This document shows, piece by piece, positions 1 through 64,000 of a stretch of DNA of 64,000 bases. The stretch comes from Burkholderia mayonis (GTDB lineage: Bacteria > Pseudomonadota > Gammaproteobacteria > Burkholderiales > Burkholderiaceae): the NCBI RefSeq assembly GCF_001523745.2, contig NZ_CP013387.1, positions 1,612,001 to 1,676,000 of the forward strand, given 5' to 3'. Below the pieces are notes generated by a model. The model was not told the DNA's origin. It saw nothing but the letters and a program-made list of their open reading frames with translations, and searched no databases. How positions within the stretch are numbered: the first letter of the stretch is position 1; every line of letters starts with the position of its first letter. The translations under genes and the position numbers were made by a program.

Positions 1-524
1 GCGCCGACGGCATCCCGGGCGTCGCCCCGCCTCACCGCAGGCGAGCTGCTCGCGAAACTCGGCGGAATGCTGTTGTCGACGCCCGAGCCTCGCCTCCGGT
101 GACGCGATTCGCGCGCCCCGCCTCCGCATTCACGGCGCGGTTCGCTCGTGCGCCGGCTCGATATGTCATCGAACGGCGCGTCGAATGCACTCGAAGGATG
201 CTGCGCCGTGCTTCGGCCGGCATCGTAGCGACTGCAAGGGAATGCGCCGGCGGCGATCGTCGTATCGCAGCGCGAAGCCGCCGGACATCGCACGAGCGGA
301 CAGCGAGCATCGCGGCCGGAACGCGCGTCGATACGACCGCCGAAGGCAGCCCGACAGCCGCTCGACAGCCGCCAATCATGCGATCGGGTTTCCCGAGCGG
401 CGGTGACGCAAGAACAGCGTCTGCCGCCCTTGCTCCGCGCCCTCGGACGCCCGCCGTGCGGACTGACACAAATTGTGCGGCGCAGCGCCCACCGTGAGCA
501 AAAAGTATCGGCAACCGGTTTCTT
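1..524. other. Window edge and upstream non-coding region
   Basis: I see no convincing gene here. The first 34 codons of frame 1 are open and end in TGA at 100-102, so this could be the tail of a gene that begins before the window, but nothing in the 33 residues is recognisable. Other open frames in the stretch are short, arginine/alanine-rich products of high GC. Confidence 0.4.
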
Positions 525-557
525 TTGACGTAGTGAACAGGCGTCGCGAATCACTAC
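525..557 (+). promoter_or_regulatory. Candidate promoter/operator of the polyol operon
   Basis: A TTGACG hexamer at 525-530 resembles a -35 element. A perfect 7-bp inverted repeat, GTAGTGA (530-536) and TCACTAC (551-557), has arms 21 bp apart centre to centre, about two helical turns, about 60 bp before the binding-protein start. This spacing suits a dimeric regulator. No clear -10 hexamer was found, so the promoter call is weak while the inverted repeat itself is certain. Confidence 0.4.
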
Positions 558-619
558 AGTTCCTCCTGCCGTCGGCCCTGCCTGCACGACGGACGACAAA
601 TACGATCAAGGAGACACGG

Positions 620-1894
620 GTGAACAAGTTGCGATTTCTGGCCGCGGGCGCGCTGATCGCCGCCTGCCTGCCGGCCGCCGCGGCGGCGCAGGTCTGCAAG
701 GCGCCGACGCTCAGGGTGCTCGCGCAGAAGAGCCTCGGTCTGACGGTGATGGAGAAGTCGCTGTCCGATTACGAGAAAAAGAGCGGCACGAAAATCGAGA
801 TCAGCTACTTCGGCGAGAACGACCGCCGCGCGAAATCGCGGCTCGACGCGTCGACGGGCGCGGGCTCGTATCAGATCTACTACGTCGACGAGGCGAACGT
901 CGCCGAATTCGCGTCGGCCGGCTGGATCGCCCCGCTCCTCAAGTACTACCCGAAGGAATACGACTACGACGACTTTCTGCCCGGCCGCCGCGCGGTCGCG
1001 AGCTACAAGGGCGTCGCGTACTTCGCGCCGCTCATCGGCGGCGGCGATTTCCTGTTCTACCGCCGCGACCTCCTCGACGCCGCGCACATTCCGGTGCCGA
1101 AGACGGTCGACGAGCTGGTCGCTGCGATCAGGAAGCTGAACGCGCCGCCGAAGCTGTACGGCTGGGTCGCGCGCGGCCAGCGCGGCTCGGGAATGAACGT
1201 GTGGCGCTGGGCGCCGTTCATGCTCGCGCAAGGCGGCGCGTGGACCGACAAGCACGGGCAGCCCGCGTTCAATTCGTCCGCCGCCGTGCAGGCGACGCAG
1301 CGCTACCGCGATCTCTTCAAGTACGCGCCGCCCGGCGCCGCGACCTACGACTGGAGCAACGCACTCGAAGCGTTCCGCTCGGGCAAGGTCGCGTTCATGA
1401 TCGAATCGACGCCGTTCGCCGACTGGATGGAAGATCCGGGCAAGTCGAGCGTCGCCGGCAAGGTCGGCTACGTGAGGCCGCCCGCGCCGCTGCCGTCGGC
1501 TGCGTACGGGCACGGGCTCGCGATCTCGTCGGTCGGCGCGAAGGACGACTGCACGCGGCAGGCGGCGGGCCGCTTCATCGCGTGGGCGACGAGCAAGGAC
1601 CAGGAACAGGCGCGGCTGCGCAACGGCGTGTTCAGCGACTACAACCGCACGAGCACGATCGGCAGCGACTACTTCAGGCAGCACGTGAAGCCGCAGATCC
1701 TGTCCGGCCTGAATGACACGAACCCGGTGACGAAGGCGACGATCTGGGCGACGCCGCAATGGCCCGACATCGGCGACAACCTCGGCATCGCGCTCGAGGA
1801 AATCTTTACGGGCACGCAGACCGACGTGCAGGGCGCGCTCGACGACGCCGTCCAGTACGCGAAGGACGCGATGGAGCACGGGTCGCGCAAGTGA
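620..1894 (+). CDS. Polyol/sugar ABC transporter, periplasmic substrate-binding protein
   Basis: Family 1 extracellular solute-binding protein of 424 residues, probably the SmoE/MtlE type that binds sugar alcohols in the periplasm. The start is a GTG at 620 with AAGGAG at 608-613, six bases upstream. The resulting N-terminus is a clean Sec signal peptide (about residues 1-23, ending in an alanine run before QVCKAP). The mature protein has the usual two-lobe pattern with YYVDEANVAEF and QARLRNG blocks. It is followed after 78 bp by two permeases, an MDR dehydrogenase and an ATPase. Substrate (sorbitol, mannitol, xylitol or arabitol) is inferred from the neighbouring dehydrogenase and xylulokinase, not from the binding site. 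Confidence 0.85.
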   Translation: MNKLRFLAAGALIAACLPAAAAAQVCKAPTLRVLAQKSLGLTVMEKSLSDYEKKSGTKIEISYFGENDRRAKSRLDASTGAGSYQIYYVDEANVAEFASAGWIAPLLKYYPKEYDYDDFLPGRRAVASYKGVAYFAPLIGGGDFLFYRRDLLDAAHIPVPKTVDELVAAIRKLNAPPKLYGWVARGQRGSGMNVWRWAPFMLAQGGAWTDKHGQPAFNSSAAVQATQRYRDLFKYAPPGAATYDWSNALEAFRSGKVAFMIESTPFADWMEDPGKSSVAGKVGYVRPPAPLPSAAYGHGLAISSVGAKDDCTRQAAGRFIAWATSKDQEQARLRNGVFSDYNRTSTIGSDYFRQHVKPQILSGLNDTNPVTKATIWATPQWPDIGDNLGIALEEIFTGTQTDVQGALDDAVQYAKDAMEHGSRK

Positions 1895-1972
1895 CGGCCG
1901 CGCGGCGGCGCTGCAACGCCGCCGCCGCGCCTCGCCGCCCGCCCCGCATCGCCCTCTTCGCCGGAGTCCTTC

Positions 1973-2851
1973 ATGTTCAATCGTGGCAAGACGAGCCTGC
2001 CCTGGCTCTTCCTCGGCCCGCCGCTCGCACTGATGGCGGTGCTCGGCCTCGTGCCGACGATCGCGGCCGTCAACCTCGCGCTGAAAAACCGCGTGCTGCG
2101 CTACACCGACAGCGATTACGTCGGACTGCGCAACTTCGCGCGGCTCATGTCCGACCGGCGCTTCCTGAACGCGATCGAAGTGTCGGCGCTGTGGGAGGTC
2201 GTCACGGTCGCGGGCGCGGTCGCCGTCGGCATCGTGCTCGCGGTCTTTCTGTTCGAGCGCGTGCACGGCCGCGCGCGCAACCTCGCGGTGCTGATCCTGA
2301 TCATGCCGGTGCTGCTGCCGCGCGTGTCGGCCGCGTTCATCTGGAAGTTCATGTACGCGCCGCTCACGGGCATCTCGAGCTGGCTGCTCGGCGCGCTCGG
2401 CGTATCGAGCGCCGCGTTCCTCGCCGATCCGCATCTCGCGCTCTTCGCGGTCGCGCTCGTCGACGTCTGGCAATGGGGCCTCTTCTTCTCCGTCGTGGTC
2501 CTGAAGCTCCTGGAGACGCTTCCGCCCGAGCCGCTCGAAGCGGCGCGGCTCGACTACGCGTCGACGTGGCAGGTCTACGCGTACATCGCGCTGCCGATGC
2601 TGAAGGCGCCGATCATGAGCCTCGTGTTCATCAAGATGGTCGAATCGCTGCGCTCGTTCGACCTCATCTACGTGATGACGAAAGGCGGCCCCGGCATCGC
2701 GACCGAGACGCTCGACATGTACGCGTACGCGCAAGGCATCGGGCTGTCGGGCAAGGTCTCGTACGCATCGAGCATGGCGGTGCTGATGATGGTCGCCACG
2801 ACGCTCGTGTTCACGTTCATCTGGAAACGGGTCAACAAATGGGACGACTGA
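1973..2851 (+). CDS. Polyol ABC transporter permease 1 (SmoF/MalF type)
   Basis: Binding-protein-dependent transport permease of 292 residues with about six membrane segments. The first is at residues 7-30 and the last ends just before the basic C-terminus KRVNKWDD. The EAA loop that docks on the ATPase is visible as EAARLDYASTWQ followed by a conserved LP. An ATG at 1973 follows a GGAG-containing site. The last 13 bp overlap the start of the second permease, typical of translationally coupled heteromeric permeases. It forms the inner-membrane channel with the next gene product. Confidence 0.9.
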   Translation: MFNRGKTSLPWLFLGPPLALMAVLGLVPTIAAVNLALKNRVLRYTDSDYVGLRNFARLMSDRRFLNAIEVSALWEVVTVAGAVAVGIVLAVFLFERVHGRARNLAVLILIMPVLLPRVSAAFIWKFMYAPLTGISSWLLGALGVSSAAFLADPHLALFAVALVDVWQWGLFFSVVVLKLLETLPPEPLEAARLDYASTWQVYAYIALPMLKAPIMSLVFIKMVESLRSFDLIYVMTKGGPGIATETLDMYAYAQGIGLSGKVSYASSMAVLMMVATTLVFTFIWKRVNKWDD

Positions 2852-3651
2852 TTGCGCGCGGCGGCACTGTCGCGATCGGCGGCGCGATCGCGCTCGTCGC
2901 CGTGTTTCCGCTGTTCTGGGCGTTTCTCAATTCGCTGAAGCATCTGCTCGACATCGTCACGCCGACGCCGCGCTTTATCTTCACGCCGACGCTCGACAAC
3001 TACCGGCAGGTGCTGTCGAGCCCCGAAGTGCTGATCGGCCTCGGCAACAGCCTCGCGATCGTCGGCGCGGCCGTCGCGCTCGGCGCGCTCTTCGGCGTGC
3101 CGGCCGCGTATGCGATCGCGCGCTATCCGGTGCGCGGCAAGCGCGACATCCAGTTCTTCCTGCTGTCGCTGCGCTTCCTGCCGCCCGTCGCGGTCGCGAT
3201 CCCGCTGATCGCGATCTGGGTCGACCTCGGGCTCTACGACACGAAGCTGTCGATGATCGTCACGTACCTGCTCGTCACGCTGTCGACGATCACGTGGCTG
3301 TCGATCCCGGTGTTCCGCCGGCTGCCGCGCGAGATCGAGGAAGCGGCCGAGCTCGACGGCTACGGGCCGTACGCGGTGTTCTGGCGCGTCGCGCTGCCTG
3401 TCTGCGCGAGCACGCTCCTGGGCGGCGTCGTGTTCAGCTTCGTACTCGTCTGGAACGAGCTGATGATCGCGCTCGCGCTCACGTCGTCGAGGAGCGAGAC
3501 GCTGCCCGTCGTCGCGTCCGCGTTCACGTCGCTCGGCCAGGAAGTGCCGTGGGGCGTGATCAACGCATCCACCGTGCTGCTCGCGCTGCCGCCCCTCGTC
3601 TTCGTCGGCATGCTGAGCCGGCTGCTGAACTCGATGCTCAAAGGCAAATAA
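2839..3651 (+). CDS. Polyol ABC transporter permease 2 (SmoG/MalG type)
   Basis: Second inner-membrane permease, 270 residues, starting at the ATG at 2839 inside the 3' end of permease 1. That start gives MGRLIARGG followed by a first membrane helix, as expected for the MalG class. The EAA loop reads [13 protein letters not shown] longer open frame upstream is only a shadow of the preceding genes. The TAA stop is embedded in the AAGGAG ribosome site of the next gene, so the dehydrogenase is very likely translated from the same message. Confidence 0.9.
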
Positions 3652-3661
3652 GGAGAATCCG

Positions 3662-4696
3662 TTGAAAGCCCTCGTACTCGAACAGGCGCGCGAGCTCGCG
3701 CTGCGCGACATCGACCTGCCGCTCGACGTCGGTCCGGCCGACGTCAAGATCCGCGTCCATACCGTCGGCGTCTGCGGCAGCGACGTCCACTACTACACGC
3801 ACGGCGGCATCGGCCCGTTCAGGGTCGACGCGCCGATGGTGCTCGGCCACGAAGCATCGGGCACGGTCGTCGAGGTCGGGCGCGACGTCACGTACCTGCG
3901 CGTCGGCGACCGCGTCTGCATGGAGCCCGGCATTCCGCGCCTCGATTCGAAGGCGACGCTGCGCGGCCTCTACAACCTCGATCCGTCGGTGCGCTTCTGG
4001 GCGACGCCGCCCGTGCACGGCTGCCTCACGCCCTACGTCGTGCATCCGGCGTCGTTCACGTACCGGCTGCCGGACAACGTGTCGTTCGCCGAAGGCGCGA
4101 TCGTCGAGCCGCTGTCGATCGGGCTGCAGGCCGCGAAAAAGGCGGCGATGAAGCCGGGCGACATCGCGGTCGTGATCGGCGCGGGGACGATCGGCGCAAT
4201 GACGGCGCTCGCCGCGCTCGCGGGCGGCGCCGCGCGCGTGATCCTCGCCGACGTCGTCAAGGAGAAGCTGTCGCTGTTCGCGTCGAACCGCGCGGTGACG
4301 ACCGTCGACGCGAGCACGCAGTCGCTCGCCGACGCGGTCGTGCACGCGACCGACGGCTGGGGCGCGGACGTCGTGTTCGAAGCGAGCGGCAACGCGAACG
4401 CCTATGCGGGCGTCATCGACCTGCTATGCCCGAACGGCTGCCTCGTGCTGATTGGGATGCCGCTCGATCCGGTGCCGCTCGACGTCGTCGCGTTGCAGGC
4501 GAAGGAAGCGCGGATCGAGTCGGTGTTCCGCTATGCGAACGTCTTCCCGCGCGCGCTCGCGCTGATCGCGTCCGGCGCGATCGACGTGAAGCCGTTCATC
4601 TCGCGCACGTTCCCGTTCTCGGACGGCCTGCGCGCATTCGAGGAAGCGGCGAGCGGGCATCCGCACGACGTGAAGATTCAGATCGAAATGGATTGA
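3662..4696 (+). CDS. Zinc-dependent MDR polyol dehydrogenase (sorbitol/xylitol dehydrogenase-like)
   Basis: Medium-chain dehydrogenase of 344 residues, NAD-dependent oxidation of a polyol at C2. The start is a TTG at 3662 with AAGGAG at 3650-3655. Catalytic zinc ligands are recognisable as Cys38 (GVCGSD) and His63-Glu64 (LGHEASG), with another Glu in IVEPLSIG. The Rossmann motif is [10 protein letters not shown]. The four cysteines that bind the structural zinc in many sorbitol dehydrogenases are missing: the segment after CMEPG contains no cysteine until the TPPVHGC region. Co-transcription with the importer and with xylulokinase downstream suggests a substrate giving D-xylulose, such as xylitol or D-arabitol; D-sorbitol to fructose is the alternative. 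Confidence 0.85.
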
Positions 4697-4699
4697 GCC

Positions 4700-5923
<1,224 letters not shown>

Positions 5924-5959
5924 ACGACGGCCGCCGAGCCGCACCCGCAGGAGCGAGAC

Positions 5960-6904
5960 ATGAATCCAGACCTGGAAATCGTCCCCACCCGCCGCGACGA
6001 GTCGTTCCGCGCGTGGGTGCACGACTATCCGCACACGGTCGCGAAGTGGCATTTCCATCCGGAGTACGAAATCCACCTGATTCAGGCGTCGCACGGCAAG
6101 TGCTTCATCGGCGACTACATCGGCGATTTCGCGCCCGGCAATCTCGTCGTCACGGGGCCGAACCTGCCGCACAACTGGATCAGCGAGCTCGGCCCCGGCG
6201 AGCGCGTGCCGTCGCGCGACGTCGTGCTGCAGTTCTCGCGCGACGCAGTCGAGAAGATGGTTGCCGCGTTCGCCGAGTTGCAGCCGGTGCTCGATCTGAT
6301 CGACGACGCGTCACGCGGCGTGCAGTTTCCGGATGACGTCGGCGCGGCGGCCGCGCCGCTGATGCTCGAGCTGGCGAGCGCGCACGGCTGCCGGCGCATC
6401 GAGGTGCTGATGTCGCTGTTCGACCGGCTGTCGTCGTGCGCCGAGCGCCGCACACTCGCCGGCCCCGGCTACCGGATCGATGCGCAGCACTATATGTCGT
6501 CGACGATCAACCAGGTGCTCGCGTACCTGCGGCAGAACCTGCCCGGCGCGCTGCGCGAGACCGATGTCGCCGAATTCGCCGGCATGAGCATCAGCACGTT
6601 CACGCGCTTCTTCCGCCGCCATACCGGCTCGACGTTCGTCCAGTACCTGAACCGGCTGCGGATCAACGAGGCGTGCGAGCTGCTGATGCTCTCCGCATTG
6701 AGCGTCACCGACATCTGCTATCGGGTCGGCTTCAACAACCTGTCGAACTTCAACCGGCAGTTCCTCGCGATGAAAGGCATGCCGCCGTCCCGATTCCGCG
6801 CGCTGCACCGGCTGAACGAACCGCACGATCCCCCGGCCGCGCCCGCCGCGCCGCTGCCGGACGCGCGCGCTGTCTCCCACTCGCACCGGAGCCTCCACCC
6901 GTGA
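5960..6904 (+). CDS. AraC-family transcriptional regulator of the polyol operon
   Basis: Regulator of 314 residues. The N-terminal half is a cupin-type ligand domain (WHFHPEYEIHLI with the histidine cluster, then FAPGNLVVTGPNLPHNW). The C-terminal half carries two helix-turn-helices, the first around FAGMSISTFTRFFRRHTG and the second around SVTDICYRVGFNNLSNFNRQF. GAGCGAGAC just before the ATG at 5960 can serve as the ribosome site. Its last codons overlap the start of xylB by 4 bp (GTGA). It probably senses the polyol or its oxidation product and activates the operon; the inverted repeat at 530-557 is a candidate target. Confidence 0.9.
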   Translation: MNPDLEIVPTRRDESFRAWVHDYPHTVAKWHFHPEYEIHLIQASHGKCFIGDYIGDFAPGNLVVTGPNLPHNWISELGPGERVPSRDVVLQFSRDAVEKMVAAFAELQPVLDLIDDASRGVQFPDDVGAAAAPLMLELASAHGCRRIEVLMSLFDRLSSCAERRTLAGPGYRIDAQHYMSSTINQVLAYLRQNLPGALRETDVAEFAGMSISTFTRFFRRHTGSTFVQYLNRLRINEACELLMLSALSVTDICYRVGFNNLSNFNRQFLAMKGMPPSRFRALHRLNEPHDPPAAPAAPLPDARAVSHSHRSLHP

Positions 6905-8361
6905 CCTTTCTCGGCATCGATCTCGGCACGTCCGAAGTCAAGGCGATCCTCACCGACGCCGATTCCGCGCCGCTCGCCGCCGGCGGCGCGCCGCTCGCCG
7001 TCGACCGCCCGCATCCGCACTGGTCCGAACAAAGCCCGCAGGCCTGGTGGCACGCGACGCTCGACGCGATCGCCGCCGTGCGCGCCGCGCATCCGCGCGG
7101 CTTCGCCGCGTTGCGCGGGATCGGCCTGTCCGGCCAGATGCACGGCGCGACGCTGCTCGATCGCGCGGGACAGGTGCTGCGCCCCGCGATCCTGTGGAAC
7201 GACACGCGCGCCGCGGCCGAATGCGTCGAGCTCGAGGCGCTCGTGCCCGAATCGCGCGCGATCACCGGCAACATGGCGATGCCGGGCTTCACCGCGCCGA
7301 AGCTGCTGTGGCTCGCGAAATACGAGCCCGCGGTGTTCCGCGCCGCGCACAAGGTGCTGCTGCCGAAGGACTACGTCGCATGGCGGCTGTCCGGCGAATT
7401 CGTGTCCGATATGTCGGACGCGTCCGGCACGCTGTGGCTCGACGTCGGCCGGCGCGACTGGTCCGAGCGGATGCTCGCCGCGACCGCGCTGTCGCGCGAA
7501 CAGATGCCGCGCCTCGTCGAAGGCAGCGCGGCCGCCGGGCAATTGCGCGACGCGCTGCGGCGCGACTGGGGCGTGGCCGGCCCCGTCGCGATCGCGGGCG
7601 GCGCGGGCGACAACGCGGCGAGCGCGATCGGCATGGGCGTCGCGAACGCGGGCAGCGGATTCCTGTCGCTCGGCACGTCGGGCGTGCTGTTCGCCGGCAA
7701 CGACCGCTTCGCGCCGAATCCCGGCGACGGCGTGCACGCGTTCTGCCATTGTCTGCCGGCGCGCTGGCATCAGATGAGCGTGATCCTGTCGGCGGCGGCG
7801 AGCCTCGACTGGTTCGCGAAGACCCGCGACGTCGCCATCGACACGCTGCCCGCGCTCGCCGAACGAGCGGATGCGGCGCGCGCGCCGCTCTTCTTGCCGT
7901 ACCTGAGCGGCGAGCGCACGCCGCACAACGACGCGAACGCGCGCGGCGTGTTCTTCGGACTCGCGAGCGAGCATCGCGCGGGCGATCTCGCGTACGCGGT
8001 GATGGAAGGCGTCGCGTTCGCGATGGCGGACGGCTACGCGGCGCTGCGCCACGCCGGCACGACGCTCGACGACGCATCGTTCATCGGCGGCGGGTCGAAG
8101 AGCGCGTTCTGGGCGCGGCTGTGCGCGAACGCAACGGGGCTCGCGATGCATCGGCACGCGAGCGGCGCGGTGGGCGCGGCGCTCGGCGCGGCGCGGCTTG
8201 CACGGCTCGCGGCGACGCGCGATGCGATCGACGACGTGTGCGTCGCGCCGGCGATCGCGGAGACATATCGGCCCGATCCGGCGTCGGCGGATTGGCTCGG
8301 CGCGCGGCTTGCGCGGTATCGGCGGCTGTATCGGGCGTTGAAGGGCGAATTTGTCGCTTAG
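6901..8361 (+). CDS. xylB: Xylulokinase
   Basis: FGGY-family carbohydrate kinase, 486 residues, phosphorylating D-xylulose to D-xylulose 5-phosphate. The GTG start overlaps the regulator stop (GTGA), giving MTFLGIDLGTSEVKAIL, the family phosphate-1 motif. XylB-specific blocks are GLSGQMHGATLLD, ILWNDTRAA, PGFTAPKLLWL and the FGGY signature region with PYLSGERTPHND. The adenosine motif GGGSKSAFWA is near the C-terminus. Presence of a xylulokinase instead of a fructokinase is the best evidence that the operon handles a pentitol or an aldose/ketose reaching D-xylulose. Confidence 0.93.
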   Translation: MTFLGIDLGTSEVKAILTDADSAPLAAGGAPLAVDRPHPHWSEQSPQAWWHATLDAIAAVRAAHPRGFAALRGIGLSGQMHGATLLDRAGQVLRPAILWNDTRAAAECVELEALVPESRAITGNMAMPGFTAPKLLWLAKYEPAVFRAAHKVLLPKDYVAWRLSGEFVSDMSDASGTLWLDVGRRDWSERMLAATALSREQMPRLVEGSAAAGQLRDALRRDWGVAGPVAIAGGAGDNAASAIGMGVANAGSGFLSLGTSGVLFAGNDRFAPNPGDGVHAFCHCLPARWHQMSVILSAAASLDWFAKTRDVAIDTLPALAERADAARAPLFLPYLSGERTPHNDANARGVFFGLASEHRAGDLAYAVMEGVAFAMADGYAALRHAGTTLDDASFIGGGSKSAFWARLCANATGLAMHRHASGAVGAALGAARLARLAATRDAIDDVCVAPAIAETYRPDPASADWLGARLARYRRLYRALKGEFVA

Positions 8362-8683
8362 CGACGCGAAGGCCCCCGATGGTCGGTGTACGGCCGGCCG
8401 CCGGGTCAGGTTACGTCGCGTCCGTGCGTGCGTGCGAACGAACGCCTTCGTTCGACTTCGCGCGGCGCATCGTCTGCCGGATGCCTTCGCCACGCGCCTG
8501 TCAAGCTGGCGGGGCTCGGTCGGTCTTTCTTTCACGAGCGGCCGAAAAGAACGATGCATCGCTGGCGTGTAGCCTGCGTGGGCGTCGGTGGGCGGGGGCT
8601 CATGGGGCGGGCGGAAAGTGACTTTGGCTGCCCGAGTCGACTCGCGGTCGCGATGCCTCGATGCCTCGATGCCTCGATGCCTC
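8362..8683. other. Spacer between xylB and the IS5-family element
   Basis: No gene seen. Apart from the 8-bp tandem repeat at its right end (listed separately), the spacer is GC-rich sequence with no recognisable protein in either strand and no clear terminator behind xylB. Confidence 0.5.
8651..8682 (+). repeat. 8-bp tandem repeat, four units
   Basis: Unit CGATGCCT repeated four times without mismatch, then CG. It abuts the left inverted repeat of the IS5-family element, whose end begins at 8684. The position suggests either insertion at or slippage near the IS end. Candidate variable-number locus. Confidence 0.9.
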
Positions 8684-9548
8684 GAGGGTGTTATGAACTT
8701 TACCGCTGATAAGGCAAGATGTCGGGATGAAAACCCGCAAGCCTTATCCGAGCGATGTAAGCGACGAAGAATGGTCGTTCGTTGTGCCGTATCTGGCGCT
8801 GGCTAGTGGGAGAAGACAGCGAACAACGCCGCCACGAGCTTCGCGAGGTCTTCAATGCGCTGCGCTGGCTGATCAGAAGCGGCGCGCCGTGGCGCATGTT
8901 GCCTAATGACCTGCCCCCGTGGGAAGCGGTCTATCAACAGACGCAGCGCTGGATGCGCGCGGGCTGTTTCGAGGCGATCATGGATGATCTGCGAGAACTG
9001 TTGCGCATGTGCGATGGACGCAAAGCGCAACCCAGTGCCATGATCCTGGACAGCCGCACATTGCAATCGACGCCGGAATCCGGCGCGCGCGCCGGCTACG
9101 ACGGCGCGAAGCGCCGCAAGGGTTCGAAAGTGCATCTGGCGGTCGATACTCTGGGTCAGTTGCTGGCACTGCATGTGACACCGGCCAATGAGCAGGATCG
9201 CGCACAGGTCGAGCAATTGGCCCATGCGGTACAAGAATTGACCGGCCAGAGCGTGGCGCTTGCGTACGTGGATCAGGGCTATACCGGCGAAGCGGCTCGT
9301 CAGGCAGCACAAAGCCACGGCATTGAGTTGGAGGTGATCAAGCACACCCGAGGCCAAACGCGGTTTCGTGTTGCTGCCCAGATGCTGGGTGGTCGAACGC
9401 AGCTTCGCATGGGCCGCGCGCTTTCGACGCCTCGCGCGCGACTATGAACGCTTGCCTCACACGCTGGCCGGATTCCATTTCCTCGCCTTCGCCTGTCTAA
9501 GGCTGCCCAAAATCATCGACTTCATTCATATAGGTTCATAACAGGCTC
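8684..9548 (+). mobile_element. IS5-family insertion sequence (degraded)
   Basis: About 865 bp with terminal inverted repeats. The left end GAGGGTGTTATGAAC (8684-8698) matches the complement of the right end (9534-9548) at 13 of 15 positions. The single transposase matches the IS402-like branch of IS5 but is frameshifted (see the pseudogene entry). No flanking direct repeat is obvious. It lies 75 bp beyond the end of prnD and so marks the left border of the pyrrolnitrin region. Confidence 0.8.
8727..9541 (+). pseudogene. IS5-family transposase, two frameshifts
   Basis: Reading begins [16 protein letters not shown] at the ATG at 8727. It must shift frame near 8800 to reach [20 protein letters not shown] and the DDE core ([25 protein letters not shown]). 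It must shift again near 9345, where CACACCCGAGG has one C more than the expected CACACCGAGG, to reach the family C-terminus ([23 protein letters not shown]) and a stop at 9539-9541. One shift could be programmed, as in some IS5 relatives, but two make an inactive copy likely. Confidence 0.8.
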
Positions 9549-9623
9549 TAGGTTCGCGAGCGCCCGGCGGAACGGCGCGGCCGAGACCGGCTCGGCCAGG
9601 GCCGCCGACTCACGCATCGCCGC

Positions 9624-10736
9624 TCACTCGTGGCGGCGCGGTCGAGCGGTCGCCTCGGCGACGCGGTCGACCCAGCCCCGGTAGAACGCGCGGTACTTGA
9701 GCACGAGCTTGTCGTACTTGCTGTACGCGCCGCCGCCGTCCGGCTTCATCCCGTTCCAGATTTTGACGTCGTACCCCGCGGCCTGTCTGGTCTGCAACCC
9801 GAACAGCACGTAGTCGGTCGCGCGGCGCAAGGCGCCGCCCACCTTCTTGATCGAGATGAGCATGTGCATGACGTTTTTGCCGTCGCTCACCGGCGTCACA
9901 CACTGGAGCAGCTTGTATTTGACGTCTCCGTCCAAGGCGACGGTCATGACGCACCCGCCGGGGTAGCCATCGAAGTGCAGGTTCATCTGCGACATGTGCC
10001 CGCCGAGCGCGCGCGACAGCATGCCGAGGGGCCCGAAGTACCGGTCCACGGTGAAGTCGATCCCGGCACCGAACCACGCGCCCGCCCGGGCCAGCGACTC
10101 GACCTCCGGCCACCGGCGCCAGTCGTCGAAGAGCTTGAGCTCGAAGGCCGAGATCGGGAGCGCGTGCACGGGGTGAGCGTGCTGCGCGTCGTAGAAGTTC
10201 TCGACGATCCGCAAGACCGCCGTCGTCGTCTCGAACGCGAAGTGCAGATGCATGAAGTCGCCGTTGTCGACGTCGGCCGCGGCGATTTCGGGCAGCGGGT
10301 GCAGCGGCTGCGGGGAGCCGTACCAGACCCACACGTAGCCGTATCGCTCGGCGGTGACCAACGTCAGCTGGCGCGCGCCGCGCGGGACGGGCTCCAGCCG
10401 GCACACCGCCGGGCTGTGGCCGGGGATGTGAACGCACTGGCCCTGCTCGTCGTACCGCCAGTGGTGAAACGGGCACTGGATGCACCCGTCCTTGACCCGC
10501 CCGTCGGCCAGGTTCGCGCCGAGGTGCGAGCAGTGGCGGTCCATCACCACGGCCCGCCCCGTCGCGCCGCGCCACGCCACGCACGGACGGCCGAAGAGCG
10601 TCAACGCCGTCGGCTTGTCCTTGAGGTCGTCCGAGCGCATCGCGACGTACCAGCTCGCGGCCAGGCGCGTGGTCGCGTCGTACGCCCCCGGGGGATGCTC
10701 CTTGGCGACCGCTTGATCCAATTGAACGTCGTTCAT
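9624..10736 (-). CDS. prnD: Aminopyrrolnitrin oxygenase PrnD
   Basis: Rieske non-haem iron oxygenase, 370 residues, that oxidises the aryl amine of aminopyrrolnitrin to the nitro group, the last step to pyrrolnitrin. The Rieske cluster ligands are plain: HCSHLGANLADG then CIQCPFHHWRYD. The mononuclear iron site lies in VENFYDAQHAHPVHALP, matching the known D/N-x-x-H-x-x-x-x-H pattern. It is last in the prnABCD order and starts 24 bp after the prnC stop. It needs an electron-donating flavin reductase, and none is encoded alongside. Confidence 0.95.
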   Translation of the reverse strand: MNDVQLDQAVAKEHPPGAYDATTRLAASWYVAMRSDDLKDKPTALTLFGRPCVAWRGATGRAVVMDRHCSHLGANLADGRVKDGCIQCPFHHWRYDEQGQCVHIPGHSPAVCRLEPVPRGARQLTLVTAERYGYVWVWYGSPQPLHPLPEIAAADVDNGDFMHLHFAFETTTAVLRIVENFYDAQHAHPVHALPISAFELKLFDDWRRWPEVESLARAGAWFGAGIDFTVDRYFGPLGMLSRALGGHMSQMNLHFDGYPGGCVMTVALDGDVKYKLLQCVTPVSDGKNVMHMLISIKKVGGALRRATDYVLFGLQTRQAAGYDVKIWNGMKPDGGGAYSKYDKLVLKYRAFYRGWVDRVAEATARPRRHE

Positions 10737-10760
10737 CGTTTTCGTGTCGGTGTCGGCCGA

Positions 10761-12461
10761 CTACTTCAGCGCCAGGCCGATGCGGGTCGTGACGTACGCC
10801 TTGAGCAGCGCAAACATCGGGTTGTAGTCGAAGTACTTTTTCACCTCTGCCGGCGCGCTGGTTTGCGTCCAGTGCAGCAGCTTCATCGCCGGCAGTAGGC
10901 TGTACTTCGAGTTGTTGAGATGCGGCTTGGCCCCGGTGATGCAGTACCCGAAGCCGAACATCGGCCTGGCGAAGTCTCGTTCATCGATGAGGGCGTGAAT
11001 CCGCGCCGCGGCCTCCTCGGCCGGCTTGCGCCCGGCGCTCACGGCCTCGACCTCGGCCTTGGCGTCGTTGAACAACTGGTAGTACCCCTCCATGTCAGCG
11101 CACAGGTACCCGAGGTACGGGGGGTCGTTGTCGAGGTGATCGAGGTCGCCCTCGTCACGCGACGCGCGGAACCTCGCGTGAGCTTGCACGAGCCGGAACT
11201 GCCCGAGGATCGTGCCGACCGCCCACAGGCGGTGGAACGCGTCCCACAGGCGGAAGTCCGAGAACGCCGTGTAGCAGCAGCTGACGAAGTCGTCGTTGTG
11301 GTCTAAAAGCTTCTGCTGCAGGCGCTCGATGTACTCGAAGCGCTCGGGGGAGAAGTCGTCGTCGCGCAGCGCCTTGATGAGGCGCGCCGCGAGCGCGTGG
11401 ATGGTCACCGCGGTGTTCTCGAGCCCCCGGGAGAAGAGCGGGTCGATGAACCCGTTCGCGTGCAGCATCAGGCAGTAGCGGTCGCCGACGCAGGCGCTCG
11501 ACGAGAATTGCAGGCGGTCGGTCTTGACCCAGTCGCGCACCGGCACGGCGTCCCGGAACTGCGCCCCGATGCTCGGGAACCGCGCGAGGAACGCGTCGAA
11601 TTCCTGCTGCGCGGGGATGTCCGTTTTCGGGTAGATACGCGGGTCGAGCTGCAGGCCGACGCTCACCAGGTTGTTGGTCGACCGCGGGTGGTTGTTGAAC
11701 GGAATCACCCAGAGCCAGCCACCCGCGAACATGTGGTGCAAGGTCCCCTCGTGCCAGCGCCAGCGCTGCCCCTTGACCTTGAAGATGTCGTCGAACGGCT
11801 TGACCCCGAGCATGTGCGTGTAGAGGCTGCGCGAGTGCGTCTTGAAGCGACACGGCTCTTCGCGGAGCTTGAACTTGGTCGCGAGCGGCGCGCGGGGTCC
11901 TCCGCAGTCGATCATGTACCGGCCAGTGAACCGTTCGCCCTGGGCGGTGGTCACCGCGACGCCGTCTTTGTCGGCGTGGTATTCGGTCACGTTCGTCTTC
12001 TGGCGGACCGTGCAGCCGTATTTAATGGCGGCTTGCAACAGGTAGGCGTCGACGTCTTGCCGGTAATAATGGCTCTCCGGCCCCCACGGCAGCTCGGGAA
12101 TGACGCACTGCGTGAACTCCTTCGGGTCGTGCTCCTGGCCGGGCTTGTGGAACACGAAGCCGAAGTTGCGCTTGATGCCCGTGCTCGACGCGACGTAACG
12201 CTGCGTCGCGTAGAACGACGTGATGCGGTCGAGCTCCGGAATGCCGTAGCGATCGGCGATGATGCGGTTCATAAGAGACGTCTCGGGGATCGACGATTCG
12301 CCGATCGTGAACCGCGGGTGCGACGACTCCTCGATGATCAGCACGCGAAACTGTTGGTTGGCCAGGATGGCCCCCATCTGGGTGCCGGACATGCCCGAGC
12401 CGAGGATGATCACGTCGAAGTGGTTGCTGTCGCGCCCGTTCGCGGGGCTCTTCTGAGTCAT
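10761..12461 (-). CDS. prnC: FAD-dependent halogenase PrnC (monodechloroaminopyrrolnitrin 3-halogenase)
   Basis: Flavin-dependent halogenase of 566 residues that chlorinates the pyrrole ring of monodechloroaminopyrrolnitrin. The start ATG at 12461 gives MTQKSPANGRD followed by the FAD fold ILGSGMSGTQMGAILANQ, and AAGGAG lies ten bases upstream (12472-12477). Other family blocks are IGESSIPETSLMNRI and HANGFIDPLFSRGLENT. The length agrees with known PrnC. A longer open frame reaching further upstream overlaps prnB antiparallel to sense and is not used. The gap to prnB is 50 bp. Confidence 0.95.
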   Translation of the reverse strand: MTQKSPANGRDSNHFDVIILGSGMSGTQMGAILANQQFRVLIIEESSHPRFTIGESSIPETSLMNRIIADRYGIPELDRITSFYATQRYVASSTGIKRNFGFVFHKPGQEHDPKEFTQCVIPELPWGPESHYYRQDVDAYLLQAAIKYGCTVRQKTNVTEYHADKDGVAVTTAQGERFTGRYMIDCGGPRAPLATKFKLREEPCRFKTHSRSLYTHMLGVKPFDDIFKVKGQRWRWHEGTLHHMFAGGWLWVIPFNNHPRSTNNLVSVGLQLDPRIYPKTDIPAQQEFDAFLARFPSIGAQFRDAVPVRDWVKTDRLQFSSSACVGDRYCLMLHANGFIDPLFSRGLENTAVTIHALAARLIKALRDDDFSPERFEYIERLQQKLLDHNDDFVSCCYTAFSDFRLWDAFHRLWAVGTILGQFRLVQAHARFRASRDEGDLDHLDNDPPYLGYLCADMEGYYQLFNDAKAEVEAVSAGRKPAEEAAARIHALIDERDFARPMFGFGYCITGAKPHLNNSKYSLLPAMKLLHWTQTSAPAEVKKYFDYNPMFALLKAYVTTRIGLALK

Positions 12462-12511
12462 GGGGCACACTCTCCTTGTGAGATGGAACACATGGCCGCG
12501 CGCGTCAGGCG

Positions 12512-15731
<3,220 letters not shown>

Positions 15732-15991
15732 AATGGCACACCTCGCAAAATTTCATATCAATCTCAATTGACCCAGAGAAATACTCAATCCCAGCAAATA
15801 TCGGCTAAATATTTTCCAACAAAAGATTTAATTTTTTAAAACAAAGAAATTCACTTTTTCATTGAGAGCGTGCGCGCCGACGAATTTTTTGTCTAAAAAT
15901 GCGAAATGAACGACTGAACTCACTGGAAAGGAAATAAATTCATCATCATTTCTGAAACAAAGATGTCAACCTTGGCGCATTTCGGCGGTCT
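15732..15991. other. AT-rich spacer upstream of the prn operon
   Basis: About 260 bp, clearly AT-richer than the rest of the window, between the head of the prn operon and the IS407-like end. It should contain the prn promoter, but I could not place a convincing -10/-35 pair or a lux-type box. Confidence 0.5.
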
Positions 15992-16775
15992 TGACCTGCT
16001 CCCCGCATTTAGTACGGTGACGGTGTAGAGTCCATTCCAGAGAGAAACGGCAATGAAAAAGCGATTCACCGAAGAGCAAATCATCGGCATTCTGAAGGAA
16101 GCCGAGGCTGGCCTGAAACCGGCGGAGCTGTGCCGCAAGTACGGCATCTCGGAAGCGACCTATTACAACTGGAAAGCGAAGTTCGGCGGGATGACGGTCC
16201 CCGAAGCGCAGCGCCTGAAGGAACTGGAGCAGGAAAACAACAAGCTCAATCGCCTGTTGGCCGAATCAATGCTCGACAACGCCGCGCTGAAGGATCTGCT
16301 GGCTTGAAAGTAGCAAGCCCGCAGGCCAAGCGCGAAGCGATCCGAATATTGATGACCGAACGCGCCATGGGTGTTACCCGGGCCTGCAGGCTGGTAGGGA
16401 TTTCGCGCTCGCTGTTCCACTACGAATCACGCCGCCAAGTTGACGAGGAAGCGCTTGCCGGCCGGATGATGGCCATCGCCGCGCAGAAGCGCCGCTACGG
16501 CTATCGCCGGATTCACGTGCCGTTGCAGCGGGATGGCTGCTTCGCCAACCATAAGCGCATCTGGCGCCTGTACAGTAAGGCGGGACTGAGCGTGCGCAAG
16601 CGGCGACGCAAACGTATTGCGGCTGTCGAACGCACGCCGCTGCCGTTACCAACAGGCCCGAATCAGAGTTGGTCGATGGACTTCGTTTCTGACGGGCTGG
16701 CCTACGGTCGGCGGTTTCGATGCCTGAACGTGGTCGACGACTATGCGCGTTCATGCCGGGCCCGCTCCATTTGGG
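15992..16775 (+). mobile_element. IS407-like (IS3 family) element, right part missing
   Basis: The left end TGACCTGCTCCCCGCATTTA at 15992 has the IS407-type terminus. It is followed by the two overlapping frames of an IS3-family element. Homology to orfB stops soon after NVVDDYAR, around 16755-16775, and no right inverted repeat was found. The copy is therefore 3'-truncated and marks the right border of the pyrrolnitrin region. Confidence 0.8.
16053..16307 (+). CDS. IS407-like transposase OrfA
   Basis: Complete 84-residue OrfA of an IS3-family element. A helix-turn-helix DNA-binding region (EEQIIGILKEAEAGLKPAEL then KYGISEATYYNWK) is followed by the leucine-zipper-like coil EQENNKLNRLLAESMLDNAAL. 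The frame ends TGA at 16305-16307, overlapping the TTG at which orfB reading can begin, the usual arrangement for frameshifted OrfAB. Without an intact OrfB it cannot transpose its own element. Confidence 0.85.
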   Translation: MKKRFTEEQIIGILKEAEAGLKPAELCRKYGISEATYYNWKAKFGGMTVPEAQRLKELEQENNKLNRLLAESMLDNAALKDLLA

Positions 16776-16813
16776 AAAGCAAAAATCAAATGAACGCCAC
16801 TCATCCGAATTGA
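16304..16813 (+). pseudogene. IS407-like transposase OrfB, C-terminally truncated
   Basis: The N-terminal half of an rve-type DDE integrase: KREAIRILMTERAMG, CRLVGISRSLFHYES, RYGYRRIHVPLQRDG and the first catalytic Asp in NQSWSMDFVSDGL, then NVVDDYAR. After that the sequence leaves the family and runs into unrelated residues to a chance stop. The second Asp and the Glu of the catalytic triad are lost. Confidence 0.85.
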
Positions 16814-17741
<928 letters not shown>

Positions 17742-18728
17742 ATGACGAGCGAGCAACAATCGATAACCATCACGCATCCGCCCAAACAGCGCCTGTCGGC
17801 CTTGCCTCGTCGCATCCTGGGCGCAATGCTGGTCGTCGCGACATCCGTCGCGGCGAGCGGCGCGCACGCAAACCCGGCGCCGCAGATTCAAGCGGCTTCG
17901 TGGCTCGTCGTCGATGCCGACTCCGGCAAGACGCTCGCCGAGCACAACGTGAATGCGCGCCGCGAGCCGGCGTCGCTGACCAAGCTGATGACCGCGTACC
18001 TCGCGCTCGATGCGCTGAAGCAAGGAACGCTGCACTGGGACGAGAAGGTCGAAATCGCCGCCGCCGATATCGCGTCCGTCGGCAACGACGAAGCGCGGAT
18101 GTATCTCGCGCCGGGCCAGCTCGTCCAGGTGCGCGACCTCGTGCGCGGCCTGATCGTCGCGTCCGCCAACGATGCGGCGCTCGTGCTCGCGAAGCGGATA
18201 GGCGGCAGCCCCGCCGGCTTCGCGAAACGGATGAACGACGCGGCGCAGCAGCTCGGCATGCGCGATTCGCACTTCGTGTCGCCGTCCGGGATCACCACGC
18301 CCGATCACTATTCGACCGCGCACGACCTGTCGATTCTCGCCCGGCATCTGGACCAGGATTTTCCGGCGTTCTACGCGTTCTCGTCGCAGCCGCATTTCGA
18401 ATACGGAAAATTCGCGAAGACGAACAAGAATCGCCTGCTCGGCACCGATCCGACCGTCGACGGCATGAAGACGGGCCATACGAATGCAGCCGGCTGGTGC
18501 ATGGTCGTCACCGCGAAACGCCGCGTCGCCGGCGCGTCCGCGAAGCATCGCGTGATTGCCGTGCTGCTCGGCGAGCCGACGGAAAAGCAGCGGCTCGCCG
18601 ATGCGAGAAGACTCCTCGACTGGGGCTTCGCGTCGCTCGGCGGCGAGCATCCGGCCGCGAACGGCGCGCGCCGGGCCGGCCCGCAGGCTGGCGAGCGCCG
18701 CTCGGCGGAATCGGCGCGCATGCTCTGA
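17742..18728 (+). CDS. D-alanyl-D-alanine carboxypeptidase/endopeptidase (PBP5/PBP7-like, S11)
   Basis: Serine peptidase of family S11, 328 residues, trimming peptidoglycan stem peptides in the periplasm. Start ATG at 17742. Residues 24-46 form the hydrophobic core of a signal peptide (ILGAMLVVATSVAASGAHA) after an unusually long polar N-region. Active-site motifs are all present: SLTK (PASLTKLMTA), SAN (VASAND) and KTG (MKTGHTNAAGW). The protein stops about 30 residues after the catalytic domain and lacks the PBP5 C-terminal beta domain and membrane-anchoring helix, so it is closer to PBP7/DacC-short forms. The gene for a class B PBP follows in the same direction. Confidence 0.88.
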   Translation: MTSEQQSITITHPPKQRLSALPRRILGAMLVVATSVAASGAHANPAPQIQAASWLVVDADSGKTLAEHNVNARREPASLTKLMTAYLALDALKQGTLHWDEKVEIAAADIASVGNDEARMYLAPGQLVQVRDLVRGLIVASANDAALVLAKRIGGSPAGFAKRMNDAAQQLGMRDSHFVSPSGITTPDHYSTAHDLSILARHLDQDFPAFYAFSSQPHFEYGKFAKTNKNRLLGTDPTVDGMKTGHTNAAGWCMVVTAKRRVAGASAKHRVIAVLLGEPTEKQRLADARRLLDWGFASLGGEHPAANGARRAGPQAGERRSAESARML

Positions 18729-18748
18729 CATTCGCGTAGCCGAACACC

Positions 18749-18796
18749 GCGCTTCATGCGTTTGCGCGGCGACGGCGGCGCAAACGCATGAGGCGC
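18749..18796 (+). terminator. Strong 19-bp hairpin behind the carboxypeptidase gene
   Basis: The arms 18749-18767 and 18778-18796 are complementary at 18 of 19 positions, with a 10-base GC-rich loop. It lies 20 bp after the stop codon. There is no following T-run, so if it ends transcription it is not a classic intrinsic terminator; it may be an mRNA-stabilising structure or an operator instead. Confidence 0.55.
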
Positions 18797-19064
18797 ACGC
18801 CGCCGTCGATAGCACGCCGAAGCGGCGCGCGCCGCCCGGCCGATTCACCTTTCCCTTCATCGCTCGCCCGGCATCGCGCCGCGCGTGACGGCGTGCTTCG
18901 TCGCGTCCCGTTTCCGTGCGCGCTCGTCCGACAGCGAAGAACGCGCCGGCCGCCGGCCACGACGGCATTCCGACGTCACCAGCATTCCGGCCGCGCAGGC
19001 TTCGCCCCGGATGCCCTCCACCACGCTTCCGTCACCGCGAGGACGACTCGACATCCATCCGATC

Positions 19065-20762
19065 ATGCTGAGATCCACTGCATCGCTTCACCGCGGCCCG
19101 CGCGGCCTGCCCCGATGGCGCTCGCGCTGTGTCCTCGGACTCCTCTGCGCCGGCTTCGCCGCACTCGCCGTGCGCGCACTCTGGGTCCAAGTCGTGCATA
19201 GCGATTTCTACATCCGGCAAGGCGTCAAACGCTACGAGCACACGTTCGAAGCCTCGCCGGCGCGCGGGCGCATCCTCGATCGCAACGGCGGCGTGCTCGC
19301 GATCGACAAGCCCGTTGCCGACGTGTGGATCGAGCCCGAAGCGTTCCGCCGCGCGACGCGCGCGCAAATGCATGCGCTCGCGTCGCTGCTTCGGCTGCCG
19401 GGCGACGCGCTTGCCGCCAAGGCGATCAGCAGCCGCCAATTCCTGTACGTGAAACGATGGGTCGAAGCGGACCTGGCCGCGCGCATCGGGCAGCTCGCCG
19501 CGCCCGGCGTGCATCTCGGCCGCGCGACGCGGCGCTATTACCCAGGCGGCAGCGATTTCGCGCAACTCGTCGGCTTCGTCGGCGCGGACGGACACGGGCT
19601 CGAAGGCGTCGAACTCGCCGACGACGCCGCGCTGTCGGGCATCGGCGCGAAGCGCGACATGATCGTCGACCGGATGGGCCGTCCCGTCGACGTCGGCGAT
19701 GTCGAGTCGGCGGGCCGGCCCGGCGCGGACATCCGGCTGTCGATCGACCGCCGGCTCCAGCATCTCGCGCGGCTCGCCGTCGAAGAGACCATCGCGCGCA
19801 CCGCCGCGGCCGCCGGCTGCGCGATCGTCGTCGATGCGAAAACGGGTGAGATCCTCGCACTCGTCAATCTACCGTCCTTCGATCCGAACGGGCAGCCCGC
19901 CGCGTATGACGACCGCTTTCGCGATCGCGCGCTGACCGACGTCTTCGAGCCGGCGTCGACGCTCAAGCCGTTGACCGTCGCGCTCGCGCTGAGCGAAGGC
20001 GTCGTCACGCCGGACACGCGCTTCGACACGTCGCCCGGCGTGTTGCAAATCGACGGCGCGACGATTCACGATACCGGCGATTTCGGCGAACTCACTGTCA
20101 CGCAGATCATCGCGAAATCGAGCAATGTCGGCATGGCGAAGATCGCCGAGCGGCTGCGCGCGCAGGACATGTGGCAGACGTTCGCGCGCGCGGGCATCGG
20201 CGAGCGCCCGCTCGCCGGGATGCCGGCGATCGCGCGCGGCACGCTGAGGCCGGCGCGCGGCTGGAAGCCGATCGAACGATTGACGATGTCGTACGGCTAC
20301 GGGCTGTCGATGTCGCTCGCGCAGCTCGCCGACGTCTACACCGCGTTTGCCGGCGACGGCCGCCGGATACCGCTGTCGCTGACGCACGCGAGCGCGCCGC
20401 CGGAACGCGTGCCCGTCGTGCCGGCGGCGGTCGCGCGGCAGATCCGCGCGATGCTCGAGACGGACGGCGCCGAAGGCACCGCGCGCGTCGCCCGCCTGCC
20501 CGACTACCGGATCGGCGCGAAGACGGGCACCGCCCGCAAGCTGTCGGGCAAGCGCTATGCGCGCGGCAAGTATCGCGCGCTGTTCGTCGGCATGGCGCCG
20601 ATGAGCGATCCCCGCCTGATCGTCGCCGTGATGATCGACGAGCCGTCGCGCGGCTCGTACTACGGCGGCCCCGCGGCCGGCCCCGCGTGGGCCGGGATCA
20701 TGGAGAACGCGCTGCATCTGCTCGGCGTGCCGCCCGATCGATCGCCGACGCGGCATGCGTGA
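19065..20762 (+). CDS. Class B penicillin-binding protein (FtsI/PBP2-like transpeptidase)
   Basis: Peptidoglycan DD-transpeptidase of about 565 residues. One membrane anchor at residues 21-40 (CVLGLLCAGFAALAVRALWV) follows a short basic N-terminus. A PBP dimerisation domain comes next (ASPARGRILDRNGGVLA), then the catalytic domain with STLK (FEPASTLKPLTVAL), SSN (AKSSNVGM) and KTG (GAKTGTARK). Division-type FtsI proteins share the RGxIxDRNG and YARGKYRALFVGMAP-like blocks. It sits outside the dcw cluster, so this is an accessory copy. The start is uncertain: another ATG lies 18 codons upstream (19011) and neither has a strong ribosome site. Confidence 0.88.
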   Translation: MLRSTASLHRGPRGLPRWRSRCVLGLLCAGFAALAVRALWVQVVHSDFYIRQGVKRYEHTFEASPARGRILDRNGGVLAIDKPVADVWIEPEAFRRATRAQMHALASLLRLPGDALAAKAISSRQFLYVKRWVEADLAARIGQLAAPGVHLGRATRRYYPGGSDFAQLVGFVGADGHGLEGVELADDAALSGIGAKRDMIVDRMGRPVDVGDVESAGRPGADIRLSIDRRLQHLARLAVEETIARTAAAAGCAIVVDAKTGEILALVNLPSFDPNGQPAAYDDRFRDRALTDVFEPASTLKPLTVALALSEGVVTPDTRFDTSPGVLQIDGATIHDTGDFGELTVTQIIAKSSNVGMAKIAERLRAQDMWQTFARAGIGERPLAGMPAIARGTLRPARGWKPIERLTMSYGYGLSMSLAQLADVYTAFAGDGRRIPLSLTHASAPPERVPVVPAAVARQIRAMLETDGAEGTARVARLPDYRIGAKTGTARKLSGKRYARGKYRALFVGMAPMSDPRLIVAVMIDEPSRGSYYGGPAAGPAWAGIMENALHLLGVPPDRSPTRHA

Positions 20763-21213
20763 CGCATGCCCCGGCCGCCTCGTCCATTCTCATCGCGCGC
20801 CGGTCGAGTCGCCGCAATCCGGCCCGCGCGCGAGCCATCCGTTCGGAATCTCGACATGTTGAAACTCAAGCATCGCTTCTTCCGCCGCGCATCGCGCGCG
20901 GCATCCAACACCCCGAACGAAGCCGGACACGCCGCCCCCAACGGCGATCGCCAACGCGAGCCGAACGCCGCGACGCGCGTGCGCGCCGGCGCGCGATCGA
21001 AACATCATGCCGCCCGCGAACGGGCGCTCGACTCAGGACGCGGCGTTGGCCGGCGTCTTGCCCGCGCAAAGGCCCGTTCCGGCCGACGGCCTGCCGCGCG
21101 CCGCCCACGAGACGCGCCTGCCGCGCCGGCGCGACTGCATCTGCCGCCACCGCCCGTACATCTGCTTCGGTCCGCGATAAGCGGTGTCCCGTGAGTCGGG
21201 CGCCGCCTCCGCT
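20763..21213. other. Spacer between two convergent units
   Basis: 451 bp between the PBP gene and the end of nasA. A frame from ATG 20856 to 21194 stays open for 112 basic, low-complexity residues with a poor ribosome site; I do not treat it as a gene. No terminator recognised. Confidence 0.45.
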
Positions 21214-24200
21214 TCAATAAACGTCTCGCGCATAACGCTTGTCCTTTGCGAGCCGTGCGACGTAGTCCGCCGCCTGCTCGTCCGTCATCCCCCCATGCCG
21301 CGCGACGATCGTCTTCAACGCCGCGTCGACGTCCTTCGCCATGCGCGCCGCGTCGCCGCACACGTAGAAATGCGCGCCCTCCGCGAGCCACGCCCATAGC
21401 GCCGCGCCCTGTTCGAGCATCCGGTCCTGCACGTAGATCTTCTCTTTCTGGTCGCGCGAGAACGCGAGATCGAGCTGCGTCAGGAAACCGTCCGCCTGCA
21501 TCTGCGTGAGCTCGTCGCGGTAGTAAAAATCGGTGTCCGCATGCTGCTCGCCGAAGAACAGCCAGTTGCGCCCCTTCGCGCCGCGCGCGCGGCGTTCGTG
21601 CAGAAAGCCGCGAAACGGCGCGATGCCCGTGCCCGGCCCGACCATCACGATCGGCGCGTCGCCGCTTGCGGGCGGCCGGAAATGCGCGGACTTCTGCACG
21701 AACACCGGCACGCCCGCGTCGGCCGCGCGATCCGCGAGGAACGTCGACGCGACGCCCTTGCGCTGTCGCCGCCCGTTGCTGTATCGGACCGCCGACACGG
21801 TCAGATGGATCTCGCCGCGGTGCGCGTTCGGGCTCGACGCGATCGAATAGAGGCGCGGCTGCAGGCGCTTCAGCATCCCGGCGAGCTCGGCCGCCGACAG
21901 CTCGACAGGAAACTCGTGCAGCACGTCGGCGAGCTGCTGCCCCCACAGCCAGTTTTTCAGGTCCGCCTTGCGGTCGTCGCCGAGCAGGCGCTTCAGCGCG
22001 CCGCCCGCGCGGCTGCGCGACGCGATGAACGCGAGCGCGTCCGGATGCGGCCGCGTGATGTCGAGGTGCCTGGCGAGCGCGTCGGCAACGCGCAGCTCGC
22101 CGACGCCCGCGACCGTCACCGGCGTGTCCGGCTTCAGATGCGTGAGCGTCAGCAGCTCGTCGACGAGTTCCGGGCAGTTCGTCGGCCACACGCCGAGCGC
22201 GTCGCCCGTTTCGTACTCGATCGCCGCGCCGTCCGTCGACAGCGACACGTAGCGCGTATCCTTCGCCGCGCCCGGCTCGTTGAGCCGCAGGTTCGCGACG
22301 AGCCGCGACGCGGCCGGGCGCGTCTTCGTCGGAATCGCGCCCGACGGGATCATCCCGTCCGCCGGCACCGCGTGCAGCGCCGCGTCCTCTTCCTTGATTC
22401 GCGCGATCACGCGGTCGAGCCACGCGTCGGCGGCCGGCTGGTATTCGGCGTCGCAATCGACGCGCTCGACGAGGCGCGCCGCGCCGCGCTCCGCGAGCCG
22501 CGCGTCGAGCCGGCGGCCGTGGCCGCAGAACAGGTCGTAGTTGCGGTCGCCGAACGCGAGCACCGCGTAGCGGACGCCGTCGAGCCGCGCGGCGTCCGCC
22601 GCATCGAGCGCCGTCCAGAATTCCTGGCCGTTGTCGGGCGCGTCGCCGTCGCCGAACGTGCTCGTCATCAGCAGCACGTACTGCGCTTTCGCGAGCGCGG
22701 CGGCCGGATAGTCGGCCATGCACGCGACGCGGATCTCGAAGCCCGAATCCATCAATTGCGTCGCGTAACGCTCGGTCAGCGATTCGACGTTGCCCGTCTG
22801 CGACGCCCACAGCAGCACGACCTTCGGCCGCGTGCGCACGATCCGCACGCCGCTCGGCGCGGGCGACGCATCGGCCGACGCGGGCGACGCGGACACCGTC
22901 GAGGCGGCGCGTGCGCAAGCCGCTGCCGAAGCCTCGCCGGACACGCGGCTGAACAGCCCGGCGAGCAGCCCGTCGACCCACAGACGCGTGTCGCCCGCAA
23001 GCGGCGCGCTCGCCGGCAGCACCGGCACGCCGCCCGGCCGCCCGCCTTCGGCGGCGCGCAGGCCGCTGACGAAGCCTGCGACGTAGACGCGCTCCGCGTC
23101 GGTGAGCCGCGGCGCGCTCGCCGCAGCCGGAACGCCCAGCAGCGCGGCGAAGGTGTCGATATCGGACATGTCCAGTTCCTTGGGCGCGGCGTCGGCGGCT
23201 TCGAACGACGCCCCGGACACCGCGCCGGCCCGCGCATTGCGCGATTCGGCGAGCGACGCGCGGCCGTCATCGCCCGCATCGTCGACCGCGTCGACGCGCG
23301 CGAGCGCGACCGCGCAGAATTTGAGTCCGGGTTGCAGCGACACCGGATCGACCGCGTCGTTCGTGACCGCGTTCACGCACAGGTCGTCGCCGTACACGTC
23401 GTTCCAGTGCATCGGCGCGAAGCACGCGCCCGGCCGCACGCGATCGGTGACGACGGCGGGCAGCACCGCGCGGCCGCGCGCCGAGCGGATCTCGACCGCG
23501 TCCTTCGCCGCGATCGACAGCGCGGCCGCGTCGTCCGGATGGATCTCGACGAACGGACGCGGATTCAGCTTGTTCAGCATCGCGACCTTGCCCGTCTTCG
23601 TCATCGTATGCCATTGATGCTGCAGGCGGCCCGTATTCAGCACGATCGGGAATTCGGGCGTCGGCGTCTCGGCCGCCGCGGCGTGCGGACGCGCGAAGAA
23701 GCGCGCCTTGCCGGTCGGCGTCGGGAACGCGAGCGCCGGCGCCGCGCCGTCGGGCAGCGTCGCGCGCGGCCGGCTCGCGCCGTCGTTCAGATAGCGGATC
23801 GGATGGCGGTCCTGCCCGTCGTCCGGCGGGCAAGGCCATTGCAGCGGCGTGTCACGCAGCGCCGCGTGGCTCGCGCCGCGCAGGTCGTAGCCCGTCTTCG
23901 GATTCGCGAAGCGCTTGATCTCGTCGAACACATCGGAGGCCGAACGATAGTCGAACGCGTCGCCGTAGCCCATCTCGCGCGCGACCGCCGCGACGATCCG
24001 CCAGTCCGGCCACGCGCCGCCGGGCGGCTCGACCGCCTGCCGCATCAGCGTCAGGTTGCGCTCCGAGTTGATCATCACGCCTTCCGCTTCCGCCCACAGC
24101 GCGCCCGGCAGCAGGATGTCCGCGTAGCGGTTGGTTTCGGTGTCGAGGAACGCGTCCTGCACGATCACGACGTCCGCCGCCTGCAACCCCGCGATCACGT

Positions 24201-25440
24201 TCTTGCGGTTCGCGACGGTCGCCGCCGGATTCGTGCAGATGATCCAGCACGCCTTGACGTCGCCCGCGGCCATCTTCGCGAACAGGTCGACGGTGCCGCC
24301 GCCCGCATCCTTTCTGAGCGTGCCGGCCGGCAGGCTCCACACGTCCTCGACGAAGCGGCGGTCTTCGTCGTCGAGCGCCGACCGCTGGCCGGGCAGCCCC
24401 GGCCCCATGTAGCCCATCTCGCGGCCACCCATCGCGTTCGGCTGGCCGGTCAGCGAGAACGGGCCGCTGCCCGGCCGGCAGATCCTGCCCGTCGCGAGAT
24501 GCAGGTTGCAGATCGCGTTCGTGTTCCAGGTGCCGTGCGTGCTCTGGTTGAGCCCCATCGTCCAGCAGCTCGTCCACTCGCGCGCGTCGCCGATCCATTG
24601 CGCGGCGAGCCGGATGTCGGCTTCGGCGATGCCGGTGATCCCGGCGGCCTTGTCCGGCGCGTATGCGTCGAGAAAGCCGGGCATCGCGTCCCAGCCTTCG
24701 GTGTGCGCGGCGATGAAGTCCGCGTCGGTCTTGCCGTTCGCGTGCAGCAGATAGAGCAGGCCGTTCATCAGCGCGAGGTCGGCGCCCGGCTTGATCTGCA
24801 GGAAGAGATCCGCCTTGTCCGCGGTCGCGGTGCGGCGCGGATCGACGACGATCAGCTTCGCGCCCGCCTTCACGCGGTCCATCATCCGCAGGAACAGGAT
24901 CGGATGGCAGTCCGCCATGTTCGAGCCGATCACGAAGAACAGGTCCGCGCGATCGAAGTCCTGATACGAGCCGGGCGGGCCGTCCGCGCCGAGCGACAGC
25001 TTGTAGCCGCTCCCCGCGCTCGCCATGCAAAGCCGCGAGTTCGATTCGATGTGCGGCGTGCGCACGTAGCCTTTCGCGAGCTTGTTGACGAGATACTGCG
25101 CTTCGAGCGACATCTGGCCCGACACGTAGAACGCGAGCGCGTCGGGGCCGTGCGCGTCGAGCGCCGCGCGCAGCCGGCGCGCGGTCTCGGCGATCGCGTC
25201 GGCGATCGGCACGGGCGCCGGATCGCGGTCGCGCGCGTCGCGCACGAACGCGCGCTCCAGGCGGCCCGCGTTGCGCAGCGCGACGTGCGCCGACGAGCCC
25301 TTCGTGCACAGCCGGCCGAAGTTGGCCGGATGCTCGGTGTCGCCGGACACCTTGACCACCTCGCCGTCCTCGACGTGCAGCACCATCCCGCAGCCGACGC
25401 CGCAGTACGGGCACACCGTCTTCACGCTCGCGCTCGCCAT
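21214..25440 (-). CDS. nasA: Assimilatory nitrate reductase fused to a CysJ-type flavoprotein reductase
   Basis: Fusion of 1408 residues. Residues 1-700 are a molybdopterin bis-MGD nitrate reductase: an N-terminal 4Fe-4S site (CPYCGVGCG, then GRLCTKG), EFPIVLNTGRLQHQWHT and the C-terminal cofactor-binding fold. A linker of about 180 alanine-rich residues follows. A flavodoxin domain comes next (LLWASQTGNVESL, LMTSTFGDGDAPDNG), then an NADPH-cytochrome P450/sulfite-reductase-type FAD/NADPH half (RLYSIASSPNAH, GPGTGIAPFRGFLHERR) ending YARDVY. The fusion lets the enzyme draw electrons straight from NADPH to reduce nitrate to nitrite in the cytoplasm. Last gene of narK-nirB-nirD-nasA. Confidence 0.93.
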   Translation of the reverse strand: MASASVKTVCPYCGVGCGMVLHVEDGEVVKVSGDTEHPANFGRLCTKGSSAHVALRNAGRLERAFVRDARDRDPAPVPIADAIAETARRLRAALDAHGPDALAFYVSGQMSLEAQYLVNKLAKGYVRTPHIESNSRLCMASAGSGYKLSLGADGPPGSYQDFDRADLFFVIGSNMADCHPILFLRMMDRVKAGAKLIVVDPRRTATADKADLFLQIKPGADLALMNGLLYLLHANGKTDADFIAAHTEGWDAMPGFLDAYAPDKAAGITGIAEADIRLAAQWIGDAREWTSCWTMGLNQSTHGTWNTNAICNLHLATGRICRPGSGPFSLTGQPNAMGGREMGYMGPGLPGQRSALDDEDRRFVEDVWSLPAGTLRKDAGGGTVDLFAKMAAGDVKACWIICTNPAATVANRKNVIAGLQAADVVIVQDAFLDTETNRYADILLPGALWAEAEGVMINSERNLTLMRQAVEPPGGAWPDWRIVAAVAREMGYGDAFDYRSASDVFDEIKRFANPKTGYDLRGASHAALRDTPLQWPCPPDDGQDRHPIRYLNDGASRPRATLPDGAAPALAFPTPTGKARFFARPHAAAAETPTPEFPIVLNTGRLQHQWHTMTKTGKVAMLNKLNPRPFVEIHPDDAAALSIAAKDAVEIRSARGRAVLPAVVTDRVRPGACFAPMHWNDVYGDDLCVNAVTNDAVDPVSLQPGLKFCAVALARVDAVDDAGDDGRASLAESRNARAGAVSGASFEAADAAPKELDMSDIDTFAALLGVPAAASAPRLTDAERVYVAGFVSGLRAAEGGRPGGVPVLPASAPLAGDTRLWVDGLLAGLFSRVSGEASAAACARAASTVSASPASADASPAPSGVRIVRTRPKVVLLWASQTGNVESLTERYATQLMDSGFEIRVACMADYPAAALAKAQYVLLMTSTFGDGDAPDNGQEFWTALDAADAARLDGVRYAVLAFGDRNYDLFCGHGRRLDARLAERGAARLVERVDCDAEYQPAADAWLDRVIARIKEEDAALHAVPADGMIPSGAIPTKTRPAASRLVANLRLNEPGAAKDTRYVSLSTDGAAIEYETGDALGVWPTNCPELVDELLTLTHLKPDTPVTVAGVGELRVADALARHLDITRPHPDALAFIASRSRAGGALKRLLGDDRKADLKNWLWGQQLADVLHEFPVELSAAELAGMLKRLQPRLYSIASSPNAHRGEIHLTVSAVRYSNGRRQRKGVASTFLADRAADAGVPVFVQKSAHFRPPASGDAPIVMVGPGTGIAPFRGFLHERRARGAKGRNWLFFGEQHADTDFYYRDELTQMQADGFLTQLDLAFSRDQKEKIYVQDRMLEQGAALWAWLAEGAHFYVCGDAARMAKDVDAALKTIVARHGGMTDEQAADYVARLAKDKRYARDVY

Positions 25441-25471
25441 GTTCGCTCGCCTCGCGATCAGTTCGCGCGCG

Positions 25472-25825
25472 TCACGCGGCGATCCACACGTAGCCGTCCT
25501 CGATGCGCGACGGATACGCGTTCACCGACTTGTCCGGCGCTTCGAGGCACTCGCCCGTGCGCAGGTCGAAGTGATGCTTGTAGAGCGGCGACGCGACGAC
25601 GACCCGCTCGCCGAGGCTGCCGATCAGCCCGCGCGACAGCACGGCGGCCTGCGAATGCGGATCGACGTTGCCGATCGCGAACGCGCGGCCGCACCCGCCG
25701 CCGTCGTCGACGTGGAATACGGCGACCTGCTCGCCATTGACGAGCGCGCACACGCCCGTGTTCGGCACGATGTCGTCGAGCGCGCAGACGGGCGTCCACG
25801 CGGATGCGTCTCGATGGCTGCTCAT
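25472..25825 (-). CDS. nirD: Nitrite reductase small subunit
   Basis: Rieske-fold NirD of 117 residues, partner of NirB in NAD(P)H-dependent reduction of nitrite to ammonium. Family blocks VCALDDIVPNTGVCALV, AVFHVDD and SPLYKHHFDLRTGECL are present. As in other NirD proteins the Rieske cysteine-histidine pairs are absent, so no iron-sulfur cluster is expected. It lies 37 bp after nirB and 31 bp before nasA. Confidence 0.93.
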   Translation of the reverse strand: MSSHRDASAWTPVCALDDIVPNTGVCALVNGEQVAVFHVDDGGGCGRAFAIGNVDPHSQAAVLSRGLIGSLGERVVVASPLYKHHFDLRTGECLEAPDKSVNAYPSRIEDGYVWIAA

Positions 25826-25862
25826 GGTGTCCTCCTTGCTGTAACTGACGATGACGGGACGT

Positions 25863-28439
25863 TCAAGCCGTTTCGGTCGTGATTTCCGCCTCGGCCTCGC
25901 GCAGGCGGCTCGCGTCGGCCGCGTGCGCGTCGCGTTCGTCCAACGTCGCCGGGCGGATCTGGCCGCGCGCCTCGACGAACGCGATCGTCGAATCGGACGC
26001 GTCGCTGTTGACGAAATGGCGGAAGCGGCGGCGCGTCGCCGGATCGGTGACGGCTTTCTTCCATTCGCATTCGTACGTGTCGACGACGTGCTGCATCTCG
26101 GCCTCGAGCTCCGCCGCGAGCCCGAGCTTGTCGTGGACGACGACGTCGATCAGGTAGTCGAGCCCGCCTTCGAGGTTGTCGCGCCACACGCTCGTGCGCT
26201 GCAGCCGGTCGGCGGTGCGGACGTAGAACATCAGGAAGCGGTCGATGTAGCGAACGAGCGTGTCGCGGTCGAGGTCGGCGGCGAGCAGTTCCGCGTGGCG
26301 CGGCTTCATCCCGCCGTTGCCGCACACGTACAGGTTCCAGCCCTTCTCGGTCGCGATCACGCCGATGTCCTTGCCCTGCGCCTCCGCGCATTCGCGCGTG
26401 CAGCCGGATACGCCGAATTTCAGCTTGTGCGGCGCGCGCAGCCCCTTGTAGCGGTTCTCGAGCGCGATCGCGAGGCCGACCGAATCGCCGACGCCGTAGC
26501 GGCACCACGTCGAGCCGACGCACGATTTCACCGTGCGCACCGACTTGCCATATGCGTGGCCCGATTCGAAGCCGGCCGCGATCAACGCTTCCCAGATGAG
26601 CGGCAACTGCTCGACGCGCGCGCCGAACAGATCGACGCGCTGACCGCCCGTGATCTTCGTGTAGAGGCCGTATTTCTTCGCGACCTGGCCGACCGCGATC
26701 AGCCCTTCGGGCGTGACCTCGCCGCCCGGCATCCGCGGCACGACCGAATACGTGCCGTCGCGCTGGATGTTCGCGAGGAAGTAGTCGTTCGAATCCTGCA
26801 GGCCCGCGTGCTCCTTCTTCAGCACGAATTCGTTCCAGCACGATGCGAGGATGCCCGCGACGGCCGGCTTGCAGACGTCGCAGCCGAGGCCGCGGCCATG
26901 CTTCTTCAACAGCGCGCCGAACGTCTTGATCCGCTCGACGCGCACCAGGTGATAGAGCGCCTGCCGCGAATGCGGGAAGTGCTCGCACAGGTGGTTGTCG
27001 ACGTCGAGGCCCTGCTTCTTCATCTCGGCCTTCATCACCTGCGTGACGAGCGGCACGCAGCCGCCGCACGACGTGCCCGCGCCGGTGCAGCGCTTCAGCG
27101 CGCCGATGCTCGCCGCGCCGCCCGCGACCGCTTCGCAGAGTTGCGCCTTCGTCACGTTGTTGCACGAGCAGATCTGCGCGGCGTCCGGCAGCGCGTCGAC
27201 GCCGAGCGCCGGCTTCGCGCCGCCGGACGCCTGCGGCAGGATCAGGAATTCCGGCGCGTCCGGCAGCTCGATCCGGTTCAGCATCATCTGCAGCAGCGTG
27301 CCGTACTCGGCCGCGTCGCCGACCATCACCGCGCCGAGCAGTTCCTTGCCGCATTCGGACACGACGAGCTTCTTGTAGACTGCTTTGCGCTCGTCGGCGA
27401 ACTGGTACGTGCGGCAGCCGGGCGTCTTGCCGTGCGCATCGCCGATGCTCGCGACGTCGACGCCCATCAGCTTGAGCTTCGTGCTCATGTCCGCGCCGGT
27501 GAACGCGCCGTCGCCGCCCGCGAACTGCTGCGCTACGACGCGCGCCATGTCGTAGCCGGGCGCGACGAGACCGAAGGTCTGGCCGTTCCACGCCGCGCAT
27601 TCGCCGATCGCGTAGATGTCCGCATCGCTCGTCCGGCAGTTGCTGTCGATCGCCACGCCGCCGCGCGTGCCGATCTCGAGCCCGCACTGCCGCGCGATCT
27701 CGTCGCGCGGCCGGATGCCCGCGGAGAACACGATCATGTCGGCGTCGAGATGCGTGCCGTCGGCGAATTCCATCCGGTGCGCGCCCGTCTCGCCGTCGAC
27801 GATCGCGAGCGTGTTCTTGCCCACGTGCACCCTCACGCCGAGCGCCTCGATCTTGCCGCGCAGCATCCGGCCGCCGCCTTCGTCGACCTGCACCGCCATC
27901 AGGCGCGGCGCGAACTCGACGACGTGCGTCGCGAGCCCCATGTCGCGCAGCGCCTTCGCGCATTCGAGACCGAGAAGGCCCCCGCCGACGACGACACCCG
28001 ACTTCGCGCGCACGCCGCACGCCTGCATCGCTTCGAGATCCTCGATCGTTCGGTACACGAAGCAATCGGCGCGCTCGCGGCCTGGCACGGGCGGCACGAA
28101 CGGCGTCGAGCCGGTCGCGAGCACGAGCTTGTCGTATGCGAGCGTCTCGCCCGTCGACAGCGTGACCGTGTGCGCGTCGCGATCGATCGCGACCGCCTTC
28201 GTGTCGAGCAGCAGACGGAAGTTCGGATGACGCTCGAAGAAGCCCGGCTCGACGAGCGACAGATCGTCGGCCGACTTGCCCGCGAAGAATTCGGACAGAT
28301 GGACGCGGTCGTACGCGGGACGCGGCTCCTCGCAGATCACCGCGACCTGCGGCGCGGCCGACGCGTCCCGCGCGCCGGCCGCGATGCATTCGAGCAGCTT
28401 GTGACCGACCATCCCGTGACCGATGACGACGATTTTCAT
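25863..28439 (-). CDS. nirB: Nitrite reductase large subunit
   Basis: Sirohaem enzyme of 858 residues. In order it has an N-terminal FAD/NAD(P)H oxidoreductase fold (VIGHGMVGHKLLE, VVVGGGLLGLECAKAL), a BFD-like 2Fe-2S domain (CSCNNVTKAQLCEAV and CTGAGTSCGGC), and the nitrite/sulfite reductase half-domains. The 4Fe-4S/sirohaem cysteines are in CVGSTWCRYG and GVSGCTRECAEAQ. It reduces nitrite to ammonium in the cytoplasm. The sirohaem it needs is supplied by the methyltransferase encoded on the other strand of the same locus. The start ATG at 28439 is 15 bp after the narK stop. Confidence 0.95.
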   Translation of the reverse strand: MKIVVIGHGMVGHKLLECIAAGARDASAAPQVAVICEEPRPAYDRVHLSEFFAGKSADDLSLVEPGFFERHPNFRLLLDTKAVAIDRDAHTVTLSTGETLAYDKLVLATGSTPFVPPVPGRERADCFVYRTIEDLEAMQACGVRAKSGVVVGGGLLGLECAKALRDMGLATHVVEFAPRLMAVQVDEGGGRMLRGKIEALGVRVHVGKNTLAIVDGETGAHRMEFADGTHLDADMIVFSAGIRPRDEIARQCGLEIGTRGGVAIDSNCRTSDADIYAIGECAAWNGQTFGLVAPGYDMARVVAQQFAGGDGAFTGADMSTKLKLMGVDVASIGDAHGKTPGCRTYQFADERKAVYKKLVVSECGKELLGAVMVGDAAEYGTLLQMMLNRIELPDAPEFLILPQASGGAKPALGVDALPDAAQICSCNNVTKAQLCEAVAGGAASIGALKRCTGAGTSCGGCVPLVTQVMKAEMKKQGLDVDNHLCEHFPHSRQALYHLVRVERIKTFGALLKKHGRGLGCDVCKPAVAGILASCWNEFVLKKEHAGLQDSNDYFLANIQRDGTYSVVPRMPGGEVTPEGLIAVGQVAKKYGLYTKITGGQRVDLFGARVEQLPLIWEALIAAGFESGHAYGKSVRTVKSCVGSTWCRYGVGDSVGLAIALENRYKGLRAPHKLKFGVSGCTRECAEAQGKDIGVIATEKGWNLYVCGNGGMKPRHAELLAADLDRDTLVRYIDRFLMFYVRTADRLQRTSVWRDNLEGGLDYLIDVVVHDKLGLAAELEAEMQHVVDTYECEWKKAVTDPATRRRFRHFVNSDASDSTIAFVEARGQIRPATLDERDAHAADASRLREAEAEITTETA

Positions 28440-28454
28440 GATGGATGCCCTCTG

Positions 28455-29780
28455 TTAATTCGTGAAGCCGTTCGCGGCGAGCGCGCGGTCGCGCAGCGCC
28501 GCCTCGCGAGCCTTGTGCTCGGCGCTGAACCGTACCGCGAGCGCGCAGAACGCGGAAACGGTGACGAATAGGCCTAGCAGCGTGAGCGTTTGTTGGATAT
28601 CGCCGACGCCCTTCATCAGGAAGCCGGCCGCGACCGCGCCGACATTGCCGCCCGCGCCGACGATCCCCGCGACGCCGCCGAGCGCGCGGCGGTCGATGAA
28701 CGGCACGAGCGCGTACGTCGCGCCGCACGCCATGTGCGTGAAGAGACCGAACGCGACCATCGCGGCGACGGCGATCGCGACGCTGCCCGCATGCGCGAAC
28801 CCCAGGAGCCCGAGCCCCTCGCCGACGATCAGCATGAACAGCAGCGTCGCGCGCACGTCGAGCCCCCGGCGCGCGGCGACGCGATCGGACAGCCAGCCGC
28901 CCAGCGCGCGCGCGAACAGCGCGAGAAGGCCGAAGATGCCGGCGGCGAGGCCCGCGTCCTTCAGCGACAGCTGGAAGTGATTGACGTAATAGAGCGCGGC
29001 GATGTTGTGCATGAACACCTCGACGCCGAAGCACGCGCCATAGGTGACGAACAGCATCCACACGCGGTAGTTCGCGCACGCGGCGGAAAAGCTCGCGAAG
29101 CCGCCCTTCTTGCCGCTGTCGATCGTCACGCCGCGCGCGCGCAGCGCGACGAAATCGCCCTGCGGGCAATCCTGCGTGCAGCGCCAGTAGACGACCGCCA
29201 TCACGAGCATCGCGACGCCCGGCGCTGCGAGCGCGGCGCGCCAAGCAGACGCGTCGCCGAACCCGAGCATCAGCGCGGCGGCGATCAGGAGCGGCATCGC
29301 GGCCTGCGCGGCGCCCGCGCCCGCGTTGCCCCAGCCGGCGGCCGTCGCGTTCGCGGTGCCGACGACGTTCGGCGCGAACATCACCGACGTGTGGTACTGC
29401 GTGATCACGAAGCTCGCGCCGATCGCGCCGATGCCGAGGCGGCACAGCAGGAACGTCAGGTAGTCATGCGAGAACGACACCGCGAACACCGGAATCGCGC
29501 CGAGCGCGAGCAGCCCCGCATAAACGCGGCGCGGGCCGAAGCGGTCGCACAGCGGACCGACGACGAGCCGCACGGCGATCGTCGCCGCGACGGCCGCGAT
29601 GTTGACGTTCGCGACCTGATCGGCGCTCAGCCCGAATTCGCGTGCGATGAGCGGCATCAGCGGCGCGCACGCGAACCACGCGAAGAAACACACGAAGAAC
29701 GCCATCCACGTCAGATGAAAGGCGCGCATCGGCGCGGTGCGCCAGTCGAGAAGGTCGATGCGGGTGGCTTTGTCGGACAT
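28455..29780 (-). CDS. narK: Nitrate/nitrite transporter, NarK family (MFS)
   Basis: MFS permease of 441 residues with about twelve membrane helices. The nitrate-porter signature is visible as AGWGNAGAGAAQAAMP, and the intracellular loop GPLCDRFGPRR is typical. It imports nitrate for assimilation and heads the nirB-nirD-nasA operon. The ATG at 29780 has GGTGAG five bases upstream. That site lies only a few bases after a strong intrinsic terminator in the leader, so expression depends on antitermination. A NasA/NarK-type symporter fits the assimilatory context better than a respiratory antiporter. Confidence 0.93.
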   Translation of the reverse strand: MSDKATRIDLLDWRTAPMRAFHLTWMAFFVCFFAWFACAPLMPLIAREFGLSADQVANVNIAAVAATIAVRLVVGPLCDRFGPRRVYAGLLALGAIPVFAVSFSHDYLTFLLCRLGIGAIGASFVITQYHTSVMFAPNVVGTANATAAGWGNAGAGAAQAAMPLLIAAALMLGFGDASAWRAALAAPGVAMLVMAVVYWRCTQDCPQGDFVALRARGVTIDSGKKGGFASFSAACANYRVWMLFVTYGACFGVEVFMHNIAALYYVNHFQLSLKDAGLAAGIFGLLALFARALGGWLSDRVAARRGLDVRATLLFMLIVGEGLGLLGFAHAGSVAIAVAAMVAFGLFTHMACGATYALVPFIDRRALGGVAGIVGAGGNVGAVAAGFLMKGVGDIQQTLTLLGLFVTVSAFCALAVRFSAEHKAREAALRDRALAANGFTN

Positions 29781-29790
29781 CTTGTCTCAC

Positions 29791-29847
29791 CAAACGAAAA
29801 CGGCGTCCTGCGAACCCGGTCGAGTGACCGGATGCGTAGGACGCCGT
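29791..29847 (-). terminator. Leader attenuator in front of narK
   Basis: On the minus strand AACGGCGTCCT (29847-29837) pairs perfectly with AGGACGCCGTT (29808-29798). Nearly continuous inner pairing through CCGGTC-ACTC-GACCGG extends the stem, and TTTTCGTTT follows. This is an intrinsic terminator just before the narK ribosome site. Its 5' arm overlaps the second ANTAR hairpin, so the two structures exclude each other. Confidence 0.85.
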
Positions 29848-29914
29848 TGCCCAGGAAGCCCGTTGCCGGGCGGATCGATATTCGGTGCTGCGAAGCGAAT
29901 CGTCATTGACTCGC
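29838..29914 (-). promoter_or_regulatory. ANTAR-type tandem-hairpin RNA target, narK leader
   Basis: Two hairpins with six-base loops having A at loop position 1 and G at position 4, the known ANTAR recognition rule. Hairpin 1 (29914-29895) has a 7-bp stem GCGAGTC/GATTCGC and loop AATGAC. Hairpin 2 (29851-29838) has stem GGGC/GTCC and loop AACGGC. Hairpin 2 uses bases of the terminator 5' arm, so binding of NasT there should block termination. A separate GCCCG-GCAA-CGGGC hairpin lies between them. Confidence 0.75.
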
Positions 29915-29928
29915 CCGAAGATCGCTAG

Positions 29929-29943
29929 GCAAGCGGCGTGCCA
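29929..29943 (-). promoter_or_regulatory. Sigma-54 promoter of the narK-nirBD-nasA operon
   Basis: Minus-strand TGGCACG-CCGC-TTGC matches the sigma-54 consensus (TGGCACG, four bases, TTGC) at every defined position. Transcription should begin about 12 bases after the -12 GC, near 29917, which puts the first ANTAR hairpin at the very 5' end of the message. Confidence 0.85.
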
Positions 29944-30031
29944 GCAAGCCGAAAACGAGATGCGGCGCGGCATTGCGCCGACGTGCACGGTTTTCGCGCC
30001 GCGCGCCGACGATGCGCGGTGAGGCAGTGAA

Positions 30032-30046
30032 GCACAGATCTGGTGC
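30032..30046. promoter_or_regulatory. NtrC-type binding site between divergent nitrate promoters
   Basis: GCAC-AGATCT-GGTGC fits the NtrC site pattern GCAC-N6-GGTGC seen at glnA. It is about 115 bp upstream of the predicted narK start and about 315 bp upstream of the predicted start on the other strand, both workable distances for an enhancer serving two sigma-54 promoters. Confidence 0.7.
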
Positions 30047-30335
30047 GATGCAGCACTGTCCGCGTGCGACATGTCGGCGCGGGGGCGGGTGCGGCGGCGG
30101 GTTTTGGGCCGCGCGCCGCGCGTCGGCGGCGAGGCCGCGCGATCGATGGCGCGCGCGTCGTGCGGCGCGTGTGCCGACGCTTGCGCCACGGCTTCGCCCG
30201 CGCCGGCGAGGCGGCACCCGCGCGCCGACGCCGGTCTGAGCGCTCGCGCATCGCGCGCGACGCCTGCTCGCCCGCGACGCGCGCGAGCACGATCGCGCCA
30301 TCTCCGCGCCGCTTCGGCGCGTGCGCGCCCGCCGC

Positions 30336-30350
30336 TGGCCCGGATATTGC
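30336..30350 (+). promoter_or_regulatory. Sigma-54 promoter of the sirohaem-methyltransferase/nasTS side
   Basis: TGGCCCG-GATA-TTGC differs from the sigma-54 consensus by one base in the -24 element. The predicted start near 30361 lies just before the first ANTAR hairpin at 30366, the same layout as on the narK side. Confidence 0.75.
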
Positions 30351-30365
30351 TGGATGTGAAGCGTC

Positions 30366-30446
30366 ATCGGCAACGACGCCGGTGCAGGATCGCGCAGCAT
30401 CTCCGGATCGTCCGCCGACGGACGGTCCACTTGGACAACGGTGTCC
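30366..30446 (+). promoter_or_regulatory. ANTAR-type tandem-hairpin RNA target, methyltransferase leader
   Basis: Hairpin 1 (30366-30383) has stem ATCGGC/GCCGGT and loop AACGAC. Hairpin 2 (30433-30446) has stem GGAC/GTCC and loop AACGGT. Both loops have A1 and G4. A 9-bp stem with a CCGA loop (30406-30427) separates them. Hairpin 2 again overlaps the 5' arm of a terminator. Confidence 0.75.
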
Positions 30447-30498
30447 TACGCATCCGGCCGCTTCGCCGACCGCGTGCGCAGGACGCCGTTCTTTTTTT
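30437..30498 (+). terminator. Leader attenuator in front of the uroporphyrinogen methyltransferase gene
   Basis: AACGGTGTCCT (30437-30447) pairs with AGGACGCCGTT (30480-30490) apart from one G-T wobble. An inner GC-rich stem and seven Ts (30492-30498) follow. The sequence is closely related to the narK attenuator across the whole hairpin, although the two genes are on opposite strands. Confidence 0.85.
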
Positions 30499-30551
30499 GG
30501 CGAAGCGCATTCGCCGCAGACGCGCCGCCCGGGCGGCATGGGGAGACGAAG

Positions 30552-31374
30552 ATGAACACGATGGGCAAAGTCACGCTGCTCGGCGCCGGCCCCGGCGATC
30601 TGGACCTTCTGACGCTCAAGGCCGCGAAGGCGCTCGCGGCCGCCGACGTGCTGCTGCTCGACGATCTCGTCAATCCGGACATCGCCGCGCTCGCGCCGCG
30701 CGCGCGCGTGATCCGCGTCGGCAAGCGCGGCGGCTGCCGGTCGACGCCGCAGGCGTTCATCGAGCGGCTGATGTGCCGCCACGCGCTGCGCGGCGCGCAC
30801 GTCGTGCGCGCCAAGGGCGGCGACGTGCTGCTGTTCGGCCGCGCCGGCGAAGAGATCGCTGCGTTGCGCGCGGCGGGCGTGCAGTATGAGATCGTCAACG
30901 GGATCTCGTCGGGCTTCGCGGCCGCGGCGAGCCTCGGCGTGTCGCTCACGCATCGCGATCACTGCCAGGGCGTGACGTTCGTCACCGCGCACCTGCAGGA
31001 TCACGGCGAGCCCGACTGGGCGAGCCTCGCCGCGGCCGGCACGACGCTCGCGATCTACATGGGAATGAGCCGCATCGACCGGATCGCCGCGGGGCTGCGC
31101 TCGGCGCTCGACGCCGCGACGCCCGCCGCCGTCGTCCAGTGGGCGGGCACGCCGGCCGAGCGGCGCTGGACCGGCACGCTCGGGCATCTCGCGTCCGGCG
31201 CAGCCGAAGCGGGGCTCGGCAGCCCGGCCGTGATCTTCGTCGGCCGCGCGATCGGCGAAGCGCTCGCGATCGACGGCGCGCACGCGACGCTGAATGCGAA
31301 TGCGCGCGCGCTTTCGGGCGATGCGCACGCCGCGTTGCACGCGGCCGATCGCCGCCGAATCCCGCACGCGGCCT

Positions 31375-31376
<2 letters not shown>
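30552..31376 (+). CDS. cobA: Uroporphyrinogen-III C-methyltransferase (sirohaem synthesis)
   Basis: SUMT of 274 residues, adding two methyl groups from S-adenosylmethionine to uroporphyrinogen III to give precorrin-2, the precursor of the sirohaem in NirB. Start ATG at 30552 with GGGGAG six bases upstream. Motifs: LLGAGPGDLDLLTLKA, the DDLVNPDI and RVGKRGG blocks, AKGGDVLLFGRAGEE and the GISSGFAAAASLG loop. Only the methyltransferase domain is present; the oxidase/chelatase part of CysG is not. Control by an ANTAR leader couples sirohaem supply to nitrate use. Confidence 0.93.
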
Positions 31377-31419
<43 letters not shown>

Positions 31420-31512
31420 ATGCCGGCGCTTGCCCGCCGCGTCCGCGCGCATATGGTAAAAAAACGCATGGGCGAGCGCCGCCGCGACGCGCCCGCCTCT
31501 TCCGCCTGACAC

Positions 31513-32109
31513 ATGGGATCGACCGACCAATCCTCCAAGCTGCGCGTGCTGCTCGTCACCGACACCGACAAGCCGATCGGCGAGCTGCGCGACACGCTCG
31601 CGCGCCTCGGCTACGAGATGCTCGACGAGGTCGCGACGCCCGCGCGGCTGCCCGCGGCCGTCGAGGAGCAGCGGCCGGACGTCGTGATCATCGACACCGA
31701 ATCGCCGTCGCGCGACACGCTCGAGCAGCTCGCGGTGATGAACGCGACCGCGCCGCGCCCCGTGCTGATGTTCAGCCACGACGCCGACCAGCAGCTGATC
31801 CGCGCGGCGGTCGGCGCGGGCGTGAGCGCGTATCTGATCGAGGGTCTGTCCGCCGGGCGGCTCGCGCCGATCCTCGAAGTCGCGCTCGCGCGCTTCTCGC
31901 ACGACGAGCAGTTGCGCCAGCGGCTCGCCGAAGTCGAGAGCGAGCTCGCCGACCGCAAGCTGATCGACCGCGCGAAGCGCATGCTGATGGACCGCCGCAA
32001 GCTGTCCGAACAGGACGCGTACGCGACGCTGCGCCGCAGCGCGATGGATCAGGGCATCCGGATCGTCGAGGCCGCCCGCCGGCTGCTCGCGGCGCACACG
32101 CAATCTTGA
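31513..32109 (+). CDS. nasT: ANTAR-domain antiterminator NasT
   Basis: Response-regulator-like protein of 198 residues. Residues 8-125 are a receiver-type domain (LLVTDTDKPIGELRDTL, DVVIIDTESPSRDTLEQL). A coiled linker follows (LRQRLAEVESELADRKLID), then the C-terminal RNA-binding ANTAR domain (AKRMLMDRRKLSEQDAYATL, MDQGIRIVEAARRLL). In known NasS-NasT systems, nitrate releases NasT from NasS and NasT then binds tandem hexaloop hairpins in nas leaders to prevent termination. Two such leaders lie 1-2 kb away. The last 4 bp overlap a possible TTG start of nasS. Confidence 0.93.
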   Translation: MGSTDQSSKLRVLLVTDTDKPIGELRDTLARLGYEMLDEVATPARLPAAVEEQRPDVVIIDTESPSRDTLEQLAVMNATAPRPVLMFSHDADQQLIRAAVGAGVSAYLIEGLSAGRLAPILEVALARFSHDEQLRQRLAEVESELADRKLIDRAKRMLMDRRKLSEQDAYATLRRSAMDQGIRIVEAARRLLAAHTQS

Positions 32110-32126
32110 TCGAAGGTGCAATACGC

Positions 32127-33188
32127 ATGAACACAGCGCGCATCAACACAGCGACTCTCGACGCACCGGAACGCCGCCGTCTGCGCATCGGCTTCGTCGC
32201 GCTGAGCGACGCCGCGCCGCTCGTCGCCGCGCAGCGGCTCGGGCTCGGCGAACGCCATGGCCTCACGCTCGAGCTGTGCCGGCAGCCGTCGTGGGCGAGC
32301 ATCCGCGACAAGCTGCTGTCGGGCGAGCTCGACGCCGCGCACGCGCTGCATGGGCTCGTCTACGGCGTGCAGCTCGGCATCGGCGGGCCGCGCGCCGACA
32401 TGGCGGTGCTGATGGTGCTGAACCGCAACGGCCAGGCGATCACGTTCTCGAGCCGGCTCGCCGACGCCTACCGCGCGTCGGGCGACCTGAAGGCCGCGCT
32501 CGCGACGCTCGGCCGGCGCCCCGTGTTCGCGCAGACGTTCCCGACCGGCACGCACGCGATGTGGCTGTATCACTGGCTCGCAGCGCGCGGCGTCGATCCG
32601 CTGCGCGACATCCGCAGCGTCGTGATTCCGCCGCCGGAGATGGTCGGCGCGCTCGCGGCAGGCGAGCTCGACGGGCTATGCGTCGGCGAGCCGTGGAACG
32701 CGGTCGCCGAGGCGCGCGGCGCGGGCAGGACGGTCGCGGCGACGAGCGAAGTCTGGCCCGATCATCCGGAAAAGGCGCTCGCGTGCCGGCGCGAGTTCGT
32801 CGCGCTGTATCCGAACACAGCGCGCCTGCTGGTGCGCACGTTGCTCGATGCGTGCGAATGGCTCGACGACTCGAACCACCGGGTGACGGCGGCCGCATGG
32901 CTGGCCGAGCCGGACGCGATCGGCGTGCCGGTCGGGCAGATTGCGCCGCGGCTGCTCGGCGACTACGGCGCGGGGCCGTTTGCGCAGCCGCCTGCGCCGA
33001 TCAAGTTCCACGAGCACGGAACGGTGAATCGGCCGGCCGCGAGCGATGGGATGTGGTTCCTGTCGCAGTACCGGCGCTGGGGGATGATGAGCGGGGACGT
33101 CGACGATGCGGCGGTGGCGGGCGGCATCGCGCAGACGGCGATCTATGACGAGGCGGCGGCGCTGGCGGGGGCGAAGCGCGTCGATTGA
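32127..33188 (+). CDS. nasS: Cytoplasmic nitrate sensor NasS
   Basis: NrtA/NasF-like nitrate-binding protein of 353 residues without a signal peptide, as expected of the cytoplasmic sensor NasS that sequesters NasT when nitrate is absent. I use the ATG at 32127, which has GAAGGTG upstream; a TTG at 32106 overlapping the nasT stop (TTGA) would add seven residues. Family blocks: RIGFVALSDAAPLVAAQRLG, SGELDAAHALHGLVYGV, RPVFAQTFPTGTHAMWL-like and CVGEPWNAVAEA. It pairs with NasT as the last gene of this unit. Confidence 0.9.
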   Translation: MNTARINTATLDAPERRRLRIGFVALSDAAPLVAAQRLGLGERHGLTLELCRQPSWASIRDKLLSGELDAAHALHGLVYGVQLGIGGPRADMAVLMVLNRNGQAITFSSRLADAYRASGDLKAALATLGRRPVFAQTFPTGTHAMWLYHWLAARGVDPLRDIRSVVIPPPEMVGALAAGELDGLCVGEPWNAVAEARGAGRTVAATSEVWPDHPEKALACRREFVALYPNTARLLVRTLLDACEWLDDSNHRVTAAAWLAEPDAIGVPVGQIAPRLLGDYGAGPFAQPPAPIKFHEHGTVNRPAASDGMWFLSQYRRWGMMSGDVDDAAVAGGIAQTAIYDEAAALAGAKRVD

Positions 33189-33495
33189 CGCGCGGCTGTC
33201 GTCACGCGACCGATCGCACGATCACGCGACGGTTGCCCGGCGGCGCGCGCGAACCGATCGCCATGTCGACGATTCGCGCGCGCATCGAGGCGCGTCGCGA
33301 AGGGCCCGCGGCCCCTCGCGACGGCTCGGCCGTTCAGCCGTCCTCGCTCGTGCCGCAAGCGACCTTCGACGCGCTGATGCGCGGACTCCACGCCCAGGTG
33401 GCGTAAGCGCGGACAGCCAACCGGCGGCTTGGCGGGTGCAGGCGGGGCCTTCCCGTTAAAATCCCGCACTTTCCACCTGAACCGGCCCTTCCGCC
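33189..33495. other. Spacer after nasS
   Basis: 307 bp. Apart from the small frame at 33263-33406 (listed separately) nothing is recognised. No clear terminator behind nasS. Confidence 0.4.
33263..33406 (+). CDS. Possible small protein, 47 residues
   Basis: Starts MSTIRARIEARREG and ends TFDALMRGLHAQVA. The C-terminal helix looks more protein-like than the surrounding frames, but the ribosome site is poor and no family is recognised. It could be a chance frame or the remnant of a larger gene. Confidence 0.25.
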   Translation: MSTIRARIEARREGPAAPRDGSAVQPSSLVPQATFDALMRGLHAQVA

Positions 33496-34884
33496 ATGCA
33501 ACCCGCCCCCTTCGCCCAACCCGCTTCCCGCAGCGCCGACGACGCCGAATCCGCCCACGATCTCGTCTACGGCCCCGACGACCGGCCTGCCCCGATGGTC
33601 GCCATCGTCGCCGCCCTGCAACACTTGCTGGCGATCCTGGTGCCGATCGTCACGCCGGGCCTGCTGATCTGCCAGGCCTTGGGCGTGCCCAGTCGCGATA
33701 CGACGCTGATCGTGTCGATGTCGCTGGTGATCTCAGGCATCGCGACGTTCGTCCAGTGCAGGCGCTTCGGCCCGCTGGGCGCCGGCCTGCTCATCGTCCA
33801 GGGCACCAGCTTCAACTTCGTCGGCCCGCTCATCGCCGGTGGCAGCCTGATGGTCAAGCAGGGCACGCCGGTCGAAACCGTGATGGCCGCGATCTTCGGC
33901 GTCGTCATCGCCGGCTCCTTCGTCGAGATGGGCGTTTCCCGCATCCTGCCCTTCGTCAAACGCCTCATCACCCCGCTCGTCACCGGCATCGTGGTCCTGC
34001 TGATCGGCCTCACCCTCATCAAGGTCGGCCTCATCAGCATGGGCGGCGGCTACAGCGCCATGTCCAAGGGCAGCTTCGCCAGCGCAGAAAACCTGACCCT
34101 CTCCGGCCTCGTCTTGGGCACCATCATCCTGCTCAACCGGGTGCCCGTCGTCTGGGTGCGCAGCACCGCGCTCGTCATCGCGCTCGCGATCGGCTATCTC
34201 GCGGCCGCCGCCATGGGCCGCCTCGACTTCACCGGCGCGCGCGAAGCCGCGCTGTTCCAGATCCCCACGCCGCTGCACTTCGGCCTGGGCTTCTCATGGC
34301 CGCTGTTCGTGCCGATGCTGATCATCTACCTGGTTACTTCGCTCGAAGCCATCGGCGACGTCACCGCCACCAGCAAGATCTCCAGGCAGCCTGTCGAAGG
34401 CCCGCTGTGGATGCGGCGCATCAAGGGCGGCGTGCTGGTCAACGGAGCCAACTCGCTGCTGGCCGGCGTCTTCAACACCCTCCCCAGTTCCGTCTTCGCC
34501 CAGAACAACGGCGTGATCCAGCTCACCGGCATCGCCAGCCGCCATGTGGGCATCTGGATCGCGGGCATGCTCGTCCTGCTGGGCCTGTTTCCCTCCGTCG
34601 CAGGCGTCCTGCAAGCGGTGCCCGAGCCCGTGCTGGGCGGCGCCGCGATGGTGATGTTCGGCGCGGTGGCCGCTTCCGGCATCAACATCCTCGCCGGCAT
34701 CCGGCTCGACCGCCGCGCACTGCTGATCATCGCCGTCTCCCTGGCGCTCGGCCTCGGCGTGTCCCAAGTGCCGGAGATCCTGACCAGCCTGCCGCACGCG
34801 CTCAAGAGCGTGCTGGAATCGGGCGTCGCCACGGGCGGCATCTGCGCGCTCGTGATGAACTGGTTCCTGCCGGAGAAGCAATGA
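33496..34884 (+). CDS. NCS2 nucleobase:cation symporter (uracil/xanthine permease family)
   Basis: Inner-membrane permease of 462 residues with the 14-segment NCS2 pattern. The substrate-binding regions are visible: AALQHLLAILVPIVTPGLL in the first helix, QGTSFNFVGP in helix 3, and TSLEAIGDVTATSKIS in the helix 8 region with the conserved glutamate. NGANSLLAGVFNTLPSSVFAQNNGVIQLTG follows as shorter recognisable pieces. This resembles the XanQ/PbuX purine (xanthine/urate) branch more than UraA. The DNA uses fewer CG-centred codons than the neighbouring genes, suggesting separate origin. It is a single-gene unit with no purine catabolic genes beside it. Confidence 0.88.
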   Translation: MQPAPFAQPASRSADDAESAHDLVYGPDDRPAPMVAIVAALQHLLAILVPIVTPGLLICQALGVPSRDTTLIVSMSLVISGIATFVQCRRFGPLGAGLLIVQGTSFNFVGPLIAGGSLMVKQGTPVETVMAAIFGVVIAGSFVEMGVSRILPFVKRLITPLVTGIVVLLIGLTLIKVGLISMGGGYSAMSKGSFASAENLTLSGLVLGTIILLNRVPVVWVRSTALVIALAIGYLAAAAMGRLDFTGAREAALFQIPTPLHFGLGFSWPLFVPMLIIYLVTSLEAIGDVTATSKISRQPVEGPLWMRRIKGGVLVNGANSLLAGVFNTLPSSVFAQNNGVIQLTGIASRHVGIWIAGMLVLLGLFPSVAGVLQAVPEPVLGGAAMVMFGAVAASGINILAGIRLDRRALLIIAVSLALGLGVSQVPEILTSLPHALKSVLESGVATGGICALVMNWFLPEKQ

Positions 34885-35694
34885 AGCGCCGACGGGGCCG
34901 CCCGGCCAAAAATGCCTGGCCGCGCTGTCGCATCGAACGGCCCGGATAAGCGAACGCCGCCGGTCCGTCTCGCTTGTCACGACGAGCGCCCGACACCTGG
35001 ACGCGACGGACAGCCGGACAGGTGGCCAGATTGCAAATTGCATCGCAAGAATGTAGCCGGCCATTGAAATATCGATACGCGTTAAAAACAATCAGAGCAG
35101 TACGACATCCTCACTAAAACACGGAAGCATCTTTTCGCGAATCGAGCGCGGACGACACGATCGATTATTGAATCAGGATTATCAATTCAATTCTTCTTCG
35201 AGCCATTAACAAGAATTCGTATCGGCAACGCTCATGGCGATCTGCATTCCCGCCCCAATCGTGTGACGATTGATTTAGCATGCGATGGTGCTGACGTCCC
35301 ACGCCTACGTGTGGAAGCGAGCGCGCAGCACGCGACGTAGCCGAAGTCCGAACGTTTCCGCCGAGGCGCGATAGGCTCGCGTCGCCCTCGGCCGGCTCGA
35401 TGCGCATCCATGCGCCGAGCTCCATCCGCATCCCGCCCGGCTCGCGATCGGCGGCCGCAGATCGGCTCCGCCGGCCCGAGCGGCTCCGGCTACGCGCGCC
35501 ATGCGCGCACGGCAACCGCACGTTGCAGCGTCCGCACGCATTCCGCAGCCGGCACGACAGCGCGAGCATCCGGCCGTCTCGCACAAGGCATCCCGATTGA
35601 AGCGTCATTCAGCAGTGCTTTCGCGTGTCCGGCGACGCCCGGTCATCGGACATATCGACACAATTTCACTTGCCCACGAGCAAATGGAGGGGAT
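34885..35694. other. Long spacer before the lipoprotein gene
   Basis: 810 bp without a credible gene. The region 35040-35290 is AT-richer and probably carries the promoter of the lipoprotein gene. Open frames on both strands in 35300-35640 are arginine/serine-rich shadows. Confidence 0.45.
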
Positions 35695-37884
35695 ATGCAG
35701 GCGCGTCTCGATACGAGGAAGGTCTTCACCTGTTTGTTTGTATTTTTCATTGCTTTTCTGGCGAGCTGCTCCGATCACGACGACATTTCGGGCGGCGGCG
35801 GCGATCCGCCAGCGTCCGCGCTCGCGTTCAGGCTCGACCGCGGCGGGCAGATCAATGCGTTCTACCGGCAGGACAAGATCGCCGCACATCTGCTGATGCG
35901 CTCGTCGACGAAACCGCGCCTCCTCGTCGTCTTTCCGGCGGGCAACAGCGGCACGGGCCTCTGGTTCGGCGACACGTCGCAGCCCGTCAACTGGAGCCAG
36001 GACACGCCGATCGCGCCCGTCATGACGCAGGACGCGGCGGGCCGGCCGCTGTACGGGATCGGCGTCGACGTGTCGGCCGACGTGAACAGCCTGTCGATCA
36101 AGCAGGCACTGCTGAGCTCCGTGCGCTTCCTGCGCGACTACAACGGCGGCGCGACCGTGCCGTCCGACATCGTCGTGCAGCCGTCCGTGTCGGACAACGT
36201 CGCGACGTGGCAGCGCAATCGCGTCGACGGCGCGCCGGGCTACGCGTTGCGCGTCACGGTGATCGGCGGCGGCACGGTGGCCGCCGACGGCACCGGCAAG
36301 CTCGTGCTGCAATCGCCGTCCGGCGCGCCGACGCTGCGCCTGCGCATCGAGGCGTTTAGCGGCGAGACGCCGCTGCAGCCGATCACGCACACGAATCTGT
36401 TCACGTCGGCGGTGAACCCCGATCCGCTGAGCCAGGATGTATTCGAATTCCTGAGCTTCCACGACAAGCTGCTCGCCGGCTCCTGGCAGTACGACACCTA
36501 CTTCGGCCGCGACACGCTGATCTCGGTGCGGATGCTGATGCCCGTGCTGCAGCCGGACGTGATCGAAGCCGGCCTCGGCTCGGTGCTGAGCCGCCTGTCG
36601 CCGGACGGCAAGGTCGCGCACGAGGAAGGCATCGGCGAATTCGCGCTGATCGACAACCTCAAGCACGGCCGCCCGAACGATCCGACGCCGACCTACGACT
36701 ACAAGATGATCGATGGCGACTACATGCTCGCGCCGATCATGGAAGACTGGCTGATCGAAGATCCGCGCGGCCAGGCGCGCGCCGCCGCGTACCTCGCGCA
36801 GGCCGGCAGCGACGGCGTCGCGAACGGCAGCCGCTTCGTCAGCAATCTGGTGCGCGTCGTCCAGACCGCGCAGCCGTTCACGCAGCAGGCGCTCGCGGCG
36901 AACCTGATCCGGCTGCGTCCCGGCGAGATCGTCGGCAACTGGCGCGACAGCACCGACGGCATCGGCGGCGGCGTCTATCCGTACGACGTCAACGTCGCGC
37001 TCGTGCCGGCCGCGTTGCGCGCGACGAGCAACTTTCTCGCGCGCGGTCTGCTCGATCCGTACCTGAGCGCCGATCAGCGCGCCGTCCTCGCGAACGCGGG
37101 CGCCGCGGCAGCCGTTTGGGAGCGCGCCGCCCCGCCGTACTTCCAGGTCGCCGTCACGCCGAACGACGCGCGCGCGAAGCTCGCCGCCTACGCGCCGCAG
37201 GCGGGCGTGCCGGCCGGCACGGCGCCGAACGCCGCGCTGCAGTTCGACGCAATCGCGCTCGACGCGCGCGGCTACCCGATCCCGATCATGCACTCGGACG
37301 GCGGCTTCGTCTTGCTGTTCGGCAATCCGCCGCCGGACCTGCTCGCCCGCATCGTCACCGACGTGATGCGGCCGTTCCCGGTCGGGCTCGTGACCGACGC
37401 CGGCATGCTGATCGCGAATCCGGCCTACGCGGACCCGACGCTGTGGCCGCGCTTCACGAACTCCGCGTATCACGGCACGGTAATCTGGTCGTGGCAGCAG
37501 GCAATGTGGGTCGCGGGCCTCGACCGGCAGCTCGCGCGCACCGATTTGCCGGGCGACGTGCGCACGCTGCTCACGCAGGCGCGGCAGCAGATCTGGCAGG
37601 TGATCGCGAACGCGAAGGACATGCGCCTGACCGAGATGTGGTCGTGGTCCTACGCGAACGGGCAATACCAGACCGAAGCGTTCGGCACGCGCAGCACCGA
37701 CGTGACCGAGGCGAACGCCGCGCAATTGTGGAGTACGACGTATCTGGCGATCCGGGATCCGAAGCTGCGGGCGGGCAAGTACTGGTGGGAAGCCCGCGCG
37801 GCCGACGGCGTGACGCCGCGGAACGGCTCGACGGAAGCGGCGGCTTCTCGCGGAACGGGCGGCGCGCGCGGCGCGGCTTCGTGA
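35695..37884 (+). CDS. Lipoprotein with a six-hairpin (alpha/alpha) glycosidase-like domain
   Basis: Protein of 729 residues. The ATG at 35695 has GGAGGGG directly upstream and gives a lipoprotein signal (FVFFIAFLASC, lipid-bearing Cys25), followed by a glycine linker. Residues about 40-220 form a beta-rich N-terminal domain. From about 255 there is a toroid domain with QYDTYFGRDTLISVRML, the arrangement seen in amylo-1,6-glucosidase and GH15-like enzymes (W/YFGRD). Acidic candidates include HEEGIGEFALID and WSWSYANGQYQTEAFG. It is probably anchored in the outer or inner membrane, acting on an alpha-glucan or similar polysaccharide. Exact substrate unknown. Single-gene unit. Confidence 0.75.
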   Translation: MQARLDTRKVFTCLFVFFIAFLASCSDHDDISGGGGDPPASALAFRLDRGGQINAFYRQDKIAAHLLMRSSTKPRLLVVFPAGNSGTGLWFGDTSQPVNWSQDTPIAPVMTQDAAGRPLYGIGVDVSADVNSLSIKQALLSSVRFLRDYNGGATVPSDIVVQPSVSDNVATWQRNRVDGAPGYALRVTVIGGGTVAADGTGKLVLQSPSGAPTLRLRIEAFSGETPLQPITHTNLFTSAVNPDPLSQDVFEFLSFHDKLLAGSWQYDTYFGRDTLISVRMLMPVLQPDVIEAGLGSVLSRLSPDGKVAHEEGIGEFALIDNLKHGRPNDPTPTYDYKMIDGDYMLAPIMEDWLIEDPRGQARAAAYLAQAGSDGVANGSRFVSNLVRVVQTAQPFTQQALAANLIRLRPGEIVGNWRDSTDGIGGGVYPYDVNVALVPAALRATSNFLARGLLDPYLSADQRAVLANAGAAAAVWERAAPPYFQVAVTPNDARAKLAAYAPQAGVPAGTAPNAALQFDAIALDARGYPIPIMHSDGGFVLLFGNPPPDLLARIVTDVMRPFPVGLVTDAGMLIANPAYADPTLWPRFTNSAYHGTVIWSWQQAMWVAGLDRQLARTDLPGDVRTLLTQARQQIWQVIANAKDMRLTEMWSWSYANGQYQTEAFGTRSTDVTEANAAQLWSTTYLAIRDPKLRAGKYWWEARAADGVTPRNGSTEAAASRGTGGARGAAS

Positions 37885-38361
37885 TCGGTCGACGCCCTGA
37901 AAATCGGATAGTTGGAAGGCGAGTCGAGCGCAGCGACGCATGATGCGAGATCGACTCGCCGCGCCGGTTCGATCGGATCGGCGCGGCGTCGATCCCGACG
38001 TCGGCCGGTTCGGCATTCACCGTGGTGCGCGCCGGCGCGCCCGCACGGCCATCGCGCGCCGCGCGCCGCACACCCATCGCCAATCGCTGATCGCCGCCGC
38101 CCGGCGCGCTCGCGCTATCGCGACGCGCCGCGCCGGGCCCTCATCGACGAAGCGTCGACCTCGTGCCGACGCTTCCACACGAAAGCGCGGCGTAAAAAGA
38201 GAAAAGCCGCGCGAGCGATCGCGCGGCAAAATCCGCCTGCATCCAAGGGCCACCACCAGATGGCGGGCGGCGCACTAGCATCAGCCACTAGTGCCGAACC
38301 AACGAAATCGAACCAACGTCAGGGCGACGGCTGCGCCGCCCGGCCGTCCCGGCGGACGCGC
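37885..38361. other. Spacer between convergent genes
   Basis: 477 bp without a gene, between the lipoprotein gene and the acetylpolyamine amidohydrolase gene that converge on it. It contains one clear terminator for the minus strand (listed separately). Confidence 0.55.
38192..38227 (-). terminator. Intrinsic terminator of the aphA-side operon
   Basis: Minus-strand hairpin with a perfect 9-bp stem (38227-38219 with 38214-38206) closed by a four-base loop. TTTTCTCTTTTT follows at 38205-38194. It lies about 135 bp after the amidohydrolase stop. Confidence 0.8.
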
Positions 38362-39384
38362 TCAGCGCGCCGCCTGATAACGCCGAAAAAACGCCGCTGC
38401 GTTCTGTGCGAGCGCATCGAGGTGATAGCCGCCCTCCTGCACGATCAGCGTCGGCAAACGCAACGCGCCGACGATCGCGCCGAGCCGGCCGAAGCCTTCC
38501 GTCGTCACCGCGACCTTCGACTGCGGATCGTCCTGGTACACGTCGAAGCCGAGCGCGAACACCAGCACGTCGGGCGCGAAACGCTCGACGATCGCCTTCG
38601 CGCGCTCGAGCTGCGCGAAGAACACCGATTCGTCCGAGCCGTGCGGCATCGGCAGATTCACGTTGCAGCCCTCGCCCCGCCCCGTGCCGCGCTCCTCCTC
38701 GTAGCCGGCGACGGCCGGATAGAAGTTCGTCGGATCGCCGTGAATCGACACGTACAGTATGTCGTCGCGGTCGTAGAACAGCTCCTGGATGCCCTGACCG
38801 TGATGCATGTCGGTATCGAGGATCGCGACGCGCGCGTAGCGGGCGCGCAGCGCCTGCGCGGCGATCGCCGCATTGTTCAGATAGCAGAAGCCGCCTGCGG
38901 CCTCGCGGCGCGCATGATGGCCGGGCGGGCGGCAGAGCGCGTATACGTCGCGCACGCCGTCGGCGAGCGCGGCCGCGCCGGCCAGCGCGTCCTGCGCGGA
39001 CCAGTACGCGGCCCGATACGTGTGCTCGCCGATCGGGCAGCTGCCGTCCGCGAGATAGCGCGCCGCCTGCGCGAGCACGCCGCGCAGCGGATTCGGCTCG
39101 CGCACGTAGACGTTCGACATCACCTCGGGCCCCCAGTCCTCCGGGATGCGCAGCCACTCACGGTGCGCGTCGGCGAGAAAGCGCAGATACCGCTCGCCGT
39201 GCACCGCCGCAAGCGGCGCCGTGCCGAAGTCCGCGGGTGGGCGCACGTCGAAGCCGAGCGACTTCGCCGCGTCGACGAGCCGCGCGGCCCGTTCGGGCAC
39301 TTCGTGCGGCGCGCGCATCTTGCCCCGCGACAGATAGGTGAGCGGACTGTGCTTCAACTGGTCCGGATGAAAATAAGTCAGCAT
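38362..39384 (-). CDS. aphA: Acetylpolyamine amidohydrolase (histone deacetylase superfamily)
   Basis: Zinc deacetylase of 340 residues in the class II HDAC/acetylpolyamine group. The catalytic features are CRPPGHHARREAAGGFCYLN (tandem His), the zinc ligands in ILDTDMHHGQG (Asp and His) and the third Asp in FALGFDVYQDD, and the C-terminal VQEGGYHLDAL. It removes acetyl groups from acetylated polyamines such as acetylputrescine or acetylcadaverine. Together with the next two genes it looks like a catabolic unit for an amide-containing nitrogen source. Confidence 0.88.
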   Translation of the reverse strand: MLTYFHPDQLKHSPLTYLSRGKMRAPHEVPERAARLVDAAKSLGFDVRPPADFGTAPLAAVHGERYLRFLADAHREWLRIPEDWGPEVMSNVYVREPNPLRGVLAQAARYLADGSCPIGEHTYRAAYWSAQDALAGAAALADGVRDVYALCRPPGHHARREAAGGFCYLNNAAIAAQALRARYARVAILDTDMHHGQGIQELFYDRDDILYVSIHGDPTNFYPAVAGYEEERGTGRGEGCNVNLPMPHGSDESVFFAQLERAKAIVERFAPDVLVFALGFDVYQDDPQSKVAVTTEGFGRLGAIVGALRLPTLIVQEGGYHLDALAQNAAAFFRRYQAAR

Positions 39385-39409
39385 GCGGGCTCAGCTCTCC
39401 GATCGATCG

Positions 39410-40741
39410 TCAATGCGGTTGCGACGCGATTTCGGCGGCGTGAGCGTGCGCCGGTTGCTCGTGCACGCCGGCGCGCGCGAGCACCGCGCCGAGCAGCACG
39501 TTCGCGCCCGCCGCGACATGCTCGGGCAGCGCGCGCTCGGCCGCGTTGTGCGACAGCCCGTCGACGCACGGGATGAACACCATCGCGGTCGGCACGCAGC
39601 GGGCGAGGTGGATCGCGTCGTGCCCCGCGCCGCTCACGATCCGCGCGTGCGTGTAGCCGCAGCGCTGCGCGGCCGTCTCGACGAGCGCGATGCATGCGGG
39701 GTCGAACGGCGTCGCGGGACTCGACCAATGCGTGCCGACGTCGACCGTCACGCCGCGGCGTGCGGCGATTTGCGCGCACGCGTCGCGCAGTTCGCGCTCG
39801 ATCGCGTCGAGCCGCGCATCGTCCGGATGACGAAGATCGACGCTGAACACGACACGCTCCGCGATCGTGTTGCGCGACGCGTTCTCGACCGTGCTCTGCC
39901 CGATCGTCGCGAGCGCATCCGGCGCGTGGCGCGCGACGAGCGCTTCGAGCGCGAGCGCGATCTCGGCGCTCGCGAACAGCGCGTCCTTCCGATACGGCAT
40001 CGGCGTCGTGCCCGCGTGCGCGGCGACGCCCGTCACGGTCGCGTCGAGCCAGCGGATCGCCTGCCCGCCCGTCACGACGCCGATCGTCTTGCCGCGCCGC
40101 TCGAGCACCGGGCCCTGCTCGATGTGCGCTTCGAAGTATGCGTCGACGCGCTCGCGCAGCATCGCGCGCACCTGCTCCGGATCGCACGACGCATGCTGGC
40201 CGCGCGCCCAGGCCGCGCGCAGCGGATCGCGATATCCGCACGCATCGAGCGCGTCGGCCAGCGCGACGCCGTCGGCATCGCGCGCCGCGAGCGCCGCATC
40301 CAGCGACATCGCGCCCGAAAACACCGCCGAGCCGAGCATCGCCGGCGTGAAGCGCGCCCCCTCCTCGTTGGTCCACGACACGAGCTCGAGCGGCTTGTCG
40401 GTGACGATCCCGCGGTCGTTCAGCGTGCGCACGAGCTCGAGCCCGGCGAGCACGCCGTACGCGCCGTCGAAGCGCCCGCCTTCGGGCTGCGTGTCGAGAT
40501 GGCTGCCGATCAGCACGGCCGGATGCGCGTCATCCGCACCGGCGCGCCGCGCGAAAAGATTGCCGATCGCATCGACGCGCACCGTCATCCCGGCGTCGCC
40601 GCACCATTGCGCGAAGCGCTCGCGGCCGCGCCGATCGGCATCGGTCAGCGCGAGCCGACGCACGCCGCCCCGCGCGGTGCCGCCGATTTGCGCGAGCGCC
40701 ATCAAACTGTCCCAGAGTCGCATACCGTCGATTTGCCACAT
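39410..40741 (-). CDS. M20-family Zn amidohydrolase (N-carbamoyl-L-amino acid hydrolase/allantoate amidohydrolase type)
   Basis: Binuclear metal hydrolase of 443 residues. Metal ligands and family blocks: LIGSHLDTQPEGGRFDGAYG, SWTNEEGARF, HIEQGPVLE and SGAGHDAIHLA. It cleaves a carbamoyl or ureido group from an N-carbamoyl amino acid, beta-ureidopropionate or allantoate; sequence alone does not decide among them. It starts 22 bp after the transporter stop and ends 25 bp before aphA, so the three genes form one operon. Confidence 0.85.
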   Translation of the reverse strand: MWQIDGMRLWDSLMALAQIGGTARGGVRRLALTDADRRGRERFAQWCGDAGMTVRVDAIGNLFARRAGADDAHPAVLIGSHLDTQPEGGRFDGAYGVLAGLELVRTLNDRGIVTDKPLELVSWTNEEGARFTPAMLGSAVFSGAMSLDAALAARDADGVALADALDACGYRDPLRAAWARGQHASCDPEQVRAMLRERVDAYFEAHIEQGPVLERRGKTIGVVTGGQAIRWLDATVTGVAAHAGTTPMPYRKDALFASAEIALALEALVARHAPDALATIGQSTVENASRNTIAERVVFSVDLRHPDDARLDAIERELRDACAQIAARRGVTVDVGTHWSSPATPFDPACIALVETAAQRCGYTHARIVSGAGHDAIHLARCVPTAMVFIPCVDGLSHNAAERALPEHVAAGANVLLGAVLARAGVHEQPAHAHAAEIASQPH

Positions 40742-40763
40742 CGAAGCCTTCCTCCTTCGCGAA

Positions 40764-42083
40764 TCAGCGCGTGAGCACGGCGTCGGCGACGTCGGCCCGC
40801 TGATGCCTGCGCGCGTCGAGCGCGATCACACCGAGCAGCGACAACGCCGCAAGGCACGTATAGAACACCGCGAGCGGCCACCATTGCCCGACGAACCGAT
40901 GCGCGAGCCACGTGCCGGCGAGGGGCGTCAGGCCGCCCGCGATCGCGCCGCACATCTGGTACGAGATCGAGATCGCCGAATAGCGGACGCGCGTCGGAAA
41001 CGCGCCGCTCACGAAACCCGCGATCACCGAATAGAAGCCGGCGAGGAACACGGTCGCGAGCGCGATGCCGATCACCATCGGCACGAGGCGTCCCGTCTGC
41101 ACGAGCATGAACATCGGATACGGCGACGCCATCGCGAAAAGCGCGGCGAGCTTGAGAAACCGCGCGTCGCCGAGCTTGCCGCCGAGCCACGCGGCGATCG
41201 GCTGCGACACGAACTGGATGATCGCGACGATGAACAGGCAATCGAGGATCAGCGATTTCGTCACGCCGACGTGCTGCGTCGTGAACGCGATCATGAACGT
41301 GTTCGTGAAATACAGCCCGGCGATGCCGATCGTGTTCGCGCAGATGCAGAACAGCACCATCGCGCGCGACGAGCGCAACACCTCGGCGATCGGCCGCGCG
41401 ACGGTGCGCGCCATCGCCTTCTCGTGAATGAACTCGGGCGACTCGTCGACCTTCAGCCGAACGAACACGCCGACCGCGAGCAGCACGATGCTGGCGAGAA
41501 ACGGCAGACGCCAGCCCCACGACATGAACGCATCGTGCTCCATCAAGGTGACCGCGCGAAACGCGACGAGCGACAGGATGAGCCCCGCCGGACTGCCGAG
41601 CTGCGCGAACGACGCGAAGAACGTGCGCCGCCCGTGCGGCGCGTGCTCGCCCGCCATCAGCACCGCGCCGCCCCACTCGCCGCCGACCGCGACGCCCTGC
41701 ACGATCCGCAGCAGCACGAGCAGCACGGGCGCGAGCATGCCGACGCGCTCGTAGCTCGGCAAGAGGCCGACGCAGACGGTCGCGACGCCCATCATCACGA
41801 GCGTCGTCATCAGCGCCTTCTTGCGCCCGATCCGATCGCCGAGATGGCCGAAGAACAGTCCGCCGACCGGCCGCGCGAAAAAGCCGACCGCGAACGTCGC
41901 GAACGACGCCATCGTGCTCGTGAACGGATCGCGCGACGGGAAATACAGCTCGCCGAATACGAGCGCGGCCGCGTTCGCGTAAATGTAGAAGTCGTACCAC
42001 TCGATCATCGTGCCGACGAATGCGGCGCCGGCCGCGCGGCGCGGCTGGCGCGCCGGCAGGTTCGATGGGATGCCCCGGTCCAA
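40764..42083 (-). CDS. MFS transporter, metabolite:H+ symporter (MHS) family
   Basis: Permease of 439 residues with about twelve membrane helices. MHS marks are GTMIEWYDFYIYANAAAL at the first helix and GHLGDRIGRKKAL between helices 2 and 3, with RIVQGVAVGGEWGGA in helix 4. Such carriers import dicarboxylates, betaines or other small organic acids with protons. First gene of the operon with the M20 hydrolase and aphA, and divergent from a LysR regulator, so it probably imports the compound the two hydrolases act on. Confidence 0.88.
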   Translation of the reverse strand: MDRGIPSNLPARQPRRAAGAAFVGTMIEWYDFYIYANAAALVFGELYFPSRDPFTSTMASFATFAVGFFARPVGGLFFGHLGDRIGRKKALMTTLVMMGVATVCVGLLPSYERVGMLAPVLLVLLRIVQGVAVGGEWGGAVLMAGEHAPHGRRTFFASFAQLGSPAGLILSLVAFRAVTLMEHDAFMSWGWRLPFLASIVLLAVGVFVRLKVDESPEFIHEKAMARTVARPIAEVLRSSRAMVLFCICANTIGIAGLYFTNTFMIAFTTQHVGVTKSLILDCLFIVAIIQFVSQPIAAWLGGKLGDARFLKLAALFAMASPYPMFMLVQTGRLVPMVIGIALATVFLAGFYSVIAGFVSGAFPTRVRYSAISISYQMCGAIAGGLTPLAGTWLAHRFVGQWWPLAVFYTCLAALSLLGVIALDARRHQRADVADAVLTR

Positions 42084-42252
42084 TGCGATCTCCTCGCTGA
42101 AATGTCCGCCTCGGCCGAACGAATCGGGTTCGGCAAATGGGCGATTTATCGCGCACCGGGATTAATCGGTCAAATTCTAAGTTATTATCTTAAGAATAAA
42201 TCCCGCTAATCTAGTTTTACGATGCAAAATCGTTTCCCGGGAGTAAAAATAA
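42084..42252. promoter_or_regulatory. Divergent control region between the MHS operon and lysR
   Basis: AT-rich spacer of 169 bp. It contains an imperfect palindrome ATTCTAAG (42173-42180), seven bases, CTTAAGAAT (42188-42196), of the size and dyad type used by LysR regulators. The regulator of the next gene is the natural candidate to bind it. Confidence 0.5.
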
Positions 42253-43224
42253 GTGTCGAATATTCGAACCCATGTCGCACGCGTGCTGATGGACCGCCTC
42301 GATTGGAATCTATTGCGAACGTATCTGGCGATCATGCAGGAGCGCAGCATCAGCCGCGCGGCCGCGCGGCTGCACCTGACGCAGCCGGCCGTGAGCCAGG
42401 CGCTCAAGCGGCTCGAGGATTCGCTCGGCCGCACGCTGATCCAGCGGCGCGGCGCGCAGTTCCTGCCGACGCGCGCGGGCGAAGAGGTCTACCGGATCGC
42501 AGCCGACATCTACGGCCACATGTCGCGGCTCGACAACGAGCTCGACGACCGCGGCGGCGAACTGACCGGATCGGTGCGCCTGCTGTGCGTGAGCCGCGTC
42601 GAATCGCCCGTCTACGACGAGTTTCTCGCCGAATTTCGCCGCACCTATCCGCGCGTCGATCTGCATATCGAAGTCATGCGTTCGGCGGATATTCTTTCTT
42701 CTTTATTGCAAAAAACAGCGACTTGCGGGCTCGCATTATGTCGAACGCCGGTCGATAAAATCGAATTACGCAGTTTTTTGCGACAACGCTATGCAATGTT
42801 TTGCGGACGTCACCACCGCTTATTCGGTCGGCAGGCGTTGAAAATCGAAGATCTGCTCGCCGAGAATTTCGTTTCGTTCACCAGCGACCAGATCGGCGAC
42901 GCGCTCGCGCCGCTCACCGTGTTTCGCGATCAGCGCGGCTTCACTGGGCGAATCGTCGCGACGTCGGCGAGTCTCGACGAAATCCGCCGCCTCGTGTTCG
43001 CGGGCTATGGAATCGGCTGCCTGCCCGAGCACATCGTGCGCGACGACCTCGCGCGGCAGCGGCTCTGGCGGCTGCCGCCGGAGGAAGGCCTGCTCGATGT
43101 CGAGATCTTTCTGATGTGGAACCGCGAGCGCCGGATGAACGCGGCCGAGAACGTGTTCATCGAGGCGTTTCAGTGCTACGTGCAGCGGCATCCGATGGCG
43201 GAGCGGCTGGGAATGCTGCATTGA
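42253..43224 (+). CDS. LysR-family transcriptional regulator
   Basis: Regulator of 323 residues. The winged helix-turn-helix is at residues 13-72 (LDWNLLRTYLAIMQERSISR, LHLTQPAVSQALKRLE). The substrate domain follows, containing PEHIVRDDLARQRLWRLP. I use the GTG at 42253 because GGGAG precedes it by nine bases. The ATG at 42289 would give the usual family start MDRLDWNLL and is a fair alternative. It is divergent from the MHS/M20/aphA operon and likely controls it. The stretch 42680-42850 is AT-richer than the rest of the gene. Confidence 0.9.
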   Translation: MSNIRTHVARVLMDRLDWNLLRTYLAIMQERSISRAAARLHLTQPAVSQALKRLEDSLGRTLIQRRGAQFLPTRAGEEVYRIAADIYGHMSRLDNELDDRGGELTGSVRLLCVSRVESPVYDEFLAEFRRTYPRVDLHIEVMRSADILSSLLQKTATCGLALCRTPVDKIELRSFLRQRYAMFCGRHHRLFGRQALKIEDLLAENFVSFTSDQIGDALAPLTVFRDQRGFTGRIVATSASLDEIRRLVFAGYGIGCLPEHIVRDDLARQRLWRLPPEEGLLDVEIFLMWNRERRMNAAENVFIEAFQCYVQRHPMAERLGMLH

Positions 43225-43481
43225 GCGGCTCGTCGCCGGCCGATCGAAGCGGCACATCCGGCTCGCACCGGCCCGCGGCCCACGCGCCACCGGGATGTTC
43301 AACACCGCATTGAAACTGAAATCGCGCCCGCCGGCTGTGACGCTCACGCCGGGCGCCGCATCGTCGCCACCGGCGCCGGCCAAGCGCATCCGGAAGGACT
43401 GCCGGTGATCACCGACGATCGCCGACGATGACCGCGAATGCCTCGCGCCGCTGACCGGCACAGTGCACCGCGGCGCGCGCA

Positions 43482-43558
43482 CCCGTTTCGCCCCCGTTTC
43501 GCCCCCGTTTCGCCCCCGTTTCGCCCCCGTTTCGCATCCGTTTCGCATCCGTTTCGCG
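43482..43558 (+). repeat. 11-bp tandem repeat, seven units
   Basis: Unit CCCGTTTCGCC in five near-identical copies, then two variants beginning TCCGTTTCGC. Period 11 is exact across 77 bp. Candidate VNTR; in frame it reads a repetitive F/P/V peptide only. Confidence 0.92.
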
Positions 43559-43603
43559 CGACGGCCCGCGCGCCTCTATTCCATGTTGTGGATTCGAACC
43601 GAC

Positions 43604-43650
43604 ATGAAAGCCATCGCCTTCTGCCAGAATCTCCCGATCGACGCCGACGA
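43604..43650 (+). pseudogene. 5' stub of an alcohol-dehydrogenase-like gene
   Basis: ATG at 43604 followed by MKAIAFCQNLPIDAD, the typical opening of zinc-type MDR alcohol/quinone oxidoreductases. Homology ends after about 14 codons, where the sequence becomes the antisense of the racemase-like stub. The frame then runs to a chance stop at 43717. Confidence 0.5.
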
Positions 43651-43689
43651 TTCCCAGTTCAACCCGCCGATCAATCCAATCGCTTTCAT
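43640..43689 (-). pseudogene. 5' stub of an aspartate/glutamate-racemase-like gene
   Basis: Minus-strand ATG at 43689 gives MKAIGLIGGLNWESSA, a close match to the N-terminus of aspartate racemases (MKxIGLIGGMSWES). After about 16 codons it enters the antisense of the dehydrogenase stub. The two genes must once have faced each other with their 3' parts between; that interior is gone. Confidence 0.55.
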
Positions 43690-43908
43690 CGAGTGTCTCG
43701 CGGTGGTGGCGATATGAGCGATGAATCTGGCGAGGCCGCGGCCGACGCGACAGAGACCGTTCCGCCGCCTTGGACTGAGCCGTCGACGGCCGGGGCGCGG
43801 CGGGATCTGCTGGGCAGTCCGCGCAGTCGATGGATGGGCGGCGGCGGCAGGCTTGCGGCGCACGGACTGGCCGGCGACTCGTGCAAACCGGCCGCGGACG
43901 CGGCGCTC

Positions 43909-43980
43909 AGGCGTTCAGGCGTTCAGGCGTTCAGGCGCTCAGGCGTTCAGGCGCTCAGGCGCTCAGGCGCTCAGGCGTTC
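43909..43980 (+). repeat. 8-bp tandem repeat, nine units
   Basis: Unit AGGCG(T/C)TC in nine consecutive copies, plus a tenth copy with one mismatch at 43901-43908. The T/C variants are interspersed. It ends exactly where homology to the SDR gene on the minus strand stops. Candidate VNTR. Confidence 0.92.
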
Positions 43981-44093
43981 ACGTTCGCACGACGCTCGAC
44001 GATCACCACTTGCGCGCACTGCCGCGCGAAATGACGCGCGGCCGCCAAACCGATTCCCGTGCCGCCGCCGCTGACTACGACTATCCGGCTCAT
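43971..44093 (-). pseudogene. Short-chain dehydrogenase, truncated after the NAD-binding motif
   Basis: ATG at 44093 gives MSRIVVVSGGGTGIGLAAAR followed by a second Rossmann strand (QVVIVERRANV). After 40 codons it runs into the 8-bp tandem repeat and a stop. A functional SDR needs about 250 residues, so this is a remnant. It lies 46 bp after the CoA-transferase stop and was probably the next gene of that operon. Confidence 0.8.
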
Positions 44094-44139
44094 ATGTGCG
44101 CTCCCGTGTGAACGTGATGAATGCGCCGGCGCGCGCCCG

Positions 44140-45555
44140 CTACCACCCGGCGGGTGACGAACCGAGCGCGCTCGCCGGATGTGGCCAGCGCACCGGGGCG
44201 CCGTCGACCGCCACGGGCGCGCGCACGCGCCGCGCCGGCCCCCAGCTCGTCTCCTCGACCCACTCGGCCAGATCGTCGGGCGTTTCGGGCGCGATCGGCC
44301 GCCGGCCCTTCTCCTGCAGTCCATCCGACGCGAGCAGCACCGCCGTTCTCGCGAGCGACGCGCGCGTTCTCGTCCCGACGCCCGTCGCGAGCCGGCGCGC
44401 GAGGCCGCGAATCGCGGCGGTCGCGAGGAAATAGCCGACGCCGTGATCGAGCGCCTGGACGGGCAGCGGCACGGGACGCTCGCCGCGTGTTTCGCGCATG
44501 CCCGTCTCGACGATGCCGGCGCTCGTCTGCACGAGGCTGTCGAAACCCCTGCGTCCGCGCCACGGCCCGCTCCAGCCATAGGCGTCGAGCGACACGTCGA
44601 CGAGGCCCGGATTGATCCGGCGCCGCTCGTCGGCGTCGAAGCCGAGCCGCTCAAGCGCGTCGGGCCGGTAGCCGTGGACCATCACGTCGGCCTCGCCGAT
44701 CAGGCGCCGCAGCAGTGCACACCCCTCTCCGGACTTCAGGTCGACGCGCGCGCAGCGCTTGCCGAGCACGACTTCCGGCACCGTGTTCGGCTCGTCCCAG
44801 CCGATCGGATCAATGCGCAGCACCTGCGCGCCGAAGCCCGCAAGAAAGCGCGTGGCGACGGGGCCCGCGAGGATGCGCGTCAGGTCGAGCACGCGCACGC
44901 CGTGCAGCGGACGTTCGGCGGGCGCCGACCATGCCGGGCGCTTGCCCTCGACCGCCACGTCGTCGTGAATCAGCAGCGGCTCCGCGCGCACCGCGCGCCC
45001 TTGCGGATGACGCGCCCACTCGTCCTGCGTGTGCATCGCGGCCGCGCAACCGCCCTGCGCGATGACGGCGGACTCGAGCGCGTCGCCACGCCACTGCTCG
45101 GCCGCGCGCGCGACGGCTGCCTTGTCGAGCGGCGCGCCGAGCACCGCGAGCGCGGCGTCGCGATGATGCGGCGCGTTCGTGTGCAGCCTGATCCAACCGT
45201 CGGCGGTACGATAGTCGCCCGCGATCACGTCCCACGGCGGCGGCACTTGCCAGCCGCGCGGACGCAGCGACGTGCCGAACCACAGCGACGCGCGGCGGCG
45301 ATCCACGTGAACGCCGGGCAGCTTGCCGGTCGCGCGATGCACGAGCTCGGCGACCGCGGCGCTCGCCGCGCCGATCGCGGCCGACGCGAAATCGGTGACT
45401 GGAAAGACCGACGGCAGGACGCCCACGCCGCTGAAGCGCAACGTGCGCAGATAGTCGGGATCGCCGTTCGCGGCCCGCCAGATTTCGTGCAGATACGCGG
45501 CGGTGCGAGCGCGGCCGGATTGTTCGGATTGCGATAAAGAAGCGAGATCGGACAT
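44140..45555 (-). CDS. CaiB/BaiF-type (family III) CoA-transferase
   Basis: Protein of 471 residues. The first 200 residues are a degenerate N-terminal half (WFGTSLRPRGWQVPPPWDV, GDYRTADGWIRLHTNAPHHR). From residue 220 there is a canonical family III core (HGVRVLDLTRILAGPVATR, LGKRCARVDLKSGEGCALLR, ADVMVHGYRPDALERLGF). Such enzymes move CoA between carboxylic acids. The downstream SDR gene is broken, so the original pathway may no longer work. An inverted repeat sits just upstream (45591-45631). Confidence 0.85.
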   Translation of the reverse strand: MSDLASLSQSEQSGRARTAAYLHEIWRAANGDPDYLRTLRFSGVGVLPSVFPVTDFASAAIGAASAAVAELVHRATGKLPGVHVDRRRASLWFGTSLRPRGWQVPPPWDVIAGDYRTADGWIRLHTNAPHHRDAALAVLGAPLDKAAVARAAEQWRGDALESAVIAQGGCAAAMHTQDEWARHPQGRAVRAEPLLIHDDVAVEGKRPAWSAPAERPLHGVRVLDLTRILAGPVATRFLAGFGAQVLRIDPIGWDEPNTVPEVVLGKRCARVDLKSGEGCALLRRLIGEADVMVHGYRPDALERLGFDADERRRINPGLVDVSLDAYGWSGPWRGRRGFDSLVQTSAGIVETGMRETRGERPVPLPVQALDHGVGYFLATAAIRGLARRLATGVGTRTRASLARTAVLLASDGLQEKGRRPIAPETPDDLAEWVEETSWGPARRVRAPVAVDGAPVRWPHPASALGSSPAGW

Positions 45556-46235
45556 GGATATTCTCGATTTGTCGATATCGCAGCAAGATTATTGTCGGCA
45601 AACTTCGGCTGTCAACGTTGATTCCGACAATCAAGTTATTTTTATTTTATCCGGCTGTATGCTTTTGCATGCTGATTCGAATGAACGCTGTCCGACGGAT
45701 CGGACCGCGCGCGTCACATGCAAGTGGCTTTCGATTTCCGGCGCGGCACCCGGGTTCCTGTTGCAACGGAGCGCGGTTGGTCGCTTGCCGAGACGAAGCC
45801 CGCTCTGCAACGCGGATGATTCGACGCATCGCGTATTTTCAGCCGCGCGATATCGAAACACGTCCTGAACTCCGATTCGCGCCATTAGCCGGTATTTTCT
45901 AAATAACGAGAAATTCGACGTTGATTTCAAGAATCAAGATTTGAATGCCAATCAGGCGGTTTTATTATTGCCGCTGGACCCGCGGACATCTCGTCGCCAT
46001 TTCGGCGCACCCACGGCAGAGAAACCGGAAACGTGCGAGCAGGCGTCTTCTGCCCGCACTTCCTGCCATCCGCCACGAAACGGCGTCACGGAGCCTGCCG
46101 TCCGCCGAGATGCCCGGATAGATGCCGAGATACGTCCGCGCCCTACCGCCATTCCGCCGGCGGCGCGACTTCCGCTTGCCATGTCGAACGACGCCGGATC
46201 GCCGCGCTCGGCCGCCTTGCGCGAACCGGCGCGCG
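45556..46235. other. AT-rich spacer between minus-strand operons
   Basis: 680 bp without a gene. The first 400 bp are AT-rich; the rest is GC-rich with low-complexity frames. Holds the inverted repeat listed separately and presumably the promoter of the CoA-transferase gene. Confidence 0.5.
45591..45631. promoter_or_regulatory. Inverted repeat upstream of the CoA-transferase gene
   Basis: ATTGTCGG at 45591-45598 and CCGACAAT at 45624-45631, perfect 8-bp arms separated by 25 bases, starting 36 bp before the gene. Arms are 33 bp apart centre to centre, about three helical turns. Possible operator; regulator unknown. Confidence 0.4.
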
Positions 46236-47273
46236 CTACGCTTCGAACGAAATCCCGCAGACCGCGCCGCCGCCCGCCGCGACCTCCCGCGCCGCTTTCG
46301 CCCCTTCGACCTGCAGGATCGTCGGCAGCGACACGCCGTTCTTCGCCGCCGTCACCTCGGCGAGGATCGACACCGCGATCTCCGGCGGCGTGCGGCTGCC
46401 GATGTAGATGCCCGCCGGGCCATGCAGCCGCGCAAGCGCCGCCGCGCCCAGATCGAACTCGCGCAGCCGCTCGCGCCGCGCCTGGCTGTTGCGCCGCGAG
46501 CCGAGCGCGCCGACGTAGAACGCCGGCGTCTTCAGCGCTTCCATCAGCGCGAGATCGTCGAGCTTCGGATCATGCGTCAACGCGATCACCGCCGAGCGGC
46601 GATCGAGCTGCATGTCGAGCACGGTATCGTCGGGCATCGTCCGCACGAGCCGCGTGCCCGGCACGTCCCACGCGTCCGTGTACGCTTCGCGCGGATCGCA
46701 GACCGTCACCTGATAGTCGAGCCCGACCGCGATCTGGCACAGATAGCGCGACAACTGCCCTGCGCCGATCACGAGCATCCGGTAGCGCGGCCCGTGAATC
46801 GTCACGAGGCGCGCGCCGTCGAAGGACAGCCCGTCGGTCGCGATCGCGGGCGCGAGCGCCGCTTCGCCCGTCGCGAGATCGAGCGTGCGCGTGACGAGCC
46901 GGCCGCGTTCGAGCGCGTCGCACAGCGCCGCGATGCCGCTTTTCGGCGCGAGCGGTTCGAGCACGAGCTCGATCGTGCCGCCGCACGGCAGGCCGAAGCG
47001 ATGCGCTTCTTCGGCCGTCACGCCGTACTTGACCGCTTCGGGCCGCGCCCAGCTCGCGACGCCCGACGCCTGCACGCGCGCGATCAGATCGTCCTCGATG
47101 CAGCCGCCCGACACCGAGCCGACGACGAGCCCGTCGTCGCGCACCGCGAGCATCGCGCCCTCCGGCCGCGGCGACGAACCCCAGGTCCGCACGACCGTCA
47201 CGAGCAGCGCGCGGCGGCCGTCGCCGAGCCAGCGCGCGCCCGTCCTCAGCACTTCGAGATCCGTGTTTTCCAT
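46236..47273 (-). CDS. XdhC-family molybdenum-cofactor insertion chaperone
   Basis: Protein of 345 residues: an N-terminal XdhC/CoxI part (VTVVRTWGSSPRPEGAMLAV, VGSVSGGCIEDDL) and a C-terminal Rossmann part (MLVIGAGQLSRYLCQIA, YVGALGSRRNSQAR). XdhC proteins bind and sulfurate the molybdenum cofactor and insert it into xanthine-dehydrogenase-family enzymes. Last gene of the operon, 2 bp after the cytochrome gene, so it most likely matures the Mo subunit encoded two genes upstream. Confidence 0.9.
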   Translation of the reverse strand: MENTDLEVLRTGARWLGDGRRALLVTVVRTWGSSPRPEGAMLAVRDDGLVVGSVSGGCIEDDLIARVQASGVASWARPEAVKYGVTAEEAHRFGLPCGGTIELVLEPLAPKSGIAALCDALERGRLVTRTLDLATGEAALAPAIATDGLSFDGARLVTIHGPRYRMLVIGAGQLSRYLCQIAVGLDYQVTVCDPREAYTDAWDVPGTRLVRTMPDDTVLDMQLDRRSAVIALTHDPKLDDLALMEALKTPAFYVGALGSRRNSQARRERLREFDLGAAALARLHGPAGIYIGSRTPPEIAVSILAEVTAAKNGVSLPTILQVEGAKAAREVAAGGGAVCGISFEA

Positions 47274-47275
47274 CT

Positions 47276-48589
47276 TCAGCGCGCCGCCTGCGTGGCTTTC
47301 CTGAGCTTCGCGACATCGGCCGGCCGCACGGCGGGCGCGCCGTTGTTCCAGCCCGCGCGCATGAACGTCAGCACGTCGGCGATCTGGCTATCGGTCAGCA
47401 CGTTCGCGAACTTCGGCATCGGATACGCGGCCGGCAACCCGTCGATCACGAGATCCTCAGTGCCGTTCAGCGTGACGTTGATCAGCGACGACGCATTCGA
47501 TTCGAGCACATTCGGATTGCCCGCGAGCGGCGAAAGCAGCGGCGCGAACGCGTTGCCGTCGACGCCGTGGCAATGCATGCAGTACGCGGCATACACCTTC
47601 GCGCCCGCATCGTGCGCGGGCCGCGCGAGCAGCGCCTGCGTCGCGGCCGCGTCATAGCGATAAGGCGGCGCGCCCGTGCCGCCCGACGCCGGCAGCGACT
47701 TCAGATAGCGCGCGATCGCCGTCAGGTCCGCATCCGTCAGCGCATGCGTGCTGTGATTGATCACGCTCGTCATCGAGCCGAATGCGCTCGCGTGCCTGTT
47801 CGCCCCCGTCTTCATGAACTGCGCGACATCGGCTTCGTTCCATCGTCCGAGGCCGACGTTGTGCTCGCCCGTCAGATTCGCGGCGAACCAGTTGTCGATC
47901 GGCGCGCCGGACAGGTACGCCGGGCCGCTTTCGTCGAGCGCTTTCTCCTGGAAGCCGACGCCGCGCGGCGTGTGGCACGAACCGCAGTGACCGAGCCCCT
48001 GCACGAGGTACGCGCCGCGATTCCACGTCGCATCCTTGCCCGGCTTGTCGCGATACACGGTCGTGTCGAGAAACACCGCGTTCCAGATCTTCAGCGGCCA
48101 TCTCATGCCGAGCGGCCACGGAATGTCCGACGCGCGGTTCGCCTGCTTCACCGGCTCGACGCCGTGCATGAAGTACGTGTAGAGCGCCTTCACGTCGTCA
48201 TCGGCGAGCTTCGCGTACGACGGATACGGCATCGCCGGATACAGGTTGTGGCCGTCCTTCGCGACGCCTGCGCGCAGCGCGCGCGCGAACTCGGCCTCGC
48301 TGTAGCCGCCGATCCCCGTCTCCCGATCCGGCGTGATGTTGGTCGCATAGATCGCGCCCAGCGGCGTCTCCATCGGCAGGCCGCCTGCGAACGGCTTGCC
48401 GCGCGCGGTCGTGTGGCACGCGATGCAATCGCCCGCCTTCGCGAGGTATGCGCCGCGCGCGACGAGCGCGTCGTCGGGCGTCGCGGCGCGCGCGCCCGCG
48501 CTCAGCGCGAGCGCGGCGAGCATTGCGCCGAGCGCCTTCGCGACGTGCTTCGGTTTGTTTCCTGTACGAATCATCGGAGTCCTCGACAT
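47276..48589 (-). CDS. Triheme cytochrome c subunit of a periplasmic dehydrogenase
   Basis: Protein of 437 residues with three haem c sites: CIACHT, CGSCHT and CMHCHG. A signal peptide covers about residues 15-35 (ALGAMLAALALSAGARA). The architecture is that of the AdhB/gluconate-dehydrogenase/nicotinate-dehydrogenase cytochrome subunits that pass electrons from a periplasmic dehydrogenase to ubiquinone or a terminal oxidase. The ATG at 48589 directly follows the Mo-subunit stop; a second ATG five codons in is an alternative. Confidence 0.9.
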   Translation of the reverse strand: MSRTPMIRTGNKPKHVAKALGAMLAALALSAGARAATPDDALVARGAYLAKAGDCIACHTTARGKPFAGGLPMETPLGAIYATNITPDRETGIGGYSEAEFARALRAGVAKDGHNLYPAMPYPSYAKLADDDVKALYTYFMHGVEPVKQANRASDIPWPLGMRWPLKIWNAVFLDTTVYRDKPGKDATWNRGAYLVQGLGHCGSCHTPRGVGFQEKALDESGPAYLSGAPIDNWFAANLTGEHNVGLGRWNEADVAQFMKTGANRHASAFGSMTSVINHSTHALTDADLTAIARYLKSLPASGGTGAPPYRYDAAATQALLARPAHDAGAKVYAAYCMHCHGVDGNAFAPLLSPLAGNPNVLESNASSLINVTLNGTEDLVIDGLPAAYPMPKFANVLTDSQIADVLTFMRAGWNNGAPAVRPADVAKLRKATQAAR

Positions 48590-50827
48590 TCAGGCGGTTT
48601 TCAGCTGGCTGCCGACCGGCAGCTTGCGCAGGCGCTTGCCGGTCGCCGCGTAGATCGCGTTCGCGAGCGCGGCGGCGAGCGCCGCCGTGCCCGGCTCGCC
48701 GATCCCGCCCGGCGCTTCGGCGCTCTTCACGATCAGCACGTCGATCTGCGGCGTCTGATCGATCCGCAGCATCCGGTAGTCGGTGAAGTTGCTCTGCTCG
48801 ACACGGCCGTCCTTGATCGTGATCTCGCCGTACAGCGCGCCCGTGATCCCGAAGATGATGCCGCCCTGCATCTGCGCCTCGATCGTGTCCGGGTTCACGA
48901 CCATCCCGCAGTCGACCGCGCAGACGACGCGCTTCACGCTCACCTCGCCGCCGTCGATGGCCACATCCGCGACCATCGAGACGAAGCTGCCGAACGCATG
49001 CATCACCGACACGCCGCGCCCCTGCCCCTTCGGCAGCGCCGCGCCCCAACCCGCCGCCTTCGCCGCGACGTCGAGCACGTTGCGCGCGCGCGGCGACTGG
49101 CCGAGCAGCGCGCGCCGGTATTGCACCGGATCGGTCTTCGCCTGCGCGGCGAGCTCGTCGATGAAACTCTCGACGACGAACGTGCCGCGCGTCGGCCCGA
49201 CGCCGCGCCAGAACGCGGTCGGCACGTGGCGCGGCTCCTGTCGAACGTAGTCGACGAGCTGGTTCGGCAGCTCGTACGGCAGCTCGGCGGACACGTCGAC
49301 CGCGTCCGGATCGACGCCGTTCTTCATCGCGGGCGGCGCGAAGCGCGCGATGATCGACGAGCCGACGATCCGGTGCCGCCACGCGATCGGCTTGCCGTTC
49401 GCGTCGAGCCCCGCCGAAATCCGGTCGTAATAGTACGGCCGGTACATGTCGTGGCGGATATCTTCTTCGCGGGTCCAGACGACCTTCACCGGCGCGCTCA
49501 CTTGCTTCGCGATCTTGACCGCCTGCCGCACCATGTCGGTCTCGAGCCGCCGGCCGAAGCCGCCGCCCAACAGATGGTTGTGCAGAACGATCTTGCCGGC
49601 CGGCAGGCCCGTCACGCGCGCCGCCGCATCGACCGCCCGCGTCGGCACCTGTGTGCCCGTCCAGATCTCGCAGCCGTCCGGCCGCACGTGCACCGTGCAA
49701 TTCACGGGCTCCATCGTCGCGTGCGCGAGCAACGGCTGCTCGTAGACCGCGTCGACGCGCGTCTTCGCGTCCGCGAACGCGCGCTCGACATCGCCGTCCT
49801 TGCGCGCGACCGCGCCTTGGCCGTCGGCCGCACGCGCGAGATCGGCGACGATGTCCTTCGTCGACACGCGCGCGCCCGCGCCCTCGTTCCACTGGATTTG
49901 CAACGCCGCCGCGCCGCGTTTGGCGGCCCACGTGTGAGCGCCGACGACCGCGACCGCGTCGTCGGCGATGACGACCTGCCGTACGCCCGGCACCTGCCTT
50001 GCCGCGCGATCGTCGACGTGCGCGACCGTGCCGCCGAACACCGGACTGTTGACGATCGCCGCATACAGCATGCCCGGCACGCGCACGTCGAGCCCGAACT
50101 GCGCGGTGCCGTCGACTTTCTCCGGCGAATCGAGCCGCTTGACCGGCTTGCCGATCAGCTTGAAGTTCTCGGGCTTCTTCAGCGCGACGTCCTTCGGCGC
50201 CGGCAGCTTCGCCGCCGAATCCACGAGCTGCCCATACGACGCGCGCCGCCCGCTCGGCGGGTGCCGCACCTCGCCGCCTTCCGCGACGCACGACGCCGGA
50301 TCGACCTTCCATTGCTGCGCGGCCGCGGTGACGAGCAGCACGCGCGCGATCGCGCCCACGCGGCGCATCGGCTCCCACGCGAAACGGATCGACGTCGAAC
50401 CGCCCGTCAGCTGACCGCCCACCAGCGGATCGAAGAACAGCTTCCCGTCCGGCGGCGCGTGCTCGAGCGTCACGCTCGACAGCGGCACTTCCAGTTCCTC
50501 GGCGATCAGCATCGGAATCGACGTGTAGACGCCCTGCCCCATCTCGACCTTCGGCATCACGAGCGTGACCTTGCCCGCGCGGTCGATCTGCACGAACGCG
50601 TTCGGCGCGAACACGCCGCTCTGCGGCGTCTCGACCGCGTCGCCGCCGATCACCGTGCGGCGCGCGTCGCCGCCCGCGGCGGGCACGCTGAAGCCCAGCA
50701 GCAGGCCGCCGCCCGCCGCCGCGCCGAGCGTCACCCCGAATTTCAGGAAAGTACGGCGCGACACGCCCGCACCGCCCGCCGCTTCGGCGGCGAGCGCGTT
50801 GCCCGCTTCGATCAGTCCGCGCGACAT
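48590..50827 (-). CDS. Molybdopterin-binding subunit, isoquinoline 1-oxidoreductase-like, Tat-exported
   Basis: Xanthine-dehydrogenase-family large subunit of 745 residues. The N-terminus has a twin-arginine signal (SRRTFLKFGVTLGAAAGG), so the folded Mo-protein is exported. Family blocks: VTLVMPKVEMGQGVYTSIPM, GGSTSIRFAWEPMRRVGA, GGGFGRRLETDMVRQA and GGIGEPGTAALAAALANAI with the catalytic glutamate. Substrate (N-heterocycle or aldehyde) cannot be decided from sequence. With the 2Fe-2S subunit and cytochrome c it forms a three-subunit periplasmic hydroxylase. Confidence 0.88.
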   Translation of the reverse strand: MSRGLIEAGNALAAEAAGGAGVSRRTFLKFGVTLGAAAGGGLLLGFSVPAAGGDARRTVIGGDAVETPQSGVFAPNAFVQIDRAGKVTLVMPKVEMGQGVYTSIPMLIAEELEVPLSSVTLEHAPPDGKLFFDPLVGGQLTGGSTSIRFAWEPMRRVGAIARVLLVTAAAQQWKVDPASCVAEGGEVRHPPSGRRASYGQLVDSAAKLPAPKDVALKKPENFKLIGKPVKRLDSPEKVDGTAQFGLDVRVPGMLYAAIVNSPVFGGTVAHVDDRAARQVPGVRQVVIADDAVAVVGAHTWAAKRGAAALQIQWNEGAGARVSTKDIVADLARAADGQGAVARKDGDVERAFADAKTRVDAVYEQPLLAHATMEPVNCTVHVRPDGCEIWTGTQVPTRAVDAAARVTGLPAGKIVLHNHLLGGGFGRRLETDMVRQAVKIAKQVSAPVKVVWTREEDIRHDMYRPYYYDRISAGLDANGKPIAWRHRIVGSSIIARFAPPAMKNGVDPDAVDVSAELPYELPNQLVDYVRQEPRHVPTAFWRGVGPTRGTFVVESFIDELAAQAKTDPVQYRRALLGQSPRARNVLDVAAKAAGWGAALPKGQGRGVSVMHAFGSFVSMVADVAIDGGEVSVKRVVCAVDCGMVVNPDTIEAQMQGGIIFGITGALYGEITIKDGRVEQSNFTDYRMLRIDQTPQIDVLIVKSAEAPGGIGEPGTAALAAALANAIYAATGKRLRKLPVGSQLKTA

Positions 50828-50828
50828 G

Positions 50829-51284
50829 TCAGGCCTCCTTGGCGGCGTGCTTGATCGCCGCGCGAATCCGGTTGTAGGTGCCGCAGCGACAGACGTTGCC
50901 CGTCATCGCCGCATCGATGTCCGCGTCATCGGGATCGGGATTCGACGCGAGCAGCGCCGCCGCGGCCATCACCTGGCCCGACTGGCAATAGCCGCACTGC
51001 ACGACGTCGAGTTCGCGCCACGCCTGCTGGACCTTACGGCCGGCGGGCGTCGCGCCGACCGCCTCGATCGTCGTGATCTTCTTGCCGCCGATCGCGGCGA
51101 CGGGCAGCACGCACGAGCGCACCGCGACGCCGTCGAGATGCACCGTGCACGCGCCGCATTGCGCGATGCCGCAGCCGAACTTCGTGCCGGTGAGGCCGAC
51201 CAGGTCGCGCAGCACCCAGAGGAGCGGCATGTCGGCGGGCGCGTCGACCGTATGGGTTGCGCCGTTGATGTTGAGCGTGATCAT
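50829..51284 (-). CDS. 2Fe-2S subunit of the molybdenum hydroxylase
   Basis: Protein of 151 residues with both clusters of the xanthine-oxidase family: the plant-type site ([16 protein letters not shown], then SCVLP) and the helical site ([21 protein letters not shown]). Start ATG at 51284, giving [16 protein letters not shown]; a longer frame upstream lacks support. It stops 1 bp before the Mo subunit begins. It carries electrons from the Mo centre to the cytochrome and, lacking a signal peptide, probably rides out with the Tat-signalled partner. Confidence 0.92.
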
Positions 51285-51522
51285 GTGGGGGCCTAATGTG
51301 AGTAATGGCGATCGGCGCCCCGTGCGGAAGCGCCGCTTCAACCTTCCGTCGATGCCGACATGCGTCGACGCGCGCGATCGGCCTGGCGCGTGCCGGAGGG
51401 GACGCCGACAAGTTTAGGACGCGCGGTTGCGCTTCGGATACCCCAATTCCGTTGATACATTGTCAAGTTTTGCTAATGACGACGCGCGGCAACGATGCGC
51501 GGCCGTGCCGCGCGCCGCACCG

Positions 51523-51906
51523 TCACGGCGCGTCGGGCCCGACGAGCTTGCCGAGGCTCTTCCCGTCGAGCCGTCCGATGAGCGCCTGCGGCGCCGCTTC
51601 GAGCCCTTCGGCGACGTCCTCGCGCAGCGTCACCTTGCCCTGCGCGACCCACTCGCGCATTTCCTTCAGGAATGCCGGATAAACGTCCGCATAGTGATCG
51701 AGAATGATGAAGCCCTGCATCTTGACCCGCTTGCGCAGCAGGATGGACGTCAATTGCGGCAGCCGGTTCGGCCCCGGCGGCAACGCGCTGTCGTTGTAAT
51801 GCGCGATCAGTCCGCAAACGGGCGCCCGCGCGCCGACGTTCAGCAGCGGCGGCACCGCGTCGAACACCGCGCCGTCGTCGTCAGGAAACGAAAGGCAGTC
51901 ATCCAA
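51523..51906 (-). pseudogene. C-terminal fragment of an NADP-dependent MDR oxidoreductase (CurA/PTGR-like)
   Basis: The readable part begins around VFDAVPPLLNVGARAPVCGL and continues IAHYNDSALPPGPNRLPQL, VKMQGFIILDHYADVYPAFL and DVAEGLEAAPQALIGRLDG. This is the last third of the zinc-free quinone-oxidoreductase/prostaglandin-reductase family. The catalytic and most of the nucleotide-binding domain (about 220 residues) is missing upstream, so the gene is broken. Confidence 0.75.
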
Positions 51907-51976
51907 AACGATCCGGCACGGCGCAGACCGGCTTCAGGCGATCCGCGCCGCACCGTATGCGTATGAAAAGAGCGCG

Positions 51977-52309
51977 TCAGGCTCGCGCGACGACGTCGAC
52001 GCGCAACGCTTCGCCGCCGGCCGCGATCGCGAGCAGGCGGTCGACGTTCGGATGCGCGCCCGGACGGTTGCGCGCATCGGCGGTATGCTCGGCGAACACC
52101 GCGAGACCGTGCTCGGCGGCCTTCGCGTCGAGCGTGCCGAACGCCTGACGAAGATAGTGATACACCGCCAACGAGCCCTGCTTGCCCGGCATGTTCTCGA
52201 TGCTCGCCACCACGGCGTCGTTGCCGTCGACCAGATCGATGCGCTCGACGCCGTCGATGGCGGGCAATTGGGCGAGGTTGTCCTTGAATACGTTGGTCGG
52301 CTGAATCAC
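51977..52309 (-). CDS. DUF2322-like protein
   Basis: Small protein of 110 residues. The GTG at 52309 has GGAG nine bases upstream and gives MIQPTNVFKDNLAQLPAIDG. The sequence resembles the DUF2322 family by memory of its opening and of the LAVYHYLRQAFGTLDAKA block; function unknown. No signal peptide or metal motif is evident. The C-terminal ADARNRPGAHPNVDRLLA segment is polar with two histidines. Confidence 0.6.
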   Translation of the reverse strand: MIQPTNVFKDNLAQLPAIDGVERIDLVDGNDAVVASIENMPGKQGSLAVYHYLRQAFGTLDAKAAEHGLAVFAEHTADARNRPGAHPNVDRLLAIAAGGEALRVDVVARA

Positions 52310-52517
52310 TGATGACGCTCCGTCTGGTCGGGGATGAGTTTGGCGGGGCATATCTTAGCCGATCGATGACCAGGCATCGCTTCGAGAGGCGTGGCACCCG
52401 GCCGCCTTTGCGCGAAGCCGGCGCCCGGGACCGCCTCCCGGGCGGGCATTCATCGTTGCAACCGCCGATTCGCGGGATGAACAGCGGATGCGAAACGGGC
52501 AAAGCCCGTCCCCCGGA

Positions 52518-53264
52518 TCACCGCAAGCCGCCGCTCGCAATCAGGTGCTCGCCCGTCAGCCATCGAGCATCGTCCGATGCAAGAAACACTGCGATCGACG
52601 CGATGTCGTCCGGTTGGCCCAAGCGGCCGAGCGGCGTCTGGCCGATTGCGGATGCTTCGAGGTCCGACCCGATGATGCCCGCGCTGTGCGTGCCTTCGGT
52701 GACCACCATGCCCGGATTGATGGCGTTCACGCGGATCTTCCTCGGACCCAGTTCGCGCGCGAGCACGCCGGTGATCGCGTCCACGGCGCCTTTCGTCCCG
52801 CTATATACCGCACTTGCCGGCGGCGTGATGCGGGTCACGACCGAGCTGACGTTGATGATGCTCGCGCCCTCGCCGAGGTGCTTCACGGCCGCCTGCGTGG
52901 TGAGCAGCAGGCCGAACACGTTCGTGTCGAACTGTCTGCGGAAATGCGCTTCGGTGATCTCTTCGATCGGCGCGAACGCGTAGACGCCGGAATTGTTGAC
53001 GAGAATGTCGAGGCGGCCATACGTTTCGATGGCGGCGTCGACGATGCGTTGCGCGTCGGCGGCTTTCGACACGTCGCCCGCGACCGCAACCGCCTTGCCG
53101 TTCGCCGCGGCGATCTCGGCCACGACGGCATCGGCGCCCGCCTTGCTGCTCGCGTAGTTGACGACGACGGACGCCCCCTCCGCCGCGAGCGCTTTGGCGA
53201 TCGCGGCTCCGATACCCTTGGATCCGCCCGTGACGACAGCCACCTTACCTGCAAGCTTGCTCAT
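52518..53264 (-). CDS. Short-chain dehydrogenase/reductase (SDR)
   Basis: Classical SDR of 248 residues. The nucleotide site is VVTGGSKGIGAAIAKAL, with NNSG (ILVNNSGVYAF) and the catalytic Ser and Tyr-x-x-x-Lys (INVSSVVTR, YSGTKGAVDA). Start ATG at 53264 with AAGGGA upstream. It is of the 3-oxoacyl-ACP-reductase-like/glucose-dehydrogenase-like general type; substrate unknown. It stands alone and is divergent from the DUF3348 operon. Confidence 0.9.
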   Translation of the reverse strand: MSKLAGKVAVVTGGSKGIGAAIAKALAAEGASVVVNYASSKAGADAVVAEIAAANGKAVAVAGDVSKAADAQRIVDAAIETYGRLDILVNNSGVYAFAPIEEITEAHFRRQFDTNVFGLLLTTQAAVKHLGEGASIINVSSVVTRITPPASAVYSGTKGAVDAITGVLARELGPRKIRVNAINPGMVVTEGTHSAGIIGSDLEASAIGQTPLGRLGQPDDIASIAVFLASDDARWLTGEHLIASGGLR

Positions 53265-53667
53265 GATCTTTCCCTTGGCAAAAGTTCGTACATTTCGGAG
53301 AACCGGCGATTTTCCCGACGCCATCGACCGGCGATAAAAGGAATGTAGACGCCCCGCGCGTGCCGATAAAGCGGCACGACGCGAATTGAGTTGCGTGATG
53401 AGCCGAACAATCGACAATGCAAGTCGAATCACGAAATGATCGGCGGTGCCGTGCGCATCGACGATCGGCGTCGCACAGAACGGCGGCGCCTTCCGACAAG
53501 CCGGAAAACGAACGGCGACATGACGCTGCCTCGACGGAGGCGATGGCCGCTTCAGCCGATTTCCGCCCCCATCCGGCCGGCATCTGCCCTTGCTCGTTCG
53601 AGAACTGCCGGCCCTCCCCCCGCCAACGTGTAAACTGCTGCCTTTTTTTGACACGGACACTCGTGGC
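53265..53667. other. Divergent spacer between the SDR gene and the DUF3348 operon
   Basis: 403 bp with no gene. It must contain both promoters. A run of Ts followed by TTGACA at 53642-53652 is only about 15 bp before the DUF3348 start, too close to serve as a -35 for it. Confidence 0.45.
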
Positions 53668-54426
53668 ATGGTGCAAGTCCCGCAACGTAGAGCGCTCGGC
53701 GGCCCGACGCTGATCCGCTTGCTTGCCCGCCTGGCGGACGCCGACGTTCCGGAATCCAGGCAATCGCTGTCGGACCGGCTGAGCCAATGGCTCGCCTGGA
53801 CCGACGCGATCGCGCTGTCCTCGGCGCTGAGCATGAGTCCGCCCGTCGGCGGCGGCGCGCGCGCCGGCGGCGGCGCCGACGCGGACAGCGTCGGCGTGCG
53901 CGTGCGCGCGTCGCTCGCCAAGGCGATCGCCCGCACCGGCGCGTTCGCCGCCGGACGCGACAGCGCCGCGCCGGCCGCCGCCCGGGATGCGTCCGCGGAC
54001 GCGCCGATCGATTTCACGCTCTTTCGTCACGACTATCTGTCGATGCAGCAGGCGATGGAGATGGAAATCGGCGACTTGCGCGGCCGTCTGCGGCAGATGA
54101 TGGCCGCCCGAACGCCCGCGCTCGCCCGGCTCGCGGTGCTCGACGCGACGATGGAGCGCGCGCTGGCCGCGCGCGAGCGAAATCTGCTGGCGTCCGTGCC
54201 CAAGCTGCTCGGCACGTACTTCGAGCGCTTGCGCCAGGCCGGGCAGCAGGGGCTGGCCGACGTCGAAGCAAAAGCGGAAGCCAAGGAAGCCGCCGCAGCA
54301 GTCGCAGTCGCATCGAGCGCGTGGCTCGAAGCGTTCCGCAAGGATATGCAGAGCGTGCTGCTCGCCGAGCTAGAAGTTCGTTTTCAACCGGTCGAAGGGC
54401 TGCTCGCCGCCCTTCGCGCTCGCTAA
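53668..54426 (+). CDS. DUF3348 family protein, first gene of a motor-like operon
   Basis: Cytoplasmic protein of 252 residues, start ATG at 53668. Residues 15-50 are a conserved helical block (LIRLLARLADADVPESRQ, LSQWLAWTDAIALS). A variable glycine/alanine-rich stretch follows, then a helical C-terminal half from about 120 (FRHDYLSMQQAMEMEIGDLR, MERALAARERNLLASVPKLL, ADVEAKAEAKEAAAAVAV). No membrane segment. It precedes the MotA/ExbB-like gene by 10 bp, and in Burkholderiales this family is found with the same three partners. Function unknown; inferred cytoplasmic accessory of the membrane complex. Confidence 0.8.
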   Translation: MVQVPQRRALGGPTLIRLLARLADADVPESRQSLSDRLSQWLAWTDAIALSSALSMSPPVGGGARAGGGADADSVGVRVRASLAKAIARTGAFAAGRDSAAPAAARDASADAPIDFTLFRHDYLSMQQAMEMEIGDLRGRLRQMMAARTPALARLAVLDATMERALAARERNLLASVPKLLGTYFERLRQAGQQGLADVEAKAEAKEAAAAVAVASSAWLEAFRKDMQSVLLAELEVRFQPVEGLLAALRAR

Positions 54427-54436
54427 CCGGGACCCC

Positions 54437-56773
54437 ATGTCCAGATATCACGTCAATCTCGCTGTCTTTTTCGCCGGTCTCGCGGCCGTCTGCTGGATCG
54501 GCGCCGGCTATGCCGTGTCGAATCCGCTGGCGCTCGCCGTCACGATGGCGATCGCCGCCTGCTATCTCGCCGGCGCATTCGAGCTGCGTCGCTATCAGCA
54601 GGCCACCGCCACGCTCGTGCGCGCGGTCGCGAACCTGTCCGAACCGCCGTCCGGATTGGGCGTCTGGCTCGATCGACTGGACCCGAGCCTGCGCAACGCC
54701 GTGCGCTTGCGCATCGAGGGCGAGCGCGTCGCGCTGCCGGGGCCCGCGCTGACGCCGTATCTGGTCGGCCTGCTCGTGCTGCTCGGCATGCTGGGCACCC
54801 TCCTCGGCATGGTCATGACGCTCAGGGGCACCGGCGCGGCGCTGGAGAGCGCGACGGACTTGCAGGCGATCCGCGCATCGCTGGCGGCGCCGGTCAAGGG
54901 GCTCGGATTCGCGTTCGGCACGTCGATCGCGGGCGTGTCCACGTCCGCGATGCTGGGCCTCCTCTCCGCGCTCGGCAGACGCGAGCGGCTCCACGCGGCG
55001 CAGGCGCTCGACGCGAAGATCGCGACGACGCTGCGCATCCACTCGCACGCCCATCAGCGCGAAGAAACCTTCAAGCTCCTGCAGCGGCAGGCCGAAGCGA
55101 TGCCCACGCTGGTCGATCGGCTGCAGACGATGATGACGACGCTCGAGCGGCAGAGCATCGCGTCGGCCGATCGGCAGATCGCCGGCCAGCAAGCGTTCCT
55201 CGGCAAGGCGGAGGAGACATACGCCCGCCTCGCTTCGTCGGTCGGCCAGTCGTTGAAGGACAGCGTCGCCGAAAGCGCGCGCGTCGCCGGCGCGGCGCTG
55301 CAACCGGTCATGGAAACCACGATGGCGGGTCTCGCGCGCGAGACGGCCGCGCTGCACGACGCTGTCTCGCATGCGGTGCAGCGGCAACTGGATGGCCTGT
55401 CGGCCGGCTTCCAGGCGGCGGCCACGAACGTCGCCGACATCTGGAGCAAGGCGCTGGCCGAGCATCAGCGCTCGAGCGACGCGCTCGCGCAACGCCTGCA
55501 TGGCTCGGCGGATCGGTTCGTCGAATCGTTCGAGAAGCGTTCGGCGGGCCTGCTGGACGGCGTCTCGGCGCGGCTGGACGCGACGGCGGGCAACGTGTCG
55601 GCGGCATGGAACGACGCGCTGTCGCGGCAGGAACACGCCAACGAGAAGCTGGCCGAGCGCAATCGGCAAGCGCTGGAGGCGGCCGCCGCGACTTTCGAGC
55701 GACATTCGGCGGCGCTGCTGCGCACGGTGGATCAATCGCATGCGGATTTGCAGACGGAACTCGCGTCGCGCGACGAGCAACGCTTGGCCGCCTGGACCGA
55801 TGCGCTCGCGTCGATGGCCGCCAAGCTCGGCAACGAATGGGAACAAACGAGCGCACACGCCGCAGCCCGCCAGCAGGCAATCTGCGACGCGCTCGCGCAG
55901 ACCTCGCGCGACATCTCGACCCAAGCCGCGACCTTCGAACAGCACTCCGCTTCGCTGCTGCGTGTGGTGAGCCAGTCTCATTCGGATTTGCAAACAGAAC
56001 TCGCGTCGCGCGACGAGCAACGCTTGAGTGCCTGGACCGATGCGCTCGCGTCGATGGCCGCCAAGCTCGGCAACGAATGGGAACAAACGAGCGCACACGC
56101 CGCAGCCCGCCAGCAGGCAATCTGCGACGCGCTCGCGCAGACCGCACGCGACATCTCCGCCCAAACGCAAGCGCACGCGAGCGACACGATTGCCGAGATC
56201 TCCCGGCTCGTGCAGGCCGCGTCGGAAGCGCCCAAGGCCGCGGCCGAGGTCGTCGCCGAGCTGCGCCAGAAGTTGTCCGACAGCATGGTCCGCGACACCG
56301 CGATGCTCGAAGAGCGCAGCCGGCTGCTCGCGACGCTCGACACCCTCCTCGACGCAGTCGACCACGCGTCGACCAAGCAACGCTCGGCCGTCGATGCACT
56401 CGTTTCGACGTCCGCCGAGCTCCTGCAGCGCGTCGGCGCCCGGTTCACGGACATGGTCGACGCCGGGACCGGCAAGCTCGGCGCCGTCGCCGCGCAAGTC
56501 ACCGGCAGCGCCGTCGAGGTCGCGAGCCTCGGCGAAGCGTTCGGCGCGGCGGTCCAGTCGTTCGGCGAATCGAACGACAAGCTCGTCGCGCACCTGCAGC
56601 GCATCGAAGCCGCGCTCGACAAGTCGCTCGCCCGCAGCGACGAGCAGCTCGCCTATTACGTCGCGCAGGCGCGCGAAGTCATCGACCTGAGCATGATGTC
56701 GCAGAGGCAGATCATCGAAGACCTGCAGCGCGTCGCCGGTCAGCGGGCGTCCGCCGGAGCCGAAGCGGCATGA
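54437..56773 (+). CDS. DUF802 protein: MotA/ExbB/ZorA-like membrane subunit with very long helical tail
   Basis: Protein of 778 residues. Four predicted membrane segments at about 7-27, 29-48, 107-127 and 157-178. The last two carry the pattern of MotA/TolQ/ExbB channels: LGMLGTLLGMVMTLRG and GFAFGTSIAGVSTSAMLGL. Residues 185-765 are an almost uninterrupted helical, presumably coiled-coil, cytoplasmic tail of alanine/glutamine/glutamate/serine-rich heptads, including a near-perfect 80-residue duplication (419-578). Its stop overlaps the start of the MotB/OmpA-like gene as ATGA. Architecture, partner and overlap resemble ZorA of Zorya, but no ZorC/D/E-type gene is beside it. Confidence 0.8.
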   Translation: MSRYHVNLAVFFAGLAAVCWIGAGYAVSNPLALAVTMAIAACYLAGAFELRRYQQATATLVRAVANLSEPPSGLGVWLDRLDPSLRNAVRLRIEGERVALPGPALTPYLVGLLVLLGMLGTLLGMVMTLRGTGAALESATDLQAIRASLAAPVKGLGFAFGTSIAGVSTSAMLGLLSALGRRERLHAAQALDAKIATTLRIHSHAHQREETFKLLQRQAEAMPTLVDRLQTMMTTLERQSIASADRQIAGQQAFLGKAEETYARLASSVGQSLKDSVAESARVAGAALQPVMETTMAGLARETAALHDAVSHAVQRQLDGLSAGFQAAATNVADIWSKALAEHQRSSDALAQRLHGSADRFVESFEKRSAGLLDGVSARLDATAGNVSAAWNDALSRQEHANEKLAERNRQALEAAAATFERHSAALLRTVDQSHADLQTELASRDEQRLAAWTDALASMAAKLGNEWEQTSAHAAARQQAICDALAQTSRDISTQAATFEQHSASLLRVVSQSHSDLQTELASRDEQRLSAWTDALASMAAKLGNEWEQTSAHAAARQQAICDALAQTARDISAQTQAHASDTIAEISRLVQAASEAPKAAAEVVAELRQKLSDSMVRDTAMLEERSRLLATLDTLLDAVDHASTKQRSAVDALVSTSAELLQRVGARFTDMVDAGTGKLGAVAAQVTGSAVEVASLGEAFGAAVQSFGESNDKLVAHLQRIEAALDKSLARSDEQLAYYVAQAREVIDLSMMSQRQIIEDLQRVAGQRASAGAEAA
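55691..56170 (+). repeat. Two tandem 240-bp repeats inside the DUF802 gene
   Basis: 55691-55930 and 55931-56170 align with exact period 240. The second half of the unit is identical over more than 100 bases (from about 55794), and the start of the unit is more diverged. Each encodes 80 residues with the blocks HSA(A/S)LLR, DLQTELASRDEQRL, WTDALASMAAKLGNEWEQTS and AARQQAICDALAQT. A recent, in-frame duplication lengthening the coiled-coil tail. Confidence 0.9.
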
Positions 56774-57411
56774 GCGACGAAATCGACGGCGGCATCGAGC
56801 AGACCGCGCCGATCTGGGCCGCGTTCGGCGACCTGATGTCGGTGCTGCTGGGCGCGTTCGTGCTGATCCTGGTCGGCGTGATCGGCGTGCAGTTGGAGCT
56901 CTCGTCGAAGCTCGACGCCGAGGTCAGGCAGCGGCAGATCGAAACGCAACGCCGCAAGACGCTCGAGCAGGCGTTGGCGGGACCGCTCGCGGCGGGACGC
57001 GTGACGCTCGTCGACGGGCGCATCGGCATCAGCGGCAGCGTGCTGTTCGCGCTGAATTCCGACGAGTTGCAGCCGGCGGGCCGCGATCTGCTGAAGAGCC
57101 TGGCGGGGCCGCTCGCCGCCTATCTCGAGACCAATCGCGAGATCCTGATGGTGAGCGGCTTCGCGGACGACCAGCAAGTACGCGCGGGCAACCGCCACTT
57201 CGCGGACAACTGGGAGCTGTCGGCAAAGCGTGCGCTGACGGTGACGCGTGCATTCATCGACGAAGGCGTGCCGGCGGCGTCGGTGTTTGCGGCCGCGTTC
57301 GGCTCCGAACAGCCAGTCAGTTCGAACTCGGACGACGAAGGACGCGCGAAGAACCGGCGCGTGGAGATCGCGCCGGTCCCGCGGCCGACGACGGGCGACG
57401 GGCGGCGGTGA
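56770..57411 (+). CDS. MotB/ZorB-like protein with OmpA peptidoglycan-binding domain
   Basis: Protein of 213 residues. A single N-terminal membrane helix at about 20-40 carries an aspartate at its start (AAFGDLMSVLLGAFVLILVG), equivalent to the proton- or sodium-binding Asp of MotB/ZorB. A linker helix follows, then a C-terminal OmpA/MotB domain (NWELSAKRALTVTRAFIDEG, FGSEQPVSSN, EGRAKNRRVEIAP) that grips peptidoglycan. The start overlaps the previous stop (ATGA), as for obligate membrane partners. It should assemble with the DUF802 protein into an ion-driven stator-like complex. Confidence 0.87.
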   Translation: MSDEIDGGIEQTAPIWAAFGDLMSVLLGAFVLILVGVIGVQLELSSKLDAEVRQRQIETQRRKTLEQALAGPLAAGRVTLVDGRIGISGSVLFALNSDELQPAGRDLLKSLAGPLAAYLETNREILMVSGFADDQQVRAGNRHFADNWELSAKRALTVTRAFIDEGVPAASVFAAAFGSEQPVSSNSDDEGRAKNRRVEIAPVPRPTTGDGRR

Positions 57412-58136
57412 GCGCCATGAATAACGCCGCGGCGCACGCACGGGAAACGCTCGACGCATGGCGCGCGCGCGGCGCCGATCGGCTGGACCCCGTGCGCTTT
57501 CGCTTCATCGACGCGCTGCATCGCCGGACGGCCGGTCAAACGGGCGACGCGCGCCGCATTCTGGACGCGCGGCTGTCCGCGCTGCTCAACGCGTACGCCG
57601 ATGATCTCCAGCACGCCGAATCGAAGGCCGACGCGGCCGAACGCGCGACGCCGACGCCTATGCCGACGCCCAAGCCGACGTCTATGCCTATGCCGCCCCC
57701 GATGCCGGCCGAGGCTGCGTGCGGACCGCTCGCCGCATTGCTCGACTACATCGGCAGCCAGGCGCGCCCGGACGCCGGCGGGCTCGCCGCCGGCGCCGCT
57801 GGCAGCGCCGCGAATCGCAGCCGCCTCGCCCTTCGCCCGGAGCCGGAGATGCTCGCCTACTTCCGGGAAACCTGGTCGAGGGTCAGCGCGGACAGCCAGT
57901 TGCGCGAATCGCTCGAACAAGTGCCGAGGAACGCCGGCCCGCTCAATTCGAGCAGCCTCGTGCATCGGTCGCTGTCGCTGATGCGCGAGCTGTCGCCCGA
58001 ATATCTTCGACAGTTCCTGTCGTATGTCGACGCGTTGTCGTGGCTCGAGCAGATGAACGGCGACGAGGCCGCCGCGAGCGACGACGCGGCGCGCGGCGGA
58101 AGCGCGAAGAAGAGCGTGCGAAAGAAGTCGCGGTAG
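57408..58136 (+). CDS. DUF2894 family protein, last gene of the motor-like operon
   Basis: Cytoplasmic protein of 242 residues. The GTG at 57408 overlaps the previous stop (GTGA); an ATG three codons later is an alternative. The N-terminal helical domain (ARETLDAWRARGADRLDPVR, RRTAGQTGDARRILDARL) is joined by a Met/Pro/Thr/Lys-rich linker (about residues 80-100) to a C-terminal domain (LAYFRETWSRVSADSQLRES, LVHRSLSLMRELSPEYLRQF). It ends in a very basic tail. No enzyme motif recognised. Conserved position suggests a cytoplasmic partner of the long tail. Confidence 0.8.
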   Translation: MSAMNNAAAHARETLDAWRARGADRLDPVRFRFIDALHRRTAGQTGDARRILDARLSALLNAYADDLQHAESKADAAERATPTPMPTPKPTSMPMPPPMPAEAACGPLAALLDYIGSQARPDAGGLAAGAAGSAANRSRLALRPEPEMLAYFRETWSRVSADSQLRESLEQVPRNAGPLNSSSLVHRSLSLMRELSPEYLRQFLSYVDALSWLEQMNGDEAAASDDAARGGSAKKSVRKKSR

Positions 58137-58928
58137 CACGGCGAACGGGGCGTCAGGCGCCGTGCACCGCAAACATGCCGCATACAGCGCAATTCGGCTC
58201 CGTATCGCCGTCGGCCGCTAACCGTCCGTCGCCACGAACGGGCCGTCGCCCTGCAACCGCCCATCCGCGCCGATGCGGGCGATAACGCCGCCCTTCTATC
58301 ACGGTCATCCCTCGCCATTTCGCTGTTCCGCACAATCCACGCGCAATAGACATCGTGCATCGAGCACAGCACGAGCGGCATCAATGCGGCCGTGCCGCCG
58401 CGCGCGCCGACTACCGGGTGCTCAACCGCACCTGCTCACCGCTTCCATTGCGGATCAACGAAAACAATATCGAGCTCCCGCGCCGTTTCCACGTCACGAT
58501 CATCGATATCTCGCTTCAGCCGCGACATTTCCATACTCGACGAACTTTTACTCGAAATCGAGCCGCTTTCCATTGCGGAAACATGCGGCGGCAATCCACG
58601 TCTCGAAATTTCTAACAAATGCGATATTGCATGCGACGCAAGCTTATTTAAAATCACCATCGTTCGCACCACTCGATCACACAAGGATAGCCAGTGGAAT
58701 ACCGCCCGAACCGATGCAGAAAATCTCTCGCGTCGCATGAATCTTCCAGAATCGCATGATCCGCCATTAACAAACACCACTCTCGATAGAGTCACTGCGA
58801 AATCCGGTAATTCATGCATTCGCACATTATTTTTCTCGACCTACATTCCCAGCACACTCCCATCACATAAAAATCAACCCGCATAGTTATTTGGCTCCAC
58901 ATCCAAATTATCATGCAAGGAGTTCGCA
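58137..58928. other. Spacer entering lower-GC DNA
   Basis: 792 bp. The second half (58480-58928) is distinctly AT-richer than the window average. A 129-residue frame on the minus strand (58436-58825) has no recognisable family and no clear ribosome site, so I do not call it. No terminator seen behind the DUF2894 gene. Confidence 0.45.
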
Positions 58929-59582
58929 ATGCGATTCGTCAAATATCTGATCGCCGTGTCCGTTATCGCTCTGCTCGTCATTTATGGCGCCACGCACTGG
59001 ATTGCCCGGAAAGTTCCGAGAACGACAGCCGAAACATCGGCGCCGTCCGGTATTGCGACAAATCCGCCCCCCGCGCTCGCCAACCAGTTCACCGATGCAA
59101 ACCGCCGATCGTCCGAGCCGGACATCGGTTCAGCGTCGGCAAGCAACAGAGAAGCCGCTGAATTCCAGCATTTCCAGGCAGCCGTCATTGCATTTCAGCA
59201 GAAACGCGACTCTCTATCGACCGAGACACGGCAAACCACGGTCAAGTCACTCGTGAACGCATTGCCGGATCGCGTACGAGCCGGACAAGTGCTGCCGATC
59301 CAGGCGCTTGCTCTTGGCGAAACGCTCCTGAACGAAGCAAATTTCAATCCAGCAGAGCGCGCGAAATTGTCTTCGAACTTGCGTCAACAGATCGAAGACT
59401 ATTCAGCCCGATCGGTCGGCAACCCGCCAACCGACGATCCCCGATATCGGCGTTATCAAGAGCAGAGTGCGAGCGCGATAGACGATATCTCACATACGGT
59501 CGCACCTGAACAGCAACAAGCGGCTATCTCCGCGCGATTGCAACAACTGCGCGTACAGCTTTACGACAAGCAGGCCAATTGA
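58929..59582 (+). CDS. Membrane-anchored helical periplasmic protein, coupled to a secreted hydrolase
   Basis: Not recognised as a family. 217 residues, ATG at 58929 with AAGGAG six bases before it. One N-terminal membrane helix (FVKYLIAVSVIALLVIYGA) is followed by a proline/alanine/threonine linker and then a helical domain (FQHFQAAVIAFQQKRDSLST, LGETLLNEANFNPAERAKLS, QQAAISARLQQLRVQLYDKQ). The topology and position, directly upstream of and nearly overlapping a secreted esterase-fold enzyme, recall the lipase-specific foldases of Burkholderia/Pseudomonas, though it is shorter and I see no decisive motif. Lower GC than the neighbouring operon. Confidence 0.65.
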   Translation: MRFVKYLIAVSVIALLVIYGATHWIARKVPRTTAETSAPSGIATNPPPALANQFTDANRRSSEPDIGSASASNREAAEFQHFQAAVIAFQQKRDSLSTETRQTTVKSLVNALPDRVRAGQVLPIQALALGETLLNEANFNPAERAKLSSNLRQQIEDYSARSVGNPPTDDPRYRRYQEQSASAIDDISHTVAPEQQQAAISARLQQLRVQLYDKQAN

Positions 59583-59623
59583 AAATCACGACTCTCTTGA
59601 CAAACATGATATGGGGGGAAAAC

Positions 59624-60982
59624 ATGAAACATGTCATCTCGCTGAACCGCAAGGCCTATCTGGGTGTGATGGCGGCGCTGTGGTCGGGCGCTGCATGCGC
59701 CGCACTGCCGTACGTGTGGGAACAAGTGACGTTGCCCGCGTCGAGCGGCGCGACTTGTGCGAACGGTACGCCGTACCGTTTCTACGTCAACCGATCGCTT
59801 CAGCTTTTCTCAAAGAACGTGCTGGTTGCCATAGAGCCGGGCGGCGCATGCTGGGACTACGCGAGTTGCCAAGGTAACGGCGAACTCGGCGCGTCGAATC
59901 CGAATGGTATTCCCGATGGTTACGTAAACGTTATCCATAACTGGGCATTCAATCCGTCCGGTCTCGTCGTCGCCATGCTCTCGCCAATCCTGAGCCGGCT
60001 TCCGATATTGGCGCTTTCCAGCACATGGCAGGCGCCGCCGACCATGAACTGGCATTACGTATATTTGCCTTATTGCACGGGCGACATCCATGGCGGCAAC
60101 GCGGTGCGTGTCTACACAGCCCCGGACGGGCGCTCGACGCGCATTCAGCAATTCGCCGGCTTGGCCAATGTCAAAGCCGCAATCGAATGGATGACACAGA
60201 ATGGACTAAGCAAACCTGATCAATTGCTGGTGTGGGGAGCAAGCGCGGGCGGATATGGCTCGGCGTTGAACTACGCTTCCATTCGCACGGCACTGCAACC
60301 TCGCAAGAGCGCGCTTTTCGATGATTCGGGGACGATATTTCCCGCGAACCTGAGTGGCGACGCCACGCAGCCAAGTCACGCTTATCGCATGTACGCCAAG
60401 GCGTTCGATGAATGGAACTTTCTTCGACCTGGCGGCGCAGTCGATCGGATTACGAACCTGCCCAATCTAAGCACGGCCGAAAAAAACAGCGTGATGAACA
60501 ACCCGGCCGAGCTTTACGACATACTGGCACGCTCCTTTCCTAACGATCGCATGGGATTGTCGACATTCCAACGCGACGAAGTCATCGCGCAATTCACGTA
60601 TGATCAGTTCTACCCCGAAATTGCCGCCGCCCCGGATGCGGCAACCAAGCAAGCGTTGCGCCAGGCACTGTTCACGAACGACCTGAGATTACTGACGAAC
60701 GAACTCAAGGGACACCATCCCAACTTTGGCTACTTCATGCCGGAGGATCGCGCGGGGTTACTCGGCAACCATATGGTTTCCGCACTCACCTTCTTGGGAT
60801 CGGAAATCAATGGCAACGGTCAGAACGTCGGCGCGTTCCTGAGCGATCTGCTGTCGAACCAAGATCCGCAGCACACGCCTGTCATGCAGGCGTACTCCAC
60901 GAGTACGGATCGACCGCCAATCATCCGGGCGATATTCGACTTCGTCATGTCGACGCTCAAGGCATTCGGTCTTGGCACATAA
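59624..60982 (+). CDS. Secreted pectinacetylesterase/Notum-family hydrolase
   Basis: Protein of 452 residues. I use the ATG at 59624 because GGGGGGAA lies just upstream and the product begins with a good signal peptide (YLGVMAALWSGAACA). A TTG at 59579 overlapping the previous stop would add 15 residues before it. The alpha/beta-hydrolase features of the PAE/Notum family are present: AIEPGGACWDYASC, then the nucleophile elbow LVWGASAGGYGSAL. GHHPNFGYFMPEDR near the C-terminus supplies a candidate histidine. Six or so cysteines in the mature protein fit an exported enzyme. It probably deacylates a polysaccharide or lipid; substrate unknown. Confidence 0.78.
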   Translation: MKHVISLNRKAYLGVMAALWSGAACAALPYVWEQVTLPASSGATCANGTPYRFYVNRSLQLFSKNVLVAIEPGGACWDYASCQGNGELGASNPNGIPDGYVNVIHNWAFNPSGLVVAMLSPILSRLPILALSSTWQAPPTMNWHYVYLPYCTGDIHGGNAVRVYTAPDGRSTRIQQFAGLANVKAAIEWMTQNGLSKPDQLLVWGASAGGYGSALNYASIRTALQPRKSALFDDSGTIFPANLSGDATQPSHAYRMYAKAFDEWNFLRPGGAVDRITNLPNLSTAEKNSVMNNPAELYDILARSFPNDRMGLSTFQRDEVIAQFTYDQFYPEIAAAPDAATKQALRQALFTNDLRLLTNELKGHHPNFGYFMPEDRAGLLGNHMVSALTFLGSEINGNGQNVGAFLSDLLSNQDPQHTPVMQAYSTSTDRPPIIRAIFDFVMSTLKAFGLGT

Positions 60983-60999
60983 ATCGAGTCGACCTCGCA

Positions 61000-62033
61000 T
61001 TCCCCCAACTGGTGCGGCATTCATTCGAGACGTAGATCCCGGTTTCCAGAGCTTACCGTGTCCCGCCGACGTATTCAGGCCCGTCGGCGGTCGCCCGGTT
61101 GCGACGGCGCGAAACAGGCCTGCATGACCAGTTACTTTGTCATCAGTTCGCTCATCGCATAGCCAACGATTTCGCCGCTGTGCAGATCTTTCAAGCCGGC
61201 GGGATACAGCCAACTCTCGTCGGTCGCGATTGACGTGATATCGCCGCATCAGGCCTGATTGGGCGCCGCCGCTGAAGATTGGGCGCCGCCGCTGAAAAAT
61301 CCTGGTTTGACAGATTCGGCACGATAGCGCCGATCGTGCTTCGAATTGGCCGTAGCCTTGAACCGACGTTTCCGCTTGCAGTGCAGCCCCGGTTTCTTGC
61401 GCAATCGCTTGATCCGATACACGCCAATTCGGATGCCGCGCGCCTCGAGATGCTGTTGCCTGCGTTCGGAATCGCAACTTTTTCGCGTCCGCCGACGGGT
61501 CGCGAGCGCTTCCGCTTCCAAACGGGGGCCTGCTGCACTCTTTCGGCAGGCTTTCGCTTACGCGACGCATAGTAGCCGCTCATCGATACGCCCAGCAGGC
61601 TGGCAGATTGACGGTACGGGAGTCCGGTCGCATTCGTTCAATCTCGCCGCACCCACCACGACTCCTTCGCGAAGTACGTTGCGAATTTTCTCAAGAGATC
61701 GCGCTCCATCCTGACTTCCGCCAGTTCGCGCTTCATCTGCGCCAACCCGGCTTCCAATTCCATTAGCGGCTTCCGGTGGCGAGCGACATCCTTCAGCTTG
61801 CCGGTCTTCGCGGCTCGGATCCAGTTTGCCGGCGTCTTGATCGATATCGATAGCCGCCGGGCAGTTTCCGGCAATCCAACACCTTCGGTCAAAGCCGGCC
61901 TCATCGCCTCATCGCGAGCTCTTCCGCATAGACCGCTCTCGGAATTCGATTCACACATGCCTCCGTTTCTCAATTTTGCGAAACGTCGGCTTCCATTTTT
62001 TCGACCGGCCTCGGATGACCGACCACCCGCCAA
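61000..62033 (-). mobile_element. IS3-family element, decayed remnant
   Basis: Reading leftward on the minus strand there is an OrfA-like part (61980-61640: LPETARRLSISIKTPANWIR, AQMKRELAEVRMERDLLRKF, TYFAKESWW). OrfB pieces scattered over three frames follow (LEARGIRIGVYRIKRLRKKP near 61430; TDITSIATDESWLYPAGLKD near 61190; LHSGEIVGYAMSELMTK near 61140). Several frameshifts, a stop and a 20-bp duplication break OrfB. No terminal repeats found; boundaries are approximate. Confidence 0.75.
61257..61296 (+). repeat. 20-bp direct duplication inside the IS3 remnant
   Basis: The 20 bases 61257-61276 are repeated exactly at 61277-61296. The unit is not a multiple of three, so the duplication shifts the OrfB frame and is one of the inactivating changes. 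Confidence 0.9.
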
Positions 62034-62230
62034 CGCGTTTCACAACGGCATCTGTCGCAACGATGTCAGTCGATGCGTGCCACGGTAAAATTCACCCGTT
62101 TCATCTTACTCGGCTCGTGCAGGCACCATGTGGGCAAATCGGCCGCAAGCACATCCATCTCGATCCACGTCGATCAGGGCGCGACATTCCCCGCTTCATC
62201 GATTTTTCTTGATTCAACAGCATCCCGAAC

Positions 62231-62821
62231 ATGACCTACACGCTCGCCGCCCGCTACACGCGCGAACTCGACATCCGCAAGAGCCGCTTCATCGCGTATG
62301 CGATCCCGGTCGAGGACCGCGACGCGGCGATGGTCGAGTTGCAGCGCCTGCGCGCCGAGCATCCGACCGCGACGCACGTCTGCTGGGCGCTGCTCGCGGG
62401 CGGCCAGTCCGGAATGTCGGATGACGGCGAGCCGTCCGGCACCGCTGGCCGGCCGATCCTCGAGGTGCTGCGCCATCACGATCTCGACGGCGTGCTTGCG
62501 GCGGTCGTCCGCTACTTCGGCGGCGTGAAGCTCGGCGCGGGCGGCCTCGTGCGCGCGTACACCGACGCGATCGCCGCCGCGCTCCTCGATGCCGAACGCA
62601 TCGAGCGGATCGCGTACGCACGGCTTGCGATCGAAGTCGGCTATCCCGACGAGGCGCGCGTGCGCCGCTGGATTGAGCAGGAAGGGCACGATCTCGTCGA
62701 CAGCGCGTACGGGATGACGGTCAAGCTCGTGGTCCGACTGCCCGCGACCGCGGTCGATGCGGCCCGCGACACGCTGTTCGATCTGACGCAAGGGCGCGCC
62801 GGGTTTCCTTCAGTCGATTGA
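62231..62821 (+). CDS. YigZ/IMPACT family protein (UPF0029)
   Basis: Protein of 196 residues. The N-terminal domain is the ribosomal-protein-S5-like IMPACT fold with the family motifs IRKSRFIAYAIPVED, DDGEPSGTAGRPILEVL and RYFGGVKLGAGGLVRAY. The C-terminal ferredoxin-like domain (LAIEVGYPDEARVRRWI) completes the usual bacterial length. The exact molecular role is not settled; eukaryotic relatives modulate the GCN1-GCN2 stress pathway. The start ATG at 62231 has no strong ribosome site. It is a single-gene unit. Confidence 0.9.
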   Translation: MTYTLAARYTRELDIRKSRFIAYAIPVEDRDAAMVELQRLRAEHPTATHVCWALLAGGQSGMSDDGEPSGTAGRPILEVLRHHDLDGVLAAVVRYFGGVKLGAGGLVRAYTDAIAAALLDAERIERIAYARLAIEVGYPDEARVRRWIEQEGHDLVDSAYGMTVKLVVRLPATAVDAARDTLFDLTQGRAGFPSVD

Positions 62822-63140
62822 ACGCGCGACGCGCGCTCGGCTCGGCTCGGCGCAGCGTTCACGGACTGCCGGCCGCCGCGTCCGCATCGCGTGTCCGACA
62901 TCGCGCGCCGTATCCGCCGAGCCTTCCGGTATCGATCGACGGCATGCCGAAGCGCTTTGGCACGAGGCGCCCCCCAACGACCCGCCTCGCTGCCGCCCGA
63001 TCGGACAAGCCATCTGCGGCCCACCCTAAACGCACCATCCCGCCCCCGCGCCTCGACAAAACGGATGACCGCCGCCCCCGGTTTGCGCTATCGTGGCGTC
63101 ACTTTTCCACGTCAATCCGCGCCGACCACGCAACGCCCCC
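62822..63140. other. Spacer between yigZ-like and transporter genes
   Basis: 319 bp, GC-rich, no gene or clear terminator recognised. Confidence 0.45.
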
Positions 63141-64000
63141 ATGCCCGCACGCCTGCACGCGGCGTTCACCGCCCTCCTCGCCGCCGCGCTGTTCGGCGCC
63201 GCCACGCCGCTCGCGAAGACGCTGCTAGGCTCGCTCACGCCGTTCATGGTCGCCGGCCTCTTCTATCTCGGCAGCGGCGTCGGCCTCGCCGCGTTCATGC
63301 TGATTCGCCGGCTCGCGCGCCGCGCCGACGCATCGCAGGCCGAGCAGTCGCGGCTGCCGCTCGCCGAACTCCCATGGCTCGCGGGCGCGGTCGCGGCAGG
63401 CGGCGTCGCGGGCCCCGCGCTGCTGATGCTCGGCCTCGCGACGACGCCCGCCGCAACGGGCGCGCTGTTGCTGAACCTCGAAGGCGTCTTCACCGCGGTG
63501 ATCGCATGGGTGGTGTTCCGCGAGAACGTCGATGCGCAGATCTTCGTCGGCATGGTCGCGATCGTCGCGGGCGGCGTGCTGCTGTCGTGGCATCCGGGTG
63601 AGGCGGGCGTGCCGCTCGGTGCGCTGCTCGTCGCGGCCGCGTGCGCGTGCTGGGCGATCGACAACAACCTGACGCGCAAGGTCTCGACCCACGACGCCGC
63701 GACGATCGCCTGCATCAAGGGACTCGTCGCGGGCTCGGTCAATCTTGGGATCGCGCTTGCGCTCGGCGCGAAGCCGCCCACCGCCGCCGCGACGGCCGCC
63801 GCGATGCTGACGGGCTTCGCCGGCTACGGCGTGAGCCTCGTGCTGTTCGTCGTCGCGCTGCGCAACCTCGGCACCGCGCGCACCGGCGCGTATTTCTCGA
63901 TCGCGCCGCTGTTCGGCGTCGGGCTGTCGCTCGCGCTGTGGCCCGAATGGCCGCCGCTATCGTTCTGGGCGGCCGCGGCGCTGATGGCGATCGGCATCTG
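63141..64000 (+). CDS. EamA/DMT-family transporter (incomplete, runs off the window)
   Basis: The first 286 codons are present and open to the window edge. Start ATG at 63141 gives MPARLHAAFTALLAAALFGA. Two EamA repeats are visible: LFGAATPLAKTLLGSLTPF in the first and GALLVAAACACWAIDNNLTR in the second, with the PAATGALLLNLEGVFTAVIA and RTGAYFSIAPLFGVGLSLAL blocks that usually close each repeat. About ten membrane helices are expected, exporting or importing a small metabolite not identifiable from sequence. The last residues and stop lie beyond 64000. Confidence 0.88.
   Translation, partial: MPARLHAAFTALLAAALFGAATPLAKTLLGSLTPFMVAGLFYLGSGVGLAAFMLIRRLARRADASQAEQSRLPLAELPWLAGAVAAGGVAGPALLMLGLATTPAATGALLLNLEGVFTAVIAWVVFRENVDAQIFVGMVAIVAGGVLLSWHPGEAGVPLGALLVAAACACWAIDNNLTRKVSTHDAATIACIKGLVAGSVNLGIALALGAKPPTAAATAAAMLTGFAGYGVSLVLFVVALRNLGTARTGAYFSIAPLFGVGLSLALWPEWPPLSFWAAAALMAIGI

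What the first reader, a model, noticed from the sequence alone, without database searches (positions are those of the whole stretch)
29791..30498. Two divergent nitrate-assimilation leaders carry matched ANTAR hairpins and attenuators
Seen: both leaders contain two hairpins with six-base loops of the form A-N-N-G-N-N (AATGAC and AACGGC on the minus strand; AACGAC and AACGGT on the plus strand). In each the second hairpin shares bases with the 5' arm of an 11-bp terminator stem followed by a T-rich tract. The terminator hairpins of the two leaders are near copies of each other on opposite strands. Known: ANTAR proteins such as NasT/NasR bind tandem hexaloops with A1 and G4 and block termination. 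Inference: NasT, encoded 1 kb away, controls both narK-nirBD-nasA and the sirohaem methyltransferase gene, giving a bidirectional antitermination locus, perhaps also autoregulating nasTS by read-through.
Basis: partly seen in the sequence, partly recalled or inferred. Interest (0 to 1): 0.82.

Follow-up and report, generated by a model that had tools for sequence, protein, structure and literature searches.

The report
Mirrored nitrate antiterminator leaders in Burkholderia
Two back-to-back RNA switches of a known kind most likely let one nitrate-released protein turn on both the nitrate-use genes and a facing operon that makes a needed cofactor enzyme and the protein itself; the kind of switch is known, while the mirrored arrangement and its history look like a new variant.

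Summary
Both leaders carry two hexaloop hairpins with A1 and G4, and hairpin 2 shares bases with an 11-bp terminator stem and T tract. The divergent pair occurs in 59 of 65 genus genomes. Hairpin-1 stems covary across the two leaders, and models trained on one leader type rank the other second in the window, one of them narrowly. I add a sigma-54 motif upstream of each leader and two NtrC-like sites between them, in 35 of 36 spacers. The best explanation is NtrC/sigma-54 initiation plus NasT antitermination on both strands, with cobA-nasT-nasS as a self-amplifying operon. Published B. cenocepacia RNA-seq shows cobA, nasT and nasS NtrC-dependent (PMC5491218). Two corrections: the cobA-side U tract is not general (6 of 34 cobA leaders have at least 5 T in 8, against 35 of 35 narK leaders), and the 'near copy' terminators are a clade trait, a narK-type terminator on a cobA-type promoter and hairpin 1 in the window. 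NasT binding is untested. New variant of a known kind (ANTAR/NalA-type leaders).

The parts
29929..29943 (-). sigma-54 (-24/-12) type promoter motif of the narK-nirBD-nasA operon, TGGCAC-N5-TTGC
   Evidence: Sequence; motif present on this side in 35 of 36 spacers
29893..29916 (-). narK leader hairpin 1: 9-bp stem, hexaloop AATGAC
   Evidence: compensatory changes
29858..29871 (-). narK leader middle hairpin GCCCG-GCAA-CGGGC between hairpins 1 and 2
   Evidence: fold; sequence largely kept in alignment
29839..29852 (-). narK leader hairpin 2 (putative antiterminator): 4-bp stem, hexaloop AACGGC
29799..29848 (-). narK leader intrinsic terminator, 11-bp outer stem, sharing 29848-29839 with hairpin 2
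29792..29800 (-). narK leader T tract TTTTCGTTT (its first two T are the last bases of the stem)
   Evidence: Sequence; at least 5 T in 8 in 35 of 35 narK leaders
28455..29780 (-). narK, nitrate/nitrite MFS transporter; followed by nirB 25863-28439, nirD 25472-25825, nasA-flavoprotein fusion 21214-25440
30032..30046 (.). NtrC-like site GCACAGATCTGGTGC
   Evidence: pair at 21-bp spacing in 35 of 36 spacers
30053..30067 (.). second NtrC-like site GCACTGTCCGCGTGC
30336..30350 (+). sigma-54 (-24/-12) type promoter motif of the cobA-nasT-nasS operon, TGGCCC-N5-TTGC
   Evidence: Sequence; motif present on this side in 35 of 36 spacers
30365..30384 (+). cobA leader hairpin 1: 7-bp stem, hexaloop AACGAC
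30405..30428 (+). cobA leader middle hairpin, 10 bp
   Evidence: fold
30433..30446 (+). cobA leader hairpin 2 (putative antiterminator): 4-bp stem, hexaloop AACGGT
30437..30490 (+). cobA leader intrinsic terminator, 11-bp outer stem with one G-U, narK type in sequence
30492..30498 (+). cobA leader T tract TTTTTTT
   Evidence: 7 T in the 8 bases after the stem
30552..31376 (+). cobA-type uroporphyrinogen-III C-methyltransferase (sirohaem pathway)
   Evidence: PF00590; NF004790 286.8 bits over cut-off 198; TIGR01469 252.8 over 185
31513..32109 (+). nasT, receiver + ANTAR domain
   Evidence: PF03861 59.1 bits over 27.3; PF00072 34.2 over 30.2
32124..33188 (+). nasS, periplasmic-binding-protein-like nitrate sensor (name by position beside nasT and by domain)
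   Evidence: PF13379 284.7 bits

Best explanation
The 29.8-30.5 kb spacer is a divergent control region. Phosphorylated NtrC bound to two sites between the operons activates a sigma-54 promoter on each side under nitrogen limitation (promoters and sites shown as motifs; NtrC dependence published for a relative). Hairpin 1 forms at or near the 5' end of each transcript, and the loop of hairpin 2 follows about 60 nt later (59 and 65 nt; conserved structure shown, 5' ends inferred). Without nitrate, NasS holds NasT and each transcript stops at the terminator whose 5' arm overlaps hairpin 2 (inferred from NasT systems elsewhere). With nitrate or nitrite, NasT is freed, binds the two hexaloops, holds hairpin 2 and so prevents the terminator (inferred). 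Output is co-ordinated: transporter and reductases on one side, sirohaem enzyme plus NasT and NasS on the other, so NasT raises its own operon (inferred). In this clade the cobA-side terminator is of narK type on a cobA-type promoter and hairpin 1, probably through copying between the two inverted leaders (inferred from a mosaic pattern).
For: Hairpins, overlap and T tracts. A1/G4 invariant. Covariation over a mixed alignment of 36 of the 64 HP1-to-HP2 pieces extracted: 98.7% of cells paired against 74.6% shuffled, 97 two-sided cells against 41.7, score 0.626 against 0.213, 0 of 500 shuffles for each. Models without window rows, each trained on one leader type, rank the other leader second in the window: 24.9 bits, E 0.0002, next hit 16.9; and 24.0 bits, E 0.0013, next hit 23.0. 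Divergent pair in 59 of 65 genus genomes, gap 260-456 bp. Sigma-54 motifs on both sides and paired NtrC-like sites in 35 of 36 spacers; hairpin-1 loop 35-38 nt after the motif start in all 85 candidates of the script, which allowed 22-59. ANTAR protein next door. PMC5491218 (passages): log2 ntrC mutant/wild type is -11.4 for the methyltransferase gene, -8.1 nasT, -4.2 the nitrate-binding protein gene after it, -6.6 the transporter, -6.5 nirB. Mosaic.
Against: 28 of 34 cobA leaders have fewer than 5 T in 8, so cobA-side termination may be weak or of another kind there. In one search the number of pairs with a two-sided change (6) is reached by 341 of 500 shuffles, and within cobA leaders alone the hairpins hardly vary (one such pair, 77 of 500 shuffles). 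R2 did not list the cobA leader in the whole-genome search (150 of 11,036 candidates scored), and R3's margin is slim. In L003 and L004 the cobA hairpin 1 lies 73, not 36, nt after the motif start. Rfam P11 reaches 23 of 70 bits. The RNA-seq was done after a low-ammonium shift, with no nitrate mentioned in the passages read, yet cobA and nasT were strongly expressed in wild type compared with mutant, so nitrate may not be needed for read-through in that species. A -10-like box in 12 of 37 cobA-nasT gaps could be a separate nasT promoter. Nothing shows NasT binding.
Confidence: 0.8

Rival explanations
1. Only the narK leader is a real NasT attenuator. The cobA-side element binds NasT but hardly terminates, so cobA-nasT-nasS is driven mainly by NtrC, keeping NasTS available before nitrate arrives.
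For: Fewer than 5 T in 8 in 28 of 34 cobA leaders while the hairpins stay. Strong NtrC-dependent cobA and nasT expression in low ammonium without mention of nitrate (PMC5491218). One genome lost the cobA leader but kept the promoter motif (L013/L140).
Against: In the window the cobA terminator is complete (11 pairs, 7 T of 8), and it looks replaced by a narK-type one rather than left to decay. HP1 and HP2 loops keep A1 and G4 in 31 of 31 aligned cobA leaders.
Confidence: 0.3
2. nasTS has its own constitutive promoter in the cobA-nasT gap, so there is no meaningful NasT self-amplification.
For: A box such as CTATCATGAA or CTATAGTGAA (pattern TATNNTGAA) recurs in 12 of 37 cobA-nasT gaps (not in the window, which has CATATGGTAAAA). 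NasT must exist before induction.
Against: nasT and the following gene fall 8.1 and 4.2 log2 units without NtrC (PMC5491218), as expected of read-through from the cobA promoter. One search lists no plus-strand terminator-like site between cobA and nasT and no sigma-70 match, though that scan also missed the two long-loop terminators.
Confidence: 0.3
3. The near-identity of the two terminators is an old duplicate kept in this clade, not a later copy from one leader to the other.
For: The whole leaders are homologous (cross-model hits), so a duplication probably happened at some time. The terminator tree is too weak to decide.
Against: Outgroup cobA terminators (3) resemble the rest-of-genus cobA type (0.31) more than narK types (0.20-0.23), while the clade's are narK-like (0.50-0.51 against 0.23); the 20 nearest terminators outside the clade are narK for 5 of 5 clade members.
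Confidence: 0.25
4. The hairpins are chance products of G+C-rich sequence.
For: Plus-strand hexaloop count alone is only P 0.039.
Against: Invariant A1/G4, covariation and genus-wide conservation.
Confidence: 0.01

Closest known systems
NalA, the NasT-controlled leader of the Pseudomonas nirBD operon (described in review PMC12830290, passages; Romeo 2012 seen only as a title in reference lists)
   Same: Sigma-54/NtrC promoter, leader hairpin terminator, NasT antitermination, NasS sequestering NasT, nitrate assimilation genes downstream; the title places cobA in the P. aeruginosa operon
   Different: There one leader serves one operon that includes cobA. Here cobA sits in a separate divergent operon with nasTS and has its own leader.
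Rfam RF00625 (P11, Pseudomonas sRNA)
   Same: Sub-threshold match over the whole model to the minus-strand leader
   Different: 23 bits against a gathering score of 70; in 65 genus genomes only 1 of 27 listed P11 matches overlaps a narK leader (G027) and none is over the cut-off
ANTAR target RNAs of EutV, NasR, AmiR (PMC3369931, passages)
   Same: Stem-loops with hexaloops, A1 and G4, the second overlapping a terminator
   Different: Protein is NasT, thought to be freed from NasS; two mirrored elements in one spacer
Paracoccus nasTS-nasA leader (PMC3795266 passages; PMC5424462 passages)
   Same: NasT binds the nasA leader RNA; NtrC controls nasT expression
   Different: nasTS has its own NtrC-controlled promoter; no cobA and no second leader in the passages seen

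Membership tests
ANTAR target RNA (dual hexaloop) | Two hairpins with six-base loops, A at 1 and G at 4 | tested here: met
ANTAR target RNA (dual hexaloop) | Stems conserved as structure (compensatory changes) | tested here: met
   Hairpin 1. Hairpin 2 hardly varies (one pair A-U/G-U), so it neither supports nor opposes
ANTAR target RNA (dual hexaloop) | Second hairpin overlaps an intrinsic terminator with a U tract | tested here: met
   Both leaders of the window. Across the loci compared: at least 5 T in 8 in 35 of 35 narK leaders but only 6 of 34 cobA leaders
ANTAR target RNA (dual hexaloop) | ANTAR protein in the same genome | tested here: met
   NasT, PF03861 59.1 bits; one further weak match, 31.1 bits
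ANTAR target RNA (dual hexaloop) | Bound by the ANTAR protein, antitermination | not testable with these tools
   Needs binding or transcription assay
Rfam RF00625 P11 | Score at or above the gathering score (70 bits) | tested here: not met
   23 bits, E 0.025; 0 of 65 genus genomes over the cut-off
NalA-type nirBD leader | Sigma-54 promoter with NtrC sites upstream of the leader | tested here: met
   As motifs, in 35 of 36 spacers, the window's included; NtrC dependence published for B. cenocepacia (PMC5491218)
NalA-type nirBD leader | NasT-dependent expression of the operon | not tested
   No such data for Burkholderia seen in the listings and passages
NasT (ANTAR response regulator) | Receiver-like domain plus C-terminal ANTAR domain, beside nasS | tested here: met

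The most novel reading that the evidence does not exclude
The cobA-nasT-nasS operon is a NasT-driven positive feedback loop whose gain evolves by terminator exchange. In many Burkholderia the cobA-side terminator has lost its U tract (loop loosened), while in the window's clade a full terminator has been copied in from the facing narK leader (loop tightened), so the two divergent leaders act as donor and acceptor of switch parts.
Probability: 0.3. Interest if true: 0.62.

Novelty: new variant of a known kind. Interest (0 to 1): 0.45.

Why it matters
It suggests how an ANTAR regulon can be kept together when an operon is split: a copy of the leader stands before the separated genes, here facing the first and near the same NtrC sites, and the regulator itself comes under the second leader. 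The natural series (complete terminator, U tract lost, whole leader lost with promoter motif kept) lets the role of the U tract and of NasT feedback be tested by comparison. It also gives a Burkholderia-trained model for ANTAR targets where no Rfam family reaches its threshold.

Tried and rejected
Rfam scan for a ready-made ANTAR family: nothing at gathering thresholds in the window; only P11 and two unrelated families sub-threshold around the spacer. P11 over 65 genus genomes gives 27 listed matches, 1 of which (G027) overlaps a narK leader, and it also rings below cut-off in 3 of 14 control genomes, so I do not file the leader under P11.

Mixed alignment A3 misaligned hairpin 1 of the cobA leaders and was dropped; A4 was made from pieces cut at hairpin 1 and hairpin 2. 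A4 uses 36 of 64 extracted pieces (33 narK, 31 cobA, identical pieces once); L003 and L004 cobA were left out because they exceed the length limit (221 and 237 nt), L070 cobA because its hairpin 1 did not match the search pattern, L013 cobA because the leader is absent. R2 and R3 use 17 of 33 narK and 17 of 31 cobA pieces.

The terminator comparison uses 41 loci in which the script found both leader types; 4 others (L024, L028, L033, L134) were mislabelled by the script and dropped. still carried those four; one search repeats it without them. The terminator tree is weak: the smallest clade with all 41 narK terminators (support 0.915) holds 7 of 41 cobA ones, WIN, L125 and L126 but also L006, L128, L129 and L130, and not L003 or L004. 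I rely on pairwise scores.

Order-wide search with R1 found 3 of 150 genomes, the window's own among them; with strict filters and at most 30 candidates scored per genome it says little about absence. The simple promoter and terminator scan missed both terminators and covers no sigma-54 promoters.

Ramesh 2012 (PMC3369931) names Burkholderia among genomes with predicted ANTAR RNAs (passage); its supplementary tables could not be opened, so this locus may be listed there.

Full report
WHAT IS THERE. The window lies in a two-contig genome of 6.59 Mb (G000, C2:1612001-1676000). Minus strand: narK (28455-29780), nirB, nirD and a 1408-residue nitrate reductase-flavoprotein fusion. Plus strand: a uroporphyrinogen-III methyltransferase gene (30552-31376, here cobA), nasT (31513-32109; receiver PF00072 and ANTAR PF03861 at 59.1 bits) and nasS (32124-33188). 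The 0.77-kb spacer between narK and cobA holds both leaders.

THE HAIRPINS. In each leader the loop and 3' arm of hairpin 2 lie in the 5' arm of an 11-bp terminator stem followed by TTTTCGTTT or CTTTTTTT. Folding alone prefers the terminators (terminator segments at z -5.30 and -5.18), so hairpin 2 should need a stabilising protein; that is the ANTAR logic. The two leaders are homologous: alignment score 118 against a maximum of 65 in 500 shuffled pairs. By chance alone the plus-strand hexaloops would be unremarkable (P 0.039), so conservation was needed.

CONSERVATION. A scan of named genomes with NasT gave 77 loci. Divergent narK and cobA-nasT-nasS appear in 34 of 77: L003-L033 except L009, L074-L076 (all Burkholderia) and L070 (Chitinasiproducens). 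L009 and L034 start at contig ends; the other 41 show no such pair in the DNA held. In 35 narK leaders (window included) hairpin 1 pairs in 98.1% of cells with three two-sided pairs (38 of 500 shuffles reach three), and the terminator stem in 100%. In 31 of 34 cobA leaders hairpin 1 pairs in 99.5% of cells, with one two-sided pair (77 of 500 shuffles), and the terminator stem in 86.4%. Treating both leaders as one element (A4, 36 of 64 extracted pieces), hairpin-1 pairs change on both sides in 6 of 7 positions while the closing pair and A1/G4 stay: 98.7% paired against 74.6% in shuffles, 97 two-sided cells against 41.7 and covariation score 0.626 against 0.213, 0 of 500 shuffles reaching any of these; the bare number of pairs with a two-sided change (6) is reached by 341 of 500. 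The shuffles do not keep relatedness; slid structures, which do, fall to 24-51% pairing.

INDEPENDENT MODELS. R2 (17 narK leaders without the window) finds the window's narK leader (89.3 bits) and, second in 64 kb, the cobA leader (24.9 bits, E 0.0002; next 16.9). R3 (17 cobA leaders without the window) finds the cobA leader (42.3 bits) and, second, the narK leader (24.0 bits, E 0.0013), though the next hit is close at 23.0. R1 (both types, window rows included, so circular for the window) finds only these two above noise in the whole genome (69.8 and 48.6 bits; next 20.0, E 1.45; 150 of 19,377 candidates scored). R2 over the whole genome lists the narK leader and not the cobA leader, with 150 of 11,036 candidates scored.

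HOW WIDE. R1 hits 62 of 65 genus genomes; several of these are the same records as loci that trained R1, so this is a census, not an independent test. In 59 of 65 a minus-strand element lies to the left of a plus-strand one, 260-456 bp apart. Of the six others, three have no hit (G016, G024, G057) and three have one: G047 has lost the cobA leader but kept its promoter motif (L140, same locus as L013), and G038 and G042 (same loci as L003 and L004) have a cobA hairpin 1 about 200 nt upstream of hairpin 2 and 73 nt after the promoter motif. In the family, 121 of 299 genomes have a hit at E 0.05, the genus included; of 18 loci inspected, L154, L157, L166 and L162 (the same locus as L070) have the divergent layout, and the script found both elements with promoters in L157 and L166 and one in L154. 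These lie outside the window's genus by the tool's numbering, so the mirrored layout is probably older than the genus.

PROMOTERS. Each leader is preceded by a sigma-54 type motif (TGGCAC-N5-TTGC at 29943-29929 minus; TGGCCC-N5-TTGC at 30336-30350 plus). Of 36 spacers at least 300 bp long (window included), 35 have it on both sides, and the same 35 have two GCAC-N7-GTGC sites 21 bp apart between them; the exception is L009, cut by a contig end. Of 20 further loci, 18 were parsed, and L129 and L130 show only one strict NtrC-like site. The script found two complete elements in 38 of 49 sources, one in 9, none in 2; the hairpin-1 loop starts 35-38 nt after the motif start in all 85 candidates, 22-59 having been allowed. 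With a usual sigma-54 start (recalled) hairpin 1 is at or next to the 5' end.

PUBLISHED SUPPORT. In an ntrC mutant of B. cenocepacia H111 shifted to 0.3 mM ammonium, log2 changes are -11.4 for the methyltransferase gene I35_5550, -8.1 nasT I35_5551, -4.2 the nitrate-binding protein gene I35_5552, -6.6 the transporter, -6.5 nirB, -6.8 the nitrite reductase small subunit and -6.7 nitrate reductase (PMC5491218, passages). This fits one NtrC-dependent cobA-nasT-nasS unit. Against a simple model, no nitrate is mentioned in the passages for that experiment, so read-through in that species may not need it. NasT binding to leader RNA is shown in Paracoccus (PMC3795266, passages), and NalA of Pseudomonas is described as a sigma-54/NtrC-transcribed leader bound by NasT (PMC12830290, a review, passages). 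Searches for Burkholderia NasT, ANTAR and such leaders (several listings capped at 20 papers) showed no paper that I could see to describe this locus; subscription papers and supplements were out of reach.

The U tract is a fixed feature of the narK side (35 of 35 with at least 5 T in 8) but not of the cobA side (6 of 34: window, L003, L004, L005, L023, L070). L125 and L126, unnamed relatives with the same kind of cobA leader, also have seven T in a row. And 'near copies' is a clade trait. In the window, L125, L126, L003 and L004 (here called the clade, grouped by these leaders, not by a genome tree), the cobA terminator scores on average 0.45-0.55 against narK terminators of 36 other loci and 0.19-0.27 against their cobA terminators; for the window, L125 and L126 the promoter plus hairpin-1 segment is cobA-type (0.39-0.46 against 0.11-0.16), while in L003 and L004 that segment resembles neither. 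The 20 nearest terminators outside the clade are narK for all 5 members, and the 3 outgroup cobA terminators lean to the ordinary cobA type. The simplest account is copying of the terminator from the facing leader in an ancestor of this clade; the tree on 62 nt is too weak to prove it.

FEEDBACK. nasT follows cobA after 136 bp; one search lists no plus-strand terminator-like site there, but that scan also missed the two real ones, so this is weak. If the operon is joint, NasT should raise its own synthesis. A -10-like TATNNTGAA box in 12 of 37 gaps (not in the window, which has CATATGGTAAAA) may add basal NasTS. Whether the loop matters is open.

VERDICT. Binding, termination and feedback remain inferences.

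Noticed in passing
L013 and L140 (Burkholderia sp. Bp8963), cobA side: The cobA sigma-54 motif is kept but the ANTAR leader is gone: a natural leaderless variant.
   Followed up: partly
L003 and L004 (B. singularis, Burkholderia sp. TSV86), cobA leader: HP1-to-HP2 span is 221 and 237 nt instead of about 80, and hairpin 1 lies 73 nt after the promoter motif.
   Followed up: partly
L009 (B. stagnalis) upstream of cobA: The held contig starts in a long run of GGCTTG/GGCTTC repeats where the leader should be; it may be an assembly edge.
   Followed up: no
L156 (element at 3709-3784, minus): ANTAR-type element with a sigma-54 motif ahead of an ORF containing SGQVIGELINLSGRQRMLSQRI, which looks like a PilJ-type sensor (from memory, no family search).
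   Followed up: no
L159 and L163: An R1 element lies between a distant nasT-like gene (42% to the window's) and a nasS/nrtA-like gene (49%), so relatives may have further NasT-type circuits.
   Followed up: no
window 21214-25440 (minus): Assimilatory nitrate reductase fused to a CysJ-like flavoprotein module, 1408 aa.
   Followed up: no
cobA-nasT gaps of relatives; window 31377-31512: A recurrent -10-like TATNNTGAA box in 12 of 37 gaps, perhaps a basal nasT promoter; the window has CATATGGTAAAA instead.
   Followed up: partly
G000:C2:1100072-1100230 (L002, minus): Second ANTAR-domain match in the genome, 31.1 bits in a 69-residue open frame, with no convincing gene in the ORF list.
   Followed up: partly
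window 30441-31376 (plus): A GTG-started reading frame of 311 aa runs in frame into cobA from inside the leader; automatic annotation could start cobA there and hide the leader.
   Followed up: no
B. cenocepacia I35_5549 (PMC5491218): A 'hypothetical protein' numbered between narK and cobA falls 11.1 log2 units without NtrC; it may be a leader transcript called as a gene.
   Followed up: no
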